From Lachnospiraceae bacterium (lineage in GTDB: Bacteria > Bacillota > Clostridia > Lachnospirales > Lachnospiraceae): DNA of 64,000 nucleotides. The notes below the pieces were generated by a model. That model had not been told where the DNA came from and ran no database searches. It was given only the letters and a program-made list of their open reading frames with translations. Made by a program: the position numbers and the translations under genes. Of the stretch, positions 1 through 64,000 are shown piece after piece. Location: NCBI GenBank assembly GCA_017469935.1, contig JAFUFL010000026.1, positions 1 to 64,000 on the forward strand. The letters run 5' to 3'. Position 1 is the first letter of the stretch, and each line of letters opens with the position of its first letter.

Positions 1-46
1 CAACTTGATTAAAAGTCAAGTGCTCTACCAACTGAGCTTATGTCCC
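1..46 (-). tRNA. tRNA-Lys (TTT), 3' part cut by window edge
   Basis: The reverse strand shows an acceptor 5' half, a GCTC D stem and an anticodon arm CTTGA/TCAAG around loop CTTTTAA, giving anticodon TTT. The T arm and 3' acceptor lie outside the window. It is the promoter-distal visible member of the array read from position 560 leftwards. Confidence 0.9.
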
Positions 47-50
47 GCAG

Positions 51-122
51 ATGGGCTAGTTGGATTCGAACCACCGCATGCAGCAGTCAAAGTGCTGTGC
101 CTTACCACTTGGCGATAGCCCA
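51..122 (-). tRNA. tRNA-Gln (TTG)
   Basis: Reverse-strand cloverleaf with a 7-bp acceptor TGGGCTA/TAGCCCA, anticodon arm CAGCA/TGCTG around CTTTGAC (anticodon TTG), and T loop TTCGAAT. No CCA is encoded. It lies 5 bases from tRNA-Lys in the same array. Confidence 0.95.
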
Positions 123-144
123 ATGGATATAAGCAATAAAAAAA

Positions 145-219
145 GGTGGGTAATGGGACTCGAACCCACGGTCTCCAGAACCACAATCTGGCGCGTTAGC
201 CAACTACGCCATACCCACC
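145..219 (-). tRNA. tRNA-His (GTG)
   Basis: Reverse-strand cloverleaf with anticodon arm CCAGA/TCTGG around TTGTGGT (anticodon GTG). The extra 5' G opposite a C discriminator, the histidine identity pair G-1:C73, can be read directly at 219 and 145. Confidence 0.95.
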
Positions 220-248
220 ATAAAACAAAGATCCGATTGAATCGGAAG

Positions 249-322
249 TATGCCCGAAGGGACTCGAACCCCCGACACCCGGCTTAGAAGGCCGGTGCTC
301 TATCCAGCTGAGCTACGGACAC
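249..322 (-). tRNA. tRNA-Arg (TCT)
   Basis: Reverse-strand cloverleaf with anticodon arm CCGGC/GCCGG around CTTCTAA (anticodon TCT, AGA codons). The acceptor GTGTCCG/CGGGCAT includes G-U pairs; the discriminator is A. Confidence 0.93.
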
Positions 323-380
323 ATAATCTTGGCAGCAGAATGTGCCTGCCTGCAACTGTCTAAAAATAGGCAATTGTTTA

Positions 381-451
381 AGCGGGTGATGGGAATCGAA
401 CCCACGTATCTAGCTTGGAAGGCTAGTGTTCTACCATTGAACTACACCCGC
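381..451 (-). tRNA. tRNA-Gly (TCC)
   Basis: Reverse-strand cloverleaf with acceptor GCGGGTG/CACCCGC, anticodon arm CTAGC/GCTAG around CTTCCAA (anticodon TCC), and T loop TTCGATT. It complements the two GCC-anticodon glycine tRNAs at 12284-12464. Confidence 0.95.
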
Positions 452-485
452 ATATTAATGAAGGATTATGAAATTCACATCTGAA

Positions 486-559
<74 letters not shown>

Positions 560-583
560 GAACCAATCTCAAATGCAAGTGTT

Positions 584-612
584 ATTATAAGTTGAAGCAC
601 TGAGATTGTCAA
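584..612 (-). promoter_or_regulatory. Promoter of the tRNA array
   Basis: On the reverse strand a perfect -35 TTGACA (607-612) and a perfect -10 TATAAT (584-589) are separated by exactly 17 bases. This is a full consensus sigma-A promoter about 25 bases before tRNA-Pro, as expected for a strongly expressed stable-RNA operon. Confidence 0.92.
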
Positions 613-626
613 CATAGTTTTTCAAC

Positions 627-719
627 TTTTTTTAATCGCCTTTTTTTAATCGGCAATAAATCGCCCGGCGCGGCCTGAGAGAGGCGGTCACGGAAGTGAG
701 TTCCGGTGCCGCCTCGGTT
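627..719. repeat. T-rich direct repeat and imperfect GC inverted repeat
   Basis: Between the tRNA promoter and the phosphoesterase stop lie two near-identical T-tract units ending AATCG (about 627-640 and 642-655). They are followed by an imperfect inverted repeat with arms GAGGCGG/CCGCCTC (about 691-719). The inverted repeat could fold at the 3' end of the phosphoesterase message, but no U tract follows it on that strand, so a terminator role is not supported. Confidence 0.45.
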
Positions 720-751
720 AGAGATCGCTGCCATGTGATTCAAGACAGCGG

Positions 752-1246
752 TCATTGCTCGAGCGGTTCCATATAGCGGATCTCATAGGAGATCACTTTT
801 CCGTCCTCAAGCGTCAGCACGATATAGGACGGCCTTCGGTTTTCCTGGCGCGGCCAGGAAGTGCTGCCCGGATTGAGCATGAGGATGCCCTTGCAATACT
901 CGGCGACCGGCTCGTGAGAGTGCCCGTAAACGGCGATGGAAGCGCCGCGGCGGGCGGCTTCCCTTTGCAGGTCCGAATATCCGGCGTGAAGATTGTAGCG
1001 GTGGCCGTGGGTCATGAAGATCCGGCAGCCGCACAACTCGACGATCCTTTCGTAAGGAGCATCGGTGAAGAAGTCGTTATTGCCGGCGACGTAATAGAAG
1101 GGGCAGTCCGTGAGCTCGCGGTAGACAAACTCACTGCCTTCAAAATCGCCGGTGTGGAGCATAACGTCCATGTCCCCTTCCGCGGACAGGATGCGGAGAA
1201 AAATATCATCCTGCGCATGGGTATCCCCAAGGATCAATATTTTCAT
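752..1246 (-). CDS. YfcE/MJ0936-type metallophosphoesterase
   Basis: A 164-aa cytosolic calcineurin-fold phosphodiesterase. The metal-binding motifs are all visible in order: GDTH at residues 7-10, HTGD at 31-34, GNND at 55-58, THGH near 80 and YGHSH near 111. The start was set at the ATG at 1244-1246 because it gives the usual family N-terminus MKILILGDTH and overlaps the rdgB stop codon by four bases (ATGA), implying translational coupling; a longer upstream frame lacks homology-like sequence. Family members hydrolyse phosphodiesters in vitro and their physiological substrates are mostly unknown. Pairing with rdgB in one operon is common in Firmicutes, so a nucleotide housekeeping role is inferred. 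Confidence 0.9.
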   Translation of the reverse strand: MKILILGDTHAQDDIFLRILSAEGDMDVMLHTGDFEGSEFVYRELTDCPFYYVAGNNDFFTDAPYERIVELCGCRIFMTHGHRYNLHAGYSDLQREAARRGASIAVYGHSHEPVAEYCKGILMLNPGSTSWPRQENRRPSYIVLTLEDGKVISYEIRYMEPLEQ

Positions 1247-1947
1247 TGGGCTGTACCGTCCCCTGAAGTTTCTTTTGAGGCTTCTTCTAAGGAGCCGTTC
1301 TCCGCGCACCAGACATGGTAGAGCGCGATCATGGCGCGAAATGCCTTGCCGCGGTGGCTGATCTCGTTTTTCTCCTCTTCCGTGATCTCGGCGCTGGTTT
1401 TGCCGTACTCGGGAAGATAGAAGAAAGGATCGTAACCAAAGCCGTTCTGTCCGTTAATGCTGTGCGCGATCACGCCTTCCATGGTGCCGCGTACCACGTG
1501 CTCGGTCCCGTCGGGGAAGATCGCGGCCACGGCTGCGACGAATCTCGCCGTCCGCTCCTCTTCGGGGACGTCCTCCATGCGCTTCATGATCTGCTCCATC
1601 TTGTAGTTGTAGTCCGTATCATAGCCGAGATAGCGGGCGGAATAGATGCCGGGCTCGCCCCCGAGGGCGTCGACCACAAGGCCGGAGTCGTCGGACATGA
1701 CGATGATCTGTGTATCCGTCGGGTCAAAAGAGAGAGTGCCGTCCTCTGTTTTTTGGCAGATCAGTGCGGAGACGGCTCGCGCCTTGATGAGCGCGTTCTC
1801 TTCAAAGGTCGTGCCGGTCTCGTCGGGATCGGCTTCCACGCCGGCTTCTCTCATGGAGAGGACCTCCGCGTCCGGATCGGTGATGATGTCGCGGATCTCG
1901 CGAATCTTGCCTTTGTTGCCTGTTGCGATGATAAAGAGATGTTTCAT
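1243..1947 (-). CDS. rdgB: XTP/dITP (non-canonical purine NTP) pyrophosphatase
   Basis: A 234-aa RdgB/HAM1-family protein that hydrolyses dITP and XTP to monophosphates, keeping deaminated purines out of DNA and RNA. The N-terminal substrate motif ATGNKGKIREI follows the first strand. Further signatures are DDSGLVVDALGG and PGIYSARY in the middle, then FGYDPFF and the late SHRGKAFRAM segment. It is about 30 residues longer than typical members because of a hydrophilic C-terminal tail. Its start overlaps the stop of the upstream methyltransferase (ATGA at 1944-1947) and its stop overlaps the phosphoesterase start, so the three genes form a coupled operon. Confidence 0.95.
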   Translation of the reverse strand: MKHLFIIATGNKGKIREIRDIITDPDAEVLSMREAGVEADPDETGTTFEENALIKARAVSALICQKTEDGTLSFDPTDTQIIVMSDDSGLVVDALGGEPGIYSARYLGYDTDYNYKMEQIMKRMEDVPEEERTARFVAAVAAIFPDGTEHVVRGTMEGVIAHSINGQNGFGYDPFFYLPEYGKTSAEITEEEKNEISHRGKAFRAMIALYHVWCAENGSLEEASKETSGDGTAQ

Positions 1948-3101
1948 TGTTTGTTTCTCCTTTGCGGCTTGGGACCGGGGAACATGTAAAAATAGGTCTT
2001 GAGCATACCGTTATAGATCTTGCGGTTTTTGGCCGCTTTCAGTCCCAGTTCGGCCTCACACCCGCTGAAGGAAGTGATCAGGTACATGGACCAGGAATCC
2101 AGTCTTCGATAGGCGTCCCCCAGCTCGCGGTAGAGCTTTCGGACGGAATCTTCTTCGGAACCGGTCAGGCGCTCGCCGTAGGGCGGGTTGGTGATCAGGA
2201 AACCGTACTTTTTGGGGTGGGAGAGTTTGGCAACGGGCCTCGTCTGGAAATGGATCAGGTGGTCCACACCGGCGAGCTTGGCGTTTGCCCTGGCGGCGGC
2301 GATCGCATCGGGATCGATGTCGTAGCCCTGCAGGTCCGTCTCGATGTTCGGCGTCTCCAGGTCGAGCGCTTCGTCGCGGCTGTCCTTCCAAACGGAGGGA
2401 GCAATCAGGTGCTTCCAGGTCTCGGCCGTAAAGGTGCGGTTTACGCCGGGAGCGATGTTTGCGGCGATCATGGCGGCCTCGATCGGGAAGGTGCCGCTTC
2501 CGCAGAAAGGATCCACGAGGATCCTGTCGGGCTTCCAGGGGGTCAGCGCGAGCAGGCCCGCGGCCAGATTTTCCGCGATGGGAGCCGTGACCTTGTACTT
2601 GCGGTAGCCCCGCTTGTGGAGGGATTCGCCGGTCGTATCGAGGGCGACCGTCACTTCGTCCTTCATCAGAAAGACGCGGACGGGATAGGAGTCCCCGGTC
2701 TCGGGAAACTGCTGCATCTTGTATTTGCGCTTCATCCGCTCTACCATGGCTTTTTTCATGATGGACTGGATATCGGAAGGGGAGAAGAGTTTGCTCTTGA
2801 CGCTGGCCGCCTTGGCAACCCAGAAGCGGGCGTCGGCGGGCAGAAATTCCTCCCAAGGCAGGGAAAGAGTTCCCTGGAACAATTCCTCGAAGGTCTCGGC
2901 GTGGAAGGAGCCGACCTTTAAGAGGACGCGCTCTCCGGTGCGGATGCCGATGTTGGCGCGGGCTACAGCCTCCTCGTCGCCGAGAAAGGTCACGCGGCCG
3001 TCGCTGACCTCGGTGATCTCGTACCCGATCTCATAGATTTCGTTTTTCAACACACTCTCCATGCCGAAATGGCAGGGAATGATCAGTTCGTATTGGGACA
3101 T
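1944..3101 (-). CDS. THUMP-domain class I RNA methyltransferase (RlmL/YpsC-like)
   Basis: A 385-aa SAM-dependent methyltransferase of the COG0116 type. An N-terminal ferredoxin-like/THUMP region (about residues 1-160) is followed by a UPF0020 catalytic domain with the SAM loop DPFCGSGTFPIEAAM and the N6/N2-amino methylase motif NPPYGERL. Family members modify a guanosine of 23S rRNA (m2G). The start at 3099-3101 is preferred because a GGAGAA ribosome site lies 7 bases upstream and MSQYELIIPCHFGMES matches the family start; the in-frame extension upstream runs through a GC-rich repeat. It is the first gene of the operon with rdgB and the phosphoesterase. The exact rRNA target is inferred. Confidence 0.9.
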   Translation of the reverse strand: MSQYELIIPCHFGMESVLKNEIYEIGYEITEVSDGRVTFLGDEEAVARANIGIRTGERVLLKVGSFHAETFEELFQGTLSLPWEEFLPADARFWVAKAASVKSKLFSPSDIQSIMKKAMVERMKRKYKMQQFPETGDSYPVRVFLMKDEVTVALDTTGESLHKRGYRKYKVTAPIAENLAAGLLALTPWKPDRILVDPFCGSGTFPIEAAMIAANIAPGVNRTFTAETWKHLIAPSVWKDSRDEALDLETPNIETDLQGYDIDPDAIAAARANAKLAGVDHLIHFQTRPVAKLSHPKKYGFLITNPPYGERLTGSEEDSVRKLYRELGDAYRRLDSWSMYLITSFSGCEAELGLKAAKNRKIYNGMLKTYFYMFPGPKPQRRNKQ

Positions 3102-3118
3102 AGTATTCTCCGTTATAT

Positions 3119-3186
3119 GATGCACACGCGCGCGAATAAAGACAGAGGCTGCCTTGCGGACAGCCGCGCGCGGCGCCGGCCCGCGC
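3119..3186 (+). repeat. GC-rich hairpin repeat, diverged copy
   Basis: Begins GATGCACACGCG like the tandem copies at 37590-37745 and the copy at 48755-48817. Outer arms CGCGCGCG at 3127-3134 and 3165-3172 pair; the other copies have GTGC on the left and GCAC on the right where this one has GCGC on both sides, a compensatory change. An inner hairpin GGCTG/CAGCC sits between. It lies just upstream of the methyltransferase start. Confidence 0.6.
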
Positions 3187-3280
3187 ATTGGGCCTTTAAC
3201 CTGTGATTTTCCTACTCATCATAACTGGGGAGGGGAGTTTGCGCAAGTGGTGGAGGGAACTCCTCTTCATCAAAGGGGCG

Positions 3281-3543
3281 AACTTCACACCGAAGCATAT
3301 ATCCTGTCAGCAGCGCCTTTTCAAAAACGTGGAATAAACTTTGCACCGGAGCATATACCCTGTCAGAAACGACTTTTCAAGGACGGGAAAGGACCTAAAC
3401 AATAAAAAAGAGATGACACCGCTGTGCCATCTCTTTTTTGCTAAATCATCTTTCCCGTCCTTGAAACCGGAGTGTATGACAGGGTATATGCGCAGGTGCG
3501 CAAGTCATTCCGGTGAAACCGGGGTGCATGACAGGGTATATGC
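3281..3543. repeat. Mirrored repeat array with GCATATACCCTGTCA cores
   Basis: Two imperfect ~49-base direct copies (3281-3329 and 3337-3385) carry the core GCATATACCCTGTCA or a close variant. Two further copies of the core lie in the opposite orientation at 3477-3491 and 3529-3543. The inner arms 3378-3390 and 3451-3463 are exact reverse complements (13 bases) and enclose the gdhA terminator. The whole 3102-3567 gap holds only this array, the GC-rich repeat and the terminator; I see no gene in it. Confidence 0.75.
3404..3439 (-). terminator. Terminator of gdhA (bidirectional form)
   Basis: A 16-bp stem with one mismatch (A6-GAGATGACAC against GTGCCATCTC-T6) and a 4-base loop CGCT, with A/T tracts at both ends so it can work on either strand. 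It is about 130 bases past the gdhA stop. Confidence 0.85.
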
Positions 3544-3567
3544 GCAGGTGCAGAACTCACCACCTAC

Positions 3568-4983
<1,416 letters not shown>

Positions 4984-4985
4984 TT

Positions 4986-4997
4986 ATTGTATACAAT
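4986..4997. promoter_or_regulatory. Operator-like palindrome ATTGTATACAAT (gdhA leader)
   Basis: A perfect 12-base palindrome in the gdhA 5' leader. The same sequence with one change recurs at 5173-5184, beyond the promoter. TTGTATACAA-type sites resemble operators of GntR-family regulators. The regulator is not in the window. Confidence 0.5.
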
Positions 4998-5078
4998 CTC
5001 TGACATAAAGGAACGCTTTGGCTGAAAAACGCCATTGGGCATAATCAACAAAGCGGACACTGCTTTCTCTTTTGGGTT

Positions 5079-5107
5079 ATTATAAAACGCCCAATACACA
5101 TGTGCAA
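5079..5107 (-). promoter_or_regulatory. gdhA promoter
   Basis: Reverse strand -35 TTGCAC (5102-5107) and perfect -10 TATAAT (5079-5084) with a 17-base spacer. The expected start gives a leader of about 170 bases containing the palindrome at 4986-4997. Confidence 0.8.
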
Positions 5108-5172
5108 TATGGCAAAATAGAGAAGCAGAAAATGTTATACAGGGCAATTATTGTTGATATTTTACAATAATT

Positions 5173-5184
5173 ATTGTATACAAG
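5173..5184. promoter_or_regulatory. Second operator-like site, 11/12 match
   Basis: ATTGTATACAAG, centred 187 bases from the perfect copy at 4986-4997, with the gdhA promoter between the two. The arrangement would suit looping repression, but that is inference from spacing alone. Confidence 0.45.
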
Positions 5185-5324
5185 AATACAATAATGAAAC
5201 TTTGCGCGATTTAGCGCTTTAATGGGAAAAATTGACGGATTGGATTAAAGGGTAGGCTGCTGCGGTTTCAAGGCATGATGGGGGGATTCTGGGGGAGATG
5301 GGGGATTCCGGGGACGCAACTCAT

Positions 5325-5461
5325 TTCTGACGTTTGAGTGGTTGTGGAGGAGGCTCGGCAACCATTCGGGCGTCATTTTGCTTGATTCAGGTTCGTTCTG
5401 ACGTTTGAGTGGTTGCGGGGCACCCTCTGCAACCACTTCAACGTCAATCTACTTGATTCAG
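5325..5461. repeat. Tandem 66-base hairpin repeat (two units)
   Basis: Two units, 5325-5390 and 5396-5461, share TCTGACGTTTGAGTGGTTG at the left, GCAACCA near the middle and CTTGATTCAG at the right. Each is itself a hairpin: in unit 2 the arms 5399-5416 and 5429-5446 pair over 18 bases with few mismatches. No convincing gene lies in 5240-6091. Confidence 0.75.
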
Positions 5462-5780
5462 CCCTGGTTGGATCATATGCGGGAAATTTGATCAGCTTGC
5501 CCCCATGGAAATTTGGCGGAAGGCTGAAATTCTGTAAATATCGGCATATTTCTGGGCAAGTTGGACCATAGGGCACATTACTAAGACGGTTGCTTCCATT
5601 TTGTGTTGTGACAACTTTCTGCTATGGGGGCCATCGAGGAAGAATTCTTGTTTCTGGTCCAACTTCGGAAAGAACTGTCCGGATTTCTGCATAATCTGCA
5701 GTAGATCAGAAAAGTGAGTGGAGGCCATGAAAGAAAAAATGTGCAAATAATCCAACTCGCTCTTCTGCTGGAGGAGACTG

Positions 5781-5990
5781 CCAAACAACTGCCGCAGGAG
5801 CCCCCACCTGCGGCACCAGAACATCAGAAGGAACTCGAACAACTCACAATGCCAAACAACTGCCGCAGGAGCCCCACCTGCGGCACCAGAACATCAGAAG
5901 GCACCAGAGGGGCAGAAGCCATAGCAGAATAGACTTAAATAACTCACAATAACAAACAACTGCCGCAGAAGTCCTCTTCTGCGGCAGTTG
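5781..5990. repeat. Three hairpin repeats with TGCCGCAG stems downstream of asnA
   Basis: Three copies of CAACTGCCGCAG-loop-CTGCGGCA occur at about 5786-5815, 5857-5885 and 5957-5990. The first two share longer flanks (CCAGAACATCAGAAGG). In the third the stem is extended and perfect (CAACTGCCGCAGAA/TTCTGCGGCAGTTG), and the G-C pair at the top of the stem has become A-T, a compensatory change. Confidence 0.75.
5947..5990 (-). terminator. Probable asnA terminator
   Basis: On the reverse strand the perfect 14-bp hairpin (arms 5977-5990 and 5957-5970, loop 5971-5976) is followed by TTTGTTATTG. It is the first strong hairpin about 100 bases past the asnA stop. The T tract is interrupted, so efficiency is uncertain. 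Confidence 0.55.
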
Positions 5991-6091
5991 AACGTAAGAA
6001 AAGCGTGTTCCGGATTTCTCTTAAATGAGACAACCCCGGAATTGCTATTTTGGCAATTATTAAATATGATTGGCCGGACCTTTTCGAGAGG

Positions 6092-7099
6092 TTACAGCAG
6101 CGCGACGCCCGCCTTCTCGCAGGCCGCGATCACGTCCTCGGGCCAGATCGAGCTGTGCACTTCGCCGATGTGGGCTTTGCGCAGGAAGAACATGCAGATT
6201 CGGGACTGGCCGATTCCGCCGCCGATGGTGAAGGGGAGCCGCTCCTCGAGGATCGCCTTCTGGAAAGGGAGCTCCGCTCTCTCGGGGCAGCCTGCTTTGG
6301 CGAGCTGCTCGCGCAGCGCGTCGGCGTCGACGCGGATTCCCATGGAGGAGAGTTCCAGCGCGATGTCGAGCACGGGGTAGTAGACGAGGATGTCGGCGTT
6401 GAGCTTCCAGTCGTCGTAGTCGGGCGCGCGCCCGTCGTGGGGCTCACCGTTTGCGAGCTTGTCGCCGATCTGCATCAGGCAGACGGCACCTTTTTCGCGG
6501 CTGATCAGGTACTCGCGCTCCTTGGGAGTCTTGTCCGGATAGAGGGCTTCCAGCTCGGAGGTTGTGATAAAGAAAATATCATGAGGAAGGATTTCCTCGA
6601 TGTAGTCGTAGCGGATCGCCATGTATTTCTCGGTCTTGCGAAGGACTCGGTAGACATTCTGGACGACTGTCTTGAGAGTCTCCATGGTGCGGTCCTCTTT
6701 GGTGATGATCTTTTCCCAGTCCCACTGGTCCACGTAGATGGAGTGGATGTTATCGGTGTCTTCGTCGCGGCGGATCGCCACCATGTCGGTGTACAGGCCT
6801 TCGCCGACGCTGAATCCGTATTTGCCCAGGGCATAGCGCTTCCATTTCGCGAGGGAATGGACGACTTCCGCCATCTCTCCGGATTCTTTGATGTCAAAAG
6901 ATACAGGGCGCTCCACGCCATTGAGATTATCATTGAGTCCGGATTCGGGACGGACAAACAAAGGAGCGGAGACGCGGCGCAGGTTGAGCCGCTCTGCCAG
7001 AAGATTCTGGAAGAAATCCTTTACGGTTTTGATGGCGATCTGGGTCTCGTGAAGATCCAGGGACGACTGATACTGATCGGGAATGATTAATCTTTCCAT
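6092..7099 (-). CDS. asnA: Aspartate--ammonia ligase (asparagine synthetase A)
   Basis: A 335-aa AsnA-family enzyme that makes asparagine from aspartate, ammonia and ATP. It is a class II aminoacyl-tRNA-synthetase-like fold acting in the cytosol. Visible signatures are RPVSFDI, the [10 protein letters not shown] block, [11 protein letters not shown], and the C-terminal [12 protein letters not shown] motif. Length matches E. coli AsnA (330 aa). The ATG at 7097-7099 is chosen because [20 protein letters not shown] is the usual start and AAAGGG lies just upstream; the longer frame is unsupported. I looked for a T-box leader and found none. It is monocistronic and diverges from the helicase gene. 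Confidence 0.97.
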
Positions 7100-7145
7100 A
7101 ATGCCCTTTCCGCCGGCCGCAGAGTAACTTCGCGGCAGCATTAAA

Positions 7146-7217
7146 CTCTGTGGGAAGGTTCCCGCCTTGACGGGCGGTGCCTTCGCGGCACAGGCGGCTC
7201 GCTCTTCGAGCCCTGAA
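7146..7217 (+). repeat. Partial GC-rich hairpin repeat
   Basis: The right half (GCGGCACAGGCGGCTCGCT with a GGCTCG/CGAGCC hairpin and CCTGA) matches the 3' half of the 37590-37745 units; the left half has different hairpins. It lies in the divergent asnA/helicase spacer. Confidence 0.45.
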
Positions 7218-7287
7218 AACTATAAAACACGGTTAATTTAATCGCAAATCCGGGAAAAATGCAATAACAGGTTAAAGAAAGGAATGT

Positions 7288-7293
7288 TATACT
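7288..7293 (+). promoter_or_regulatory. -10-like TATACT immediately before the helicase ATG
   Basis: TATACT ends 8 bases before the start codon at 7301. The nearest Shine-Dalgarno-like AAAGG is about 19 bases away. If this -10 is used, the transcript would be almost leaderless. No good -35 is visible, so this is tentative. Confidence 0.3.
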
Positions 7294-7300
7294 GCTTTGT

Positions 7301-9919
7301 ATGAGCAAAAATATAAGAATTTCGGTCCGGGATCTCGTGGAGTTTCTCATGCGCGCCGGGGACCTGGATGAGCGGTCTGCAGGCGCTTCCGAGGAAGCCA
7401 TGCTCGAAGGGGCGCGAATGCACAGAAAACTCCAGAGGGAAGCGGGGCCCGACTATACGGCGGAGGTGCCGCTCTCGATCTATTATCCGATCGTGCCGGC
7501 GGACGCGGATCCCGACAGCCTCCCCTACGTGCTGGTGGAAGGCAGGGCGGACGGCATTTTCTGCGGCGCGGATCCCGAGAATCCCATTTTCGGGGAGGCC
7601 TGGACCATTGATGAGATCAAAACAACATACAGAAAGGTGAGCAGGATGAAGGAGCCTGAGCCGGTGCACCTGGCGCAGGCCAAATGTTACGCCTACATTT
7701 ATTGTGTTCAGAATCAGCTCGATATTGTGCGGGTCAGAATGACCTACTGCAGCCTCGTGACGGAGGAAATCCGCAGATTCACGCTGGAGTACACGGCGGA
7801 AGAAATCAGCAGCTGGTTTGAGAGCCTGATGGAGGAGTATGTGCGCTGGGCGGCGATGGCGGCCCGGTGGGAGGCGGTGAGAAACCGCTCGCTCCGGTCG
7901 CTGGAATTTCCTTTCCGGTACAGGGAAGGGCAGAGAGAACTGGCCGTGCATGTGTACCACACGATCTGCCACGGCAGGAAGCTGTTTCTGGAGGCGCCCA
8001 CCGGGACGGGGAAGACGATCTCGGCCCTGTTTCCGGCGCTGAAAGCAGTCGGCGAGGGGAAGGCGGACAGGATTTTCTATTTTACTGCCAAAACAGTGAC
8101 CGGCCAGGTGGCTCTGGAGACCTTCACCATTCTCCGGGGCGCGGGGATGCACCTTAAGAGTGTGCAGCTGACGGCAAAGGACAAGATCTGTCCCATGGAG
8201 AAGCGCGCCTGCAATCCCGACGACTGCCCGCGGGCCAAAGGACACTATGACAGGGTCAACGAGGCGCTGTTCGATCTTTTGACGCGGGAAGAAGATATTC
8301 GAAGGGAGACGCTGGAGGCGTACGGAGAGAAGTACAATGTGTGCCCTTTCGAGCTGGGGCTGGATGTGTCGACCTTCGCGGATGCGATGGTGGGAGACTA
8401 CAACTATTTGTTTGATCCGCACGCGCGGCTGGCGCGCTTTTTTGCCGAGGGAAAAGGGGGAGAGCGGTACCTGTTCCTGATCGACGAAGCCCACAACCTG
8501 GTAGACAGGGGGCGGGACATGTTCTCCGCGACGCTCTCGAGGGAAGAGATGAAGGTCTTTCGGAGCACCGTGAGGGAGACGTATCCGTCCCTGTGGAAGA
8601 AGCTCGGCAAGCTGCTCACCGCCTTCCGACCCTTTAAGGAAGCGTTTGAACAAAATTTTGAACAAAAAGCTTTTGAGGCAGAGCGGACAGCGGGGGATCA
8701 AGGGGGAGCAGCGCGGGCGGCAGAGAGCGGCCCGGGCACAGCGGACGCGAAGAGCGCCCTCGGCGCCGGCGCGCCCGGGACGGCTTCGGGAATGCGCTTC
8801 ATGGAAGTTATGGGAGGCAGAGAGCGGGTCCTCTTGGTGGAGGAGATTGATGCGGTGGCAGATGCCGCTTCCAAGGCCCTCGAGGAGATGCAGTTCATCC
8901 TGCAGGAGCAGAGGCGGGGAAGGGAGCAGGCGGGCAAGGCGGCGGATGCGCCGGCCCCGCAGGTGCGGGAAGAGTTTATGAACGCGCTCTTTACCCTGTC
9001 GCATTTTGTGACCATATATGGGGGGATGGAAGGCGATTACCAGATTTATGCCGAGAGATACGGCCGGGAAGAATACAAATTGCAGTTGTTCTGCGTGGAT
9101 CCATCTGGTAAACTGGCACAGTGTCTCGAAAAAGGAGAGGCCAGCATCCTGTTCTCCGCTACTTTCCTGCCCATTCGCTATTACAAGCGGCTGCTGGGCG
9201 GAACGGAGGAGGATTACGAGGTGTACGCAAGGTCGTCCTTTAATCCGGAGAAGCTCGGGCTCTTTATTGCCGGAGATGTGACGAGCCGGTACAGGAGCCG
9301 CGGGGTAGACCAATATGTCAGGATTGCGGCCGGCATACACAATACCGTGTCCGAAAGGCACGGCAATTATATGGTCTTTTTCCCCTCCTACTCTTTCATG
9401 GAAAAGGTGCTGGAGCAGTATGGAATAATGTATCCCGAGGACGGGGAGACATCATTCTGCGTGCAGAGGCCGCAGATGACGGAGGAGGAGCGGGTCCGGT
9501 TTCTGGAGCGCTTTGAGGAAGTGAGCGATACCGGGAGCCTTCTGGGATTCTGCGTGCTGGGAGGTATCTTCAGCGAGGGAATCGACCTGCGGCAGGACAG
9601 GCTGATCGGCGCGGTCATCGTAGGCACCGGATTCCCGCAGGTGTGCGCGCAGAGGGAGATTCTGAAGGAATATTTTGACAGGCAGGGGGAGAACGGATTT
9701 GATTATGCCTACAGATATCCCGGGATGAACAAAGTCCTGCAGGCAGCGGGCAGAGTCATTCGGACGGCGGACGACGTCGGTGTCGTTGTGCTGATGGACG
9801 AGCGGTTTTGCACGGGCGCTTACAGGCGGCTTTTCCCGGTGCAGTGGAGCGGCGCCGAGGTGACGGACAGTCGCGGAATTGGGGATAAAATCGGGAAATT
9901 CTGGGACGAATGGCTCTAA
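7301..9919 (+). CDS. Cas4/RecB-like nuclease fused to XPD/DinG-type Fe-S helicase
   Basis: An 872-aa protein in two parts. Residues about 1-190 carry a PD-(D/E)XK-like core: LVEGRADGIF, then WTIDEIKTTY, then HLAQAKCYAYIY, the order seen in Cas4/RecB nucleases. The rest is a superfamily 2 XPD/DinG helicase. It has Walker A APTGTGKTISAL, four cysteines (CPMEKRACNPDDC and a later VCPFE) placed as an Fe-S cluster between motifs I and II, the DEAH box LIDEAHNLVDRG, and motif VI QAAGRVIRT. A low-complexity Ala/Gly insert of about 45 residues near residue 460 looks like a linker. Likely acts on DNA repair intermediates. Spacing to a ribosome site is poor, see the -10 entry. Confidence 0.85.
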   Translation: MSKNIRISVRDLVEFLMRAGDLDERSAGASEEAMLEGARMHRKLQREAGPDYTAEVPLSIYYPIVPADADPDSLPYVLVEGRADGIFCGADPENPIFGEAWTIDEIKTTYRKVSRMKEPEPVHLAQAKCYAYIYCVQNQLDIVRVRMTYCSLVTEEIRRFTLEYTAEEISSWFESLMEEYVRWAAMAARWEAVRNRSLRSLEFPFRYREGQRELAVHVYHTICHGRKLFLEAPTGTGKTISALFPALKAVGEGKADRIFYFTAKTVTGQVALETFTILRGAGMHLKSVQLTAKDKICPMEKRACNPDDCPRAKGHYDRVNEALFDLLTREEDIRRETLEAYGEKYNVCPFELGLDVSTFADAMVGDYNYLFDPHARLARFFAEGKGGERYLFLIDEAHNLVDRGRDMFSATLSREEMKVFRSTVRETYPSLWKKLGKLLTAFRPFKEAFEQNFEQKAFEAERTAGDQGGAARAAESGPGTADAKSALGAGAPGTASGMRFMEVMGGRERVLLVEEIDAVADAASKALEEMQFILQEQRRGREQAGKAADAPAPQVREEFMNALFTLSHFVTIYGGMEGDYQIYAERYGREEYKLQLFCVDPSGKLAQCLEKGEASILFSATFLPIRYYKRLLGGTEEDYEVYARSSFNPEKLGLFIAGDVTSRYRSRGVDQYVRIAAGIHNTVSERHGNYMVFFPSYSFMEKVLEQYGIMYPEDGETSFCVQRPQMTEEERVRFLERFEEVSDTGSLLGFCVLGGIFSEGIDLRQDRLIGAVIVGTGFPQVCAQREILKEYFDRQGENGFDYAYRYPGMNKVLQAAGRVIRTADDVGVVVLMDERFCTGAYRRLFPVQWSGAEVTDSRGIGDKIGKFWDEWL

Positions 9920-9921
9920 AA

Positions 9922-9951
9922 TGTGGATAACTTTGTGGACAGTGTGGATTT
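9922..9951. promoter_or_regulatory. Cluster of three DnaA-box-like 9-mers
   Basis: TGTGGATAA (9922-9930) is an exact reverse complement of the DnaA box TTATCCACA. It is followed in the same orientation by TGTGGACAG (9934-9942) and TGTGGATTT (9943-9951). The three lie within 30 bases in the helicase/amylase gap. Confidence 0.45.
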
Positions 9952-10050
9952 CTTTGGCAAATATGCTTCTTTTCTATTGCAAAAAAGAGAAAAATGTGGT
10001 AATTGGAAGCGCCGCCGGGAAATCCCGAACATGATGAAGGAGGAAAAACT

Positions 10051-11361
10051 ATGTGGGCGGAAGAAAGTGTGATCTATCAAATCTATCCCCTTGGGATGTG
10101 CGGTGCGCCTTATGAAAATGACGGCGTACAGGCGCACAGGATCCTCGAAGTGAAGGAGTGGATCCCGCACCTTAATAAACTCGGCGTCACGGCAGTCTAT
10201 TTCTGCCCGGTCTTCGAGTCGGATACGCATGGATACAATACGAGGGACTATAAGAAGATCGACTGCAGGCTCGGAACCAATGAGGACTTCAAGGAAGTGT
10301 GTGACGCCCTGCATGAAGCCGGGATCCGCGTGATCCTGGATGGCGTGTTTAATCATGTCGGCAGGGGATTCACACAGTTTGTCGATGTCCTGCAGAAAAA
10401 ATGGGATTCCCCTTACAAGGACTGGTTCCACATCAGCTTCGACGGAAACTCGAATTACAACGACGGGCTCTGGTATGAGGGCTGGGAAGGCAACTATGAC
10501 CTGGTAAAGCTCAACCTGCGCAATGAGGAAGTGATCGCGCACATTTTTGACGCGATCAAGTTCTGGGTGGACTATTTTGGCATCGACGGACTGCGGCTCG
10601 ACGTCGCGTACTGCCTGGACAGGGATTTCATCCGCAGACTCCGCGGGTACACGGATTCCCTGAAGCAGGATTTCTATCTGATCGGCGAGATCCTGGGCGG
10701 CGATTACAAGACCATCATGGGGGACGGAATGCTGCACTCCGCGACCAACTACGAGTGCTACAAGGGGCTGTTCTCCAGCTTCAACAGCATGAACATGTTT
10801 GAGATCAACCACTCCCTGATGCGCCAGTTCGGCTCCGACCCCTGGTGCCTGTACAGAGGGTATCACCTTTTGTCCTTCGTGGACAATCACGATGTGACCC
10901 GCGTGGCCAGTGTGCTGACCAACAAGAAGCACCTGCCGCTGATCTATGCGCTGGCTTTCGGCATGCCCGGCATTCCCAGCATCTACTACGGGAGCGAGTG
11001 GGGCGTCGAAGGGGAGAAGAGACAGGGTGACCCGGCTCTGCGCCCCCGCATCGAGGCACCTCAGTGGAACGAACTCACGGAGTGGATCAGCAAACTTGCG
11101 GCGGCCAAAAAATCGTCCGAAGCTCTCTGCTACGGCGACTTCCGCAGCGTTGTGCTGACCAACAAGCAGTGCATCTTCGAGAGAAAGGCGGCGGGAGAGA
11201 GGGTCCTTGTGGCCATCAACGCGGACGAAAACGAGTATGTCGCCCACTTTGACGCGGGATGCGGAACGGCGGTGGACCTGATCACCGGGGAGACGCACGA
11301 TTTTGGCGGGGGAAGCAGGCTTCCCGCCTACAGCGCATCGTTCTGGAAGATGGAAAAGTAA
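10051..11361 (+). CDS. GH13 alpha-amylase-family glycosidase
   Basis: A 436-aa cytosolic alpha-glucan hydrolase of the GH13 family, closest in layout to small maltodextrin-degrading enzymes. The (beta/alpha)8 motifs are in order: DGVFNHVG (region I), GLRLDVAYCLD with the nucleophile Asp (region II), LIGEILGG with the acid/base Glu (region III) and FVDNHD (region IV). A short C-terminal beta domain ends at TGETHDFGGG. There is no signal peptide, so the substrate must be imported malto-oligosaccharide or glycogen. The start follows AAGGAGGAAAAACT, an ideal ribosome site; the frame upstream of it is not used. No sugar transporter is adjacent. Confidence 0.93.
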   Translation: MWAEESVIYQIYPLGMCGAPYENDGVQAHRILEVKEWIPHLNKLGVTAVYFCPVFESDTHGYNTRDYKKIDCRLGTNEDFKEVCDALHEAGIRVILDGVFNHVGRGFTQFVDVLQKKWDSPYKDWFHISFDGNSNYNDGLWYEGWEGNYDLVKLNLRNEEVIAHIFDAIKFWVDYFGIDGLRLDVAYCLDRDFIRRLRGYTDSLKQDFYLIGEILGGDYKTIMGDGMLHSATNYECYKGLFSSFNSMNMFEINHSLMRQFGSDPWCLYRGYHLLSFVDNHDVTRVASVLTNKKHLPLIYALAFGMPGIPSIYYGSEWGVEGEKRQGDPALRPRIEAPQWNELTEWISKLAAAKKSSEALCYGDFRSVVLTNKQCIFERKAAGERVLVAINADENEYVAHFDAGCGTAVDLITGETHDFGGGSRLPAYSASFWKMEK

Positions 11362-11409
11362 GCATGTTTTCTCCGGAGACAAATGTGTGTACAGTTTCCG
11401 AAACTATAT

Positions 11410-11417
11410 GCTATAAT
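11410..11417 (+). promoter_or_regulatory. Extended -10 promoter of the PrsW gene
   Basis: ATGCTATAAT contains an extended -10 (TGC upstream of TATAAT at 11412-11417). No clear -35 is seen, as often with extended -10 sites. It lies about 65 bases before the ATG. Confidence 0.55.
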
Positions 11418-11482
11418 GTGCATGATTTCATTTACTATATTTACTTTTTAAAGGCGAAACAAAGCCGGAAAGAGGGACTGCT

Positions 11483-12172
11483 ATGACTATGGTGCTGATT
11501 GCAGGGCTTTTGCCCGTCGCTGTACTTCTCTTTTATATTTATTCGCACGATAAGATCGAAAAGGAACCCCCGGGACTGATTGTCAAGCTGCTCCTGCTCG
11601 GATGCGTTTCCTGTATACCGGCCATGATTCTGGAAATGTTATGGACGAATTTCCTGCAGGGAATCATGGATCCCAACAGCGTAGCCTTCATTCTGATCGA
11701 AAACTTCCTTATCGTCGCGCTGGCGGAAGAGGGAAGCAAAAGAGTCCTGCTGCAGATCGGAAGCTGGAGAAATCCCGCATTCAATTACGTGTTTGACGGT
11801 GTCGTGTATGCGGTCTGTGTATCGCTGGGATTCGCGGGATTGGAAAACGTGCTCTACATCGCCGGATTCGGAATGGATATCGCGGTGATGAGGGGACTGG
11901 CGGCCGTTCCGCTTCACTGCATCTGCGGCGTATTCATGGGCCATTATTACGGGCTGGAGAAGACGTACAGCGTACGGGGCATGATCAATGAGTCCAAGAA
12001 TGCAAGAGTCATGGGGCTTCTGATTCCCATTCTGATTCACGGATTCTACGATTTTGCGGCTACGATCGGAAACGAGACCTTTGTATATATCTGGCTGGTG
12101 TTTGTCGTGGTCATCGACATCATCGCGATCAGGTCGATCAAAAAGTACTCCAGGTTTGATACGCCGATCTGA
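11483..12172 (+). CDS. PrsW-family intramembrane metalloprotease
   Basis: A 229-aa polytopic membrane protein with about 7-8 hydrophobic segments. Family-defining motifs are visible: ALAEEGSKRVLL (EExxK, metal-binding glutamates), the following GFAGLENVLYI, and HGFYDFA near the C-terminus. PrsW in Bacillus cleaves the anti-sigma factor RsiW at site 1; no RsiW or ECF sigma gene is adjacent, so the substrate is unknown. Start at ATG 11483 with GAAAGAGGG upstream; a second ATG two codons later is possible. The next features are tRNA genes, so it appears monocistronic. Confidence 0.9.
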   Translation: MTMVLIAGLLPVAVLLFYIYSHDKIEKEPPGLIVKLLLLGCVSCIPAMILEMLWTNFLQGIMDPNSVAFILIENFLIVALAEEGSKRVLLQIGSWRNPAFNYVFDGVVYAVCVSLGFAGLENVLYIAGFGMDIAVMRGLAAVPLHCICGVFMGHYYGLEKTYSVRGMINESKNARVMGLLIPILIHGFYDFAATIGNETFVYIWLVFVVVIDIIAIRSIKKYSRFDTPI

Positions 12173-12208
12173 GCAGAATAAGGCACACCGAATAATTTAA
12201 AAAAACTG

Positions 12209-12237
12209 TTGACACGCGGTGGACACTGAGGTATATT
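12209..12237 (+). promoter_or_regulatory. Promoter of the tRNA-Gly pair
   Basis: Perfect -35 TTGACA (12209-12214), 17-base spacer, -10 TATATT (12232-12237). The first tRNA starts about 47 bases downstream of the -10. Confidence 0.88.
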
Positions 12238-12254
12238 AATCATTGTCCACCGCG
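12215..12254. repeat. Perfect inverted repeat flanking the tRNA-Gly -10 box
   Basis: Arms CGCGGTGGACA (12215-12225) and TGTCCACCGCG (12244-12254) are exact 11-base reverse complements separated by 18 bases containing the -10. The left arm fills the promoter spacer and the right arm begins near the predicted +1. A complete RNA hairpin could not form from this promoter, which points to a DNA-level site. Confidence 0.8.
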
Positions 12255-12283
12255 CAAAGCGGTTCGGAAACAAGATTATAAAT

Positions 12284-12356
12284 GCGATAGTAGTACAGTT
12301 GGTAGTACGCCACCTTGCCAAGGTGGAGGTCGCGAGTTCGAGCCTCGTCTATCGCT
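12284..12356 (+). tRNA. tRNA-Gly (GCC), copy 1
   Basis: Cloverleaf with acceptor GCGATAG/CTATCGC, anticodon arm CACCT/AGGTG around TGCCA (anticodon GCC), and T loop TTCGAGC. The U discriminator is typical of bacterial tRNA-Gly. Identical to copy 2. Confidence 0.95.
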
Positions 12357-12391
12357 CTCGGCAGCAAGGGCTGCAAAACAATTTCATAAAT

Positions 12392-12464
12392 GCGATAGTA
12401 GTACAGTTGGTAGTACGCCACCTTGCCAAGGTGGAGGTCGCGAGTTCGAGCCTCGTCTATCGCT
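12392..12464 (+). tRNA. tRNA-Gly (GCC), copy 2
   Basis: Identical in sequence to copy 1 and 35 bases downstream of it. The spacer includes a TATAAA-like stretch similar to that before copy 1, so the pair appears to have arisen by a ~108-base tandem duplication. Confidence 0.95.
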
Positions 12465-12467
12465 CTG

Positions 12468-12499
12468 AAGGAACCAAGAGATTGGTTCCTTTTTCTTTG
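12468..12499 (+). terminator. Terminator of the tRNA-Gly operon
   Basis: 9-bp stem AAGGAACCA/TGGTTCCTT, 6-base loop AGAGAT, then TTTTTCTTT, starting 4 bases after tRNA copy 2. Confidence 0.92.
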
Positions 12500-12565
12500 C
12501 CCCGAAGGGGGGGCGAACCTGGCGACATGGCTCATTGCGCAATGGGCGGTGTGTCACAAATGTAC

Positions 12566-12594
12566 TTGTAAAAACAGCTCCGATAAAATACAAT
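12566..12594 (+). promoter_or_regulatory. Promoter of the peptide-type ABC transporter operon
   Basis: -35 TTGTAA (12566-12571), 17-base spacer, -10 TACAAT (12589-12594), about 75 bases before the substrate-binding-protein start. Confidence 0.65.
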
Positions 12595-12668
12595 AGCTAA
12601 GGCAAACAAATGGGCTTTTTGCCCCACATTGACTCTCAACAAGGAGAGCAGTGATGAAAGGAGAGGTT

Positions 12669-14258
12669 ATGAAAAAGAAACTACTGGCCGGGATCCTTGC
12701 TGTAAGCATGATGGGAGCACTTCTCACGGGCTGCGGCAAAGGAGCGACACAGGGCGAAGGATCGACGCAGGCAGCTGCCGAAGCTCCGGCGGAGACCCCG
12801 GAGAGAGCGAAAACCAATGAGATCGTGATCGGCATCGCGCAGGATCTCGATCAGAGCCTTGACCCGCACTACGCAGTGGCGGCGGGAACCAAGGAAGTAA
12901 TGTTCAATGTTTTTGAGGGACTGGTCAAATACGACTCCAACGGTGACACGGTTCCCGCCGTAGCTTCGGATGTACAGATTTCCGAAGACGGTCTTGTCTA
13001 TACTTTTACACTTCGTGACGGCGTGAAGTTCCACAACGGTGAGACCGTGGATCTTGACGACGTGATCTACTCAATCCAGCGCTGCAAGGACGACCCCAAG
13101 GTCAATCCGCAGACTTCCACAGGTCTGGCATGCATCGCGAGCCTTGAGAAAGACGGAGACAATAAGCTTGTGATGACGCTCAGCGAGCCCAACACGGAAC
13201 TGATGTCTCTTCTGACACTGGCAATCATTCCTTCTGATTATGACAAGCAGGACACCGCGCCCATCGGCACAGGTCCTTATAAGTATGTCTCCCGCACGGC
13301 GCAGGAATCCGTCGAACTGGAGAAGTTCGCGGACTACTGGGGAACTCCCGGCAACCTGGACAAGGTCACTTACAAGATCAACGAGAAGGCCGAGGGCCTT
13401 GTAATGGGTCTTGAGAGCGGCGCACTGGATCTGGTATCGCACCTGAGCAGCACGCAGGTCGGAGAGCTCAGCAAGGAGAATTTCAATATCGAGCAGGGCA
13501 CGATGAACCTCGTGCAGGCCCTCTATCTCAACAATGAGGTGGCTCCTTTTGACAACGAGCTCGTCCGCCAGGCTCTATGCTATGCGGTCGACAGGCAGGG
13601 AATCCTGGATATGGCGTTTGACGGCTACGGATTCCCGATCGGATCCAACGTGTTCCCCGCATTTACCAAGTACTATGACGAGAGCCTCGTAAACTACTAC
13701 GAGCACGACGTCAAGAAAGCCAGGGACCTCCTCGCGCAGGCGGGCTATCCTGACGGCTTTGATATGACAATTACTGTTCCTTCCAACTATCAGCCGCACT
13801 GCGATACCGCAGAGGTCATCGCCGAGCAGCTGAGGGAAGTCGGCATCAACGCGACTCTGCAGCGCGTGGAGTGGGAGACCTGGAAAGCGGATACCTACGC
13901 GGGAAGAAACTTCCAGTCCACAGTGATCGGCCTGACCGCGGATCCGCTGACAGCCAGAAGCCTTCTGGAGAGATTCACGACCGGACAGCGTGTGGCGGAT
14001 GCGGAAGGCAACCGCGGCAACAACTTCATCAATTACAACAACGCGGACTATGACGCTCTCTTCGAGCAGGCCGTCAAGTGCTATGATGATGCAGAACAGG
14101 TCAAAATATACAAAGAAATGGAAAAGAATCTTACCGAGCACGCAGCCAGCGTCTATATTCAGGATATGGCGGATATGGTGGCTGTGCGCAAGGGGCTGAC
14201 CGGCCTTACCTTCTATCCTCTGTATGTGCTGGACGTCTCCACACTGAAGTGGGAATGA
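12669..14258 (+). CDS. Family 5 extracellular solute-binding lipoprotein (peptide/nickel type)
   Basis: A 529-aa DppA/OppA-like binding protein that captures oligopeptides or metal chelates outside the membrane. The signal peptide MKKKLLAGILAVSMM ends in lipobox LLTGC, so it is lipid-anchored. Family signatures include SLDPHYAVAAGTKEVMFNVFEGLVK split by a bend, YTFTLRDGVKFHNGE, and the C-terminal ADPLTARSLLERF. The ATG at 12669 follows AAAGGAGAGGTT; an upstream in-frame ATG at 12651 lacks good spacing. It starts a five-gene operon with two permeases and two ATPases; a terminator-like hairpin between it and the permeases probably lowers downstream expression, a common way to make excess binding protein. 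Substrate cannot be told from sequence. Confidence 0.9.
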   Translation: MKKKLLAGILAVSMMGALLTGCGKGATQGEGSTQAAAEAPAETPERAKTNEIVIGIAQDLDQSLDPHYAVAAGTKEVMFNVFEGLVKYDSNGDTVPAVASDVQISEDGLVYTFTLRDGVKFHNGETVDLDDVIYSIQRCKDDPKVNPQTSTGLACIASLEKDGDNKLVMTLSEPNTELMSLLTLAIIPSDYDKQDTAPIGTGPYKYVSRTAQESVELEKFADYWGTPGNLDKVTYKINEKAEGLVMGLESGALDLVSHLSSTQVGELSKENFNIEQGTMNLVQALYLNNEVAPFDNELVRQALCYAVDRQGILDMAFDGYGFPIGSNVFPAFTKYYDESLVNYYEHDVKKARDLLAQAGYPDGFDMTITVPSNYQPHCDTAEVIAEQLREVGINATLQRVEWETWKADTYAGRNFQSTVIGLTADPLTARSLLERFTTGQRVADAEGNRGNNFINYNNADYDALFEQAVKCYDDAEQVKIYKEMEKNLTEHAASVYIQDMADMVAVRKGLTGLTFYPLYVLDVSTLKWE

Positions 14259-14290
14259 GGATGAGAGCGGAATCGGACTGAGCGATCATG

Positions 14291-14330
14291 TGCGCAGCAA
14301 TAGGGCATTCTTATTGCTGCGCATTTTTTT
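14291..14330 (+). terminator. Partial terminator between binding protein and permease genes
   Basis: 12-bp perfect stem TGCGCAGCAATA/TATTGCTGCGCA, 9-base loop, then seven T. It sits inside the operon and probably sets the ratio of binding protein to permease. Confidence 0.85.
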
Positions 14331-14360
14331 ACTATTCAGCACCCCGGCGTGCTGAATAGT
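14331..14360 (+). repeat. ATTCAG hairpin repeat, copy 1
   Basis: Perfect 12-bp palindrome ACTATTCAGCAC/GTGCTGAATAGT with loop CCCGGC, directly abutting the terminator T tract. Related hairpins with ATTATTCAG and CTGAATA/GATGAATAAT arms follow purB (45258-45320) and the AI-2E gene (53951-53980). Confidence 0.7.
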
Positions 14361-14422
14361 CACCGTTTGATCACCGGCGCAGCCGTTGTGACAAATGCAT
14401 CCGACAGAAGGAGAAAACCACT

Positions 14423-15373
14423 TTGAAGTATGCACTTCGCCGTATCCTGGCACTTTTTATCACGATGATCCTGGTATCATTTCTGGCTTTTGCAGCCTTT
14501 CACATCATATCCGGCGATCCCGCGAGGGCCATTCTGGGAATGAACGCCACAGAAAAGCAGCTGGCACTGCTGCGGCAGGAACTGGGACTGGATAAGCCGT
14601 TTCTTGTACAATATTTTAACTGGCTGCTCGGCTTCTTTTCGGGAAATCTGGGAATATCCTACAGCTATAGGCAGCCGGTGGCTTCCCTGATCATCCCCAA
14701 GCTCCAGGTGACCCTTGTGATGGTCCTGATCAGCTTTGGCATCATTGTCGTGCTGTCGCTCCCTCTGGGACTTCGCGCGGCACAGAAATCCGGCGGACGT
14801 CTGGACTGGCTCAGGACTACGGTCGACCAGCTGTGCATGGCGGTCCCCGCTTTCTTTCTGAGTATCCTGGTATCCTATGTCTTCGGGATCGTGCTGAAAT
14901 TCTTTACGCCCGGAGATTTTCCGAAAATGGAGAGGGATCTGACAGGGGCCCTGCGCTATCTCTTTTTTGCCGCGGTCTGCATTGCGATTCCCAGGATCGC
15001 GATGGCGGTGCGCATGCTCAAGAGCACGATCATTGAGGAGATGGAGAAGGACTATGTCCGGACGGCGATCTCAAGGGGCAATACCAGGGCGGAAGTCCTC
15101 AAAAAGCATGTCCTGAAGAATTCGCTCGTGCCGACGATCACGTTTCTGGGACAGACAATGGCGGAGATCGTGGGCGGCAGCATTGTCGTAGAGCAGGTCT
15201 TCGGAATCCCCGGCATGGGGAGGTTTCTCGTGGCGTCGATCTCCAACAGAGATTATCCGGTCGTGGAGGCGCTTGTCGTCATTCTCGCTTTCTGGGTCAT
15301 TCTCTCGGGAACCGTGGCGGATCTGGTGGGCCAAAAGATAGATCCTCGCTTAAGACTGGGGGACCGCTCATGA
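14423..15373 (+). CDS. ABC transporter permease, DppB type
   Basis: A 316-aa inner-membrane permease with about six transmembrane helices, forming the translocation pore with the next gene product. It has the family N-terminus (RRILALFITMILVSFLAF, then ISGDPARA) and the coupling EAA-like loop near residue 210 (EEMEKDYVRTAISRGN). The start codon is TTG at 14423, supported by AAGGAGAAAACCAC immediately upstream and the absence of a nearby ATG in frame. Its stop overlaps the start of the partner permease, implying coupled translation. Confidence 0.92.
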   Translation: MKYALRRILALFITMILVSFLAFAAFHIISGDPARAILGMNATEKQLALLRQELGLDKPFLVQYFNWLLGFFSGNLGISYSYRQPVASLIIPKLQVTLVMVLISFGIIVVLSLPLGLRAAQKSGGRLDWLRTTVDQLCMAVPAFFLSILVSYVFGIVLKFFTPGDFPKMERDLTGALRYLFFAAVCIAIPRIAMAVRMLKSTIIEEMEKDYVRTAISRGNTRAEVLKKHVLKNSLVPTITFLGQTMAEIVGGSIVVEQVFGIPGMGRFLVASISNRDYPVVEALVVILAFWVILSGTVADLVGQKIDPRLRLGDRS

Positions 15374-16179
15374 TGAAGAAAAAATGGAATGGCTATCTTA
15401 TCGCAGGGTGCCTCATCACAGGCATCATTATTCTGTGGATCGTGATCGGAAGATTTTATACTCCCTATCCGCCCACCAAGATGAGCTCCGCAAAACTTCA
15501 GGGGCCGTCGCTGGCGCACCTGTTCGGGACTGACAAGTTCGGGCGCGATATTTTCAGCCGCGTGATGCAGGGATCCGGCACTACACTGGTCATCGCCGCG
15601 CTGACCATAGTGATCGGCGCGGGAGTCGGAACGGTAGTGGGTGCAGTGACCGGGTATTTCGGCGGCATTCTGGATGAAATCCTGATGCGTCTCAACGACG
15701 CGCTTACCGCATTTCCGAGCATTCTTCTTGCTCTGGTCATCATCAGTATCCTGGGACCGGGCAAGTACAATGTAATCATCGCGCTTGGAATCGTCTTTAT
15801 TCCCTCTTACGCGCGCATGATGAGAACGGCGTTCGCCGCGCAGCGGGAAGTGAACTATATAACAAGCGCAAGGCTCATGGGCGCCAGCAGCATGAGGATC
15901 CTTCTGGTCCATATGCTGCCCAACACGGTGCATGTGCTGCTCCCCGCGCTTACGATCGGTTTCAACAACGCCGTTCTGGCGGAGGCCAGTATGAGCTTTC
16001 TGGGAATCGGCGTGACGCCTCCAGACGTCTCCATGGGCTATATGCTCTCGGAGGCGCAGGGAATGTTCCGCTCGGCGCCCTGGTACGCACTGAGCGTCGG
16101 CGGCGTGATCGCGCTGTTGGTATTCGGTATCAGCCTGATCGGCGAAGGCTTGCAGAGAATGAATGAGGAGGTGAACTGA
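15370..16179 (+). CDS. ABC transporter permease, DppC type
   Basis: A 269-aa membrane permease, partner of the preceding DppB-type protein. It shows an N-terminal helix, then the family segment GTDKFGRDIFSRVMQG just before the core. The ATPase-coupling loop VNYITSARLMGASSMRIL and the later LAEASMSFLGIGVTPPDVSMG motif are characteristic of the OppBC family. Starts at the ATG overlapping the DppB stop (a second ATG follows directly). Ends at TGATG shared with the first ATPase start. Predicted to work in the plasma membrane with the two ATPases downstream. Confidence 0.93.
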   Translation: MMKKKWNGYLIAGCLITGIIILWIVIGRFYTPYPPTKMSSAKLQGPSLAHLFGTDKFGRDIFSRVMQGSGTTLVIAALTIVIGAGVGTVVGAVTGYFGGILDEILMRLNDALTAFPSILLALVIISILGPGKYNVIIALGIVFIPSYARMMRTAFAAQREVNYITSARLMGASSMRILLVHMLPNTVHVLLPALTIGFNNAVLAEASMSFLGIGVTPPDVSMGYMLSEAQGMFRSAPWYALSVGGVIALLVFGISLIGEGLQRMNEEVN

Positions 16180-17006
16180 TGCTGGAAGTCAGAGATCTCC
16201 ATGTAAAATTTCATAACAGAGACAGGGAAGCCGTGGCGGGCGTGACCTTTACGCTCAGGGACGGAGAGATCCTGGGGCTGGTCGGTGAGTCCGGGTCCGG
16301 CAAATCTGTCACGGCGATGAGTATAGCCGGCCTCCTTCCCCGCAAAAAATGCGATTACAGAGGGGATGTGCTCGTGGACGGCGAAGACATGCTGCACGCG
16401 AACAGAAGCCTTCTGCGCAAAATACAGGGAAATAAGATCGGCGTCGTCTTCCAGGAGCCCATGAGCGCCATGGACCCGCTGATGAAAGTGGGCAGGCAGG
16501 TGGAAGAAGTGCTTGTCATCCACACGGACCTGGGACCTGAAGAGCGCAAAAAGCTGGCCATAGAGGCCCTGGCAGATGTGGAACTGCCGAACCCCGAAGA
16601 GGTCTACAACAAGTATCCGCACGAGCTTTCCGGCGGCATGCTGCAGAGATCGATGATCGCGGCGGCCATTGTGGCGCGGCCCAGCCTGCTTCTTCTGGAC
16701 GAGCCCACTACGGCGCTGGATGTGACGATCCAGGCCCAGATTCTCAAGCTCCTGGTCAAGCTCAACAAAAAACACGGCATGTCCATGCTCTTCATTTCTC
16801 ACAACCTGGGTGTCGTGAGAAAGCTGTGCAAGCGCGTCGCCGTCATGCAGCGCGGCGTCATTGTGGAGGAGGGGGCGACAAACGACGTCTTCTTCCGCCC
16901 GCAGCATCCTTATACGCAGCATCTGATCGAGTGCATTCCCGCGAGGGTAAAAGTCATCGCCAGGAAGAGGGCGGAAGAGACAGAGGGAGGTGCAGACAAT
17001 GACTGA
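16179..17006 (+). CDS. ABC transporter ATP-binding protein, DppD type
   Basis: A 275-aa cytoplasmic ATPase of the oligopeptide importer. Walker A is [10 protein letters not shown], the Q loop is [12 protein letters not shown], the signature is LSGGM, Walker B is [14 protein letters not shown] and the switch His is in [10 protein letters not shown]. The C-terminal [12 protein letters not shown] motif marks the OppD/DppD group. An Fe-S cysteine motif typical of longer members is not present. It overlaps the upstream stop by one base pattern (TGATG) and the next gene by eight bases. Confidence 0.93.
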
Positions 17007-17751
17007 CGGCATGAAAGAAGACAGGCAGCTTGTCCTTGAAGTCAATCATGTGAGCGGCGGATACCGCACGGCCGGCCTCTTCGGCAAAGGCAAGTACCAG
17101 CAGGTCCTGTACGATGTGGATTTCAACATCCGGCACGGCGAGATCATGGGGCTTGTGGGCGAGAGCGGTACCGGCAAGTCTACTTTGGCAAGAATGATTC
17201 TGGGCATGCTGGAGCCGGAAGAGGGCAGCATCGTGCACCACACGAAGCGGCCGCAGATCATTTTCCAGGATCCCTACAGCTCCCTGAATCCGGCCTACAC
17301 GGTGGAGTGGACGCTGGAGGAGCCCCTGCGCGTGTTCGGCAAATACGACGCGGCGGAGAGAAAGCGCCGGGTCCGTGACATGCTCGCCAAAGTAGAGCTC
17401 CCCGAAGAGGTCCTCGGTGCAAGACCTTCGGAGCTTTCCGGCGGCCAGAGGCAGAGAGTCAGCATCGCGGCGGCGCTGATCAGAAGGCCCCGCTTTATCA
17501 TCGCGGATGAGCCGGTCTCGGCGCTGGACGTGACGATCCAGGCCCAGATCCTGCAGCTTCTTCGCGATCTGCGCGAGGAGCTGGACCTGAGCTATCTGTT
17601 CATTTCCCACGATCTTAACGTCGTGTATCAGCTCTGCGACAGAGTTCTTGTCATGAAAAAGGGAAGAATTGTGGAGCAGGGGACGGTGGATGAGGTCTAC
17701 GATCATCCTAAGGAAGAATATACAAGACAGCTGCTGGCGGCAGCGGAATAG
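16999..17751 (+). CDS. ABC transporter ATP-binding protein, DppF type
   Basis: A 250-aa second ATPase of the peptide-type importer. Walker [12 protein letters not shown] loop [14 protein letters not shown], signature [12 protein letters not shown], Walker [15 protein letters not shown] and switch His [10 protein letters not shown] are all intact. The ATG at 16999 is used because GGAGG lies 8 bases upstream; an in-frame GTG three codons earlier overlaps that ribosome site. Last gene of the operon; a strong terminator follows at 17784. Confidence 0.93.
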
Positions 17752-17783
17752 ACGGGAGGCAGAGGAATGCCTTTATGAAAAAT

Positions 17784-17826
17784 AACACCCGGTTCACCTT
17801 GTTTTTGGTGAGCCGGGTGTTCTTTT
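17784..17826 (+). terminator. Terminator of the peptide-type ABC operon
   Basis: 15-bp stem AACACCCGGTTCACC/GGTGAGCCGGGTGTT with one imperfect pair, loop TTGTTTTT, followed by TCTTTT. Confidence 0.88.
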
Positions 17827-17869
17827 GCTATTCAGGAAGCTCGGAACGGCACATGGGCCGGAAAAATTT

Positions 17870-18030
17870 TGTGTATACCCTTTTTGAAAAGCCTTCTTCA
17901 GTGGAATATCCACCGAAGAAGGGCCCGGGAAAGGGTACTATGACTCTCTATAGAGACGTATAGGTCTGTTTCTGTCCCCTTCTTCAGTGGAATATCCACC
18001 GAAGAAGGGTTTTAAAAAAGCACTATGGCT
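17870..18030 (-). repeat. Two-hairpin dispersed element, copy 1
   Basis: About 160 bases that recur, inverted, at 61708-61868. Two near-identical hairpins at 17892-17922 and 17977-18009 have arms CCTTCTTC..GTGGA and TCCAC..GAAGAAGG with a 3-base loop; the sequence between and around them (GGGAAAGGGTAC, TATAGGTCTGTTTCTG, AAAAAGCACTAT) is also conserved. In both copies the orientation that gives a G-U rather than A-C pair in the stem is the sense strand of the gene upstream of the element, here the minus-strand phosphoesterase. The rest of the 17752-18084 gap holds only the operon terminator. Confidence 0.85.
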
Positions 18031-18084
18031 TTTTTCAGGAGGCATGGGCACGTTTCAGAAGCTCCCGCCGCAAGACATGAGCTG

Positions 18085-18642
18085 TCATTCAGAGGGATGC
18101 AGTGTTTCCTGCTTCTCCGCCTCACGGATTTGCTCCCTGAGTGTTTCCAGCAGAATCGGCGTATAGTCGATGCGCTCCACGCTGACGCAGGCACTGCGGC
18201 TGCTGACGGTCCGGTAGGAGGGGTGACTGTGGACATGTCCGTAGAGGTTGGCGTAGGGCATGCTCCTGCAGACATAAAGGGGAGCATGTGACAAAATAAA
18301 GAAATCCTTGAGGATGACAGGCAGATTATAGCACTCCTCGAAGCCAAGGTCTCTCCACTCCTGCGGGGACAGATAAGTGTCGTGATTGCCTATGACAAGA
18401 AATTTGCGTCCCTTGAGCTGAGAGAGCAGTTCGCGGCAGCGGGCCTGTCCGCCGGAGCAGAAGTCGCCCAGATGATAGACCAGGTCATTGTCGCTGACGA
18501 CGGAATTCCAGCGCCGGATTATCTCCCTGTCCATTGTGTCGGTGTCAGGAAAGGGGCGCTCCTCATACAATCTAATATTCTCATCTCCGAAGTGGGTATC
18601 CGCGATTAGGAAGATCCTGCTCTCCTGTTTAGTGGTGTTCAT
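18085..18642 (-). CDS. Calcineurin-like metallophosphoesterase
   Basis: A 185-aa phosphoesterase of a small cytosolic family. Metal-site motifs read in order: IADTHFGD (residues about 11-18), VYHLGDFC, VIGNHDTY, ILSHAPLY and LYGHVHSHP. These match the calcineurin-like fold, and the layout resembles phage or bacterial 'hydrolase' proteins with a GDxH/GNHD/GHxH set. Start chosen at the ATG 18640-18642 with AAGGAGAAAAGG directly upstream; the longer frame runs through a GC-rich repeat copy. Monocistronic; the two-hairpin element lies 3' of it. Substrate unknown. Confidence 0.87.
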   Translation of the reverse strand: MNTTKQESRIFLIADTHFGDENIRLYEERPFPDTDTMDREIIRRWNSVVSDNDLVYHLGDFCSGGQARCRELLSQLKGRKFLVIGNHDTYLSPQEWRDLGFEECYNLPVILKDFFILSHAPLYVCRSMPYANLYGHVHSHPSYRTVSSRSACVSVERIDYTPILLETLREQIREAEKQETLHPSE

Positions 18643-18667
18643 CCTTTTCTCCTTAATGTTAGAAGGG

Positions 18668-18740
18668 ACATGTTCAAAAAAGAGCCGCCGAGCCGCCTGC
18701 GGGCTGCCTGTAAGGCGGTTTCCTGTTTTCATCGCGCCCG
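18668..18740 (-). repeat. Diverged GC-rich hairpin repeat
   Basis: On the reverse strand GGCAGCCCGCAGGCGGCTCGGCGGCTC resembles the 3' half of the units at 37590-37745 (here stated in parts: GGCAGCCCGCA, then GCGGC, then CGGCGGCTC). The 5' outer arm is not conserved, so this is a weak family member. Confidence 0.4.
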
Positions 18741-18776
18741 CTGAGCGCTTTTCCATAACACATATCTGATATAACT

Positions 18777-18802
18777 TTGACATTCTTTCGAATATATGTC
18801 AA
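18777..18802. repeat. Inverted repeat in the divergent spacer
   Basis: TTGACAT and ATGTCAA arms separated by 12 bases that include ATTCGAA-like symmetry. It lies between the phosphoesterase and the cupin regulator (spacer 18643-19027) and could be an operator. No other gene is visible in this spacer. Confidence 0.4.
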
Positions 18803-18862
18803 TTTGTATAATTTTTGAAGGAAAATCAGTTAAGAATTTCTTTATAAAAATCCAACTAATAA

Positions 18863-18890
18863 TTGACTTAAAGTTTAGTAATAGTATAAT
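18863..18890 (+). promoter_or_regulatory. Promoter of the cupin regulator/potABCD region
   Basis: -35 TTGACT (18863-18868), 16-base spacer, perfect -10 TATAAT (18885-18890). The 11-base word AAAGTTTAGTA occurs in the spacer (18870-18880) and again just after the expected start (18906-18916), which looks like a pair of operator half-sites. Confidence 0.75.
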
Positions 18891-19027
18891 TGTGAATCGT
18901 ACGAAAAAGTTTAGTATCAGAATATTTTCAGTTTATTATCAGAATTGATAGACGGCGGACCAAAGAAATGGTTTGAAAGACTTCAAGAGTACGAGCAACA
19001 GGAAAAACCAGGGAGGAAGGCAGAAAA

Positions 19028-19582
19028 ATGGATACTGACAGTATCAACAAAGACATAGGCAGGAGGATCAGGAATCACCGGAACAGAAACGGGCTGACGC
19101 AGCAGGAGCTCGCCGACCGCACGGAACTGACCAAAGGGTTCATTTCTCAGTTGGAGAGAGGGCAGGTTTCGGCTTCGGTGGTGACACTTATGGACCTCAT
19201 CGAGTGTCTGGGCACGACGCCGGCGGAATTCTTCAAGGATGAAGAGGAGCAGGTCGTCTTCACGGAAAAGGAATATTTTGAAAAGCTGGATGAACAGGGC
19301 AACAGCAGGCAGTGGATCGTGCCGACGGCGCAGAGACTGCAGATGGAGCCGCTGCTGGTGGTGATCCAGCCGCACTCATCACTGGAGGAAGACAAGCCGC
19401 ACAGCGGCGAGGAATTCGGATACCTGATGAGCGGAAGGCTGAACCTGTGGCTCGGGGACAAGGTGTATCACATCAAGTCCGGCGAGAGTTTCTATTATCA
19501 GGCGGCGCAGAAACATCGGATCGAAAACCCGGGCGGAAGGCCCGCGAAGTTTTTGTGGATCAGCTCGCCGCCGGAGTTTTGA
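19028..19582 (+). CDS. XRE-cupin transcriptional regulator (PuuR-like)
   Basis: A 184-aa cytosolic regulator. Residues about 8-62 form a lambda-repressor-type HTH (RIRNHRNRNGLTQQELADR then TKGFISQLERGQVS). The C-terminal half is a cupin domain (HSGEEFGYLMSGRLNLWLG and KSGESFYYQAAQKHRIEN). This architecture is typical of regulators such as PuuR that sense small metabolites and control polyamine uptake or breakdown. It lies 59 bases upstream of potA in the same direction, and direct repeats overlap its promoter, so it probably autoregulates and controls potABCD. Start ATG follows GGGAGGAAGGC. Confidence 0.9.
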   Translation: MDTDSINKDIGRRIRNHRNRNGLTQQELADRTELTKGFISQLERGQVSASVVTLMDLIECLGTTPAEFFKDEEEQVVFTEKEYFEKLDEQGNSRQWIVPTAQRLQMEPLLVVIQPHSSLEEDKPHSGEEFGYLMSGRLNLWLGDKVYHIKSGESFYYQAAQKHRIENPGGRPAKFLWISSPPEF

Positions 19583-19641
19583 CCTGGGTGCTGCAAAACT
19601 GACATAGTGCTGCAAACAATTTTTTTATGGAGAACAAGGAA

Positions 19642-21084
19642 ATGGAGAACAACACAAACATTATAGAACTGCGCGGTATCTGCAAAGTCTATGAAGACGG
19701 CTATAAGGCTGTCGACGACTTCAACCTGGAAGTCAGGAGAGGGGAATTTGTAACGCTTCTGGGCCCGTCGGGCTGCGGCAAGACCACGACGCTGCGCATG
19801 ATCGCAGGGTTCCTGATGCCGTCATCGGGGGAGATTCTGTTGAACGGGAAGTCGATCCAGGATCTGCCGCCCTATAAGAGACCGGTCAACACGGTCTTCC
19901 AGAGGTATGCTCTGTTTCCTCATATGAATATCTACAATAATATCGCTTTCGGGCTCAAGCAGAAGAAGATGCCCAAGGATGTCATCGAGCGCAAGGTGCG
20001 CAGGGTCCTGGACCTGGTGGATCTGGAGGGCTTTGAGCAGAGAAGCGTCAGCACGCTTTCCGGCGGACAGCAGCAGCGTATCGCGATCGCGAGGGCGCTG
20101 GTCAATGAGCCGGAGATCCTGCTTCTGGATGAGCCTCTTGGCGCGCTGGACCTCAAGATGCGCAAGGAGATGCAGATCGAGCTCAAGGATATGCACGACA
20201 AGCTGGGCATCACCTTCATCTATGTCACGCATGACCAGGAAGAGGCGCTCACGATGTCCGACAAGATCGTCGTCATGAACGAGGGCAGGATCCAGCAGGT
20301 CGGAACGCCCGAAGATATCTACAATGAGCCGAAGAATGCCTTTGTCGCCGACTTTATCGGGGAGAGCAATATTTTCAACGGAATGATGACGGGCAAGCTC
20401 CGCGCGAGATTCTGCGGCGGCGAGTTCGAGTGCGTGGACGACTACGAGGAAGGCACGCACATCACAGCGGTCGTAAGGCCGGAGGATGTGGAGCTGACAA
20501 AGCCCGAGCTGGGAATCATCCAGGGCGTCGTGGACTCCGTGATCTTCAAGGGAATGCACTATGAGATCGCCGTGCTGTCCGGCAAAAACGAGATCGTGAG
20601 CCAGACCGTGCACTCCGCAAAGGTCGGAGACCGGGTCGGCATCCGCGTGGAGCCCGACAACATCCACATCATGCTGGCGGAGGACCACACCAACCTGTTC
20701 TTTGCCGACATCAACAAGGATTACAGGCTGGAGTACAACGGCCATGTCCTGGATACGAGCCTGACCAAGATTATCAAGGGAAGCTCCAGGAGAGAGGACG
20801 GAACGCTGCAGGATGCCAGCGGAGAGGCCATCGATCCCAAGCGCATCCGCATCCAGGTGGCGATTGGTCCCAGCGATATTCAGATGACGGACGACCAGGA
20901 AGCCGGACTGATCCAGGGAACGATCAGCAACCTGATCTACAAGGGCGACCACTACAGCTACATCATTCACACCGAGCTGGAGCAGGATTTCGTGGTCAAC
21001 GACGAGTACCTGTGGAACATGGGGGACCGCGTCGGCCTCCTGATGCCGGTGGAGAAGATGTCCTTCACCATCAAGAAGAAGTAA
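19642..21084 (+). CDS. potA: Spermidine/putrescine ABC transporter ATPase
   Basis: A 480-aa ATPase energising polyamine import. Walker [12 protein letters not shown] loop [12 protein letters not shown], signature [12 protein letters not shown], Walker [13 protein letters not shown] and switch [10 protein letters not shown] are complete. It is about 100 residues longer than E. coli PotA because the C-terminal TOBE region appears doubled: [17 protein letters not shown] and, about 130 residues later, [18 protein letters not shown]. The start at 19642 follows AAGGAA; an ATG five codons earlier lacks any ribosome site. First gene of potABCD. Confidence 0.92.
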
Positions 21085-21110
21085 GCGTAAGGCTTTTGGA
21101 GGGATAACAA

Positions 21111-21896
21111 TTGAGTTTTTCAAGAAAAAATCTGGGAATTCCATATGCGGTCTTTCTGCTGATCTTCGTGGTGGCGCCGCTGATCGTCCTTGTGTTCTAT
21201 GCTTTCACAAACGGACAGGGGCAGTTCACCCTGGAGAATCTGACCGGCTTTTTCACGGATCCCAACACAGTGGGAACTTTGTTCTACAGTTTTGCGATCG
21301 CGTTCGTCACGACCATCGTGTGTCTGCTTCTGGCCTATCCTATTGCCTATATTTTGGCCATGAGTGAGCTCAGGACCAAGTCGGTGATCGTCATGGTCTT
21401 CGTGCTGCCCATGTGGATCAACTTCTCCCTGCGCATCACGGCGCTCAAGGAGGTCCTGACCCTGATCGAGGGCAACCTGGCCAGGTATCCTTTTACGAAT
21501 GCGGTCATCGGTATCACCTACGATTTCCTGCCCTTTATGATCCTGCCGATCTACACGACGCTCGAGAAGCTGGACGGCGCGCTGCGCGAGGCGGCCATGG
21601 ATCTGGGAGCTGACCCGGTGCGGACCTTCCTGCAGGTGACCCTGCCTCTGTCCGTGCCCGGCATTATAAGCGGCGTGTCCATGGTCTTCCTTCCCGCGAT
21701 GACCAACTATGTCGTCCTGGATATGCTCTACAACAGCACTTATATCATGGGCAGTCTCATCGGAAGCTATTTCTCGGCCTACAACTGGCACGGCGGATCC
21801 ATGATCGCGCTGATCCTGCTTGTGATCATCTGCCTGTTTACCCTGCTCACGTCGGAGGACGGAGAGGAGAATCCGAGAGGAGGTGCGCTTCTGTAA
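21111..21896 (+). CDS. potB: Spermidine/putrescine ABC transporter permease
   Basis: A 261-aa permease with about six transmembrane helices. The N-terminus (LGIPYAVFLLIFVVAPLIVL) and the EAA coupling loop ALREAAMDLGADPVRTFLQV fit PotB. The start codon is TTG at 21111, preceded by GGAGGGATAACAA; no ATG is available at the right distance. The last residues after the final helix are short and acidic. The stop shares TAATG with the potC start, so translation is coupled. Works with PotC as the membrane channel. Confidence 0.92.
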   Translation: MSFSRKNLGIPYAVFLLIFVVAPLIVLVFYAFTNGQGQFTLENLTGFFTDPNTVGTLFYSFAIAFVTTIVCLLLAYPIAYILAMSELRTKSVIVMVFVLPMWINFSLRITALKEVLTLIEGNLARYPFTNAVIGITYDFLPFMILPIYTTLEKLDGALREAAMDLGADPVRTFLQVTLPLSVPGIISGVSMVFLPAMTNYVVLDMLYNSTYIMGSLIGSYFSAYNWHGGSMIALILLVIICLFTLLTSEDGEENPRGGALL

Positions 21897-22699
21897 TGGC
21901 CAAAATAGTAAAACGCGCTTACCTTATCATCATGCTTCTGTTCATTTATTTTCCGATCCTGATCCTTGCGGTGTTCAGCTTTACGAGCGCCACGCAGATC
22001 GGACAGCTTCGCGGCTTTTCGATGCAGAATTATGTGACGCTGTTCACGACCCCGGAGCTCACGGATATGATCCGCGGAACGATCTTTCTGGCGCTGGGAT
22101 CGGCCACGATCGCGACGATCCTGGGGACGCTGGGGGCCATCGGAGCATTTTATTCCGGAAAAAGGGCCAATACGCTGATTACCTCCCTGAACCAGGTGCC
22201 CGTGGTCAACGCGGACGTCGTCACCGGTTTTTCCATCTGCATCCTTCTGGTGGTCGTTCTTCATATCAGCAAGGATACCTATATCCCGCTGGTGGCCGGC
22301 CACGTGACGCTCTGCGCGCCGTTTGTGTTCTTGTCCGTCATGCCCAAGATCAAGCAGATGGACTCCAGTATCTATGAAGCTGCGCTGGATTTGGGCGCCA
22401 CGCCGTTCACCGCGCTGTGGGAGATCGTCATCCCGCAGATCGTGCCGGGAATCATCTCCGGTTTCGCGCTGGCGGTCACGCTGTCGCTGGATGACTATTT
22501 TATCTCCACGTATACAAAGCCCGCCATGTTCGATACGATCAGCACCTATGTCGTCAACGCGACAAAGGGATCGCAGACGACGATCAAGACGGCGCTCTGG
22601 GCGCTCTCAACCGTTATTTTCGCCGTCGTGGTCCTGATCGTCCTCGGGATGAACCTCAGAGCCCTCAGTCAGGAAGGAGGGAGCCATGCAAAAGAGTAA
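21896..22699 (+). CDS. potC: Spermidine/putrescine ABC transporter permease
   Basis: A 267-aa permease with about six helices, PotB's partner. It shows the PotC-like N-terminus (LIIMLLFIYFPILILAVFSF), NQVPVVNADVVTGFS, and the coupling loop SSIYEAALDLGATPFTALWE. A typical late segment SLDDYFISTYTKP before the final helices is present. Start overlaps the potB stop; the potD start lies 14 bases inside its 3' end, so all four genes are co-translated. Confidence 0.93.
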   Translation: MAKIVKRAYLIIMLLFIYFPILILAVFSFTSATQIGQLRGFSMQNYVTLFTTPELTDMIRGTIFLALGSATIATILGTLGAIGAFYSGKRANTLITSLNQVPVVNADVVTGFSICILLVVVLHISKDTYIPLVAGHVTLCAPFVFLSVMPKIKQMDSSIYEAALDLGATPFTALWEIVIPQIVPGIISGFALAVTLSLDDYFISTYTKPAMFDTISTYVVNATKGSQTTIKTALWALSTVIFAVVVLIVLGMNLRALSQEGGSHAKE

Positions 22700-24260
22700 T
22701 AGAAACGGCCGGCGTCCCGCTCGTGTAAGAAGCGGTGTGCTCCGGATGCGGAGAGCATCCGTCCGGGCGGCCGCGGCAGCCGCTGCTGCGGCGATCCTGG
22801 GAGTCTCCGGCGGAGCTCTCGCGGTGCCTGTGCAGGCCCATGCCTCCGAGAACAGCGAGGAAGTGGTCCTCCGAGTCTGCAACTGGGAAGAGTACATCGA
22901 CCTGGGAGACTGGGACGAAGAGGAGACCATTGAGCTGGAATCCGGGGATATCATCGGCGAGAATTCCATGGTCGAGGACTTCGAGGCCTGGTACGAAGAG
23001 ACCTACGGCGTCAAGGTGAGGGTGGAGTACTCCACCTTCGGCACCAACGAGGACCTCTACAACATGCTGACCCTGGGAGACGAGTTCGACCTGGTCTGCC
23101 CCTCGGAATACATGATCATGAAGCTGATGCGGGAAGGGCAGACAGTGCCCCTCTCGGAGGAATTTTTTGACCCGTCCGATGAAAACAACTACTACATAAA
23201 GGGTGTTTCTCCTTATATTAAGAAGATCTTCGACGAGCACGAGATCGACGGAGAGCCCTGGAGCCGCTACGCGGCGGGATACATGTGGGGCGTGACGGGC
23301 ATCGTCTATAACCCGGAAGTGGTCGAGAGGGAAGAGGCTTCCACCTGGAAGATCCTGAGTGACCCCAAGTTCAGCAGACAGGTCACAATTAAGGACAATG
23401 TAAGAGATTCCTATTTTGCCGCAGTCGGAGCGATCAAGTCCGATCTGCTCATGTCCGAGGAGTTTCGGAGCGCCCCGGATTACGCGCAGAGACTCGAGGA
23501 CGAGATGAATGACACTTCGCCCGAGATGATCGCGAAGGTGCAGGACTATCTGCAGGAGTGCAAGGACAATGTCTATTCCTTCGAGACGGACTCCGGCAAG
23601 GCCGACATGATCACCGGCAAAGTAGTGGCCAACTATCAGTGGTCCGGAGACGGCGTGTACACGCTGGACCAGGCGGCCGAGGACGATTTTGACCTGGCCT
23701 TCGCGGTTCCGGAGGAGAGCACCAACATCTATTTTGACGGATGGGTCATGCTCAAAAGCGGCATCAAAGGGGATGAAGCGAAGCAGAAGGCGGCGGAAGC
23801 CTTCATCAACTTCAATTCAAGACCCGACAATGTCGTCCGCAATATGTACTATATAGGATATACTTCCGTCATCTCCGGAGGCGGCGATCCCACCATCTTC
23901 GAGTATGCGGATTACAACTACAGCGCGGAGGAAGGCGAGGAGACCGAGGAGTATGACCTGAGCTACTTCTTCGCGGAGGAAGGTGAGGAGACCGACGAAT
24001 ATGTGATCGAGGCATCTCCGGATATGCTGGAGAGACAACTGTACGCGGCTTACCCTCCGGACGATGTGATGCGCAGGTCCTCGATCATGACGTGCTTTGA
24101 CGAGGAGCAGACCAAGGCGATCAACCAGATGTGGATCAACGTGCGCTGCTACAACCTCAGCAAGATGCCTTTCTGGGGCTGGATCTTCGCGGCGGTCGTG
24201 ATCGCGGGAGTCGTCTTCCTGGCCGTGAGGCGCTATCGGAACTATAAAAAGAAACAGTAA
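22686..24260 (+). CDS. potD: Polyamine-binding protein with C-terminal membrane anchor
   Basis: A 524-aa extracellular binding protein of the PotD/PotF family. N-terminal secretion signal: basic RRASVRA, then an Ala-rich hydrophobic stretch ending near VQAHA. The mature part starts with the family strand LRVCNWEEYIDLG, and FGTNEDLYNML, DLVCPSEYMIMKL and NYQWSGDGVYTLD follow. No lipobox is present. Instead a C-terminal hydrophobic helix (about residues 494-515) followed by RRYRNYKKKQ should anchor it to the membrane. Before it is an internal acidic duplication (EEGEETEEYDLSYFFA, EEGEETDEYVI). Last gene of potABCD. Confidence 0.9.
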   Translation: MQKSNRNGRRPARVRSGVLRMRRASVRAAAAAAAAAILGVSGGALAVPVQAHASENSEEVVLRVCNWEEYIDLGDWDEEETIELESGDIIGENSMVEDFEAWYEETYGVKVRVEYSTFGTNEDLYNMLTLGDEFDLVCPSEYMIMKLMREGQTVPLSEEFFDPSDENNYYIKGVSPYIKKIFDEHEIDGEPWSRYAAGYMWGVTGIVYNPEVVEREEASTWKILSDPKFSRQVTIKDNVRDSYFAAVGAIKSDLLMSEEFRSAPDYAQRLEDEMNDTSPEMIAKVQDYLQECKDNVYSFETDSGKADMITGKVVANYQWSGDGVYTLDQAAEDDFDLAFAVPEESTNIYFDGWVMLKSGIKGDEAKQKAAEAFINFNSRPDNVVRNMYYIGYTSVISGGGDPTIFEYADYNYSAEEGEETEEYDLSYFFAEEGEETDEYVIEASPDMLERQLYAAYPPDDVMRRSSIMTCFDEEQTKAINQMWINVRCYNLSKMPFWGWIFAAVVIAGVVFLAVRRYRNYKKKQ

Positions 24261-24304
24261 TGATACAAAAAAGAGGCGAGAGCTCTTCTTTTACCGCCAG
24301 AGAA

Positions 24305-24313
24305 TGGTATAAT
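24305..24313 (+). promoter_or_regulatory. Extended -10 upstream of the STAS gene
   Basis: TGGTATAAT at 24305-24313 is a full extended -10 box about 155 bases before the STAS gene. No clear -35 is seen. A weak hairpin (AAGAG/CTCTT with T's) just upstream may end the pot operon. Confidence 0.5.
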
Positions 24314-24468
24314 AAATCTTATAAAAGAAAAATATCACTGACAAATACGATGGTGCTGTGGTAGTATTGTAAGTGCGAAAAATAATACTCGCGCATAGAG
24401 GCTCGCATTTTGGAAAAGCCGCGCAAGGCTGATGATAGATCACAGCAGAGGTAAACTGAGGAGGCAGT

Positions 24469-24765
24469 ATGACAATCGATAAGAAAAAAGAAGGCAATCG
24501 GCTGGTTCTGGCAGTTTCAGGCCGCCTGGATACGATGACGGCTCCGGAACTGGAAAACGTCATTAAGGACAATATGGACGGAGTGGAGGAGCTGATTCTT
24601 GATTTTAAAGATCTCGAATATATCTCCTCGGCAGGGCTGCGCGTAGTCCTCGGAGCCAGGAAGGCTATGGGCGACAAAGGTTCCTTCTCTGTTCGCAATC
24701 TTTGCAGCGATGTGAGAGAGATCTTCGACATTACAGGGTTCTCGGATATCATCACAATTGAGTGA
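24469..24765 (+). CDS. STAS-domain protein (anti-sigma-factor antagonist-like)
   Basis: A 98-aa single-domain protein with the SpoIIAA/RsbV fold. Hallmarks are LAVSGRLDTMTAPELE, LILDFKDLEYISSAGLRVVLG (shown here as two adjoining parts) and the C-terminal FDITGFSDIITIE. The Ser-Ser in YISSAGLR sits at the site phosphorylated by partner switching kinases. Such proteins release a sigma factor or relay stress or envelope signals when dephosphorylated. No anti-sigma kinase, phosphatase or sigma gene is adjacent, so its partner is unknown. It has its own promoter-like element and terminator and is followed by the NHLM export genes. Start has GGAGG at the right distance. Confidence 0.9.
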   Translation: MTIDKKKEGNRLVLAVSGRLDTMTAPELENVIKDNMDGVEELILDFKDLEYISSAGLRVVLGARKAMGDKGSFSVRNLCSDVREIFDITGFSDIITIE

Positions 24766-24839
24766 TCCCGTGTGAACGGGGCGTTCATTCCGAGCGGGTA
24801 AATCGGAGGTCTGCGGACAACAGGATTGTTGATTTGATG

Positions 24840-24868
24840 AGGCGGCACGTGAGTGTGCCGCCTTTTTC
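24840..24868 (+). terminator. Terminator of the STAS gene
   Basis: 9-bp stem AGGCGGCAC/GTGCCGCCT, loop GTGAGT, then TTTTTC. Confidence 0.88.
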
Positions 24869-24927
24869 TGTGCCTTCACGATATTTTGATAAGAGACGGG
24901 TGGTGCCGGAAGGAGAGGCAAACTGTA

Positions 24928-24956
24928 TTTGCGGATATGAGAATCTTCAGTATAAT
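24928..24956 (+). promoter_or_regulatory. Promoter of the NHLM export operon
   Basis: -35 TTTGCG (24928-24933), 17-base spacer, perfect -10 TATAAT (24951-24956). The leader of about 65 bases holds a short GC-rich stem resembling part of the GC-rich repeat (GGCGGCTCGC). Confidence 0.65.
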
Positions 24957-25024
24957 AATTGTATGAACGCGGCGGCTCGCTGCGCGGGCCTTATTGCATG
25001 TTTAATACTATACAGAGGGATAAG

Positions 25025-25501
25025 ATGGAAAACAAAGAGATCTTCAGAAAAAAAGCAATCGACAGAGTATCATCACCGGAGAAGCTCAATGATTATATAC
25101 ATGTGACGAGCCCGTCGATCTGGGTCGCGCTCCTGGGGGTGATCTGCATTCTGGTCGGGGCGATCGTGTGGGCGACCTTCGGAAATATTTACACGACCGT
25201 GGAAGGCGCCGGCTCCGTCAAGGACGGGAATCTTGTGATCTATATCAAGGTGGCCGACCGGCCTTCGGTCAAGGAAGGAATGGATATAACGGTGAGCGGC
25301 CACAAGACGAAAGTGAGAGAGATCTCTCCGGAGCCGGTCCAGATCGGCGAAGAGGTCGGAGAGTATATCCTCGACGCGGCCGGAATGAAATCGGGAGAAT
25401 GGGTCTACATGGTGGAGGCGGACACCGACCTGGCGGACGGCGTCTACTCGGCCAGCATAACGGTGGAGGCCATACATCCGATCAAGTTCGTAACGAACTG
25501 A
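25025..25501 (+). CDS. Reduced NHLM-type secretion adaptor (HlyD-like)
   Basis: A 158-aa membrane protein. The N-terminus IFRKKAIDRVSSPEKLNDYIHV and one transmembrane helix (about residues 32-54, ending WATFGNIYTTVEG) match the NHLM bacteriocin secretion (membrane fusion) proteins I recall. The rest is a short extracytoplasmic beta domain. Full-length members are near 400 aa with a coiled-coil hairpin; that hairpin is absent here, so this is a minimal adaptor or a natural truncation. The ATG at 25025 follows GAGGGATAAG. It precedes the peptidase-ABC gene by about 100 bases and shares its promoter. Because Gram-positive cells need no outer-membrane bridge, loss of the hairpin is plausible. Confidence 0.75.
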   Translation: MENKEIFRKKAIDRVSSPEKLNDYIHVTSPSIWVALLGVICILVGAIVWATFGNIYTTVEGAGSVKDGNLVIYIKVADRPSVKEGMDITVSGHKTKVREISPEPVQIGEEVGEYILDAAGMKSGEWVYMVEADTDLADGVYSASITVEAIHPIKFVTN

Positions 25502-25603
25502 GGACGATCAGGGGTTGTAACGAACTAAGACCCGCCGGTGACGAAGCTGACAGAGATCCGTATGGGTTTGCAGCATATCAGGAAGACAGCAGAGGCGTTG
25601 TAT

Positions 25604-27796
25604 ATGAGTAAAACAACCAAGAAGATCAAAGAGCCGGTCAGGAAGGGCGTCGCCGATGTTCCGGTCATCATGCAGATGGAAGCGCTCGAGTGCGGGGCGG
25701 CCTGCCTGACCATGGTTCTTGCCTATTATGAAAAGTGGATTCCCCTGGAGAAGGTGCGCGTGGACTGCGGCGTCTCCCGGGACGGGTCCAACGCGGGCAA
25801 TGTGCTCAAGGCGGCGAGATTTTACGGCCTTGAGGCGGACGGCTACAAGCTGGAAGTGCAGACGCTGATGGAGCACGCGACTTTCCCGTGCATCATACAC
25901 TGGAACTTCAACCACTTCGTGGTGCTGGACGGCTTCCGGGGCAAAAAAGCGATTCTGAACGACCCCGCCAGAGGCCGGGTGGAAGTGACCATGGACGAGT
26001 TTGACGAGTCCTTTACGGGAATCTGCCTTATGTTCTCGCCAGGAGAAAAGTTCGAGCCCTCGGGAAAGCCCAAGAGCGTGCTGGCTTTTGCCGCCAAGAG
26101 GCTCAAGGGGGCCGAGACGGCGATCGTATTCGTGGTGCTGACCACGATCATCTCCTCGCTGTTCGGGCTTATTTCCCCCGGATTCTATCAGGTATTCATG
26201 GACAGACTGCTGACGGGGAGAAACCCGAAATGGGCGTTTCCCTTCCTTGTGCTGCTCTCTGTTTTTACGGCCTTGCAGATCTTCGTGTCGTGGATCAATG
26301 TCGTCTATTCGATGCGGATCAACGGAAAGCTGGCCATCGTCGGCAACTCGTCCTTTATGTGGAAGATCCTGCGGCTGCCCATGGAGTTCTTCTCCCAGAG
26401 AATGGCGGGCGACATCCAGTCCAGGCAGAATTCCAACACGGAAGTGGCGTCGAATCTCGTCAATACGTTCGCACCGCTGACCCTCAACACCGCCATGATG
26501 TTTTTCTACCTGGTGATCATGATCCGAATGAGTATCCCGATGACGATCATCGGCATGATCTCTGTTTTGATCAATGCGATGTTCTCCCGGTATATATCGG
26601 AGAAGCGGGTCAATGTGGCGAGAGTGCAGGTGCGCGACAGCGGCAAGCTCACCGGCACAACCATCGCCGGTATCGAGATGATCGAGTCCATCAAGGCGAG
26701 CGGCTCGGAGACGGGCTTTTTTGGCAGATGGGCAGGGTACCAGGCCAGCGTGAACGCGCAGGACGTCCAGTTCTCCCGGATGAACGAGTATCTGGGCCTC
26801 CTTCCGCAGATCGTGTCCACGGTGACGGATATCCTGGTCTTGTGCATGGGAATCGGCCTGGCGATGCGGGGCGAGTTTACACCCGGTATGATCTCCCAGT
26901 TCGGGATTTACATGAAGCAGTTCCTGGCGCCGGCGGACCAGCTGATCGCCTCGGGGCAGACCATGCAGGAGCTCCGGACGGAGATGGAGCGCATCGAGGA
27001 CGTCATGGAATACCGCACGGACGAGCTGGCGGACAACGAAGTGAGCGCGGACGCCGAAGGAGCTTCCTTTGCAAAGCTGTCGGGGCGCGTGGAGATGAAA
27101 GACGTCACATTCGGCTATTCGCCTCTGGGCAAGCCGCTGATCCAGAATTTCAGCATGAAGCTGGAACCCGGAAAGAGCATCGCCTTTGTAGGAGCTTCGG
27201 GAAGCGGAAAATCCACGCTGGCAAAGCTTTTGTCGGGGCTCTATAAGCCCTGGAGCGGGGAGATCCTTTTTGACGGAAAGCCGATCACCGAGATCGACAA
27301 GTCCGTTTTCCGCGGATCTCTGGCGGTCGTGGACCAGGAGATCACGCTGTTTGAAGATACCATCGCCAACAACATCAAGATGTGGGATACGACCATCGAG
27401 AACTATGAGATGATCCTGGCGGCCCGCGACGCGCAGATCCACGACAAGATCATGCAGCGCGAAGGCGGCTATGAATACAAGATCAAAGAGAACGGCTCCG
27501 ACTTCTCGGGCGGAGAGCGGCAGAGGCTGGAGATCGCAAGGGTCCTGGCGCAGGATCCCACGATCGTGATCATGGACGAGGCGACGTCCGCCCTGGACGC
27601 GCGGACCGAGTTCAATGTCGTCAAGTCGATCCGGGACAGAGGCGTCACCTGCATCGTGATCGCGCACAGGCTCTCGACGATCAGGGACTGTGACGAGATC
27701 ATAGTCATGGATCACGGCCTTGTGGCGGAGAGAGGCACACATGAGGAGCTCTATGCGCTGGGCGGCATGTACACGCAGCTGGTGAGCAGTAATTAA
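25604..27796 (+). CDS. NHLM-type peptidase/permease/ATPase exporter
   Basis: A 730-aa ABC exporter with three parts. Residues about 15-150 form a C39 peptidase that cuts leader peptides after a double-glycine-type site: catalytic Cys30 in MEALECGAACLTM, His in HWNFNHFVVLDGF and Asp in LNDPARG are all present. A six-helix transmembrane domain follows (about 165-440). The ATPase has Walker A GASGSGKSTL, signature FSGGERQRLEIA, Walker B IVIMDEATSALD and IAHRLST. The ATG at 25604 gives the usual short N-terminus; longer GTG and ATG starts from 25538 lack support. Predicted to trim and export a ribosomally made peptide. No precursor gene is recognised nearby. Confidence 0.88.
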   Translation: MSKTTKKIKEPVRKGVADVPVIMQMEALECGAACLTMVLAYYEKWIPLEKVRVDCGVSRDGSNAGNVLKAARFYGLEADGYKLEVQTLMEHATFPCIIHWNFNHFVVLDGFRGKKAILNDPARGRVEVTMDEFDESFTGICLMFSPGEKFEPSGKPKSVLAFAAKRLKGAETAIVFVVLTTIISSLFGLISPGFYQVFMDRLLTGRNPKWAFPFLVLLSVFTALQIFVSWINVVYSMRINGKLAIVGNSSFMWKILRLPMEFFSQRMAGDIQSRQNSNTEVASNLVNTFAPLTLNTAMMFFYLVIMIRMSIPMTIIGMISVLINAMFSRYISEKRVNVARVQVRDSGKLTGTTIAGIEMIESIKASGSETGFFGRWAGYQASVNAQDVQFSRMNEYLGLLPQIVSTVTDILVLCMGIGLAMRGEFTPGMISQFGIYMKQFLAPADQLIASGQTMQELRTEMERIEDVMEYRTDELADNEVSADAEGASFAKLSGRVEMKDVTFGYSPLGKPLIQNFSMKLEPGKSIAFVGASGSGKSTLAKLLSGLYKPWSGEILFDGKPITEIDKSVFRGSLAVVDQEITLFEDTIANNIKMWDTTIENYEMILAARDAQIHDKIMQREGGYEYKIKENGSDFSGGERQRLEIARVLAQDPTIVIMDEATSALDARTEFNVVKSIRDRGVTCIVIAHRLSTIRDCDEIIVMDHGLVAERGTHEELYALGGMYTQLVSSN

Positions 27797-27841
27797 AAGG
27801 TGCGATTTGGACTGCAGGCAAGGCAGTAAGGAGAATACAGC

Positions 27842-30130
27842 ATGGGTTGGTTTGATGAACAGATCCGTCTGAGAAAACTGAATGATGATGAGCTTCTTGA
27901 GGAATCCTTTCTCGAAATGGCCGGAGCTGTCATGGGCAGGGGAATGCAGGCTTCTCTGGAGAGCAACCGCGTCAAGACCAAAAACGCGATTGACGCTATT
28001 TTGCAGAGCATGCAGGTGCGAAGCCGGGAGATCCCCGATGACGTGACGGAGCTGGCGGACCAGCTGGATTATCTTCTTGAGCCCCATGGGATCATGCGCA
28101 GGACCGTCTATCTTCCTCCGGGATGGTATAAGGACGCCGCCGGGCCCATGCTCCTCATCTACAAAGAGGGGCAGATACCGGTAGCGGTGATTCCGGGCAA
28201 AATCAGCGGGTATGAGTACACGGACCCTGTCACGGCCAAAAAGTGCAGGATCGACGACAAGACACAGAAATTGTTTGAGGAGGAAGGACTGTGCTTCTAC
28301 AGGCCTTTCCCCCAGAAGAAGCTGGGGATCAAGGACCTTCTGCTCTATATGGCGATGTCGAGATCGGTCTCCGACAACGCCATGATCCTGATCAGCAGCG
28401 GAGTCCTGACCGCCGTCGGCCTTCTGATCCCCTGGCTCAATAAGCTCGCTTACGGCAGAGTCCTTCGAAGCGGCGAGATGAATATGCTGTATGCGCTGGG
28501 ATTCTTTCTGATCAGCGCCTCCGTGGGACATCTTCTGTTCGGCTCCGTCGGCAATATGATCACGCAGGCCGTACAGACCAAGCAGTCGGTGGCCATCGAA
28601 GCGGCCGTCATGATGAGGGTGCTCTCGCTCCCGGCCTCTTTCTTCCGAAAGTTCAGTGCCGGTGAGCTGTACACGAGGACGCAGTCGATCACGGAGCTGT
28701 GCAAACAGCTGGCTTCGGCGATCCTCTCTACCGGTGTCACCTCGGTCTTTTCGCTGGTCTATATCGCGCAGATCTTCCACTATACGCCGGCGCTGGTCGT
28801 ACCGGCCCTTGCCATTACGGTGGCCACTTTCGTGTTCTCGATCGTATCCACGCTCCTCAACACGGAGATCGCGAGAAACTCCATGCAGCTGGCGGCGCAG
28901 GAGAGCGGCATGAACTACGCGATGATCACGGGAATCCAGAAGATCAAGCTGGCCGGCGCGGAGAAGCGCGCCTTCGCCCGCTGGGGAAGACTGTACGCCA
29001 AGGAAGCGGAGTTTCTCTACAACCCGCCCATGATCATCAAGCTCAACTCGGTGATCAGCACGGCGATTTCCCTGATCGGAACGGTGGTCATGTACAGCGC
29101 CGCCATCAACAGCGGCGTGACCTATGACGACTATGTCGCCTTTACGAGTTCTTTCGGCTATATATCCGGAGCTTTTATGGAGATTTCCTCCATAGCGCTC
29201 ATGATCGCGGGCATCCGCCCCACGCTGGAGATGGTCGCTCCTATTTTGCAGGAGGAGCCGGAAGTCACGGGCGGCAAGCAGATCGTGACCAGACTGGGGG
29301 GCAATATCGAGATGTCCCACGTCTGCTTCCGCTATTCCGACACGATGCCCGATATCCTGGACGATCTGAGCATCAAGATCAAGGCAGGGGAGTATGTGGC
29401 GGTCGTCGGGGAGACCGGATGCGGCAAATCGACGCTGGTAAGGCTCCTTCTGGGATTTGAAAAGCCCAGGAAGGGCGCCGTATTCTTCGACGGCAAGGAT
29501 CTCAACAGCCTGGACCTTCGGTCCCTGCGAAGACACATCGGCGTCGTCATGCAGAACGGCAAGCTCCTGATGGGCAGTATCTACGAAAATATCACTATTT
29601 CGGCCCCGTGGCTGGGAATGGACGCCGCCTGGGAGGCGGCTGAGGCGGCGGGCCTTGCGCAGGACATCCGGGAGATGCCGATGGGCATGCAGACCATGAT
29701 CTCCGAGGGGCAGGGCGGAATCTCCGGCGGGCAGAAGCAGAGGCTTCTGATCGCGAGGGCGATCGCCCCTAAGCCCAATGTCCTGATCTTCGATGAGGCG
29801 ACGTCCGCGTTGGACAACCTGACGCAGAAGAAGGTCACGGAGGCGCTGGACTCCTATAAATGCACCAGAATTGTCATCGCGCACAGGCTCTCTACGATCC
29901 AGTCCTGCGACAGGATCCTGCTCCTGCGGGGAGGAAAGATCGAAGAGGACGGAACGTATGACGAGCTGATCGCGAAGAACGGATTCTTTGCGGAACTTGT
30001 CGAGAGACAGAGGCTCGACACAGGGGACAGCAAAAAGAGCGAGGACGCTTCTGACGAAGAGAGCGCGGAAGAAGGCGCGGATTCCAATCACAATATTCCG
30101 GAGGGAACTGGAAATGTACCCGTTGGTTAA
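27842..30130 (+). CDS. NHLM-type ABC transporter, second subunit with N-terminal sensor-like domain
   Basis: A 762-aa ABC exporter. Residues 1 to about 190 are a soluble N-terminal domain with no peptidase motif, typical of the second NHLM transporter. The transmembrane domain spans about 200-470. The ATPase carries Walker A GETGCGKSTL, signature ISGGQKQRLLIA, Walker B VLIFDEATSALDN and IAHRLST. The C-terminus ends in an acidic Ser/Glu-rich tail. It probably forms a heterodimer or acts in series with the upstream peptidase-ABC protein. Ribosome site AAGGAGAATACAGC before the ATG. TraX starts within its last 17 bases. Confidence 0.85.
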   Translation: MGWFDEQIRLRKLNDDELLEESFLEMAGAVMGRGMQASLESNRVKTKNAIDAILQSMQVRSREIPDDVTELADQLDYLLEPHGIMRRTVYLPPGWYKDAAGPMLLIYKEGQIPVAVIPGKISGYEYTDPVTAKKCRIDDKTQKLFEEEGLCFYRPFPQKKLGIKDLLLYMAMSRSVSDNAMILISSGVLTAVGLLIPWLNKLAYGRVLRSGEMNMLYALGFFLISASVGHLLFGSVGNMITQAVQTKQSVAIEAAVMMRVLSLPASFFRKFSAGELYTRTQSITELCKQLASAILSTGVTSVFSLVYIAQIFHYTPALVVPALAITVATFVFSIVSTLLNTEIARNSMQLAAQESGMNYAMITGIQKIKLAGAEKRAFARWGRLYAKEAEFLYNPPMIIKLNSVISTAISLIGTVVMYSAAINSGVTYDDYVAFTSSFGYISGAFMEISSIALMIAGIRPTLEMVAPILQEEPEVTGGKQIVTRLGGNIEMSHVCFRYSDTMPDILDDLSIKIKAGEYVAVVGETGCGKSTLVRLLLGFEKPRKGAVFFDGKDLNSLDLRSLRRHIGVVMQNGKLLMGSIYENITISAPWLGMDAAWEAAEAAGLAQDIREMPMGMQTMISEGQGGISGGQKQRLLIARAIAPKPNVLIFDEATSALDNLTQKKVTEALDSYKCTRIVIAHRLSTIQSCDRILLLRGGKIEEDGTYDELIAKNGFFAELVERQRLDTGDSKKSEDASDEESAEEGADSNHNIPEGTGNVPVG

Positions 30131-30953
30131 TGGAAACAGCCGGATCGACGCGGGTCTGATGAAGAGGATCGCGATCATCACGATGTTCATCGACCACGCG
30201 ACGCTCTGCTTTCTGGAGGTCGCAAGGAATGCCGACGGAAGGCGGATCATGGACACCTTTGCCTGGGGAAAGACGCTCGACGATATCGGCAGAGGAATCG
30301 GCAGGCTGGCGTTTCCGGTCTTCTGCTTCCTCATTGTCGAGGGATTTCTCCACACGAGAAACAGATGGAAGTATCTCCTGCGGCTGGTCGTGTTTGCGGC
30401 GATCTCTCAGGTGCCTTTCTGTCTGCTCGTTTTTCCAAATTCGCAGAAACGGCACGCCGACACTATTTTTACACTGGCGGCGGGATATCTGCTGATCTGG
30501 ATCGTTGAGACGGTGGCAAAATATTGCCGGCTGGACATGTACCTGCCGGCTGCGCGGGGACGCTCAGAAGACGGCAGCGGGCCGGTCCTGCGGCTCCCCG
30601 GGAAAGCGGACCATGAAGCGGTGCGTCTGATCCTGGCGCTGATCCCCTGTGCGGCGGCCGCCTACGGCATCTGCAGGGCCGTCAAATGGTTCGGATGTGA
30701 CTACTCCTACGGAGGGGTCATCTGTATTTTGATCCTGTATCTGCTCTATCAGATCCGGGAGATCTCACTCGCGGGAGCCTGGGCATGGCTGACCTGCTAC
30801 AACCACAATGAGCTGCTGGCCGTGACGGGATTTTTCCTCATCTGGTGCTATAATGGAAAAAGAGGAAAGCAGCATAAGTATTTCTTCTATCTGTTCTATC
30901 CGGGGCATCTGCTCCTGCTGTACCTGATCCGCAAGGCGATCTTCGGAAACTGA
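30114..30953 (+). CDS. TraX-family membrane protein
   Basis: A 279-aa polytopic membrane protein. The N-terminal motif LMKRIAIITMFIDHATLCFL and GRLAFPVFCFLIVEGFLHT are TraX signatures; about seven more hydrophobic stretches follow. TraX in F-like plasmids is needed for N-acetylation of pilin; in chromosomal Firmicutes it is an acyltransferase-like protein of unknown target. The ATG at 30114 follows GGAGGGAACTGG and overlaps the NHLM transporter end by 17 bases, so it is translationally coupled to the export operon. That raises the possibility that it acetylates the exported product, which is inference. Confidence 0.85.
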   Translation: MYPLVNGNSRIDAGLMKRIAIITMFIDHATLCFLEVARNADGRRIMDTFAWGKTLDDIGRGIGRLAFPVFCFLIVEGFLHTRNRWKYLLRLVVFAAISQVPFCLLVFPNSQKRHADTIFTLAAGYLLIWIVETVAKYCRLDMYLPAARGRSEDGSGPVLRLPGKADHEAVRLILALIPCAAAAYGICRAVKWFGCDYSYGGVICILILYLLYQIREISLAGAWAWLTCYNHNELLAVTGFFLIWCYNGKRGKQHKYFFYLFYPGHLLLLYLIRKAIFGN

Positions 30954-30996
30954 GCAGGGAGGGGCTGATAGTACGTAGTAAAAGGGAGGACTGAAT

Positions 30997-32601
30997 ATGG
31001 AACTGATGTTTATCGGAGCTGACCACGAAGTGACAGGAAGCTGTCACTACCTGCAGGTCGGCAAGAAGAAGTTTCTGGTAGACTGCGGCATGGAGCAGGG
31101 CATTGACCGCTTTGAGAACGCGGATCTGCCGGTTCCCGCGTCGGAGATCGATTTCGTCTTCCTGACACATGCGCACATCGACCATTCGGGAATGCTTCCC
31201 AAGCTTTATCACGACGGCTTCCGGGGCCAGATCATCTCCACCAATGCGACGGCAAGCCTGTGCGACATCATGCTGCGCGACTCGGCGCACATCCAGACTA
31301 TGGAGGCGCAGTGGCGCAATAAGAAAGCGAAGAGAAAAGTGGACGGAGAGGGGTACGAGCCCATCTACACCATGGAAGACGCGGTGGAGACCATAAAGCT
31401 CTTTGTGAGCTATCCTTACGGAAAGATCTTCAGTGTGTGCGACGGAGTCCGCTTCCGCTTTACGGACGTCGGCCATCTTCTGGGGTCCGCCAGTATCGAA
31501 CTGTGGCTGCAGGAGGGGAACACGCAGAAAAAGATCGTCTTTTCCGGCGACCTGGGAAACAAGAACCAGCCTCTCTTAAAGAATCCGGAGTATACGGAGG
31601 AGGCGGACTATGTAGTCATGGAGTCCACCTACGGCGACAGGATCCACGAGAAGGACGACGTGGACGTGATCCAGGATCTGGCCGATATCATCAGCGAGAC
31701 CTTCCACAGAGGCGGCAATGTGGTGATCCCGGCCTTTGCCATCGGCAGGACACAGGTCATGCTCTACTATATCCGGCACATCAAAGAGAAGAACATGGTG
31801 CCGGATTTCCCGAACTTCCCCGTCTATGTGGACAGTCCTCTCGCGGTGGAAGCGACAGAGATCTTCTACGAGTGCGGAGCGGAGTGCTATGACGAGGAGG
31901 CGCACCAGCTCCTTGAGCAGGGGATCAACCCTATTTCCTTCCCCAACCTGAATCTCTCGATCACAACCGATGAGTCGAAGGCCATAAATGAGATCACGAC
32001 GCCCAAGGTGATCATCAGCGCGTCGGGCATGTGCGATGCGGGCCGCATCAAGCACCACCTCAAGTACAATCTGTGGCGCACGGATTCCACCGTTCTCATA
32101 GTGGGCTATCAGTCCGCCGGTTCTCCCGGCAGGAGAATCATGGACGGCGCGAAGGAGATCAAGCTGTTCGGCGAAGATGTGGCGGTGAGAGCCAGAGTCG
32201 TCATGCTGCCCGGTCTCTCCGGTCACGCGGACAGACTTGGCCTTCTGGAGTGGATCGAGGCTTTCAAGAGGAAACCTACCCAGATCTTCGTCGTCCACGG
32301 CGAGGACCAGACCGCAGAGCTCTTCGCGCAGACATTGACGCAGGAGTGCGGCATGAGGGCGGCCGCTCCGTACAGCGGGACCCGATATGACCTGGCGGCG
32401 GGCAAATTTATCGAAGTCACGAAGGGAATTCCGATCAGCAAGGCGACAGCCGGCAGGGCGGTCTCCACTTCGTTCACCAAGCTCAAGCTCACGGCGCGTC
32501 AGGTTCTGGACTTCGTCGCGGGGTGCCAGGGGCTTCCCAATAAGGATCTTGAGAAGTTCAGCGCGGATCTCGCGGCGCTGATCGAAAAATATAAGAGATA
32601 A
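30997..32601 (+). CDS. Metallo-beta-lactamase/beta-CASP RNA-type hydrolase
   Basis: A 534-aa cytosolic zinc hydrolase of the beta-CASP group (CPSF/YSH1-like, COG1236). Zinc motifs are THAHIDHSG near residue 58, GHLLGSAS near 155 and the Asp in VFSGDLG. The beta-CASP insert carries IPAFAIGRTQ and SASGMCDAGRI, and the late LPGLSGHAD His completes the site. Members are endo- or exoribonucleases or have unknown nucleic-acid substrates. The C-terminal ~60 residues form an extra helical segment. It begins after GGGAGGACTGAAT and is followed by folA 15 bases downstream, so these genes form an operon. Confidence 0.9.
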   Translation: MELMFIGADHEVTGSCHYLQVGKKKFLVDCGMEQGIDRFENADLPVPASEIDFVFLTHAHIDHSGMLPKLYHDGFRGQIISTNATASLCDIMLRDSAHIQTMEAQWRNKKAKRKVDGEGYEPIYTMEDAVETIKLFVSYPYGKIFSVCDGVRFRFTDVGHLLGSASIELWLQEGNTQKKIVFSGDLGNKNQPLLKNPEYTEEADYVVMESTYGDRIHEKDDVDVIQDLADIISETFHRGGNVVIPAFAIGRTQVMLYYIRHIKEKNMVPDFPNFPVYVDSPLAVEATEIFYECGAECYDEEAHQLLEQGINPISFPNLNLSITTDESKAINEITTPKVIISASGMCDAGRIKHHLKYNLWRTDSTVLIVGYQSAGSPGRRIMDGAKEIKLFGEDVAVRARVVMLPGLSGHADRLGLLEWIEAFKRKPTQIFVVHGEDQTAELFAQTLTQECGMRAAAPYSGTRYDLAAGKFIEVTKGIPISKATAGRAVSTSFTKLKLTARQVLDFVAGCQGLPNKDLEKFSADLAALIEKYKR

Positions 32602-32616
32602 GAGGAGATTACCGCT

Positions 32617-33117
32617 ATGAATCTAATCGCGGCCGTAGATCAGAACTGGGCCATCGGCAACAAAGGCCAGCTCCTGGTCAGGATCCCGGCGGACCACAGG
32701 ATGTTCCGCCAGGAGACTCTGAACAAAGTCATTGTATATGGGAGAAAGACTCTGGAGACTTTCCCTATGGCGCAGCCCCTGGACCGCAGAGTCAACATTG
32801 TGATGTCGACAAATCCGGATTACAAGGTCAAAAACGCGACCGTTGTGCACAGCGTCGAAGAACTGCTGGAAGTGCTCCGCGACTATCCGTCGGAGGATAT
32901 CTATATTATCGGCGGGGAGAGCATCTACAGACAGCTCCTTCCCTATTGCGATACAGCCCACATAACAAAAGTGGACTATGCCTATGAGGCGGACGCCTAT
33001 TTCCCCAATCTGGACAAGGACCCGGAGTGGGAGGTGACGGCGGACAGTGACGAGCAGACCTATTTTGACATCGCCTACACGTTTGTGCGCTATGAGAGGA
33101 TAAAGAGTGAAAAATAG
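32617..33117 (+). CDS. folA: Dihydrofolate reductase
   Basis: A 166-aa DHFR that reduces dihydrofolate with NADPH. The N-terminus NLIAAVDQNWAIGNKGQLL, the folate-contact acidic residue in RIPADHRMFR, the NADPH contacts VIVYGRKTLETFP and the IYIIGGESIYRQLLPY block are all typical. Length is normal. A ribosome site AGAGGAGA precedes the ATG. It overlaps the next gene's GTG start by 11 bases, so the two are co-translated. Linkage to purine genes downstream is loose. Confidence 0.93.
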   Translation: MNLIAAVDQNWAIGNKGQLLVRIPADHRMFRQETLNKVIVYGRKTLETFPMAQPLDRRVNIVMSTNPDYKVKNATVVHSVEELLEVLRDYPSEDIYIIGGESIYRQLLPYCDTAHITKVDYAYEADAYFPNLDKDPEWEVTADSDEQTYFDIAYTFVRYERIKSEK

Positions 33118-34513
33118 AGAGTACGATGTGATCATAGTCGGAGCGGGACCCGGCGGTATTTTCTGCGCCTACGAGCTGATGGAGAAGAGACCGGATCTCA
33201 AGGTCCTCCTTCTGGAAAAAGGGCACTCCATCGAGAAGAGATACTGCCCCAAGAGAAAGACCAAGCGCTGCAACAACTGCCATCCCTGCGCGATCACGAC
33301 GGGATTCGCAGGTGCGGGCGCCTTTTCGGACGGAAAGCTGTCGCTCTCTCCGGATGTGGGAGGAACGCTTCCGGATATCCTCGGGTATTCCAAGGCCAAG
33401 GACCTGATCAACAGGTCGGATCAGATTTACCTCAAGTTCGGCGCCGACACCAATGTCTACGGCGTCGACAGGGAAAAAGAGATCCAGGAGATCCGGGCCA
33501 AAGCCATCCGGGCCAACCTCAAGCTCGTGGAATGTCCCATCCGCCATCTGGGAACGGAGAAGGGATATGAGATCTATCAAAAGCTCCAGCATCATCTGGA
33601 GGAAGCCGGCGTCGATATGCGCTTTGACAGTCCGGTCAGGGATATTTTGACAGGAGAGAACGGGGAAGCGGTCGGCGTTGTCACGGAAAAGGGCGATGAA
33701 TTCCGCGCGCCCAAGGTGGTCGTGGCAGTAGGCAGAGACGGCGCGGACTGGCTGAGCGGCCAGTGCGAGAAGCTGGGGATTGACTCCGCCGCGGGAACCG
33801 TGGATATCGGCGTCCGCGTGGAAGTCAGGGATGAGATCATGAAGTTCCTCAACGAGAATCTCTATGAGGCCAAGCTGATCTATTACACGCCCACTTTCGA
33901 CGACAAGGTCCGGACTTTCTGCACCAATCCCTCGGGAGAAGTGGCCACGGAGTACTACGATGACAATCTGGCGGTGGTCAACGGCCACGCCTACAAGAGC
34001 AAGGAATATAAGACGAACAACACCAACTTCGCGCTTTTGGTTTCCAAGAACTTCACCAAACCCTTCCGGACGCCCATCGAGTACGGCAAGAAGATCGCGC
34101 AGCTCTCCAACATGCTCTGCGGAAACCGCATCATGGTGCAGACCTTCGGCGACTTTCGAAGAGGAAGGAGAACGACGGAAGAGCGCATGTGCCGCAACAA
34201 CCTGATCCCGACTCTCAAGGACGCCGTTCCGGGAGATCTGTCCCTGGTGCTTCCCCACAGGATCATGGTGGACCTGGAGGAGATGCTCTTCGCCCTGGAC
34301 AAAGTGACGCCGGGCATCGCCTCGGATGAGACCCTTCTGTACGGCGTGGAAGTCAAGTTCTATTCCAACAGAGTCGTCGTGTCCAAGGAGTTCGAAACCA
34401 GTATTCAGGGACTCTACGCGATCGGGGACGGAGCCGGCATCACGCGCGGACTGCAGCAGGCCTCGGCCAACGGGCTGTGTGTGGCGGACGCGATCCTGCA
34501 AAAGATCGATTGA
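33107..34513 (+). CDS. FAD-dependent oxidoreductase with four-cysteine cluster (COG2509 type)
   Basis: A 468-aa flavoprotein. FAD-binding GxGxxG lies in DVIIVGAGPGGIFCAYEL at the N-terminus. A cysteine set YCPKRKTKRCNNCHPC, about residues 46-61, precedes TGFAGAGAFSDGKLSL, the family signature; the four cysteines could bind Fe-S. A second Rossmann-like contact LYAIGDGAGITRGL closes the protein. The start codon is GTG at 33107, which overlaps the folA stop; a GAGAGGATAAAGA sequence acts as ribosome site. Family members are of unknown substrate and are often annotated only as NAD(FAD)-utilising dehydrogenases. Confidence 0.88.
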   Translation: MKNREYDVIIVGAGPGGIFCAYELMEKRPDLKVLLLEKGHSIEKRYCPKRKTKRCNNCHPCAITTGFAGAGAFSDGKLSLSPDVGGTLPDILGYSKAKDLINRSDQIYLKFGADTNVYGVDREKEIQEIRAKAIRANLKLVECPIRHLGTEKGYEIYQKLQHHLEEAGVDMRFDSPVRDILTGENGEAVGVVTEKGDEFRAPKVVVAVGRDGADWLSGQCEKLGIDSAAGTVDIGVRVEVRDEIMKFLNENLYEAKLIYYTPTFDDKVRTFCTNPSGEVATEYYDDNLAVVNGHAYKSKEYKTNNTNFALLVSKNFTKPFRTPIEYGKKIAQLSNMLCGNRIMVQTFGDFRRGRRTTEERMCRNNLIPTLKDAVPGDLSLVLPHRIMVDLEEMLFALDKVTPGIASDETLLYGVEVKFYSNRVVVSKEFETSIQGLYAIGDGAGITRGLQQASANGLCVADAILQKID

Positions 34514-34569
34514 TCATGAGAGCGGCGGGGCACGCTGCCTACCCTTAACGGAAAGGACGGATTGAGTGT

Positions 34570-35271
34570 ATGGGAAGAAACAGTAGAAGAGCGGCCCGCG
34601 CTTTTCTGGCGGCCGCTTTACTGAGCTGTTTGCTGATCCTGTCCGGCTGCGGACAGAGGCTGGTGATGACCAGGGGATTCGCGAAGGACGAGCTTTTCAG
34701 GATCGGGAATACGAACTGCAGGCTGTCGGAATACAATGTGTTCCTGCTCAACCTGCAGAAGCACTGCGAGAGGACTTTCGGACACAATGTCTGGGAAGGG
34801 CAGGGAGGAGCCGACCTGAAAGAAGCGATCGAGCAGAGAGCTCTCTCGGAGTCCTCGCGCCTGAAAGTGATGCTGCTGCTGGCTGTTCAGGACAACATCA
34901 TGCTGACAGATGCCGAAGAAAATCTGGCCGACGAGGCGGAGACCGAGTATTACGAGGGACTGTCAGAGGCTGAAAAGGAATATCTCGGAATCGAAGAAGA
35001 AACGCTGCGCAAGCTTTTCGAGCAGTACGCGCTGGCGCAGAAGGTGTACAAGAGCATCGGGACTTCCTTCGAGGAGAGGTACGACAGTTTCTGTACGACG
35101 CTGGACTACGACCTGAATGAGCCGCTGTGGAATACGGTGGAGCTGGCGCAGATCGAGGATCTGACCGAGACGCCGGGATTTTCGGAGGTTTACGCCAAGT
35201 ATTTCGGAAGTTCGTATCTGGGACAGGACAGTGAAGCGGAAGAGGGGACGGAGAATAGAAGTACGAATTGA
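34570..35271 (+). CDS. Lipoprotein with SurA/PrsA-like helical domain, no PPIase
   Basis: A 233-aa predicted lipoprotein: signal helix AFLAAALLSCLLILS followed by the lipobox SGCG. The mature part is helical and resembles the N-terminal chaperone arms of PrsA/SurA foldases (FRIGNTNCRLSEYNVFLLNL, then repeated acidic helices), but it ends without a parvulin PPIase domain. It precedes the CIRCE element and htpG, so a protein-quality-control role on the outer face of the membrane is plausible. The hairpin of the CIRCE element may double as its terminator. Annotation is by resemblance only. Confidence 0.6.
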   Translation: MGRNSRRAARAFLAAALLSCLLILSGCGQRLVMTRGFAKDELFRIGNTNCRLSEYNVFLLNLQKHCERTFGHNVWEGQGGADLKEAIEQRALSESSRLKVMLLLAVQDNIMLTDAEENLADEAETEYYEGLSEAEKEYLGIEEETLRKLFEQYALAQKVYKSIGTSFEERYDSFCTTLDYDLNEPLWNTVELAQIEDLTETPGFSEVYAKYFGSSYLGQDSEAEEGTENRSTN

Positions 35272-35296
35272 CTCTTTCTGAGAAGCTGAATATTTA
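35268..35296 (+). promoter_or_regulatory. Candidate htpG promoter A (upstream of CIRCE)
   Basis: -35 TTGACT (35268-35273, within the lipoprotein stop region), 17-base spacer, -10 TATTTA (35291-35296). Its start point would fall in the CIRCE element, the usual place for HrcA repression. Confidence 0.5.
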
Positions 35297-35303
35297 TACA
35301 TTG

Positions 35304-35330
35304 TTAGCACTCATCGCTGATGAGTGCTAA
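35304..35330 (+). promoter_or_regulatory. CIRCE element (HrcA operator), perfect
   Basis: TTAGCACTC, nine bases, GAGTGCTAA: an exact consensus CIRCE inverted repeat 113 bases before htpG. HrcA binds it to repress chaperone genes until heat stress. It is followed by six T, so the same hairpin could also terminate upstream transcription. Confidence 0.96.
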
Positions 35331-35337
35331 TTTTTTA

Positions 35338-35366
35338 TTGACATTTGGCACCGGGAAGACTAAACT
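35338..35366 (+). promoter_or_regulatory. Candidate htpG promoter B (downstream of CIRCE)
   Basis: Perfect -35 TTGACA (35338-35343), 17-base spacer, -10 TAAACT (35361-35366), beginning 8 bases after the CIRCE element. The htpG ATG is about 77 bases downstream. Confidence 0.7.
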
Positions 35367-35442
35367 CTCTGTTAGGCAGGCGTAAAGGCCTCATAAATCG
35401 TATTCAATTTACAAAACTATATAGATAGCAAAGGAGAGAATT

Positions 35443-37572
35443 ATGGCAGAAAAAGGATCTTTGTCCATCAACAGCGAGAATATGTTCCCCATTATCAAGA
35501 AATGGCTGTACAGCGATCACGATATTTTCTACAGAGAACTGATCTCCAACGGCTGCGATGCCATCACCAAGCTGGGAAAGCTGGATATGATGGGCGCGTT
35601 TGCGCTGCCGGAAGATTACAAGGCGCGGATCGACATCGAAGTCAGCCCCACCGACAAGACCATCAAGGTGTCGGACAACGGTATCGGAATGACCGCGGAC
35701 GAGGTCAGGGAGTACATCAACAACATCGCGTTTTCCGGCGCGGAAGCTTTCCTGGCAAAATATAAAGACAAGGCGAGCAGTGACCAGATCATCGGCCACT
35801 TCGGACTGGGATTCTACAGCGCGTTCATGGTCGCTGACATGGTGACCATCGATACGCTCTCTTATCAGGAAGGCGCGGAGCCCGTTCACTGGGAGTGCGA
35901 CGGCAGCAGCACGTACTCCATGGACAAGGGGAGCCGTCAGTCTTTTGGCACGACCATCACACTGCACCTGACCGAAGACTGCGTCGAGTTCGCGAACTAT
36001 TATAAGGCGCAGGAAGTGATCGAGAAGTACTGCTCCTTCATGCCCACGGAAATCTATCTCTCCGAGAAGGACACGAGCGCGACCGAGACGATCGCCGAGT
36101 CCGAGAGAAGGCCCGACGACGTGGTGATCGAGGTCATCGAGCCCGAGAAGAAGGAGGACGACAAGGGGCCCGCAGAGAAGAGGCTCAAGATCAGAAGACG
36201 CCCGGTCCTGCTCAACAACACCCATCCGCTCTGGGGCAAGAATCCCAGCGAGTGCACGGAAGAAGAGTACAAGGAATTCTACAGAAACGTCTTCAGAGAT
36301 TACAAGGAGCCCCTGTTCTGGATCCACCTCAACATGGACTATCCCTACAATCTCAAGGGCATCCTCTACTTCCCCAAGCTGAACCTGGAGTACGAGTCCG
36401 CCGAAGGCGTGATCAAGCTCTACAACAACCAGGTCTTCATCGCGGACAACATCAAGGAAGTCATTCCCGAGTACCTGATGCTGCTCAAGGGCGTCATCGA
36501 CTGCCCCGACCTGCCGCTGAACGTCTCCAGAAGCGCGCTGCAGAACGACGGCTTTGCTAAAAAGATCAGCGACTATATCACCAAGAAGGTGGCGGACAAG
36601 CTGGCCGGCATGTGCAAGACCGACAAGGAAAACTACGAGAAGTACTGGGATGACATTTCTCCTTTCATCAAGTACGGGTGCCTCAGAGACGACAAGTTCT
36701 GCGCCAGAATGACCGACTACATCCTGTTCAAGGATCTGGACGGAAATTATCTGACCACCCCCGAGGCCCTTAAGGTCAACAAGGTGGATCCCGAGGCGGA
36801 AGAAGAAGAGAAGAGCGCACAGACCGCTACCGATGAGAACGGCGAGAAGGTAGAGGCGGAAGTTGTCGGCGACGGCAAGAAGGCCGGCGACGAGGCCGAC
36901 AAGGAAGAGGAGAAGGTCGAAGATCACACGATCTACTATGTGACGGATCCCCAGCAGCAGAGCCAGTACATCCGCATGTTCCGCGACAACAAGATGCAGG
37001 CCTTTATCCTGGATCACACCATCGACCAGCCCTTCATCCAGCAGCTGGAAGCCAAGAATGAGGGACTTCACTTCGCAAGGATCGACGCGGACGTCCAGGA
37101 GGCGCTCAAGACCCGCACGGGCAAGAAAGCGGCGGAGGCCCTCAAGGAGTCTTCCGAAAAGCTGGAGAAGATGATCCGCAAGGAGGTGGGGAACGACAAG
37201 CTGAGCGTGAAGCTCGAGAATCTCAGAGACAAGAAGACAGCTTCCATGCTCACGGTCAACGAGCAGAGCCGCAGGATGGCGGATATGATGAAGATGTACG
37301 CCGCTTCCGGCATGTCCATGGGACTGGACGAATTTGCCAAGGAAGGACAGACTCTGATTCTCAACGCCAAGCACCCGCTGGTCAAGTACATCATGGAGCA
37401 CGAAGAGGATAAGCTGACCGGTCTCATCTGCCGGCAGCTCTACGACCTGGCACAGATCCAGAACGCACCTCTCTCCCCCGAAGATATGGCCGGTTTTGTC
37501 GCCAGATCCAATGAGATCATGATGATGCTCATGAAGGAGGAGAAGGAAGAGAAGGAGAAGAAAGAAGAATAA
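35443..37572 (+). CDS. htpG: HtpG (Hsp90-family chaperone), long divergent form
   Basis: A 709-aa cytosolic ATP-dependent chaperone. The GHKL ATP site is complete: helix RELISNGCDAITKL (most members have SNASDA), DNGIGMT and the lid IGHFGLGFYSAFMVA. The catalytic-loop arginine region PLNVSRSALQND is present. The protein is about 80 residues longer than E. coli HtpG, owing to an acidic Glu/Lys-rich insert at about residues 445-490, and it ends in a Lys/Glu tail EEKEEKEKKEE. Ribosome site AAAGGAGAG precedes the ATG. Regulated by the CIRCE element. Three unassigned genes lie downstream. Confidence 0.95.
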   Translation: MAEKGSLSINSENMFPIIKKWLYSDHDIFYRELISNGCDAITKLGKLDMMGAFALPEDYKARIDIEVSPTDKTIKVSDNGIGMTADEVREYINNIAFSGAEAFLAKYKDKASSDQIIGHFGLGFYSAFMVADMVTIDTLSYQEGAEPVHWECDGSSTYSMDKGSRQSFGTTITLHLTEDCVEFANYYKAQEVIEKYCSFMPTEIYLSEKDTSATETIAESERRPDDVVIEVIEPEKKEDDKGPAEKRLKIRRRPVLLNNTHPLWGKNPSECTEEEYKEFYRNVFRDYKEPLFWIHLNMDYPYNLKGILYFPKLNLEYESAEGVIKLYNNQVFIADNIKEVIPEYLMLLKGVIDCPDLPLNVSRSALQNDGFAKKISDYITKKVADKLAGMCKTDKENYEKYWDDISPFIKYGCLRDDKFCARMTDYILFKDLDGNYLTTPEALKVNKVDPEAEEEEKSAQTATDENGEKVEAEVVGDGKKAGDEADKEEEKVEDHTIYYVTDPQQQSQYIRMFRDNKMQAFILDHTIDQPFIQQLEAKNEGLHFARIDADVQEALKTRTGKKAAEALKESSEKLEKMIRKEVGNDKLSVKLENLRDKKTASMLTVNEQSRRMADMMKMYAASGMSMGLDEFAKEGQTLILNAKHPLVKYIMEHEEDKLTGLICRQLYDLAQIQNAPLSPEDMAGFVARSNEIMMMLMKEEKEEKEKKEE

Positions 37573-37589
37573 TTCTTGCGGAGCTATTC

Positions 37590-37667
37590 GATGCACACGC
37601 GTGCGGAAAGGAAGGTGCTGCCAAAGGGCAGCCCGCACGCGGCGCGGCGGCTCGCTCTGCGAGCCTT
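37590..37667 (+). repeat. GC-rich hairpin repeat, tandem unit 1
   Basis: 78-base unit starting GATGCACACGCGTGCGG. Outer arms CGCGTGCGG (37598-37606) and CCGCACGCG (37633-37641) enclose CTGCC/GGCAG, and a second hairpin GGCTCGC/GCGAGCC ends the unit. Nearly identical to unit 2 (two differences seen). Confidence 0.85.
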
Positions 37668-37745
37668 GATGCACACGCGTGCGGAAAGGAAGATGCTGCC
37701 AAAGGGCAGCCCGCACGCGGCGCGGCGGCTCGCTCTGCGAGCCTT
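37668..37745 (+). repeat. GC-rich hairpin repeat, tandem unit 2
   Basis: Second 78-base unit directly abutting unit 1, between htpG and the next gene's terminator and promoter. Related copies are at 48755-48817 and 3119-3186. Confidence 0.85.
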
Positions 37746-37767
37746 GAATACAGTTTTTATCATCGAA

Positions 37768-37800
37768 CGAGGCGGCATGGGAATGTGCCGCCTCGTTTTT
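37768..37800 (+). terminator. Terminator downstream of htpG
   Basis: 11-bp stem CGAGGCGGCAT/GTGCCGCCTCG (one G-U), loop GGGAAT, then TTTTT. It lies immediately upstream of the next gene's extended -10. Confidence 0.88.
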
Positions 37801-37802
37801 CA

Positions 37803-37811
37803 TGCTATAAT
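37803..37811 (+). promoter_or_regulatory. Extended -10 promoter of the 1269-aa gene
   Basis: TGCTATAAT, an extended -10 box directly after the terminator T tract; any -35 would fall inside the terminator stem. About 40 bases before the ATG at 37855. Confidence 0.65.
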
Positions 37812-37854
37812 GACTTGTATATTGGGATATTATGTGCTTCGGAGCGAGTAGAAT

Positions 37855-40800
37855 ATGGGATATCGGGAAGTTTATACGGCCGCCAATATGGCGGGGGAAG
37901 AATACAATATTTCGGACAGAGGACTGAGCATCACACCGGAGAAGATCAGTATCAGCGTCAGGCCGGGAGGATCGGCGGAAGGACAGTTCGTGGTGGCGGG
38001 GCCGCCCGGGACTGCCGTGACCGGATTTCTGACTTCGGACAGCTTTCACATGCAGCTGCGAAGGGACAGCTTCGCGGAGAACCCGGACAGGATCAGCTGG
38101 CGGTTCGACGCGGGCGCCCTGGGAGAAGGAGAGGTCTGTGAGGGCACGATCGGGATCGTCTCGGGCCGGGGCGAGTACAAGCTGCCTTTCCGGGCCGAAG
38201 TGGTCACGCCTCAGATCGCAGGAAGGGAGCTTCAGGAGATCCCGCATCCGAACGCCGCCGCGGAGCGCTTTCTAAGGCTGGCCGATGAGGACTGGGGCAG
38301 CGCGGTGAGGCTCTTTTACAGGAAAGAGTTCGCGCAGTCTCTGCTCACGGACGAAGAGAAAATGCTGTACAGAGGCCTGGCCCGGTATCCTGGCAATGAG
38401 CAGAACGTGGAGGAGTTTTTGATCGCGGCCTGCGGAAAGGACCCGGTCGAATTCCTGGTCGACACCAAGGAGGTCAGGAGGGAGATCCTCGAGATCGGAA
38501 GCGGCTTCGGAAGCGCCGAGCCTACGGACTGCCGCATAACGATCCGCAGGCGCGGATGGGGCTTCTGCCGGCTGAAAGTCACCATGGCGGGTTCTTTTCT
38601 GTCTCCGGTTTCCGCCGTCCTGGGCGGAGAAGATTTCATCGGGGACAGCTGTACGTTCACTTACCGGGTGGAAAAGCACAGGCTCCATCCGGGCCGGAAT
38701 TTCGGCAGGATCTATCTCAGCTCCCCTTATCAGGAGATCCGGATTCCCGTGGAGATCGTTTACAGAAGAAGGAGCGACGGGAAGGCCAGGCAGGAGCGGG
38801 AGAGCCGGAGGGCTCTCATCGAGATCATGCGCCACTATGAGCGCCTGCACGTGGGCTGGGCCAGGGAAGCCCAGGGCATGGAGAGCGGGATCGACAACGG
38901 AGAGTGGCTCAGGCAGGCGGACGAACTGGTCAAAAGATTGTCTTACCTGAGGCGGGACAGCACCCTTCCAAGGCTCTACGCGGCCCAGCTTCTTCTCATG
39001 GAGAACCGGATCCACCAGGCCATCATGGAGCTCGAGAGCGTCCGCAGAAAGCTGGCGGGCGTCGCCTCCGGAGAGGTGCTGGAGATGGGATACAGCCAGT
39101 ACCCGGGGGAGTCCGATATCGAGTACTGCTACAGGCAGTTCCTGACGGCTCTGGCTTACCACGACGCGGACGTGATCACGCCCCGCGTCGGCAGAATCCT
39201 GAGAGAGCGCTACAGAAGAAATCCGGCGGACTGGAGAATCGCCTGGATGATGATGCAGCTGCTGCCGGAATATGCGCCGGGACTCCCCGCCAGGTGGAAT
39301 TTCCTCAAGAAGCAGTACACGAACGGGGCCAGAAGTCCGATCCTGTATATGGAAGCGTGGGATATGATCTACGCGGACCCCTCTTACCTGAATCTTCAGG
39401 AGGACCGGAGAACGGGAAGGTACGGAGGGGATGCTTTCGAGAGACAGGTCCTGGTCTATGCGATGAAACGGGGGCTGCTCGATCCCGGGACCATGGAGAA
39501 AGTGCTGGAGCGCACGGAGAGAAGGAGAGAGTTTTCCCAGGCGCTTTACTATATTTTGACCCGGGCCTATTCGCTGGAGAGGATGCGCCCGCTGCAGATC
39601 CCGATCCTCAGGAACCTGTGCACGCTGCTGATCAGGGGGAACCGGACCGGGGCGGACTGCTTTGTCTGGTATTCGAGGGCCGTGGAGAAGGGCCTGAACC
39701 TGGTGCGCCTGTCCGAGTGCTTCCTGCAGTCGATGCCGGAGGATTACAGCGGCGTGATCCCGGACAGCGTGATGCGCACGAGCTACAGAGGCAGTATGCT
39801 CTCGAACGGGAGCCGCGCCTATTTCTATCTGTATCTGTACAGGAACAGGAGCAAATACGCGGATGTCTTCGAGCAGTGCGCGGAGGATATACGCACTTTC
39901 CTGGAGCTGCAGATTTCCGAGCACCGCATGACGGAGAATCTTGCGGAGCTCTATACGGTTGCGCTCAGGGACGAGTCGATCCGGCCTTCCAATGCGGGAG
40001 ACCTGACCAAGCTGTCCTATCTGTCGCACCTGCGCACGACGCATTTGTATATGAAGAAAGCGGTGACGGTCTATGCGCAGAGCAGTAAGGAGCGCGTCTA
40101 TCCCATGGAAGGCGGGAACTGCATCCTGCCCATCTACGGGGACGACAACAGGATCTTCCTCGAGGACGCGCAGCACAACCGCTATACGGCCAGCGTCCCT
40201 TACACCTGCGACAGGATGATGGAGCCCGTGGGGACCCCCGATCAGGTCTCGCTCCAGGAGATGGCGGACCTGCCGTTTGCCATGGAGATCTCGGGCGTGA
40301 CGGACGAATCCTTCGAGGTCACGGACGAGACGCTCCGGTACTGCGAGATCCTGGTGAGATCGGCCTCCGTCGCGCCTTCTTATCGGGTCAGGCTCAAACT
40401 CCGGCTCATGGACTACTATGAGAGATCGGGCGATATGGAAAAACTCCGGGCCATGGCGGGGACACTGGAGGCGGGAGAGCTGCGCCCGGAGGACTGCGTC
40501 CGGACGATCAAACTCATGAACCGCTGCGGGATGTACGACGAGGCGGTGGAGTGGATCACGCTGTGCGGGATCGAGAAGTGCCCGGCCGATGTGCTGTCGG
40601 ACACGGCGCTGGGAGCCGCTGCGGGAGACCGACAGGACAGCGAGAGGTGTCAAAAGGCGGGCAGGATCGCCTGGGCCGCTTTCGAGCGGGGAGACAATCG
40701 GCGCCGGATCCTCGAGCTGATCCTGGAATGGTATGACGGCCTGTCGGAAGACCTGCAGCGGGTGAGAGACGCGCTGCTGGAGGTGACGGACGAGGAGGCC

Positions 40801-41664
40801 GAAGAGGACCTGGCGGTGACCGTGGCGGAGGACAGGCTTTTGGCGCAGACGCTGTTCAGCGGAGAGATGCTGCGCGGACAGGAAGACCTTCTTCTGAGAC
40901 AGTACGGAAGAGGAGAGAAGCACCGGGAGCTGGCGGGCGCCGGCATCGCGCAGTACTGCCACTATGTCTTCGCCGACTGGAGGCAGATGGATCCCCGGAT
41001 CATGCGCCTCATCGCGCAGGCGGACGGGGAGGGAAATTCCATGCCCCCGATCTGCCGGCTGGCCTATCTCAAGACCCTCGTCGACAGGGCGGACCGAGCC
41101 GGCCAATCGGAGCCGCTTACGGAGGAAGAGGCGGCGACGGCGGAGAGATTTTTGCTCTCGCTCCTTAAAGAAGAGATCGTATTTCCCTTTTACAGGCAGT
41201 TTACCGGCACAGGCCCGGCGCTTCGCCTCTATGACCGGGAGACGATGATCGAGTACCACAATCCCGCCGGCGTGCGCGGCACCCGGGGGCACGTAGTGAT
41301 CCACTGCTCCCTGGACCGGGGCGGCAGGCAGGAACCCTTTATGGCCAGAGAAATGAAGGAAATGGTCCGGGGCTTCTATGTCAGCTCTTTCTTCCTGTTC
41401 TACGGGGAGCAGGTGCACTATTTTATCACCGATGATCCCGAGGAGAAGAACATCGTCGAGAGCGGGACCATCGGACAGGACGCCCGGATCGACCCGGCGC
41501 AGGATGACCGTTTCGCGCAGATCGACGCCATTTCGCGCGCCGCGGCGCACAGAGAACGGGAGAAGGCCGCCGCGCTGATCAGTGAGTACATGAAGAAAGA
41601 GTATCTCACCGACACGCTGTTTGGAACTGAGGAGGACAGTGATGCTATTTACCAGATTACCTGA
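37855..41664 (+). CDS. Giant 1269-aa unassigned protein (DUF5717-like)
   Basis: No assigned function. Residues about 10-125 look like an all-beta immunoglobulin-like domain (LSITPEKISISVRPGG, then LPFRAEVVTPQI). A second beta domain lies at about 200-310. The middle, residues 310-750 and 840-1080, is rich in amphipathic helices spaced like TPR or HEAT repeats. The C-terminal 150 residues contain beta strands again. There is no signal peptide or membrane helix, so it should be cytosolic. I recall such proteins as DUF5717 in Lachnospiraceae, always next to a DUF5716-like partner; this is recall, not a search. It overlaps the next gene by 23 bases. A large helical scaffold bearing beta modules suggests a protein-binding role. 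Confidence 0.6.
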   Translation: MGYREVYTAANMAGEEYNISDRGLSITPEKISISVRPGGSAEGQFVVAGPPGTAVTGFLTSDSFHMQLRRDSFAENPDRISWRFDAGALGEGEVCEGTIGIVSGRGEYKLPFRAEVVTPQIAGRELQEIPHPNAAAERFLRLADEDWGSAVRLFYRKEFAQSLLTDEEKMLYRGLARYPGNEQNVEEFLIAACGKDPVEFLVDTKEVRREILEIGSGFGSAEPTDCRITIRRRGWGFCRLKVTMAGSFLSPVSAVLGGEDFIGDSCTFTYRVEKHRLHPGRNFGRIYLSSPYQEIRIPVEIVYRRRSDGKARQERESRRALIEIMRHYERLHVGWAREAQGMESGIDNGEWLRQADELVKRLSYLRRDSTLPRLYAAQLLLMENRIHQAIMELESVRRKLAGVASGEVLEMGYSQYPGESDIEYCYRQFLTALAYHDADVITPRVGRILRERYRRNPADWRIAWMMMQLLPEYAPGLPARWNFLKKQYTNGARSPILYMEAWDMIYADPSYLNLQEDRRTGRYGGDAFERQVLVYAMKRGLLDPGTMEKVLERTERRREFSQALYYILTRAYSLERMRPLQIPILRNLCTLLIRGNRTGADCFVWYSRAVEKGLNLVRLSECFLQSMPEDYSGVIPDSVMRTSYRGSMLSNGSRAYFYLYLYRNRSKYADVFEQCAEDIRTFLELQISEHRMTENLAELYTVALRDESIRPSNAGDLTKLSYLSHLRTTHLYMKKAVTVYAQSSKERVYPMEGGNCILPIYGDDNRIFLEDAQHNRYTASVPYTCDRMMEPVGTPDQVSLQEMADLPFAMEISGVTDESFEVTDETLRYCEILVRSASVAPSYRVRLKLRLMDYYERSGDMEKLRAMAGTLEAGELRPEDCVRTIKLMNRCGMYDEAVEWITLCGIEKCPADVLSDTALGAAAGDRQDSERCQKAGRIAWAAFERGDNRRRILELILEWYDGLSEDLQRVRDALLEVTDEEAEEDLAVTVAEDRLLAQTLFSGEMLRGQEDLLLRQYGRGEKHRELAGAGIAQYCHYVFADWRQMDPRIMRLIAQADGEGNSMPPICRLAYLKTLVDRADRAGQSEPLTEEEAATAERFLLSLLKEEIVFPFYRQFTGTGPALRLYDRETMIEYHNPAGVRGTRGHVVIHCSLDRGGRQEPFMAREMKEMVRGFYVSSFFLFYGEQVHYFITDDPEEKNIVESGTIGQDARIDPAQDDRFAQIDAISRAAAHREREKAAALISEYMKKEYLTDTLFGTEEDSDAIYQIT

Positions 41665-42907
41665 GAAAAAATACCTTCTGGGGGTCGATATCGGGGAAAC
41701 ATTCTGTCAGATCTCCTATCTGAACACGCGCCGGCTCACGGCGGGAATGGATCCGCACACCTTTTCGACGGTGGCGCGGGGGGAGGCGTTCAACATTCCC
41801 CAGGCGGCCTTTGCGGACAGTGCGACCGGAAACCGGTTCTACGGAAAGGAAGCACTCGAGAAGGCGGCAGAGGCCGGGAGAGAGCCCGTGACGCACCTGT
41901 TTGCGGCGGCCCGGCAGGAGACGGGAGAGGGCGGAAACCTGCAGATCCTGATCGGATACCTGCAGTACTGCTTCAGCCTTCTCTCGGCAGAGGTGACGGC
42001 GGAGGAGATCGAGGCCCTGACCTTTACGGTGGATGTCTGCGACCGGAAAAGCGTGGAGATCCTCAGAGCGGCGGCCGACCGCCTCTTTCCGGGACTGGAC
42101 AAGGTGGCCTATGAAGAGCACCTGAAATCCTTCTATCATTATGTGCTCACGCAGGATGAGGAACAGAGGCGGCAGTCCGTGCTGCTCCTGGACGGGTGGT
42201 CGGAAGAGGAGCTTGTGCTCTACACGCTCTCATACAACAAAAAGACGAGGCCCATCGTGTGCTTTCCCGAGGAACTGCGCCTCAAGATCCCTGCAGACGC
42301 GGGCGCCGCGCAGAAGGACGAGATCCTCTGCAGCGCGGTGAGAGGGCTGATGCGGGAAAAGGAGTATTCGGCCGCCTACCTCACGGGGGAAGCGCTGGGC
42401 GGAGGCTGGATGAAGGAGTCCCTGAACCTGATCTGCAGGGGCCGGAGAGCCTTCCAGGGAGATACGCTGTACAGTAAAGGAGCCGCCGACAGCACCATGG
42501 CCGCCTGCGGCCTCTCCTCCAAAGCGGATAAGTACTTCTATCTCAGCAAGGACGCCCTTCGCTGCAACATCGGCATGGAGTGCCTGAGGAAGGGAAGAGC
42601 GGTCTACCAGCCCCTGCTGGACGCGGGAGCGGAGTGGTACGACGCGGCGGCGCAGATCGATATTTTGCTGGAGGACGGGGATGAGATCGTGCTGCGGGAG
42701 ACCTCGGTGGACCGGGGAAATGAGCGCGAGATCGCGGTGAAGCTGGAGAACATGCCCAAGAGGCCGAGAGCTACCACGAGACTGCGGATCCGGCTGCACA
42801 TGATCGCCGCGGACCGGATGCGGCTGGAAGCGGAGGACCTGGGATTCGGAGAGATCTTCCCCGCGACGGGGATGAAGTGGGAACAGGAGATAGTGATCAA
42901 TGGGTAA
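41642..42907 (+). CDS. Hsp70/actin-fold-like protein (DUF5716-like)
   Basis: A 421-aa protein that starts KKYLLGVDIGETFCQISYL, the phosphate-1 strand of the Hsp70/actin/hexokinase ATPase fold (GxDxGxT type). Later segments resemble the second subdomain (QSVLLLDGWSEEELVLYTL, LTGEALGGGWMKESL). The ATP loops are degenerate compared with DnaK and no substrate-binding domain is recognisable; the C-terminal ~130 residues form a separate beta-rich part. The ATG at 41642 follows GGAGGACAGT. It overlaps both neighbours, so all three genes are translated as a unit. I recall these as DUF5716. Likely an Hsp70-like ATPase or pseudo-ATPase working with the 1269-aa protein. Confidence 0.6.
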   Translation: MLFTRLPEKKYLLGVDIGETFCQISYLNTRRLTAGMDPHTFSTVARGEAFNIPQAAFADSATGNRFYGKEALEKAAEAGREPVTHLFAAARQETGEGGNLQILIGYLQYCFSLLSAEVTAEEIEALTFTVDVCDRKSVEILRAAADRLFPGLDKVAYEEHLKSFYHYVLTQDEEQRRQSVLLLDGWSEEELVLYTLSYNKKTRPIVCFPEELRLKIPADAGAAQKDEILCSAVRGLMREKEYSAAYLTGEALGGGWMKESLNLICRGRRAFQGDTLYSKGAADSTMAACGLSSKADKYFYLSKDALRCNIGMECLRKGRAVYQPLLDAGAEWYDAAAQIDILLEDGDEIVLRETSVDRGNEREIAVKLENMPKRPRATTRLRIRLHMIAADRMRLEAEDLGFGEIFPATGMKWEQEIVING

Positions 42908-43739
42908 GAGCATTCTGACAACAGGGAGGATCGCGGAGAAGCCCTACCGGCTCTCGATCATCGACCGGAACGTCTATACGGTGGAAGAGCTGTGCTATTC
43001 GATCGCCCAGTGCGCCTCTTTCCTGGACGAGGATTTTATGGACCACGAGCTCCTTGTCTGGCTCGAGCAGTCCTGCGGGCTGGCCGAACTGGCGGCACAG
43101 CTCCGGTCCCTCTTGCGGGGGCGGTGCGCGGTCGAGGACTTTGCCTCGGTCATCCTGCTCTATGTGGGGTACCAGAGCACGGCCGAAATAGAGAGGATCC
43201 GCGCCTCGATCTCTTCCGGCAAGGGAATGGAGCCCTTTCAGAGGCGGCTCCGCGAGGCGAAGTTCACGGCCTCCAGAGGCCACATCACGCAGGCGATCGA
43301 GCTCATGGACGGGATCGAGGCGGAACTGCCCGAGCTGGAGCGGGAAATGCGAGGAAGGATCTGGGCGGAGAAAGGGCTTCTCTACGCGCAGGGCATGCGC
43401 TACGCGGAGGCGGCCGACTGCTACGGCAGGGCCTGGAAGCTGTCCAGGAGCAGGCAGAACTGCCTGAAATACCTGGCGGCGCTGCGATTTGCGCTTCCCG
43501 ATGAGGACTATAAGGACTATATCGGGGAGCACCCCGAGATGGAGGAGGTCGCCCGCGAACTGGAGAGCACGGCAGCGGCGGCAGAGAAGGAGTGGAGAAA
43601 CGGCAGTGCCGGCAGGCAGGTCAAGCGCCTGCAGGGGTATCTTAGAAGCGGACAGGCCAAGTCCTTCGACAACTACGCGCAGCTCAGGATCCGGGAGCTG
43701 CGGGACGCCTTCCGGGCGGACAATGCGCCTTCCTTCTGA
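42900..43739 (+). CDS. Helical unassigned protein (third gene of the Hsp70-like cluster)
   Basis: A 279-aa soluble protein with no recognised domain. Residues about 30-60 hold an acidic hydrophobic segment (EELCYSIAQCASFLDEDFM); residues 110-190 look like two or three TPR-like helix pairs (ITQAIELMDGIEAELPEL, LYAQGMRYAEAADCYGRA). A basic C-terminus (RQVKRLQGYLRSGQAKSF) follows. No signal peptide. The ATG overlaps the preceding stop by eight bases. Its fixed place after the Hsp70-like protein suggests a co-chaperone-like or adaptor role, which is inference. Confidence 0.5.
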   Translation: MGKSILTTGRIAEKPYRLSIIDRNVYTVEELCYSIAQCASFLDEDFMDHELLVWLEQSCGLAELAAQLRSLLRGRCAVEDFASVILLYVGYQSTAEIERIRASISSGKGMEPFQRRLREAKFTASRGHITQAIELMDGIEAELPELEREMRGRIWAEKGLLYAQGMRYAEAADCYGRAWKLSRSRQNCLKYLAALRFALPDEDYKDYIGEHPEMEEVARELESTAAAAEKEWRNGSAGRQVKRLQGYLRSGQAKSFDNYAQLRIRELRDAFRADNAPSF

Positions 43740-43755
43740 AAATTGGTGATTTTAG

Positions 43756-43783
43756 TTGAAAATGAAAGAATTATTGTTATACT
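43756..43783 (+). promoter_or_regulatory. purB promoter
   Basis: -35 TTGAAA (43756-43761), 16-base spacer, -10 TATACT (43778-43783), about 41 bases before the purB ATG. Confidence 0.75.
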
Positions 43784-43824
43784 GTATTACGTCTTTATAA
43801 CCTGATCGAGAAAGGAATTTGGCA

Positions 43825-45258
43825 ATGGCAAATGACAGATATGTGAGCCCGCTCTCCGAGCGATACGCAAGCAAGGAGATGCAGTATATTTTCTCCCCCG
43901 ACATGAAGTTCAGGACCTGGAGAAAGCTTTGGATCGCGCTGGCGGAGACGGAAGCGGAACTGGGGCTTCCCATCACGCAGGAGCAGATCGCGGAACTCAA
44001 GGCCCACGCAGACGACATCAATTATGAAGAAGCCAAGGCGAGAGAAAAAGTGGTGCGTCATGATGTCATGAGCCATGTTTATGCCTATGGCCTGCAGTGC
44101 CCCGGCGCAAAGGGAATCATTCACCTGGGAGCGACCAGCTGCTACGTGGGTGACAACACGGACGTCATCATCATGAGAGAAGCGCTGCGCCTGGTCCGCC
44201 GCAAGCTGATCAACGTCCTTGCGGAGCTGGCAAAGTTCGCGGACGAATACAAGAGCCTGCCCACACTGGGCTTTACCCATTTCCAGCCCGCGCAGCCCAC
44301 TACAGTCGGCAAGAGAGCGACGCTGTGGATGCAGGAATTCTATCTGGCCCTGGGCGAGGTGGAACACGTGCTCGGAAACCTTAAACTCCTGGGAAGCAAG
44401 GGCACTACCGGAACGCAGGCCTCCTTCCTGGAACTGTTCGACGGCGACCTGGAGAAGGTGGACAAGCTGGATCCCATGATCGCGAAGAAGATGGGCTTTG
44501 ACGCGTGCGTACCGGTTTCCGGACAGACTTATCCCAGACTGGTGGACACGATCGTGCTGAACGCCCTTGGAATCGTCGCGTCCGCGGCCATGAAGCTGGG
44601 AACGGATATCCGCCTTCTGCAGCACCTCAAGGAAGTGGAAGAGCCCTTCGAGAAGAGCCAGATCGGCTCCAGCGCCATGGCTTACAAGAGAAATCCCATG
44701 CGCAGCGAGAGAATCTGTTCCTTATCCAGATATGTGATGATCGACGTCTTGAATCCCGCCGTTACGGCAGGGACGCAGTGGTTTGAGAGGACTCTGGACG
44801 ATTCCGCCAATAAGAGGCTGTCCGTTCCGGAAGGCTTTCTCGCCATCGACGGCGTGCTCGACCTGTGCCTGAACGTGACCGACGGCCTCAAGGTCTATCC
44901 CAAGGTCATCGAGAAGCGCCTGATGTCCGAGCTGCCCTTTATGGCCACCGAGAATATCATGATGGACGCCGTCAAGGCCGGCGGAGACAGGCAGGAGCTG
45001 CATGAGAGGATCCGCGAGCTCTCCATGGAAGCCGGAAGAAGGGTCAAGGAGGAAGGCAAGGACAACAACCTGCTGGAGCTGATCGCGGCTGATCCCGCTT
45101 TCCACTTAAGCCTTGATGAACTGAAGAAATCCATGGATCCCTCGCGCTATATCGGCTGCGCGCCCCATCAGGTGGAGAAATTCCTCATAGAGGTGATCGC
45201 CCCCGTGCTGGAAGCCAATAAGGATCTTCTGGGGGAGAAGGCTGAGATAAACGTTTGA
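43825..45258 (+). CDS. purB: Adenylosuccinate lyase
   Basis: A 477-aa fumarase/aspartase-superfamily enzyme that cleaves SAICAR and adenylosuccinate, releasing fumarate, in purine synthesis. The flexible catalytic loop and signature SSAMAYKRNPMRSE is intact, as are HDVMSHVYAYG and GATSCYVGDNTD in the first domain and TLGFTHFQPAQPTTVG in the second. Start ATG 43825 with AAAGGAATT upstream; a TTG two codons earlier is less likely. A promoter precedes it and purA follows 112 bases later after a hairpin repeat, so AMP synthesis genes are adjacent but probably separately tuned. Confidence 0.97.
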   Translation: MANDRYVSPLSERYASKEMQYIFSPDMKFRTWRKLWIALAETEAELGLPITQEQIAELKAHADDINYEEAKAREKVVRHDVMSHVYAYGLQCPGAKGIIHLGATSCYVGDNTDVIIMREALRLVRRKLINVLAELAKFADEYKSLPTLGFTHFQPAQPTTVGKRATLWMQEFYLALGEVEHVLGNLKLLGSKGTTGTQASFLELFDGDLEKVDKLDPMIAKKMGFDACVPVSGQTYPRLVDTIVLNALGIVASAAMKLGTDIRLLQHLKEVEEPFEKSQIGSSAMAYKRNPMRSERICSLSRYVMIDVLNPAVTAGTQWFERTLDDSANKRLSVPEGFLAIDGVLDLCLNVTDGLKVYPKVIEKRLMSELPFMATENIMMDAVKAGGDRQELHERIRELSMEAGRRVKEEGKDNNLLELIAADPAFHLSLDELKKSMDPSRYIGCAPHQVEKFLIEVIAPVLEANKDLLGEKAEINV

Positions 45259-45320
45259 ATTATTCAGAACCCCCACAGTTCCGAATGCGCAGCATTTGGG
45301 ACTTGTGGTGCTGAATAGTT
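45258..45320 (+). repeat. ATTCAG hairpin repeat, copy 2
   Basis: Long imperfect hairpin between purB and purA: arms ATTATTCAG..CCCCCACAG and CTTGTGGTGCTGAATAG, with a nested small hairpin GAATGC/GCATTT near the tip. Outer arms match the copies at 14331-14360 and 53951-53980. No T tract follows. Confidence 0.6.
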
Positions 45321-45370
45321 ACGATAATAAAAGAATAACCGCAAAACGCTGATAATCTAAGGAGGTTCAT

Positions 45371-46669
45371 ATGGTTAAAGCTGTAGTAGGTGCAAACTGG
45401 GGCGACGAGGGAAAAGGAAAGATCACGGATACTCTCGCTGATTCCGCAGACGTCGTCATCCGCTTTCAGGGCGGTGCCAACGCGGGACATACCATCGTAA
45501 ACGAGTATGGCAAGTTTGCGCTTCACACCTTGCCGTCCGGCGTTTTTCATCAGAATGTGATGAATATCATCGGAAACGGCGTCGCGCTCAATATCCCGAT
45601 CCTCTTTAACGAGGTGCAGGATATCACGAAGAAAGGCGTCCCCATGCCGCAGCTGATGATCTCGGACCGCTGCCAGATCGTGATGCCCTATCACATCCTT
45701 TTCGACAAGCTCGAAGAGGAGAGGCTCGCCGGCAAGTCTTTCGGCTCCACCAAGTCGGGCATAGCTCCGTTCTATTCCGACAAGTACGCCAAGATCGGCT
45801 TCCAGGTCAATGAACTCTTCCAGGACGAGGCGGTGCTCGCGGAGAAGATCGCGGACGTCTGCGTCAAAAAAGACATTCTCCTGGTGAATCTCTATCACAC
45901 GGATCCGATCGATCAGAAAGAGCTTCTTAAGACGCTTCTTGAGTACCGCGACATGATCGCTCCTTTTGTCGGCAATGTCGCAGAGTACCTGGACAGTGCG
46001 ATCAAAGAAGGAAAGACCATCCTGCTCGAAGGACAGCTGGGCACCATGAAGGACCCCGACCACGGCATTTATCCCATGGTCACTTCCTCCAGCACCCTTG
46101 CCGCTTACGGCGCCATCGGCGCGGGGATCCCTCCTTACGCCATCGAGCAGATCATTGTCGTCAATAAGGCCTATTCCTCCGCGGTCGGAGCAGGTGAATT
46201 CACCTCCGAGATCTTCGGAGACGAGGCGCAGGAGCTTCGCATGAGAGGCGGAGACGGCGGCGAATTCGGCGCTACGACGGGAAGACCCAGAAGAGTCGGC
46301 TGGTACGACTGCGTGGCCTCCAAATACGGATGCCGCCTGCAGGGCGCGACCGACGTGGCCTTCACGGTACTGGACGTTCTGGGATATCTGGACGAGATCC
46401 CGGTCTGTGTCGCCTACGACATCGACGGCGAAGAGACGACGGAGTTCCCCGTGACGCATATCCTTAAGAAGGCGAAGCCCGTCTGGAAAAAGCTCCCCGG
46501 GTGGAAGTGCGAGATCCGGGGCATTAAGAAATATGAGGACCTGCCCGAAAAGTGCAGAGACTACATCGAGTTCATCGAGCAGCAGATTGGCTGTCCGATC
46601 ACGATGATCTCCAACGGTCCGGGCAGAGAGGACATTATCTACCGCAAGTCCTCGCTTGTGCGCGAGTGA
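45371..46669 (+). CDS. purA: Adenylosuccinate synthetase
   Basis: A 432-aa GTP-dependent enzyme joining IMP and aspartate, the first committed step to AMP. The GTP loop GANWGDEGKGKITD is at residues about 6-19 and the second signature QGGANAGHT follows. GQLGTMKDPDHGIYPMVTSSST and the late TTGRPRRVGWYD segment are also present. Normal length. AAGGAGGTTCAT precedes the ATG. It works directly before PurB in the AMP branch. Confidence 0.97.
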   Translation: MVKAVVGANWGDEGKGKITDTLADSADVVIRFQGGANAGHTIVNEYGKFALHTLPSGVFHQNVMNIIGNGVALNIPILFNEVQDITKKGVPMPQLMISDRCQIVMPYHILFDKLEEERLAGKSFGSTKSGIAPFYSDKYAKIGFQVNELFQDEAVLAEKIADVCVKKDILLVNLYHTDPIDQKELLKTLLEYRDMIAPFVGNVAEYLDSAIKEGKTILLEGQLGTMKDPDHGIYPMVTSSSTLAAYGAIGAGIPPYAIEQIIVVNKAYSSAVGAGEFTSEIFGDEAQELRMRGGDGGEFGATTGRPRRVGWYDCVASKYGCRLQGATDVAFTVLDVLGYLDEIPVCVAYDIDGEETTEFPVTHILKKAKPVWKKLPGWKCEIRGIKKYEDLPEKCRDYIEFIEQQIGCPITMISNGPGREDIIYRKSSLVRE

Positions 46670-46740
46670 ACGGAAGAGAGTAAAAGAGGCGAGTGAACCC
46701 AAGCATTTGAACGGAAGCGAGTGAAAGAGGCGAGTGAGCT
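46668..46740 (+). repeat. Short direct repeat after purA
   Basis: The word GAACGGAAG(A/C)GAGT(A/G)AAAGAGGCGAGTGA occurs twice, about 43 bases apart (46668-46697 and 46710-46738). It covers the purA stop and the spacer to the next gene. Function unknown; could be replication slippage. Confidence 0.6.
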
Positions 46741-46764
46741 GCGGACGCCATGGGAGGAAGAGGA

Positions 46765-47100
46765 ATGCGTGACAACAGTACATCCGGCAAAACAGAGCCG
46801 GCGGGCAAGTCTTCGTGGACGGTAAAAAGAGTCGCGGCCGTGATCGGGATCGTGCTCCTTTTGGGTCTCTATCTGCTCACTTTTATCAGCGCCCTGATCG
46901 GCACGGAAGCCTCCGGAAGGCTCTTTCGCTTCAGCCTGGGAATGACCATCGCGGTTCCGATCTTTTTGTGGATCTTCATCTGGTGCATCGGAAAGCTCCG
47001 GAACCGGCACAGCATGGCCAGCCTGGACATCCTCTCCTCGAACCCCGAGGAGCGAAAGAAGATGGAAGAAGCCGTGCAGAAAGAGAAAGAAAATGCTTGA
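46765..47100 (+). CDS. Small two-helix membrane protein
   Basis: A 111-aa protein with two transmembrane helices (about residues 24-43, VAAVIGIVLLLGLYLLTF, and 56-76, SLGMTIAVPIFLWIFIWCI) separated by a short loop. A hydrophilic charged C-terminus follows (EERKKMEEAVQKEKENA). No known domain recognised. ATG 46765 follows GGAGGAAGAGG; an in-frame ATG five codons earlier is less favoured. It sits between purA and the infC leader, and the infC -35 overlaps its stop. Probably an accessory membrane protein of unknown role. Confidence 0.7.
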   Translation: MRDNSTSGKTEPAGKSSWTVKRVAAVIGIVLLLGLYLLTFISALIGTEASGRLFRFSLGMTIAVPIFLWIFIWCIGKLRNRHSMASLDILSSNPEERKKMEEAVQKEKENA

Positions 47101-47125
47101 CAGCACGCAAGCAGAGTGATATTGT
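47097..47125 (+). promoter_or_regulatory. infC operon promoter
   Basis: Perfect -35 TTGACA (47097-47102), overlapping the previous stop codon, 17-base spacer, -10 TATTGT (47120-47125). Confidence 0.75.
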
Positions 47126-47314
47126 AATTTGGTACGTGATAAGACACGTAATTGGTACAACAAAGAAGAGTTACCGCTCTCACCCAACGGCGAAAGCTTT
47201 TGCGGTTTATACCAATCTTTGAACTTCCTGCGCTCCGCATAAGGGCGCGAAAGCTTATCGGAGATTTGTTGACAGCGGTGCATTTTGTACCGCTGTTTTC
47301 TTTTGTCCTAAGTT
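47126..47314 (+). promoter_or_regulatory. Structured infC leader (L20-type attenuator candidate)
   Basis: About 190 bases between the promoter and infC contain several complementary segments (for example GGTACGTG..CACGTAATTGGTAC, and ACCGC..GCGGT around 47174-47216) and end in a terminator hairpin. In Bacillus the infC-rpmI-rplT leader binds ribosomal protein L20 and terminates transcription; the same layout is inferred here. Confidence 0.6.
47272..47305 (+). terminator. Leader terminator upstream of infC
   Basis: 8-bp stem ACAGCGGT/ACCGCTGT, 9-base loop, then TTTTCTTTTG. It lies 25 bases before the infC ribosome site, so it can attenuate the operon. Confidence 0.8.
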
Positions 47315-47329
47315 GTGGAGGGTACAACA

Positions 47330-47851
47330 ATCAGAAACAATAACGACAATTTATTCATCAATGAACAGATTCGCGACAGAGAAGTTCGAGTGATCGGCCC
47401 CGACGGCGAGATGCTGGGCATTATGTCCGCGGCGGAAGCGAGAAAACTGGCTGAAGAAGCGGAGCTCGATCTGGTTAAGATCTCTCCCGGTGCGAAGCCC
47501 CCGGTCTGCAAGATCATCGACTACGGCAAGTACAAGTACGAGAAGACCAGAAAAGAGAAAGATGCCAAGAAGAAGCAGCACACAGTGGAGATCAAGGAGA
47601 TCCGTATGTCCCCTAACATCGATACCAACGATCTCCAGACCAAGATCAATGCTGCAAGAAAGTTCCTCACCAAGGGAGACCGCGTCAAGGTAACACTTCG
47701 TTTCCGTGGACGTGAGATGGCCCATATGCAGCAGAGCGCCCACATCCTTACGGATTTCGCAGACGCGCTCAAGGACTGCGCGGCGGTCGACAAGGCCCCG
47801 AAGGTAGAAGGACGCAGCCTCACAATGTTTCTTGCCGGCAAGAAGCAGTGA
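47330..47851 (+). CDS. infC: Translation initiation factor IF-3
   Basis: A 173-aa IF-3 with both domains. The N-terminal domain starts RNNNDNLFINEQIRDREVRVIG; the linker is TRKEKDAKKK; the C-terminal domain has EIRMSPNIDTNDLQTKI and VKVTLRFRGREMAH. The start is read as ATC at 47330: the only in-frame canonical codon upstream (GTG 47315) overlaps the GGAGGG ribosome site at 47317-47322, which is perfectly spaced for the ATC. Non-AUG starts (AUU, AUC, AUA) are usual for infC and let IF-3 repress its own synthesis. First gene of the L35/L20 operon. Confidence 0.95.
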   Translation: MRNNNDNLFINEQIRDREVRVIGPDGEMLGIMSAAEARKLAEEAELDLVKISPGAKPPVCKIIDYGKYKYEKTRKEKDAKKKQHTVEIKEIRMSPNIDTNDLQTKINAARKFLTKGDRVKVTLRFRGREMAHMQQSAHILTDFADALKDCAAVDKAPKVEGRSLTMFLAGKKQ

Positions 47852-48092
47852 CCGGCAGATCGGCGCCAGCCGAAATCTGCGGCAGGTCATCGTATGATCC
47901 ATACGCCGGTTTGAATAGAGTTCTGTCAGCAGATTTGTGACAGACAACATCAGCTGCAAGTAAGACAGTGAAAGCCAATGTACTTTCACGCGGAAGCCTG
48001 AAGCCGCAAAGGTTTCGGACGTTCCCCGGTCATGCCGACGGCATGGATCCGGAAGTGGATGAGATCCACGTTTGGCAAAGGAGGTAAATAGA
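47852..48092 (+). promoter_or_regulatory. Long structured infC-rpmI spacer
   Basis: A 241-base intercistronic gap, longer than usual for this operon. It contains several potential stems, including CATGCCGACGGCATG, CTGTCAGCAGATTTGTGACAG and GTGGATGAGATCCAC. These may fold into an L20-binding element or a processing site; no ORF is seen. Confidence 0.4.
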
Positions 48093-48290
48093 ATGCCCAA
48101 GATGAAAACTAAGAGAGCTGCTGCAAAGCGCTTCAAAATGACAGGCACCGGCAAACTTATGAGATTTAAAGCCAATAAGCGCCACATCCTGACCAAGAAG
48201 AGCACAAAGAGGAAGAGAAACCTCAGAAAGCCTATTCTGGCAGATGCTACCAACATCAAGACGATGAAGAAGATCATGCCTTATCTGTAA
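48093..48290 (+). CDS. rpmI: Ribosomal protein bL35
   Basis: A 65-aa large-subunit protein, [19 protein letters not shown] then the basic core, typical of L35. ATG 48093 follows AAAGGAGGTAAATAG; an upstream in-frame ATG is not used. It is followed by rplT after 78 bases. Small, highly basic, binds 23S rRNA. Confidence 0.97.
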
Positions 48291-48368
48291 TTCGTACAGA
48301 TTACGGTTCGGACTTAGGAAGAAACGCACAATACATTTGTGCCTTACATATAATGGAGGATAGATAAA

Positions 48369-48725
48369 ATGGCCAGAATTAAAGGCGCTCTTAATGCGAG
48401 AAAGAAACACAACAGAGTATTAAAGCTTGCCAAGGGCTACAGAGGAGCCAGGTCCAAGCAGTACAGAATCGCTAAGCAGTCCGTCATGCGCGCGCAGACT
48501 TCTGCATTCGCAGGCAGAAAGCAGAAGAAGAGACAGATGAGATCCCTGTGGATCGTTCGTATCAACGCAGGTGCAAGAATGAACGGCCTCAGCTACAGCC
48601 AGCTGATGCACGGCCTCAAGGTTGCAGGAGTTGACATCAACCGCAAGATGCTCGCCGAGCTCGCCGTAAATGACGCAGCAGGCTTCGCAGCTCTGACCGA
48701 GGTTGCTAAGAAAGCAATCGCATAA
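48369..48725 (+). CDS. rplT: Ribosomal protein bL20
   Basis: A 118-aa basic protein with the family start [20 protein letters not shown] and the conserved [20 protein letters not shown] core. L20 is an early assembly protein and the autogenous regulator of its operon in Bacillus and E. coli. ATG has GGAGG 10 bases upstream. Last gene of the operon. Confidence 0.97.
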
Positions 48726-48754
48726 CACAGGGGGCAAGCCCCGCTGAGTTATTT

Positions 48755-48817
48755 GATGCACACGCGTGCGGAAAGGAAATACAGCCGCACGCGGCGCGCA
48801 GGCTCGCACGGCGAGCC
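48755..48817 (+). repeat. GC-rich hairpin repeat, short copy
   Basis: Starts GATGCACACGCGTGCGG as at 37590; outer arms CGCGTGCGG (48763-48771) and CCGCACGCG (48785-48793) pair and the 3' hairpin GGCTCGC/GGCGAGCC is kept, but the inner CTGCC/GGCAG hairpin is missing. It lies 30 bases after rplT. Confidence 0.8.
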
Positions 48818-48849
48818 ATATATTTAATCATAATATTGATTACTCATTC

Positions 48850-48886
48850 AGCTGTCGCTTAAAATAAGAGCGGCAGCTTTTTTTTG
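48850..48886 (+). terminator. Terminator of the infC operon
   Basis: 10-bp stem AGCTGTCGCT/AGCGGCAGCT (one G-U), 9-base loop, followed by eight T. Confidence 0.9.
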
Positions 48887-48902
48887 CTTTTGAAGGAGAT
48901 TT

Positions 48903-49727
48903 ATGAGAAACCGTATCTTAATTATGGCGGCGATCCTGTCCGCCGCACTGTGCCTGGGAGCGTGCAGCGGGCCGCAGGCAGGGCAGAACGATCCCGAACA
49001 GGACCACACGGATCCGACGATGACAGAACAGGCCCCCGAGGGCGGAACCGGAACCGAGAATTCGGCGGAATACGCATCCCTTCACCCCGCCTATGCAGAG
49101 GTTAATTCGCCGGCGGAGGAGATCAACTGCTGGGGAGACTCGATCACGGAAGGATACGGAGGCGATGAGATCTCTTATCCGGATGTGCTCGGACAGCTCA
49201 CCGGAATGCCGGTCAGAAATCTGGGCGTCGGAGGGGAAGACAGCGTACAAATCCTGTCGAGGAGCCTCGTCTACGGCAATCAGGCGGAGGATATTCTCGT
49301 CATCCAGATGGGAGACAACGGCGGCTGGAATGACCTCGAGGAGCTGATCGGGCAGTACCGCAGAATGATCGAAGAGGCGGGGACGGACCGCTACATCATA
49401 GTGAGTTCGACGGATGATCCGAATGACTTCGACCAGATCTGGGGGTATACGACGGAGCCGATCGGCCTGGAGGACACCTATTATGAGGCGCGGTTCAGGG
49501 AAGCCTTCGGAGAGCATCTGTTTGCGGGAAGAAAGTATCTGATCGAAAACGGGCTCTCCGTAAATGATCTGGAAGAGACGGACGAAGACAGGGAGCGGGC
49601 CGAAAACGGATATATTTCCCTGCAGCTGCGGCATCCCGAGATCGATAACACGCACCTCAACGACGCAGGTTACAGGGCGCTGGCAAAAGGAATATACGAA
49701 AAAGGCATTGAACTGGGGTATTGGTAA
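48903..49727 (+). CDS. SGNH/GDSL-type hydrolase lipoprotein
   Basis: A 274-aa predicted lipoprotein: signal helix ILIMAAILSAALCLG followed by lipobox GAC (Cys21). The SGNH catalytic blocks follow: Ser in NCWGDSITEGYG (block I), NLGVGGED (block II) and THLNDAGY carrying the His (block V); the block III region is GDNGGWND. Members deacylate sugars, lipids or polysaccharides. It lies 24 bases before a GH28 protein in the same direction, so a role in deacetylating or demethylating pectic oligomers is plausible but not shown. Ribosome site GAAGGAGAT. Confidence 0.82.
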   Translation: MRNRILIMAAILSAALCLGACSGPQAGQNDPEQDHTDPTMTEQAPEGGTGTENSAEYASLHPAYAEVNSPAEEINCWGDSITEGYGGDEISYPDVLGQLTGMPVRNLGVGGEDSVQILSRSLVYGNQAEDILVIQMGDNGGWNDLEELIGQYRRMIEEAGTDRYIIVSSTDDPNDFDQIWGYTTEPIGLEDTYYEARFREAFGEHLFAGRKYLIENGLSVNDLEETDEDRERAENGYISLQLRHPEIDNTHLNDAGYRALAKGIYEKGIELGYW

Positions 49728-49751
49728 AAGATTTGCGAAAAGGGGGAAAAG

Positions 49752-51050
49752 ATGAGCGCAAGCGATATTTTGAAGCAGTTCCCGGACGGGACGCCGATCG
49801 ATGACTGGTTCACGGATCCGTCGGTTCCGGCGGCGGGAAAAGGAAAAGAGTACCCGGTGGGGGAGTATGGAATCACGGACGATGGAACGGTGCAGACAGA
49901 GAAGCTTCAGGCGCTGATCGACAGGGTGAGCGCCGAAGGAGGCGGGACGATCGTCATTGCAGGCGGGACCTGCCTGAGCGGAGCGCTGTTTTTTAAACAG
50001 GGAGTGCACCTGAGACTGGAAGCGGACGGCGTCCTGAAGGGGAGCGATGACATAAGCGATTATCCCCTCTGCGAGACCAGAATCGAGGGAGAGAGCTGTC
50101 TCTATTTTCCCGCGCTTGTCAACGCGGACGGGCTGGACGGCTTCTCGATCACGGGAGAGGGGACCATCGACGGGAACGGGATGCGCTTCTGGCGCGGTTT
50201 CTGGCTCCGCCGCGCGTGGAACCCCGCCTGCACCAATAAAGATGAGCAGAGGCCCCGCCTGGTCTTCGTATCGAACTGCTCGAATGTCAGGTTCGAGGGA
50301 GTGACTTTCCAAAACTCGCCGTTCTGGACCACGCACATCTATAAGTGCCGCCGCGTGAAATACCTGGGCTGCAGGATGCTGTCCCCCCATGCGCCGGTCG
50401 GCGGACCCAGCACGGACGCGATCGATATCGACGCCTGCAGCGATGTCCTGATCCAAAACTGCTTTATGGCCGTAAACGATGACGCGGTGGCCCTCAAGGG
50501 CGGAAAAGGGCCCTGGGCCGATACGGCACCGGAAAATGGGTCCAATGAGCGGATCATCATCGAGGACTGCGAGTACGGCTTCTGCCACGGCTGCCTGACG
50601 TTCGGCTCGGAGTGCGTCCACAGCCGCAATATCATCATGCGGGGCATTAAGGTCTCCACGGGCTACAACTTCCTCTGGCTTAAATTCAGGCCGGACACGC
50701 CGCAGTGCTATGAGTATGTGCTCGCGGAGAACATCACCGGAAAGACGGCCAATTTCCTCAACATCAATCCCTGGACGCAGTTCTACGACACCAAGGGTCG
50801 GACGGACCTGCCGGTCTCGAGAGGAGAGAACATCACGATCCGGAACTGCCGCTTCGAATGCGATACGTACTTCAACGTGAAGGCGGACAAGGCGCATTAC
50901 CGCCTCTCCGGCATCAGGCTCGAGAATCTGGACATCACTGCGGCCAATCTCGATTTTGACGCCTCCGCGGCGGATTCCCTTGCCGTAAATAACGTGCGGC
51001 TGACCGCGAAAGAGGAGATTGAGTATCCGGACAGCGTCACTACGATCTGA
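49752..51050 (+). CDS. Glycoside hydrolase family 28 (polygalacturonase-like)
   Basis: A 432-aa right-handed beta-helix enzyme. GH28 motifs are in order: STDAIDIDACSDV (NTDG-like with catalytic Asp), VNDDAVALKGG (DD motif), CHGCLTFGSE (GHG-like, catalytic His) and later WLKFRPD. No signal peptide is visible, so it is cytosolic, implying that oligogalacturonides are imported first. Ribosome site AAAGGGGGAAAAG precedes the ATG. Immediately downstream of the SGNH lipoprotein. Ends 18 bases from a convergent gene with no terminator between them. Confidence 0.85.
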   Translation: MSASDILKQFPDGTPIDDWFTDPSVPAAGKGKEYPVGEYGITDDGTVQTEKLQALIDRVSAEGGGTIVIAGGTCLSGALFFKQGVHLRLEADGVLKGSDDISDYPLCETRIEGESCLYFPALVNADGLDGFSITGEGTIDGNGMRFWRGFWLRRAWNPACTNKDEQRPRLVFVSNCSNVRFEGVTFQNSPFWTTHIYKCRRVKYLGCRMLSPHAPVGGPSTDAIDIDACSDVLIQNCFMAVNDDAVALKGGKGPWADTAPENGSNERIIIEDCEYGFCHGCLTFGSECVHSRNIIMRGIKVSTGYNFLWLKFRPDTPQCYEYVLAENITGKTANFLNINPWTQFYDTKGRTDLPVSRGENITIRNCRFECDTYFNVKADKAHYRLSGIRLENLDITAANLDFDASAADSLAVNNVRLTAKEEIEYPDSVTTI

Positions 51051-51068
51051 AAAGAAGGAAAGAGCGGG

Positions 51069-52187
51069 TCAAAGCAGAGGCAGCGCCACATTGTCGTATA
51101 CAACGACCTTGCCGTCGTGGCGGGTGCAGGCTTCTACCATGCCGTCCTGGGAAATGATGAAGGCGACGCTGCCTTCGACGGCGTCACAGAAACGGTAACC
51201 GGCTCTGTGGCGCATCCCGTGGTCCTTGAACGTCTTGTAGGTCTGCTCTTTGTTGTCGTAGCCCATAAAACACATCTCGGGCTGCCGGCTCTTCATCTTG
51301 TCCACAAGAATTTCGGCGCCGAATCCCAGCAGTTCCAGGTCCTTGGTCAGGACTACGGAGCCGTCCACATTCGTGAGTCTTGCGATGAGGTCGGCGTACG
51401 TGGTGATCTCCTTCTCCTTGGCCATATCCGTCAGAGGTTCGGGACTGACACCGTCTTCAAACAAAAAGCCGCTGTCCAGCCGGTATTTGAGGTCGACGAA
51501 TTCCCTGCACGCCTCGGCAGAGGGAGTGATTAAAATGGCGGCGCCGTGTCCGTAATTGCTCACCTTCCAGAGAATCCTGTAGAGGAGCCTCAGGCGGTCA
51601 TTTTCGGGAATGTTTGTGCCGTTTTCGAGATTCTCGGAGACGAAGGTGGAGGTAAAGATGTCGGTTCGGAAAAAGATGCAGCGGCCGGCGTTGTAGTTGA
51701 TCATGGAGGTCTCCCCGAAGCAGGCCCTGAGCTCGCCGGGGCCGTTTACGAGAATGTTGGGCACCCGGGGCATGCGATTGCCGGAGGAGAGTTCTCTTGT
51801 GACGATCTTCTCCCAGGCGGTGTAGGCCACGATGACGCCGAGCGCCTTAAAAGGCCTCTGTTTGATATCCAGGATCAGGTAGCTCATGACAGGGCTGAGA
51901 GCGGGAGCGAGTTTGTTGAGGTCCCTGGGGGTGAAATTGACCGGATCCTTGAAGCGCAGGACATGCGCGTAGATATAGGTATCCAGCAGTTCTGAGTCCG
52001 GGTCGATAAAGCATACCCGGAAAGAGGGGAAACGGCCTTCTTCGCGCATGCAGCTGACGTTGAGAAGAGTCTGGCACACTTCCTCGAGCACGTCTTTGGA
52101 AGGAAGCTCCTGGCCTTCTTCCCTGACCGGAACAATCTTGTCGAAACAGCTGTAAATGGCATCTACAAACGCTGACAACTCACTCAT
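51069..52187 (-). CDS. DAC (diadenylate-cyclase-like) domain protein with unassigned N-terminal domain
   Basis: A 372-aa soluble protein. The C-terminal part (about residues 265-355) resembles the DisA_N/CdaA catalytic fold: DGSVVLTKDLELLGFGAEI (usually DGA) and HGMRHRAGYRF (usually GTRHRAA), followed by SVAFIISQDGMV. The first ~260 residues are an unassigned domain with no membrane helix. I recall such architectures as DACNV-type sensors, from memory. The key Gly-to-Met and Ala-to-Ser changes leave open whether it makes c-di-AMP or only senses a nucleotide. Monocistronic, convergent with the GH28 gene; AGGAGG before the ATG. Confidence 0.65.
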   Translation of the reverse strand: MSELSAFVDAIYSCFDKIVPVREEGQELPSKDVLEEVCQTLLNVSCMREEGRFPSFRVCFIDPDSELLDTYIYAHVLRFKDPVNFTPRDLNKLAPALSPVMSYLILDIKQRPFKALGVIVAYTAWEKIVTRELSSGNRMPRVPNILVNGPGELRACFGETSMINYNAGRCIFFRTDIFTSTFVSENLENGTNIPENDRLRLLYRILWKVSNYGHGAAILITPSAEACREFVDLKYRLDSGFLFEDGVSPEPLTDMAKEKEITTYADLIARLTNVDGSVVLTKDLELLGFGAEILVDKMKSRQPEMCFMGYDNKEQTYKTFKDHGMRHRAGYRFCDAVEGSVAFIISQDGMVEACTRHDGKVVVYDNVALPLL

Positions 52188-52265
52188 GAATGATACCTCC
52201 TCGGTTTCTTTGCGGCAGGTGCCGTCTATGTATTCATTATAAACAAACAGGGTTTGTCAGAGCAA

Positions 52266-52301
52266 GAAAAGAAAAGACCGCAGATCAATGTCTGCGGTCT
52301 T
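52266..52301 (-). terminator. Terminator of tRNA-Pro(AGG)
   Basis: On the reverse strand an 11-bp perfect stem (arms 52291-52301 and 52274-52284, AAGACCGCAGA/TCTGCGGTCTT, loop of 6) is followed by TTTTCTTTTCTT (reverse complement of 52262-52273). Confidence 0.88.
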
Positions 52302-52310
52302 CCTTGTGCA

Positions 52311-52384
52311 TCGGAGTGACGGGATTCGAACCCACGACCCCTTCGTCCCTAACGAAGTGCGCTAGCCAGCTGCGCTACACCCCG
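52311..52384 (-). tRNA. tRNA-Pro (AGG)
   Basis: Reverse-strand cloverleaf with acceptor CGGGGTG/CACTCCG, anticodon arm CTTCG/CGAAG around TTAGGGA, giving anticodon AGG, and T loop TTCGAAT. A34 would need deamination to inosine. It complements the TGG-anticodon tRNA-Pro at 486-559. Confidence 0.9.
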
Positions 52385-52425
52385 ATTTTCCATTTGAAGT
52401 TCCTGTCTTTCAACAGGCAAATGCT

Positions 52426-52454
52426 ATTATATATGGTCGCAAGAGGAAATGCAA
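52426..52454 (-). promoter_or_regulatory. Promoter of tRNA-Pro(AGG)
   Basis: Reverse strand -35 TTGCAT (52449-52454) and perfect -10 TATAAT (52426-52431), 17-base spacer. Confidence 0.82.
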
Positions 52455-52549
52455 GCCCCTTTTTGAAAAAATATTAATTTATTGATGGAAATTTTAAGGA
52501 GAGATCTGCCTGGTGCCGTGAGATTTACTTTCTGCCGGGAGATTGACCG

Positions 52550-52578
52550 TTGCGCAAACAAGGGCAAAACCTTATAAT
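52550..52578 (+). promoter_or_regulatory. Promoter of the AI-2E family gene
   Basis: -35 TTGCGC (52550-52555), 17-base spacer, perfect -10 TATAAT (52573-52578), 69 bases before the ATG. Confidence 0.72.
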
Positions 52579-52646
52579 TTAATCGGATTTATGGGGTTAT
52601 GCCTTGCAGGCAGTGCAGAATATTTTGACAACCATATGAGTAAAAA

Positions 52647-53879
52647 ATGAAAAAAGACAATTTAAAGAGCAAAAAATGGTACAACAATGCGGTTGCGATC
52701 CTGATCGGTGTAGTGAGCTATGTGGTCCTGACACGCCTCGGCTCGATTTACGGCGCGGTCAGGAACGCGCTGAGCAATTTCACGCCGATCTTCCTGGGAT
52801 GTGTTCTCGCCTATCTGGTCAACCCGCTGGCGAGCGCCCTTCAGAAGAGAGTATTCGGCAAGATAAATAAGAAGAATATAGGATGGGCGCTGTCCGTTCT
52901 GCTGGCCATGGTCCTGGTAGTCCTGGTGATCATGGTGCTGCTCCTCATGCTGATCCCGCAGCTGATCGAGAGCATCCTGCTTCTGGTCAGCAATATGGAC
53001 AGCTACATCACGCAGCTCAACGGACTGATCGCGAACCTGAACATAGGGGCGCTGGACCTGGGAGACCAGCTGCAGGAGATGATGGCCTCCTCGGAAGATA
53101 TTATCAAGACGGCCTCCCAGCTTCTGGGCACTTCCATGCGGAAGATCGCCTCGACTTCCGCGGATATAGGCAAGAATCTGTTCAACTGGCTGATCGCTTT
53201 TATTCTGTCCATCTATCTTCTGATGGCAAAGGAAAATATCAAGAGCGGAGCGGCGCGGCTGCTCAGAGCCCTTATGCCTCAGAAGTGGTATGACATCGTG
53301 GTCAATTTCATGGCGCGCTGCAATTACATCCTGGTGCGCTACATCGTCTACTCGCTTCTTGACGGAGCGATCGTAGGCGGCGCCACGGCCGTTTTCATGG
53401 CAGTCATGAGAATGCAGTACGTGGGCCTGATCGCGTTTGTGTGCGGGGTCACAAACCTGATCCCGAGCTTCGGCCCCGTGATCGGAGGCGTGATCGGAGG
53501 ATTTATCCTGCTTCTCGTTAATCCCTGGCACGCGCTGATGTTCATTATCTTTACCTGTATCCTGCAGACTCTGGACGGCTATGTGATTAAGCCCAAGCTG
53601 TTCGGCGATTCACTGGGCGTCTCCGGACTACTGATTCTGATCTCGATCGTATTGTTCGGCAATATTTTCGGAATTGTGGGAATCCTGCTCGCCATTCCTC
53701 TTGCGGCGATCATCGATTTCGTCTACGAAGAGGGGATACTCCCGCTTCTGGAAGCGCGCAGGGCAAGGCTTGACGCCGAAGAGAAAGCGGAGGAAGCCGC
53801 CGGCGTCACGGACAGGCAGATGAATTCCACGATCACCGTTCTCACGGAGATGTCGGAAGGGAAGAAAAAAAGAAAATAG
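52647..53879 (+). CDS. AI-2E family membrane transporter (PerM/YdiK type)
   Basis: A 410-aa polytopic membrane protein with about eight helices. The N-terminal segment (AVAILIGVVSYVVLTRLG, then FTPIFLGCVLAYLVNPLA), the FIVLRYIVYSLLDG-like core and NLIPSFGPVIGG plus LQTLDGYVIKPKLFGDSLGV are AI-2E/PerM signatures. Members export diverse small molecules or ions; the AI-2 link is weak for most of them. A lysine-rich C-terminal tail follows the last helix. The ribosome site is poor, so the exact start is less sure. A terminator follows. Confidence 0.88.
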   Translation: MKKDNLKSKKWYNNAVAILIGVVSYVVLTRLGSIYGAVRNALSNFTPIFLGCVLAYLVNPLASALQKRVFGKINKKNIGWALSVLLAMVLVVLVIMVLLLMLIPQLIESILLLVSNMDSYITQLNGLIANLNIGALDLGDQLQEMMASSEDIIKTASQLLGTSMRKIASTSADIGKNLFNWLIAFILSIYLLMAKENIKSGAARLLRALMPQKWYDIVVNFMARCNYILVRYIVYSLLDGAIVGGATAVFMAVMRMQYVGLIAFVCGVTNLIPSFGPVIGGVIGGFILLLVNPWHALMFIIFTCILQTLDGYVIKPKLFGDSLGVSGLLILISIVLFGNIFGIVGILLAIPLAAIIDFVYEEGILPLLEARRARLDAEEKAEEAAGVTDRQMNSTITVLTEMSEGKKKRK

Positions 53880-53914
53880 AGAGAAAGAACAATCATGCGG
53901 CGGATTTAAGGTAT

Positions 53915-53949
53915 AATGAGGTGGAGAGATTTCTCTGCCTCATTTTTTT
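53915..53949 (+). terminator. Terminator of the AI-2E family gene
   Basis: 13-bp imperfect stem AATGAGG..GAGA/TCTC..CCTCATT with loop GATT, then seven T. A TATAAT-like word overlaps its start. Confidence 0.85.
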
Positions 53950-53950
53950 A

Positions 53951-53980
53951 ATTATTCAGCATTTCGGGGGGATGAATAAT
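53951..53980 (+). repeat. ATTCAG hairpin repeat, copy 3
   Basis: Arms ATTATTCAGC (53951-53960) and GATGAATAAT (53971-53980), loop ATTTCGGGGG, directly after the terminator T tract, as for copy 1 at 14331-14360. Confidence 0.6.
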
Positions 53981-54024
53981 CGGATTCTTTTGGGGGGCGG
54001 ACACAAAGGGAGGATTGCAAGGAG

Positions 54025-54570
54025 ATGGAACTTCTCAGACAGGAGACCGGTTGGGAAAATATGCAGCTGATCAATCTGTTAATTCTGATCATGGTGCTGA
54101 GCGGCGTGTTCGGATTTATTTACGAAGAACTGTTTTACAGGATCGATCTGGGATATTTTGTCAAAAGAGGGTCGACGTTCGGACCGTGGATCCCGATCTA
54201 TGTATTTGGCGGCGCGGCGTTCACGCTGCTGGTCTATTCCTTTAAGGACAAGCCTGTTCTTGTCTTTTTGCTGTGCGTCCTTGTGTCCGGCGTCATGGAA
54301 TTTGTCACCGGTTATGTGCTCTACCATGTTTTTAACACGCGCCTTTGGGATTACAACACGGAGATCTGGAACTGGGGCAATATAGGCGGATATATATGTC
54401 TTCGGTCGGTTCTTTTTTTCGGAGTGTCAGGACTGGCGCTTTTGTATGGGGTGATCCCGATCCTGATCCGGCTGATGGGAATGGCGGATCCGCGGATCAC
54501 GACGATCGTATGCCGATGTCTGGCGGTTTTGTTTGCATCTGATTGTATCTTATACAGAATACTGAAATAA
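54025..54570 (+). CDS. Putative ABC-transporter-type-IV-like membrane protein (PF06541-like)
   Basis: A 181-aa membrane protein with about five helices. The signatures SGVFGFIYEELFYRI (glutamates within a helix end), RGSTFGPWIPIYVFGG and VTGYVLYHVFNTRLWDY with CLRSVLFFGVSG are typical of the putative permease family PF06541 (CmpB-like), whose role is not established. ATG 54025 is preceded by AAGGAG directly and GGGAGG 12 bases away. It is 14 bases upstream of the Rossmann/RyR-like membrane protein, suggesting they work together. Confidence 0.75.
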   Translation: MELLRQETGWENMQLINLLILIMVLSGVFGFIYEELFYRIDLGYFVKRGSTFGPWIPIYVFGGAAFTLLVYSFKDKPVLVFLLCVLVSGVMEFVTGYVLYHVFNTRLWDYNTEIWNWGNIGGYICLRSVLFFGVSGLALLYGVIPILIRLMGMADPRITTIVCRCLAVLFASDCILYRILK

Positions 54571-54584
54571 CAACGGGAGGGGAA

Positions 54585-56711
54585 ATGGTCTTTAAAATTT
54601 TCTTGGCAATCGCAGTATTGGGAGTCGCGCTGTTCTTTCTTCACTATTATTTTGAGAAGAAAGAGACGGGGCGCTGGAGAATACCGAGACAGTCCCTGTT
54701 TGCGCTATCTCTGTTCTGCACATGCGTGCTCTATCTGCCCTGGGTCATCTATTCCTGGGATCCCGGAACGGGATCGCTGGGGAAATTCCTGCTCTCGATT
54801 CCCTATATGTTCGTCCGTCTCATGCAGACGGTCTCCCTCGACGCCGATTATGAGACGGCGATCGAGATCGTGACGCTGGCGGAAAAGACCGGGGCGAGCC
54901 TTCTCTTTTTGCAGATCTACTCCGGAATCCTGTTCTGGGTCAGCGCTTTAGTACCGGCCTTCGGAATCTGGACCGTCATGGGACTGTTCCGCAATAAAAT
55001 AGGATACTGGTATGAGAGCAGCAGGTATTCTTTCAAGAAGACGTTTTACATCTTTAACGGCGCGGGAAAGAAAAACGTCGATCTGGCCGAGAGCATCTGG
55101 GAGTCTTTAGAGGAAAAAGAAAGGAGAAGCTCCTCTTTCCTGTTCTGCAATGTCGAGGAGGAGCTGGCGGAAGAGGAACTGGAGACCATTCTGGGGATCA
55201 AGGGACTGTACACACAGGACAGCCCGGCGTCTCTGATGAAGATCATCAAGTATTATTCCGTGAGCTATCTGCGCTGGCTCTACAAGTTTTTCGGCCCGAA
55301 GAATATTCGCTATTTCCTGCTTGAGGACGAGGACAGGAACTTCGACGATGCGATCGGCATTCTCAAAGCGGCGGAAAAAGCAGACAGAGAGAGAGCGGAG
55401 AGGGTCAAGATCGATATTCTGCTGCATGACAATGAGCTGGACAATATTTTGGACGCGCAGGAGAAGTACGGCATCTTTGTCAGGATCCTCGATGCCGAGC
55501 GGCTCTATGCGCAGGAGCTCTATGCGCGGTGGCCCCTGTTCTCCGGTCTGGGCGACGGGGATAAGGAGATCGACCTCGTTATCCTGGGAAAGGGGAGCGT
55601 GGCCGAGGAACTTCTTTTAAACGCAGTCTGGATGGGAACCATCGGTTCGGCGGGGCTTAAGATCACGTATATCGGGCAAGATGCGGCCTGGCTTGAGAGA
55701 AAGCTGAAAATGTCCTGCCCGGGCCTGTTCGATCAGAGCCTGGCGGGAGGAGAAGACCTGAAACCTGCCTTTGTGAATATCGGAAACAGCGATAATCCCC
55801 AGTTCAACACGATGGAGATCACAAAAGCCAACTATGTGATCATTGCGGGGGAGAACGATGAGACCAACATCCGGCTCGCGATGTGGTATAAGACCTGGGT
55901 CGCCAGGCGAATGCCCGTCCGGAAGCGGTCGCCGTTCATGGCAGTGCTCGTGAAGGATGCGGAAAAAGCGGAACAGGCCAGAAGGCTCAAGGTCCAGGAG
56001 AGCCAGGAGCCTTACGACTTCCATATATTCGGAACGGATAAAGAAATCTTTTCCGCAAGGAATCTTCTTCACAGCAAACTCCTGGAAAGCCTCTACCGGG
56101 TGCAGCTCTCCTATAACTGCAATGACATGGGCAGGAAACCGACAGCGGAAGAGGAGGCGAACACGTGGAATCAGCTCAACGAGTCCGTCTATAACTTCCG
56201 AAGCTCCGAGGCCAGTGCCCTGTATATCGTGAACCGGCTCTATGATTCGGGTGCGCTGGAAGAGCAGCTGAAGAAAGAACTGAGATCCGGCAAGAGTGAT
56301 CCGCAGGAGATCTCCGGCAGCGATCTGGCCGAATACTGGTACAAGGCGCTCTATTCCAATGAGGTCGGCAGCGGCAGCGGGAAGCTCAACGAACTGATCG
56401 AGGCCTATAACAGGCTGCTCAGGGATACGAAAATGCTGGAGAAACTGGCTCAGACGGAGCATCACAGGTGGAACGCCTACATGGTCAGCAACGGGTGGAT
56501 CACCATGAGCGACGCGGAAACCAGGGAGTGGATGGAAATGCGCGGATCCAAGGAGCACAAAGATTATCTGAGGCTCCGCCACGCCTGCATCGTCACCTGG
56601 GAGGAACTGAATACGGTCTCCGAGACCAAGGGAAGGGATCCCGAATACTTTAAGAACGCGGACAGGACGATCGTCGCAGGGGTAACGGACTTTATAGTGA
56701 GAGACAAGTAA
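54585..56711 (+). CDS. Membrane-anchored double-Rossmann protein with RyR-like C-terminus
   Basis: A 708-aa protein without a clear precedent. Three N-terminal helices (about residues 3-20, 33-53 and 102-130) are followed by a long cytosolic part. First Rossmann-like unit: KTFYIFNGAGKKNVDLAESI near 145. Second unit: IDLVILGKGSVAEELLLNAV near 330, with a late strand NYVIIAGENDETNIRLAMWYKT; this second unit resembles TrkA-N/RCK nucleotide-binding domains of ion channels. The C-terminal ~100 residues contain LAQTEHHRWNAYMVSNGWI, resembling RyR-like domains. ATG 54585 follows GGGAGGGGAA. Possibly a nucleotide- or ion-gated membrane signalling protein. Confidence 0.6.
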   Translation: MVFKIFLAIAVLGVALFFLHYYFEKKETGRWRIPRQSLFALSLFCTCVLYLPWVIYSWDPGTGSLGKFLLSIPYMFVRLMQTVSLDADYETAIEIVTLAEKTGASLLFLQIYSGILFWVSALVPAFGIWTVMGLFRNKIGYWYESSRYSFKKTFYIFNGAGKKNVDLAESIWESLEEKERRSSSFLFCNVEEELAEEELETILGIKGLYTQDSPASLMKIIKYYSVSYLRWLYKFFGPKNIRYFLLEDEDRNFDDAIGILKAAEKADRERAERVKIDILLHDNELDNILDAQEKYGIFVRILDAERLYAQELYARWPLFSGLGDGDKEIDLVILGKGSVAEELLLNAVWMGTIGSAGLKITYIGQDAAWLERKLKMSCPGLFDQSLAGGEDLKPAFVNIGNSDNPQFNTMEITKANYVIIAGENDETNIRLAMWYKTWVARRMPVRKRSPFMAVLVKDAEKAEQARRLKVQESQEPYDFHIFGTDKEIFSARNLLHSKLLESLYRVQLSYNCNDMGRKPTAEEEANTWNQLNESVYNFRSSEASALYIVNRLYDSGALEEQLKKELRSGKSDPQEISGSDLAEYWYKALYSNEVGSGSGKLNELIEAYNRLLRDTKMLEKLAQTEHHRWNAYMVSNGWITMSDAETREWMEMRGSKEHKDYLRLRHACIVTWEELNTVSETKGRDPEYFKNADRTIVAGVTDFIVRDK

Positions 56712-56775
56712 TCAGGGCGGAAAGTGTCCTGCGTAGTGCAGCAGCGCTGTCTCCGGGAAAAGTCAGGAGGAATGT

Positions 56776-58164
56776 ATGGGAATACTTGCAGCTTTTATGG
56801 TGCCGCATCCGCCCATGATCGTGCCGGCCGTCGGCCGGGGCGGAGAAAAGCAGATCGGGAAGACGACAAAGGCCTATGAGCGCGTAGCCGATGAGATCGC
56901 GGCGCTCTCACCCGACACGATCATCATCACGAGTCCGCACTCGGTGATGTACACGGATTATTTTCACATTTCGCCCGGAAGGAGCGCCGGTGGGGATTTC
57001 GGGCGCTTCCGGGCCTCCCAGGTGCGCTTTGAGGAGGACTATGATGCGGAGCTGGTCCGCGTCATCGCGGAGATTGCCGGCGAGCGGGGATTTCCCGCCG
57101 GCGTCATGGGAGAGCGGGACAAGAGGCTGGACCACGGGACCATGGTGCCTCTCTATTTCATAAGGCAGAAATATTCCGGCGGCAAAATAGTGAGGATCGG
57201 ACTCTCCGGCCTGCCCCTCACGGAGCACTACAGACTCGGGCAGATGATCCGCGAGGCGGTGGAGCGGCTGGGGCGGAAAGCGGTTTTCGTGGCCAGCGGA
57301 GATCTCTCCCATAAGCTGCAGGACTACGGCCCTTACGGATTTGCCAAGGAGGGGCCGCAGTACGACGAGAGGATCATGGACGTCTGTTCCAGGGCCTCTT
57401 TCGGCGAACTCTTTGACTTCGACGAGACTTTCTGCGACAGAGCGGCCGAGTGCGGGCACCGCTCCTTCGTGATCATGGCGGGCGCTTTTGACGGGACCGC
57501 TGTCAAGGCGGAGCAGCTCTCCCATGAAGATGTGACCGGCGTAGGGTACGGGATCTGCACGTTCTATCCGCAAGGTTCGGACCCGGGCAGGCGTTTTCTG
57601 GAGCAGTATCTGGCGCAGCAGGAGAAGAAGCTGGAAGCGGCCAGAAGCGCCGAGGATCCTTATGTGCGGCTGGCCAGGGCGTCCGTGGAGCACTATATTT
57701 TGCACCATAAGCGGCTGCCGATGCCGCAGGACCTGCCTTCTGAGCTCTCTGAGCGGCGCGCAGGGGCTTTTGTATCCATCCATGAGCACGGAAGGCTCAG
57801 GGGCTGTATCGGGACGATTGCGGCCGTACAGGAGAGCCTGGCGAAGGAGATCATTGAGAACGCGGTCAGCGCATCGACCAGGGATCCCAGGTTCGATCCC
57901 ATCAGGGCGGACGAGCTCGCGTGGCTGGAGATCAGCGTAGACGTGCTGGGCGATCCGGAGCCGATCAGCTCCTCTGGCGAGCTGGATGTTAAGCGCTACG
58001 GCGTCATTGTGACCAAGGGCAGGAAGAGGGGGCTTCTGCTGCCGGATCTCGACGGCGTCGACACGGTGGAGCAGCAGATTTCCATCGCAAAGAGCAAGGC
58101 CGGGATCGCCGAGTGGGACAAGGATGTGCAGCTGCAGAGATTTGAGGTTGTCAGACACCACTGA
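56776..58164 (+). CDS. AmmeMemoRadiSam proteins B and A fused (MEMO + AMMECR1)
   Basis: A 462-aa fusion. Residues about 1-270 form a MEMO/LigB-type extradiol dioxygenase-like domain (FMVPHPPMIVPAVGRGGEKQI in two parts, IIITSPHSVMYTDYF, VFVASGDLSHKLQ, DVTGVGYGICTFY). Residues about 290-460 form the AMMECR1 domain with LRGCIGTIAAVQESLAKEI and STRDPRFDPI, then LLLPDLDGVDTVEQQ. These domains with the radical SAM protein define the AmmeMemoRadiSam set, whose function is still unclear. The ATG has AGGAGGAATGT upstream. The fused order B-A is known from other Firmicutes. Confidence 0.92.
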   Translation: MGILAAFMVPHPPMIVPAVGRGGEKQIGKTTKAYERVADEIAALSPDTIIITSPHSVMYTDYFHISPGRSAGGDFGRFRASQVRFEEDYDAELVRVIAEIAGERGFPAGVMGERDKRLDHGTMVPLYFIRQKYSGGKIVRIGLSGLPLTEHYRLGQMIREAVERLGRKAVFVASGDLSHKLQDYGPYGFAKEGPQYDERIMDVCSRASFGELFDFDETFCDRAAECGHRSFVIMAGAFDGTAVKAEQLSHEDVTGVGYGICTFYPQGSDPGRRFLEQYLAQQEKKLEAARSAEDPYVRLARASVEHYILHHKRLPMPQDLPSELSERRAGAFVSIHEHGRLRGCIGTIAAVQESLAKEIIENAVSASTRDPRFDPIRADELAWLEISVDVLGDPEPISSSGELDVKRYGVIVTKGRKRGLLLPDLDGVDTVEQQISIAKSKAGIAEWDKDVQLQRFEVVRHH

Positions 58165-58178
58165 GCGCAGGAGGGACC

Positions 58179-59030
58179 ATGGCTATATGCGATGTGTGCT
58201 TCAGGCACTGTGACCTGAAGGAAGGACAGACGGGCTTTTGCGGCGCGAGAATCTGCGCGGGAGGCGCGGTGCGGGCGGCAGGCTACGGAAGGCTGACGTC
58301 CCTGGCGCTCGATCCCATAGAAAAAAAGCCGCTGAATCGATTCATGCCCGGCAGCCGCATTCTCTCGGCAGGGAGCTACGGCTGCAATCTTCGCTGTCCG
58401 TTCTGCCAGAATTACGAGATCTCCTGGTCCGAGGAGGCCATGCGCTGTGCGCAGAGCGCGCAGTTTGTGACGCCGGAGCAGATCGCCGAGACGGCCCTTT
58501 ACTACAGAGATAAGGGCAATGTGGGGGTGGCTTTTACCTACAATGAGCCCCTTGTGGGGTATGAATTTGTCAGGGACACGGCGAAGCTCGTCCATGAGGC
58601 CGGAATGGTGAACGTGCTGGTCAGCAACGGAACGGCGGAGCTTGCCGTTCTGGAGGAGATTCTGCCCTATATTGACGCGATGAACATAGACCTGAAGGGA
58701 TTTACGGACCGGTACTACAGGGACGTCCTGGGAGGCGACAGGGGCATGGTCATGCGGTTTATAGAGCGGGCTGTAAAGTCCTGCCACGTGGAGCTGACTA
58801 CGCTGATCATCCCGGGAGAAAATGATTCGGAAGAGGAGATGCGGGATATGTGCGAGTGGATCGCCGGGCTTACAGGAAAATCGGCCGGGCGGGAGATTCC
58901 GCTGCACATTTCCAGGTTTTTCCCGCGCTTTCATATGACGGACCGGAATGCGACGGATGTAAAGAAGGTCTACCGGCTCGCAGAGGTGGCGAGAGAGAAA
59001 CTGAAGTTTGTGTATACGGGAAACTGCTGA
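58179..59030 (+). CDS. AmmeMemoRadiSam radical SAM enzyme
   Basis: A 283-aa radical SAM enzyme of the PflA-like group. N-terminal cysteine-containing segment ICDVCFRHCDLKEGQTGFCG may bind another cluster. The radical SAM cluster CxxxCxxC is in SYGCNLRCPFCQNYEISW; further motifs VAFTYNEPLVGYEF and MNIDLKGFTDRYYRDVLGG are typical. HISRFFPRFHMT closes the core. ATG follows AGGAGGGACC, 14 bases after the fused AMMECR1 gene, so the two are co-translated. Substrate unknown. Confidence 0.93.
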   Translation: MAICDVCFRHCDLKEGQTGFCGARICAGGAVRAAGYGRLTSLALDPIEKKPLNRFMPGSRILSAGSYGCNLRCPFCQNYEISWSEEAMRCAQSAQFVTPEQIAETALYYRDKGNVGVAFTYNEPLVGYEFVRDTAKLVHEAGMVNVLVSNGTAELAVLEEILPYIDAMNIDLKGFTDRYYRDVLGGDRGMVMRFIERAVKSCHVELTTLIIPGENDSEEEMRDMCEWIAGLTGKSAGREIPLHISRFFPRFHMTDRNATDVKKVYRLAEVAREKLKFVYTGNC

Positions 59031-59085
59031 AAAGTTTACAGCGGTTTGAACAACGCTATAGGATAAAAGAGAGGATGGATGCCAG

Positions 59086-60252
59086 ATGGGTGCACTTAGC
59101 GGATATAAAGTACTGGATTTCAGCACACTTCTTCCCGGACCTTACGCCACAATGACGCTGGCGGATCTCGGCGCGGAGGTCCTGAAGATCAGCGGCAAAG
59201 ACAAATATGACCTGGTGGTCAACTGGCCGCCCGTGATCGAGGGGACATCGGTGACCGGCGCGCAGGCCTGGCTGGGCCGCGGCAAGAAGACGATCCATCT
59301 GAATCTCAAGAAACCGGCCGCCGTCGAGGCAGTCAAAAAACTGATCACGGAGTACGACATCATCGTGGAGCAGTTCCGGCCGGGCGTCATGAAAAAGCTG
59401 GGACTGGGATACGACGAGCTGCGCGAGGTCAATCCCCGGATCATCTACTGCTCGATCACAGGTTACGGGCAGACAGGGCCGTTGTCTTTAAGGGCCGGCC
59501 ATGACATCAACTATATGGCGAGAGCCGGGATCGCGGCGGCAGCGGGCAGAAGAGACCAGGGGCCAAGCCTCTATAACTTCCAGATCGCCGATGTGGCGGG
59601 CGGATCGATGAATGCGGTCACAAGTATCCTGGCGGCCATCATCTACCGCGAGAGGACCGGAGAAGGCCAGTATATCGACGTCTCCATGCAGGACAGCATC
59701 GTGCCCTTCAATTCCATGGACGGGGCGAGCTATTTTGCCGGGGGAGATGCGCCGGCGCGGGAGAGCGGCCTTCTAAACGGAGGCGGCATCTACGACTTCT
59801 ATGAGACGTCGGACGGAGGCTACGTCAGCGTGGGCGCACTGGAGCCCAAGTTCTGGGCGGCCCTGTGCGACAGGCTCGGATTCACCGACTGGCGGGACGG
59901 CAAAATATTGAAGACCGACCAGCCCATGGTAAAAGCCGCCCTGCGAAAGACCTTCCTCTCGAAGACGCTGCAGGAGTGGAAAGAGATCTTTGCGGAGGCG
60001 GACGCCTGCGTGGAGCCCGTCATGAGCATCGAGGAGGTGTCCCGGGACGAGCACCTGGTCAGCCGGGGAATGTGGCCGGAAGTGGAGATTCCGCTGACGG
60101 ACGGCCGGACCATCAGGCAGATGGGGAGCCCCATTCACCTGTCGGCGAGCCCGGTGGAGTACCGGCACGCCGGGTACCCGGAAGGCTACCACACAAAGGA
60201 GATTCTGCGGGGGCTCGGCTACAGCGATGAGGAAATTGAGGATATGATATGA
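59086..60252 (+). CDS. CaiB/BaiF family (class III) CoA transferase
   Basis: A 388-aa CoA transferase that moves CoA between carboxylic acids through an aspartyl-CoA intermediate. Hallmarks are KVLDFSTLLPGPYATMTLADLGAEVLKI (two parts here: DFSTLLPGPYATMTLADLG and AEVLKI), GRGKKTIHLNLK, ITGYGQTGPLSLRAGHDINY and the catalytic Asp in FQIADVAGGSMNAV. The C-terminal domain has VEPVMSIEEV and RGMWPEVEIPL. Substrate acid unknown. The stop shares ATGA with the following transporter gene, so a coupled operon is likely. Confidence 0.93.
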   Translation: MGALSGYKVLDFSTLLPGPYATMTLADLGAEVLKISGKDKYDLVVNWPPVIEGTSVTGAQAWLGRGKKTIHLNLKKPAAVEAVKKLITEYDIIVEQFRPGVMKKLGLGYDELREVNPRIIYCSITGYGQTGPLSLRAGHDINYMARAGIAAAAGRRDQGPSLYNFQIADVAGGSMNAVTSILAAIIYRERTGEGQYIDVSMQDSIVPFNSMDGASYFAGGDAPARESGLLNGGGIYDFYETSDGGYVSVGALEPKFWAALCDRLGFTDWRDGKILKTDQPMVKAALRKTFLSKTLQEWKEIFAEADACVEPVMSIEEVSRDEHLVSRGMWPEVEIPLTDGRTIRQMGSPIHLSASPVEYRHAGYPEGYHTKEILRGLGYSDEEIEDMI

Positions 60253-61130
60253 ATGAGGGAAAATCCGGCACTGCCCGGATTCTGATCGGGGTCTCCATGG
60301 CCATATTCGGGACCATAGGGCTCTTTGTGCGGGCTATACCGCTTCCATCGAGCGAAGTGGCTCTGTACAGGGCAGTCCTGGCCACTGCGGTGATCGGGCT
60401 CTACCTGCTTGTTACGGGGCAGAAGATAGAGTTTGCCGGGATGCGCAGGGAATTGATCCTGCTGATCGTGTCCGGCATCGCCATGGGATTTAACTGGATC
60501 CTTCTGTTCGAAGCCTATAAATACACGACGGTTTCCGTGGCCACGCTGAGCTACTATGCGGCGCCGGTGATCATAACCTTTGTGAGCGCGACTCTGTTCA
60601 GGGAAAAGCTGACCAGGCGGGGGATTCTATGTTTTGTCATGTCGACCTTGGGAATCCTTATGATCACGGTGAGCGGGGGCGGCATGAGCGGAAAAGGAAC
60701 GGATCACATCGGGATCCTGTTCGGACTGGGGGCAGCCGTTTTGTACGCGACGGTCGTTCTGCTCAACAAATTCATCAAAAACGTGGGCGGGATCCAGCGG
60801 ACCTTTCTCCAGTTCGTGGCAGCGGTCGTGACGCTCCTGCCATACGTGCTGATGACCGGCGGGACCCATCTGGGAGATCTGGACCCGCGCGGGTGGGCCT
60901 TTCTGCTGATCGTAGGATTTGTGCACACCGGAATCGCTTACTGCATGTACTTCTCGTCCCTGCAGTATGTGACGGGGCAGGAGGCGGCGCTTCTGAGCTA
61001 TATAGATCCGCTGCTGGCGGTGATCCTGTCGGTTACCGTGCTGCGTGAGCCGATGAGCCTGCTGCAGGTGGTCGGAGGGGCGATGATCCTCGGGTTTACG
61101 CTGCTCAATGAATTGCCTGAGAAGGGGTGA
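60249..61130 (+). CDS. EamA/DMT-family membrane transporter
   Basis: A 293-aa ten-helix drug/metabolite transporter. The two EamA repeats are visible: the first ends near LSYYAAPVIITFVSATLFREKLTRRG and the second near EAALLSYIDPLLAVILSVTVLREP (each shown up to about 20 residues as a guide to the repeat end). It overlaps the CoA-transferase stop by four bases. Likely exports or imports a small organic acid, sugar or amino acid; linkage suggests the CoA-transferase substrate or product. Confidence 0.9.
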   Translation: MNEGKSGTARILIGVSMAIFGTIGLFVRAIPLPSSEVALYRAVLATAVIGLYLLVTGQKIEFAGMRRELILLIVSGIAMGFNWILLFEAYKYTTVSVATLSYYAAPVIITFVSATLFREKLTRRGILCFVMSTLGILMITVSGGGMSGKGTDHIGILFGLGAAVLYATVVLLNKFIKNVGGIQRTFLQFVAAVVTLLPYVLMTGGTHLGDLDPRGWAFLLIVGFVHTGIAYCMYFSSLQYVTGQEAALLSYIDPLLAVILSVTVLREPMSLLQVVGGAMILGFTLLNELPEKG

Positions 61131-61215
61131 CTACTGCGCGGCCCGGTCGATTGCACAGTCGATTTAGCAAGTACCTGTAAGCTTAAATTATTTTTTATAA
61201 AGGAGGCGTATCAAT

Positions 61216-61617
61216 ATGACAGACATGGAAAGAGTTTGCAGTTTTATCAAAGAGGCACAGACGTATTATCTTGCCACCGTCGAGGGCGATCAGCCCCGCG
61301 TTCGTCCTTTCGGAACGATCCACATCTTCGAGGGGAAGCTCTATATTCAGACCGGCAGAAAGAAAGACGTTGCAAAGCAGCTGGCGGCAAACCCCAAGGC
61401 GGAGATCTGCGCGTTCAAGGATGGCGTATGGGTGCGCGTGGCGGGCAAACTTGTCGACGATGATCGCGTAGAGGCAAAAAAGTCCATGCTGGATGCATAT
61501 CCGAGCCTCCGCGCTATGTATGACCCGGAAGACGCGAATACGGAAGTTCTCTATTTCAAGAACGCCAAGGCGACTTTCAGTTCCTTTACGGCGGCTCCGG
61601 AGACGGTGGAATTCTGA
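61216..61617 (+). CDS. Pyridoxamine 5'-phosphate oxidase-family flavin protein
   Basis: A 133-aa split-barrel protein. MERVCSFIKEAQTYYLATVEG, RVRPFGTIHIFEGKLYIQTGR and KVKAQLAANPKAEICAF-type strands match the FMN-binding PNPOx-like fold (nitroreductase or F420/FMN-binding group, too short for true PdxH). Ribosome site AAAGGAGG. The gene stands alone; the second copy of the two-hairpin element lies downstream in sense orientation. Confidence 0.88.
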   Translation: MTDMERVCSFIKEAQTYYLATVEGDQPRVRPFGTIHIFEGKLYIQTGRKKDVAKQLAANPKAEICAFKDGVWVRVAGKLVDDDRVEAKKSMLDAYPSLRAMYDPEDANTEVLYFKNAKATFSSFTAAPETVEF

Positions 61618-61707
61618 GTCCCGCGGGAGAAGATTCCGTTCACCAGAGAATTTTGAGTTCTCGGGAAAACGTACATAAATCATCTGTATTTTGGATGATT
61701 TATAAAG

Positions 61708-61868
61708 TGATAGTGCTTTTTCAAAACCCTTCTTCGGTGGATATTCCACTGAAGAAGGGAACAGAAACAGACCTATATACCTCAATAGCGGTCATGGTAC
61801 CCTTTCCCGGCGCCTTCTTCGGTGGATATTCCACTGAAGAAGGGTTTTAAAAGAAGGTATACACTTTT
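61708..61868 (+). repeat. Two-hairpin dispersed element, copy 2
   Basis: About 160 bases nearly identical, in reverse complement, to 17870-18030. Hairpins at 61727-61759 and 61813-61843 with arms CCTTCTTCGGTGGA/TCCACTGAAGAAGG. In this sense orientation the stem keeps a G-U pair, whereas the other strand would have A-C, so the plus strand is the likely functional one. It follows the flavin-protein gene by about 110 bases, just as copy 1 follows the minus-strand phosphoesterase. The rest of 61618-61938 holds only the permease terminator. Confidence 0.85.
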
Positions 61869-61874
61869 TTGGCC

Positions 61875-61914
61875 AAAAAAAACGCTTCCCTGCCAATCGT
61901 CAAGGAAGCGTTTT
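61875..61914 (-). terminator. Terminator of the purine permease gene
   Basis: Reverse strand stem AACGCTTCC/GGAAGCGTT with a loop of about 14 bases, followed on that strand by eight T (reverse complement of the A run at 61875-61882). It lies 25 bases past the permease stop. Confidence 0.85.
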
Positions 61915-61938
61915 ATCATGTCCTGCGGAGAGTCCTGA

Positions 61939-63297
61939 TCAGATCAGGATGTACTTCAGAATAAATACAAGTGTCAGAACGTACATCAGAGGTGTGACCT
62001 GCTTGGCCTTGCCTGCTGCAACGTTGAGGACAGTGTAGGAAATGATACCGAAGCAGATACCTTCGGAGATGGAGTACATGAACGCCATCGCGAAGATGCA
62101 GATGAAAGCGGGGATCGCTTCGAGGACGTTATCCCACTCGATCTTGCTGACCTGCTGCATCATGAGGAAACCGACCATGACCAGTGCGGGAGCAGTGGCG
62201 AAGGAAGGAATCGTCAGGAACAGAGGAGAGAAGAAGAGGGAGAGAATGAACAGGAAACCGGCAGCAATTGCCGTGAGACCTGTGCGTCCGCCTTCTGCGA
62301 TACCGGATGCGGACTCTACGAAGGTTGTGATCGTAGAAGTTCCGAGGCATGCGCCGAAGATTGTGCCGACCGCGTCGGAGAGAAGAGCGCCCTTGATGCC
62401 GGGGAGCTTGCCTTCCTCGTCGAGAAGGTTAGCCTTGGAAGCGCAGCCGATCAGAGTTCCCAGTGTATCGAACATGTCGACAAAAAGGAAAGCGAACATA
62501 ACGACTACAAAGTCCACGCTTGCGATGCTGGCGAAGTCGAGCTTAAAGAGCGTAGGAGCAACAGAAGCGGGCATGGAGATGATTCCGGAAGGAATGACGC
62601 TGTAGAAGCCTGCTTCAGGGTTGGGAACATAGAGGCCGACCAGCTGGCAGATGATGCCCAGAACCCATGTCGCGATGATGCCGAGAAGGATGGCACCCTT
62701 GACATTGCGCAGCATAAGGATCGCAGTGATCAGAATGCCGAGGATGGCAAGAAGAACCGTGATTCCCTCGGAACTGAAAGTGCCGTTCTCCATGGACGCC
62801 TTAAAGGAAAATACAGAGACCAGCGTGGAGCTGTCCACGACGATGTGGGCGTTCTGCAGTCCGATGAAGGTGATGAAGAGGCCGATACCGACGGATACGG
62901 CGAGTTTGAGGGTTGCCGGGATGGCATTGAAGATCGCTTCTCTGATATTCGTAAGGGAGAGAACGACGAAGATCAGACCCTCGACGAAGACGGCGGTCAG
63001 TGCCATCTGCCAGGAATATCCCATTCCCAGAACAACAGTGTATGCGAAATAAGCGTTGAGGCCCATGCCTGCGGAGAGCACGAACGGAAGATTGGCGAGG
63101 AAGGCCATCAGGAAAGAGGCGATCGCAGATGCCAGAGCCGTTGCTGTAAAGATCGCGCCTGAATCCATGCCGGATGCACTCAGGATGCTGGGGTTTACAG
63201 CCAGGATGTAAGCCATTGTCATGAAGGTAGTAAGACCTGCTGCCAGCTCTGTTTTGACATCAGTGCCGTGCTCCTTCAGTTTGAAAAACTGTTCCAT
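61939..63297 (-). CDS. NCS2-family purine permease (AzgA/PbuG-like)
   Basis: A 452-aa membrane transporter with about 12-14 helices. N-terminal LAAGLTTFMTMAYILAVNP, then FVLSAGMGLNAYFAYTVV, and the signature SADFxx-like FLFVDMFDTLGTLIGCA together place it in the guanine/hypoxanthine branch (AzgA, PbuG) of NCS2. It probably imports hypoxanthine, guanine or adenine with protons. Ribosome site AAAGGGGAAAACTC before the ATG. I looked for a purine riboswitch in the 125-base leader and found none; a 16-base palindrome is there instead. With purA and purB it fits purine salvage. Confidence 0.92.
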   Translation of the reverse strand: MEQFFKLKEHGTDVKTELAAGLTTFMTMAYILAVNPSILSASGMDSGAIFTATALASAIASFLMAFLANLPFVLSAGMGLNAYFAYTVVLGMGYSWQMALTAVFVEGLIFVVLSLTNIREAIFNAIPATLKLAVSVGIGLFITFIGLQNAHIVVDSSTLVSVFSFKASMENGTFSSEGITVLLAILGILITAILMLRNVKGAILLGIIATWVLGIICQLVGLYVPNPEAGFYSVIPSGIISMPASVAPTLFKLDFASIASVDFVVVMFAFLFVDMFDTLGTLIGCASKANLLDEEGKLPGIKGALLSDAVGTIFGACLGTSTITTFVESASGIAEGGRTGLTAIAAGFLFILSLFFSPLFLTIPSFATAPALVMVGFLMMQQVSKIEWDNVLEAIPAFICIFAMAFMYSISEGICFGIISYTVLNVAAGKAKQVTPLMYVLTLVFILKYILI

Positions 63298-63317
63298 AGA
63301 GTTTTCCCCTTTCTAAT

Positions 63318-63333
63318 TGGGACCCGGGTCCCA
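63318..63333. promoter_or_regulatory. Perfect palindrome in the purine-permease leader
   Basis: TGGGACCCGGGTCCCA, an exact 16-base palindrome 20 bases before the permease ATG. Without a spacer it cannot form an efficient RNA hairpin, so a DNA-binding dimer is the likelier reader. Confidence 0.5.
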
Positions 63334-63421
63334 TGCTGTTGAGTAAATTACGCAAGGTATGATAGCAGAGAATTTTTAAATTTTCCATAGATTACGGGGA
63401 AAAAATGAAAAATTTCTAAAA

Positions 63422-64000
63422 TTATTTCTTTTTAATGCTGGCGACGACCATGCCCGTGAGCGCAAGGAGCGCGATGGCGTTGGGAATGACCATCAGCTGG
63501 TTGAACATATCGGAGAGCTCCCAGACCAGGTCGTTGGAGGCGAGGGTTCCCAGGAAAATGAATACCAGCGCGATGACCTCATAGACGCGGACGGCCTTCT
63601 GCCCGAAGAGGTAGATGACGTTGATCTTGCCGAACATGTTCCAGCTAAGGACAGTGGAGAAGGCGAAGAAGAACAGGCAGATCGCGACGAAGGCATTGCC
63701 GAAGCCCTGGCCGAATACCGTGCTGAACGCGGTCTGCGCCAGGTTGGACTTTACGATCGCCTCGCCGGCCGCATTGACGGTGTTCTTTGTATATCCGCCC
63801 GCGAGAACTCCGTCCGCCGTGTAGAGGGTCGAGATGATGACCAGCGCGTTGAGCGTCAGGACGATAAAAGTATCGATGAAGACGCCGACCATGGCGACCA
63901 CGCCCTGCTCGTGAGGGGTGGCAACATTGGCCTGCGCGTGCGCGTGCGGGGTAGAACCCATACCGGCCTCGTTGGAGAAGAGGCCGCGCTTGGCGCCCTG
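63422..64000 (-). CDS. Alanine:cation symporter family protein (AGCS), N-terminal part beyond window
   Basis: The C-terminal 192 residues of an amino-acid:sodium symporter. The frame runs off the right edge: the last visible codons read QGAKRGLFSNEAGMGSTPHAHA, the AGCS signature GxxRGxFSNEAGxGSxP. Further helices follow (about five), with FFFAFSTVLSWNMFGK, typical of the family, and a short basic end ASIKKK. Upstream start and promoter lie outside. Likely imports alanine or glycine with sodium. Confidence 0.93.
   Translation of the reverse strand, partial: QGAKRGLFSNEAGMGSTPHAHAQANVATPHEQGVVAMVGVFIDTFIVLTLNALVIISTLYTADGVLAGGYTKNTVNAAGEAIVKSNLAQTAFSTVFGQGFGNAFVAICLFFFAFSTVLSWNMFGKINVIYLFGQKAVRVYEVIALVFIFLGTLASNDLVWELSDMFNQLMVIPNAIALLALTGMVVASIKKK

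Follow-up and report, generated by a model that had tools for sequence, protein, structure and literature searches.

A 64,000-nucleotide stretch of Lachnospiraceae bacterium DNA (the window) contains three overlapping genes, here called the trio, that encode a DUF5717 scaffold (gene 1), a DUF5716 Hsp70-like protein (gene 2), and a TPR-type protein (gene 3). Taken as a whole, the trio is best explained, with a probability of roughly 0.6, as descending by gene loss from a multi-Hsp70 chaperone operon and now providing a platform for ATP-independent holding or assembly. The features of the locus are listed in Table 1. The overlaps of 23 bases (genes 1 and 2) and 8 bases (genes 2 and 3), all on the forward strand, were confirmed as given in an earlier interpretation of the DNA letters alone (the sequence-only reading), and the GVDIGETF motif that it had assigned to the Hsp70-like protein was located at residues 14-21 of gene 2. 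Translation of gene 2 from the ATG at 41642, which follows AGGAGG, gives 421 aa, and an upstream TTG gives 428 aa. A promoter-like site is present between gene 3 and purB (43756-43783).

Table 1. Coordinates of the trio, its sequence features, and its neighbours in the window
Feature	Position	Strand	Remarks
htpG, neighbour, outside the system	35443..37572	+	Perfect CIRCE at 35304-35330
Terminator-like hairpin, 15-pair stem into a T run, in the htpG/gene 1 gap	37765..37798	+	z -5.14; not returned by the consensus scan
Gene 1, DUF5717 scaffold, 1269 aa	37855..41664	+	ORF, Pfam match
Gene 2, DUF5716 pseudo-Hsp70, 421 aa: lidless, with SBD-beta and an NBD that lacks subdomain IIB	41642..42907	+	
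Phosphate-1 motif GVDIGETF, gene 2	41681..41704	+	D8 position conserved; E at the T11 position
SBD-beta-like domain, gene 2, residues ~308-421	42563..42904	+	
Gene 3, TPR-type protein, 279 aa	42900..43739	+	
Adenylosuccinate lyase (purB), neighbour, outside the system	43819..45258	+	

Gene 2 matched Pfam DUF5716_C above the curated cut-off (1.4e-81). With a profile of 46 gene 2 relatives, every one of the 13 PDB matches at E<=1e-3 was an Hsp70 (best 6.6e-10), and the collinear match to SBD-beta was weak. The profile of the corresponding protein of the larger operon described below (B) aligned with DnaK (4rtf) in a single alignment through NBD and SBD-beta (22-499, 2.2e-22). Proteins B and Hsp70-C of one such operon (L104) each passed the cut-offs of both HSP70 (PF00012) and DUF5716_C (PF18980). 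When gene 2 was modelled with AlphaFold (pLDDT 77.8, pTM 0.62) and the model used in a Foldseek search, ranks 1-10 were DnaK, with lidless constructs at ranks 2 and 3, and rank 11 was Ssz1 of RAC (E 1.2e-12); the TM-scores of the model against DnaK were only ~0.45. SBD-beta is specific to Hsp70. These sequence and model comparisons place gene 2 in the Hsp70 superfamily by fold and descent, with a predicted actin-like NBD followed by SBD-beta. An unrelated fold would have refuted the sequence-only reading, and the profile and structure searches led to Hsp70s; its statement that the protein has no substrate domain has to be amended, as SBD-beta is present by profile and model and the helical lid is what is missing. 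The median number of residues after the last SBD-beta motif was 23 in gene 2 proteins, compared with 159 in the host DnaK.

Catalytic residues were counted in 43 reduced-form gene 2 proteins and in 18 B, 14 A, 17 C, and 15 D proteins of full operons. K70 was kept in 0/43 gene 2 and 0/18 B proteins, E171 in 0/43 and 3/18, and T199 in 1/43 and 0/18, respectively; all three were intact in Hsp70-A (14/14), C (17/17), and D (15/15). The glycines of the GGGT loop were kept in 3, 4, and 1 of the 43 gene 2 proteins, with varied replacements; all 43 retain the IGAA glycine. Loops in this protein had been called degenerate from the letters alone, and the counts agree. Judged by its sequence, gene 2 lacks what marks an active Hsp70, namely catalytic K70, E171, T199, and the GGGT loop. 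D8 was kept in 40/43 and D194 in 25/43 of these proteins, so nucleotide binding may persist. The IIB segment measured 71 aa (59-78) in 43/43 gene 2 proteins; the host DnaK has 143 aa here and B proteins a median of 142. In gene 2 proteins, the equivalent of E. coli DnaK 235-305 was missing at nearly each site in >70% of the 43. The available text of PMC10825016 places the GrpE contacts of DnaK at 255-272 and 276-302; the missing segment holds both stretches, and the lobe gripped by GrpE is gone from gene 2.

Gene 1 matched DUF5717_N (4e-186) and DUF5717 (3.7e-50) above the curated cut-offs. It contains Ig-like beta-sandwich regions at residues 25-116 and 199-305, an alpha-solenoid at residues 308-728, and a C-terminal DUF5717 part; the model extends to residue 922. 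The tandem Ig-like domains and helical repeat are consistent with the Ig-plus-repeat architecture foreseen for this 1269-aa protein. For gene 3, a Pfam scan of the window protein gave nothing above cut-off. TPR_2 was matched by 28/42 members of the gene 3 alignment (E<=0.01), the window protein not being one of them, and the gene 3 profile matched TPR structures, in line with the TPR-like character ascribed to the third gene. Gene 3, which has a conserved ...YTVEELCYS... motif at its N-terminus, forms a single fused gene with gene 2 in 4/40 other genera.

The distribution of the trio in the family Lachnospiraceae was determined in 120 genomes, every one from a different genus. DUF5716_C and DUF5717_N were each detected in 117/120 genomes, with one copy of gene 2 per family genome, and the order gene 1-gene 2-gene 3 on a single strand was found in all 40 loci fetched (stretches of ~15-20 kb). 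These frequencies indicate that the trio is no chance arrangement, and phylogenetic profiling thereby upholds the co-occurrence on which the sequence-only reading depended. Exceptions were few: G029 and G091 were without genes 1 and 2, G020 (67% complete) contained gene 2 with no match to genes 1 or 3, and in locus L013 gene 2 was present with no gene 1 upstream. Among the genomes short of gene 1 or 2, no gene 3 was found in G020, G091, and G098, and only weak TPR matches in G029.

Beyond the window's family, 14 families of the order have members of a larger operon, so the cluster is not specific to the lineage, contrary to what had been supposed. The full operon has the order DUF5717, Hsp70-A, a GrpE-domain protein (GrpEx), the DUF5716 pseudo-Hsp70 (B), Hsp70-C, Hsp70-VWA (D), and TPR; it is collinear with the trio and was seen in 13 of 20 loci fetched from the order. 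Among 174 order genomes outside the family, 64 had both DUF5716 and GrpEx, 3 DUF5716 alone, 5 GrpEx alone, and 102 neither, indicating that the full operon is by no means universal there. Full-length GrpEx is ~565-645 aa with a C-terminal GrpE domain. No J-domain or DnaJ was recognised among the L104 operon proteins scanned, and the VWA metal motif D-x-S-x-S was absent from the last 230 residues of 15/15 Hsp70-D proteins. In a reference tree, A, B, C, and D each grouped separately from E. coli DnaK, HscA, HscC, and YegD; this tree shows long branches and was used solely for the separateness of the four groups. With the NCBIfam models of DnaK and HscA, the four Hsp70s of L104 scored under the cut-offs.

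In the gene 2 tree, the gene 2 proteins of the trio were sister to B of one full operon (99/100), and the other full-operon B proteins fell outside; the fork uniting f142 with the trio side had weaker support (92/77). This nesting among full operons points to the trio as a reduced descendant. Comparison of the sequences establishes the homology, domain make-up, gene order, lost catalytic residues, lost subdomain IIB, and gene 2-3 fusion. No GrpEx-length match was found in the 120 family genomes. GrpEx-profile matches occurred in 8/120 (5.2e-8 to 1.2e-4), all at the GrpE end and in frames of 206-245 aa, and therefore look like ordinary GrpE. In the host genome, a single Hsp70 match is strong (DnaK) and another is marginal (21.5 bits, cut-off 20.6). 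Relocation of the operon genes was rejected on these two findings, for GrpEx across the 120 family genomes and for the Hsp70s in the host genome.

The gene htpG lies upstream of the trio in the window and in 9/14 close-relative loci, and within the fetched stretch of only 2/40 other genera (adjacent in L064, ~3.6 kb off in L055). The earlier remark that CIRCE-linked htpG adjoins the trio thus holds for the window, where the CIRCE is perfect, but not as a conserved tie, given its rarity in other genera and the strong terminator-like hairpin between the genes; htpG was rejected as a partner of the trio. The best CIRCE match before the trio had at least 6/18 mismatches in 41 upstream regions and at least 8 in 9 full operons, compared with 0 for the htpG control, and the matches in the 41 loci were not above those in shuffled sequences. 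These results speak against membership of the CIRCE regulon, and heat-shock control of the trio was discarded. CtsR boxes at <=3 mismatches were found in 3/41 trio loci (~0.5 expected) and 1/9 full operons (0.2 expected). This small excess was not counted as evidence, because sigma-A-like matches were also in excess and the shuffles preserve base composition only.

We propose that the ancestral operon comprised the DUF5717 scaffold, catalytically intact Hsp70-A, C, and D (VWA), GrpEx, the degenerate B, and the TPR protein. The locus would have shed GrpEx and the intact Hsp70s at the root of the window's family, retaining the scaffold, the catalytically dead Hsp70, and the TPR protein. The three trio proteins may form one complex with the long DUF5717 protein as platform, in which the pseudo-Hsp70 would be a fixed module, ATP-bound or empty. 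By analogy with eukaryotic Ssz1, its lidless SBD-beta could hold peptide with fast exchange, and the TPR protein might connect it with either clients or scaffold. In 18/41 trio neighbourhoods, the platform could be tethered by a fourth protein, G4, which has a membrane hairpin. A likely function of the trio is that of an Ssz1-like chaperone or assembly platform working independently of ATP. The analysis supports the chaperone idea in the sequence-only reading, which saw an uncharacterised chaperone-type machine here; no published description of the trio was found. We put at about even odds the broader view that the order runs a further Hsp70 machine, of which one family dropped the GrpE-type protein and every part that burns ATP, along with the GrpE-gripping lobe of its remaining Hsp70, while nearly all of its genera kept an ATP-free core.

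Other roles were weighed for the pseudo-Hsp70. As a co-chaperone instead of a stand-alone module, it would dock on ordinary DnaK and pass clients or tune exchange, like Ssz1 or Hsp110. Such pairing of atypical Hsp70s that have little or no ATP hydrolysis with canonical Hsp70s is described for eukaryotes in the available parts of PMC8476630 and PMC7083937; the dead Hsp70 also sits beside three intact Hsp70s in the full operon, and the host does possess a strong DnaK. However, no dnaK- or grpE-like family was noticed by eye among the listed neighbour families, no CIRCE precedes the trio, and the GrpE-type protein of the operon was not found in the 120 family genomes, which leaves this role unlikely. 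It is less likely again that gene 2 is an active ATPase using other catalytic residues and the trio an ordinary ATP-driven chaperone: the retained D8 and IGAA glycine would fit, but K70 and E171 are lost in all 43 proteins and T199 in 42/43, the GGGT glycines are mostly replaced, and subdomain IIB is gone. An actin-like protein of the FtsA, PilM, or MamK type, unrelated to Hsp70 and part of a cytoskeletal cluster, would share the common core, and MamK appeared at rank 41 of the Foldseek search; the Hsp70-only PDB matches (13/13) and the SBD-beta largely refute this reading, and it was rejected as extremely improbable.

The operon might also serve in conflict or defence, as a relative of the GAP1-N2 GTPase neighbourhoods, in which HSP70, GrpE, and FNIII/TPR proteins occur. 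The parts list in the available text of PMC7159879 is similar (HSP70, GrpE, and an FNIII protein with DnaJ or TPR fused to it), and some of those neighbourhoods have a second HSP70 without the peptide-binding domain. Moreover, the PADLOC candidate PDC-M61B was matched by Hsp70-C (8.7e-11) and D (4.4e-7) of L104, and the L104 TPR protein matched PADLOC PrimPol and PDC-M71B (~4e-6). These matches have to be set against a trio that almost all family genomes carry, with a single gene 2 in each, and that gave no match in the PADLOC scan. The scanned L104 proteins have no GAP1, GTPase, or effector domain; GAP1-M (PF20014) was found in 20/196 order genomes and, in those that also have cluster genes, on a separate contig except in G601. 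A defence role is quite improbable. Phage origin was also discarded, with no PHROGs match and no relative in two viral-contig scans. The platform descended from a multi-Hsp70 operon remains our preferred reading.

The operon offers a natural experiment, one locus that occurs both with its ATPases and exchange factor and stripped of them, and makes the own function of a pseudo-Hsp70 directly testable. To our knowledge, that question has so far been posed mainly for eukaryotic Ssz1 and Hsp110. If the broader view is true, a dead member can carry an important job of an Hsp70 machine, and one operon unites four Hsp70 subfamilies of its own (with a built-in pseudo-Hsp70 and a VWA form) and joins to them a giant Ig-plus-solenoid scaffold, a GrpE-type protein, and a TPR partner. 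Two Pfam families near-universal in a large gut-bacterial family would gain a first testable role; PF18980 (DUF5716_C), PF18984 (DUF5717_N), and PF18983 (DUF5717) are titled "family of unknown function" in their library lines. The available text of a 2021 review sorts prokaryotic Hsp70s as DnaK, HscA, and HscC (PMC8215388), a three-class scheme to which the operon adds four subfamilies in one locus.

Compared with known systems, the full operon resembles DnaK-GrpE in its intact Hsp70s, GrpE-domain protein, and Hsp70 fold, but its Hsp70s A-D form their own groups, full-length GrpEx measures ~565-645 aa, and DnaJ was not recognised in the operon. The GAP1-N2 neighbourhoods, as presented in the accessible portion of Kaur et al. 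2020 (PMC7159879), share HSP70, GrpE, an Ig/FNIII-like protein with TPR, and, in a subset, a degenerate second HSP70; they differ from a full operon with four Hsp70s in fixed order, whose scanned L104 proteins lack GAP1/GTPase, and from a trio that is core in the window's family. Gene 2 is like Ssz1 in having NBD and SBD-beta without the SBD-alpha lid, and Ssz1 itself, in the excerpts available, does not hydrolyse ATP. In contrast, gene 2 is bacterial, lacks subdomain IIB, and stands beside DUF5717 and TPR genes, and Ssz1 is bound to a J-protein on ribosomes, whereas the scanned operon proteins contain no J-domain. The resemblance to Ssz1 is one of working and need not reflect common descent of the complex.

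The three overlapping genes proposed in the sequence-only reading were confirmed by reading frames and Pfam searches in the window, with overlaps of 23 bases between genes 1 and 2 and 8 bases between genes 2 and 3. On the minus strand, a 1092-aa open frame (38272-41550) lies antisense to gene 1, probably as a side effect of the GC-rich codon use.

Genes of the trio in the window
Gene	Positions	Strand	Features
gene 1	37855-41664	+	Pfam DUF5717_N and DUF5717, far over cut-off
gene 2	41642-42907	+	Pfam DUF5716_C, far over cut-off; AGGAGG ahead of start
gene 3	42900-43739	+	No Pfam match over cut-off

DUF5716_C was matched once in each of 117 of 120 Lachnospiraceae genomes (one per genus), and DUF5717_N was also matched in 117, split in two pieces in some. 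Both domains were absent from G029 and G091; G098 has gene 1, at a contig end, without gene 2, and G020 (67% complete) has gene 2 without gene 1. In loci of about 15-20 kb fetched from 40 other genera, the order gene 1-gene 2-gene 3 on one strand was found in 40/40, with gene 2 of L063, missed by phmmer, assigned from its position and the DUF5716_C match in the genome survey. Genes 2 and 3 are fused into a single open frame in four of these genera, where the N-terminal motif of gene 3 follows the end of the DUF5716 domain. A gene 2 with 75% identity to that of the window was also observed in a record titled Bacteroidales (CACXUA010000066.1); gene 1 was absent from the 8 kb upstream, and the contig is probably mis-binned or chimeric.

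Gene 2 is an Hsp70 with SBD-beta and without the lid. A profile of 46 gene 2 relatives matched the NBD of DnaK chains in the PDB (6.6e-10), and its match to SBD-beta was weak yet collinear. The profile of B, the counterpart of gene 2 in a longer operon of other families of the order, matched the NBD and SBD-beta of DnaK (4rtf) in a single stretch (2.2e-22), and its best PDB match was BiP (1.7e-22, over 135-500). When the AlphaFold model of gene 2 (13-row alignment; pLDDT 77.8, pTM 0.62) was searched with Foldseek, DnaK occupied ranks 1-10, the second and third being lidless constructs. Ssz1, from the RAC complex, ranked 11th (E 1.2e-12); TM-scores were near 0.45. Since profile and fold searches found SBD-beta and the lid is missing, the earlier statement that gene 2 has no substrate domain is wrong. 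Elsewhere in the window's own genome, a marginal PF00012 match just over the cut-off (G000:C79:6080-6394, E 6.9e-5) lies within a 643-aa frame separate from dnaK.

The longer, full operon was found via DUF5716_C matches in 67 genomes of the order outside the family. At locus L104 it consists, in order, of DUF5717 (1326 aa), Hsp70-A (559 aa), GrpEx (644 aa, with a C-terminal GrpE domain, 3e-13), B (523 aa), Hsp70-C (551 aa), Hsp70-D (692 aa, with a C-terminal VWA domain, 1.9e-10), and TPR (387 aa). Both HSP70 and DUF5716_C exceeded their cut-offs in B (1.4e-17 and 1.5e-26) and in Hsp70-C (7.4e-63 and 7.5e-10) of this locus. All seven parts occur in this order in 13 of 20 loci (L098, L099, L101-L108, L110, L112, and L113); small extra frames are interspersed in L098, L101, and L102, and L110 has a short GrpEx and both its D and its TPR gene split over two frames. 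The TPR genes of L101 and L113 were counted as such by their gene 3 match, though the script labelled them DUF5717. In L109, the B and TPR slots are filled by unrecognised frames, the operon is partial or dispersed in L100, L111, L114, and L117, and L115 and L116 carry the reduced trio, which is the full-operon order minus A, GrpEx, C, and D. Hsp70-D (e.g., L104:6495-8573, minus strand) is an Hsp70-VWA fusion with a conserved tail, LDNIAxxI(A/T)EL(I/V)RL, in 8/8 printed sequences; a search of 15 Hsp70-D for the DxSxS metal motif found it in none. A, B, C, and D each formed one group separate from E. coli DnaK, HscA, HscC, and YegD in a tree carrying a long-branch warning, and A-D of L104 scored under the NCBIfam cut-offs for DnaK and HscA.

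GrpEx was detected in 77 of the 196 genomes of the order (69 at E below 1e-30, 14 families), none of them in the window's family; among the 120 Lachnospiraceae genomes, its profile gave only eight weak matches, all in frames about as long as an ordinary GrpE. In genomes of other families, DUF5716 and GrpEx (E<1e-30) occurred together in 64 cases, GrpEx alone in 5, DUF5716 alone in 3, and neither in 102 (p 1.5e-37, uncorrected for kinship), so that many families of the order have neither. DUF5717_N was found in 4 of 299 genomes of a phylum sample, all four Lachnospiraceae, and a DUF5717 profile built from full operons matched 11 of 291 genomes of a class sample, ten Lachnospiraceae and one weak match (E 3.6e-4, 230-aa frame); both samples represent the other families of the order by few genomes only.

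Judged by its residues, gene 2 of the reduced form is a degenerate Hsp70. In 43 sequences (the window, 40 genera, L116, and L115 of family f129; E. coli DnaK numbering), T11 was retained in 1, K70 in 0, E171 in 0, and T199 in 1, while D8 was retained in 40 and D194 in 25. These catalytic residues are mostly gone already in B of the full operon (T11 3/18, K70 0/18, E171 3/18, T199 0/18), and every compared residue is retained in A (14/14), C (17/17), and D (15/15). The segment between the phosphate 2 and adenosine motifs is 71 aa (59-78) in 43/43 reduced-form sequences, compared with 142 aa (115-152) in B and 143 aa in host DnaK. The absent part corresponds to DnaK 235-305 and contains both GrpE-contact elements given in the excerpted text of PMC10825016, helix 255-272 (crystal structure) and hairpin 276-302 (newer model).

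In a tree of B and gene 2 rooted on Hsp70-C, with 22 of the 43 reduced-form rows included, Lachnospiraceae gene 2 formed one clade whose sister was B of a full operon in G420 (family f125; 99/100). The B sequences of f142 formed the next branch (92/77), that of L109 being very long, and 14 other full-operon B's fell outside this grouping. Because the successive outer branches are full operons, derivation of the trio by loss is the simpler reading; the identities and losses of the parts are drawn from comparison, and the sequence of losses from this tree. B of G420 retains subdomain IIB (139-aa segment), so the lobe was probably lost together with or after GrpEx. L115, in a genome of f129 (G576), has its gene 2 inside the Lachnospiraceae clade, which attributes this trio to transfer or a mis-binned contig.

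A conserved linkage with htpG was not borne out: htpG lies within the fetched stretch of 2/40 other genera, adjoining the trio in one, though it is upstream in 9/14 close-relative loci; purB was present in 11/40. A perfect CIRCE precedes htpG in the window, and a hairpin whose 15-pair stem leads into a run of T (z -5.14) lies between htpG and gene 1. Upstream of gene 1, CIRCE was enriched neither in the 41 trio loci nor in the 9 full operons, and a small excess of CtsR boxes was not counted as evidence; heat-shock control of the trio is not supported. Between htpG and gene 1 (37590-37745) stand two tandem copies (99%) of a GC-rich 78-nt unit, which looks like an intergenic repeat element and has a partial related copy 11 kb downstream (48743-48817). 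A fourth gene, G4, follows gene 3 in 18/41 trio neighbourhoods and the TPR gene in full operons L107-L110, and is common to both forms. It encodes a protein with a hydrophobic membrane hairpin at mid-length (two predicted segments in 16/18, one in 2), flanked by arms that seem helical by eye; a search lacking a positive control did not find it in the window's own genome.

The chaperone-type reading emerges stronger, with the above corrections. The trio looks like the ATPase-free remainder of a four-Hsp70 operon, and the most surprising part, the operon with four Hsp70s, lies outside the window. The trio proteins may assemble into one complex, in which the DUF5717 protein would be the platform, the dead Hsp70 a fixed module holding peptide, and the TPR protein an adaptor.

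In open-licence literature, the one paper found to name DUF5716 or DUF5717 treats an unrelated subject, and no matching system was described among the entries listed for multi-Hsp70 operons, Hsp70 paralogs accompanied by GrpE, pseudo-Hsp70, Lachnospiraceae signature proteins, HscC and bacterial Hsp70 phylogeny, and Hsp70-VWA-GrpE-TPR combinations. A term search of PMC11019930, on DnaK paralogs, found neither Lachnospiraceae nor Clostridia nor gene clusters mentioned. Among published themes, the GAP1-N2 GTPase neighbourhoods of PMC7159879 come nearest, in their HSP70-GrpE subset. GAP1-M occurs in 20/196 order genomes and, where cluster genes co-occur, on a different contig except in G601, the sole case seen beside DUF5716; there (G601:C59:3776-5163) some 0.55 kb separates it from the DUF5716 match, and the two are on opposite strands. 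The J-protein partner and ribosome site of Ssz1 were not seen for the trio. Ssz1, which according to excerpts of PMC7083937 binds ATP without hydrolysing it, has no lid, and keeps a complete SBD-beta, is the best analogue of gene 2, by likeness of working and not by membership.
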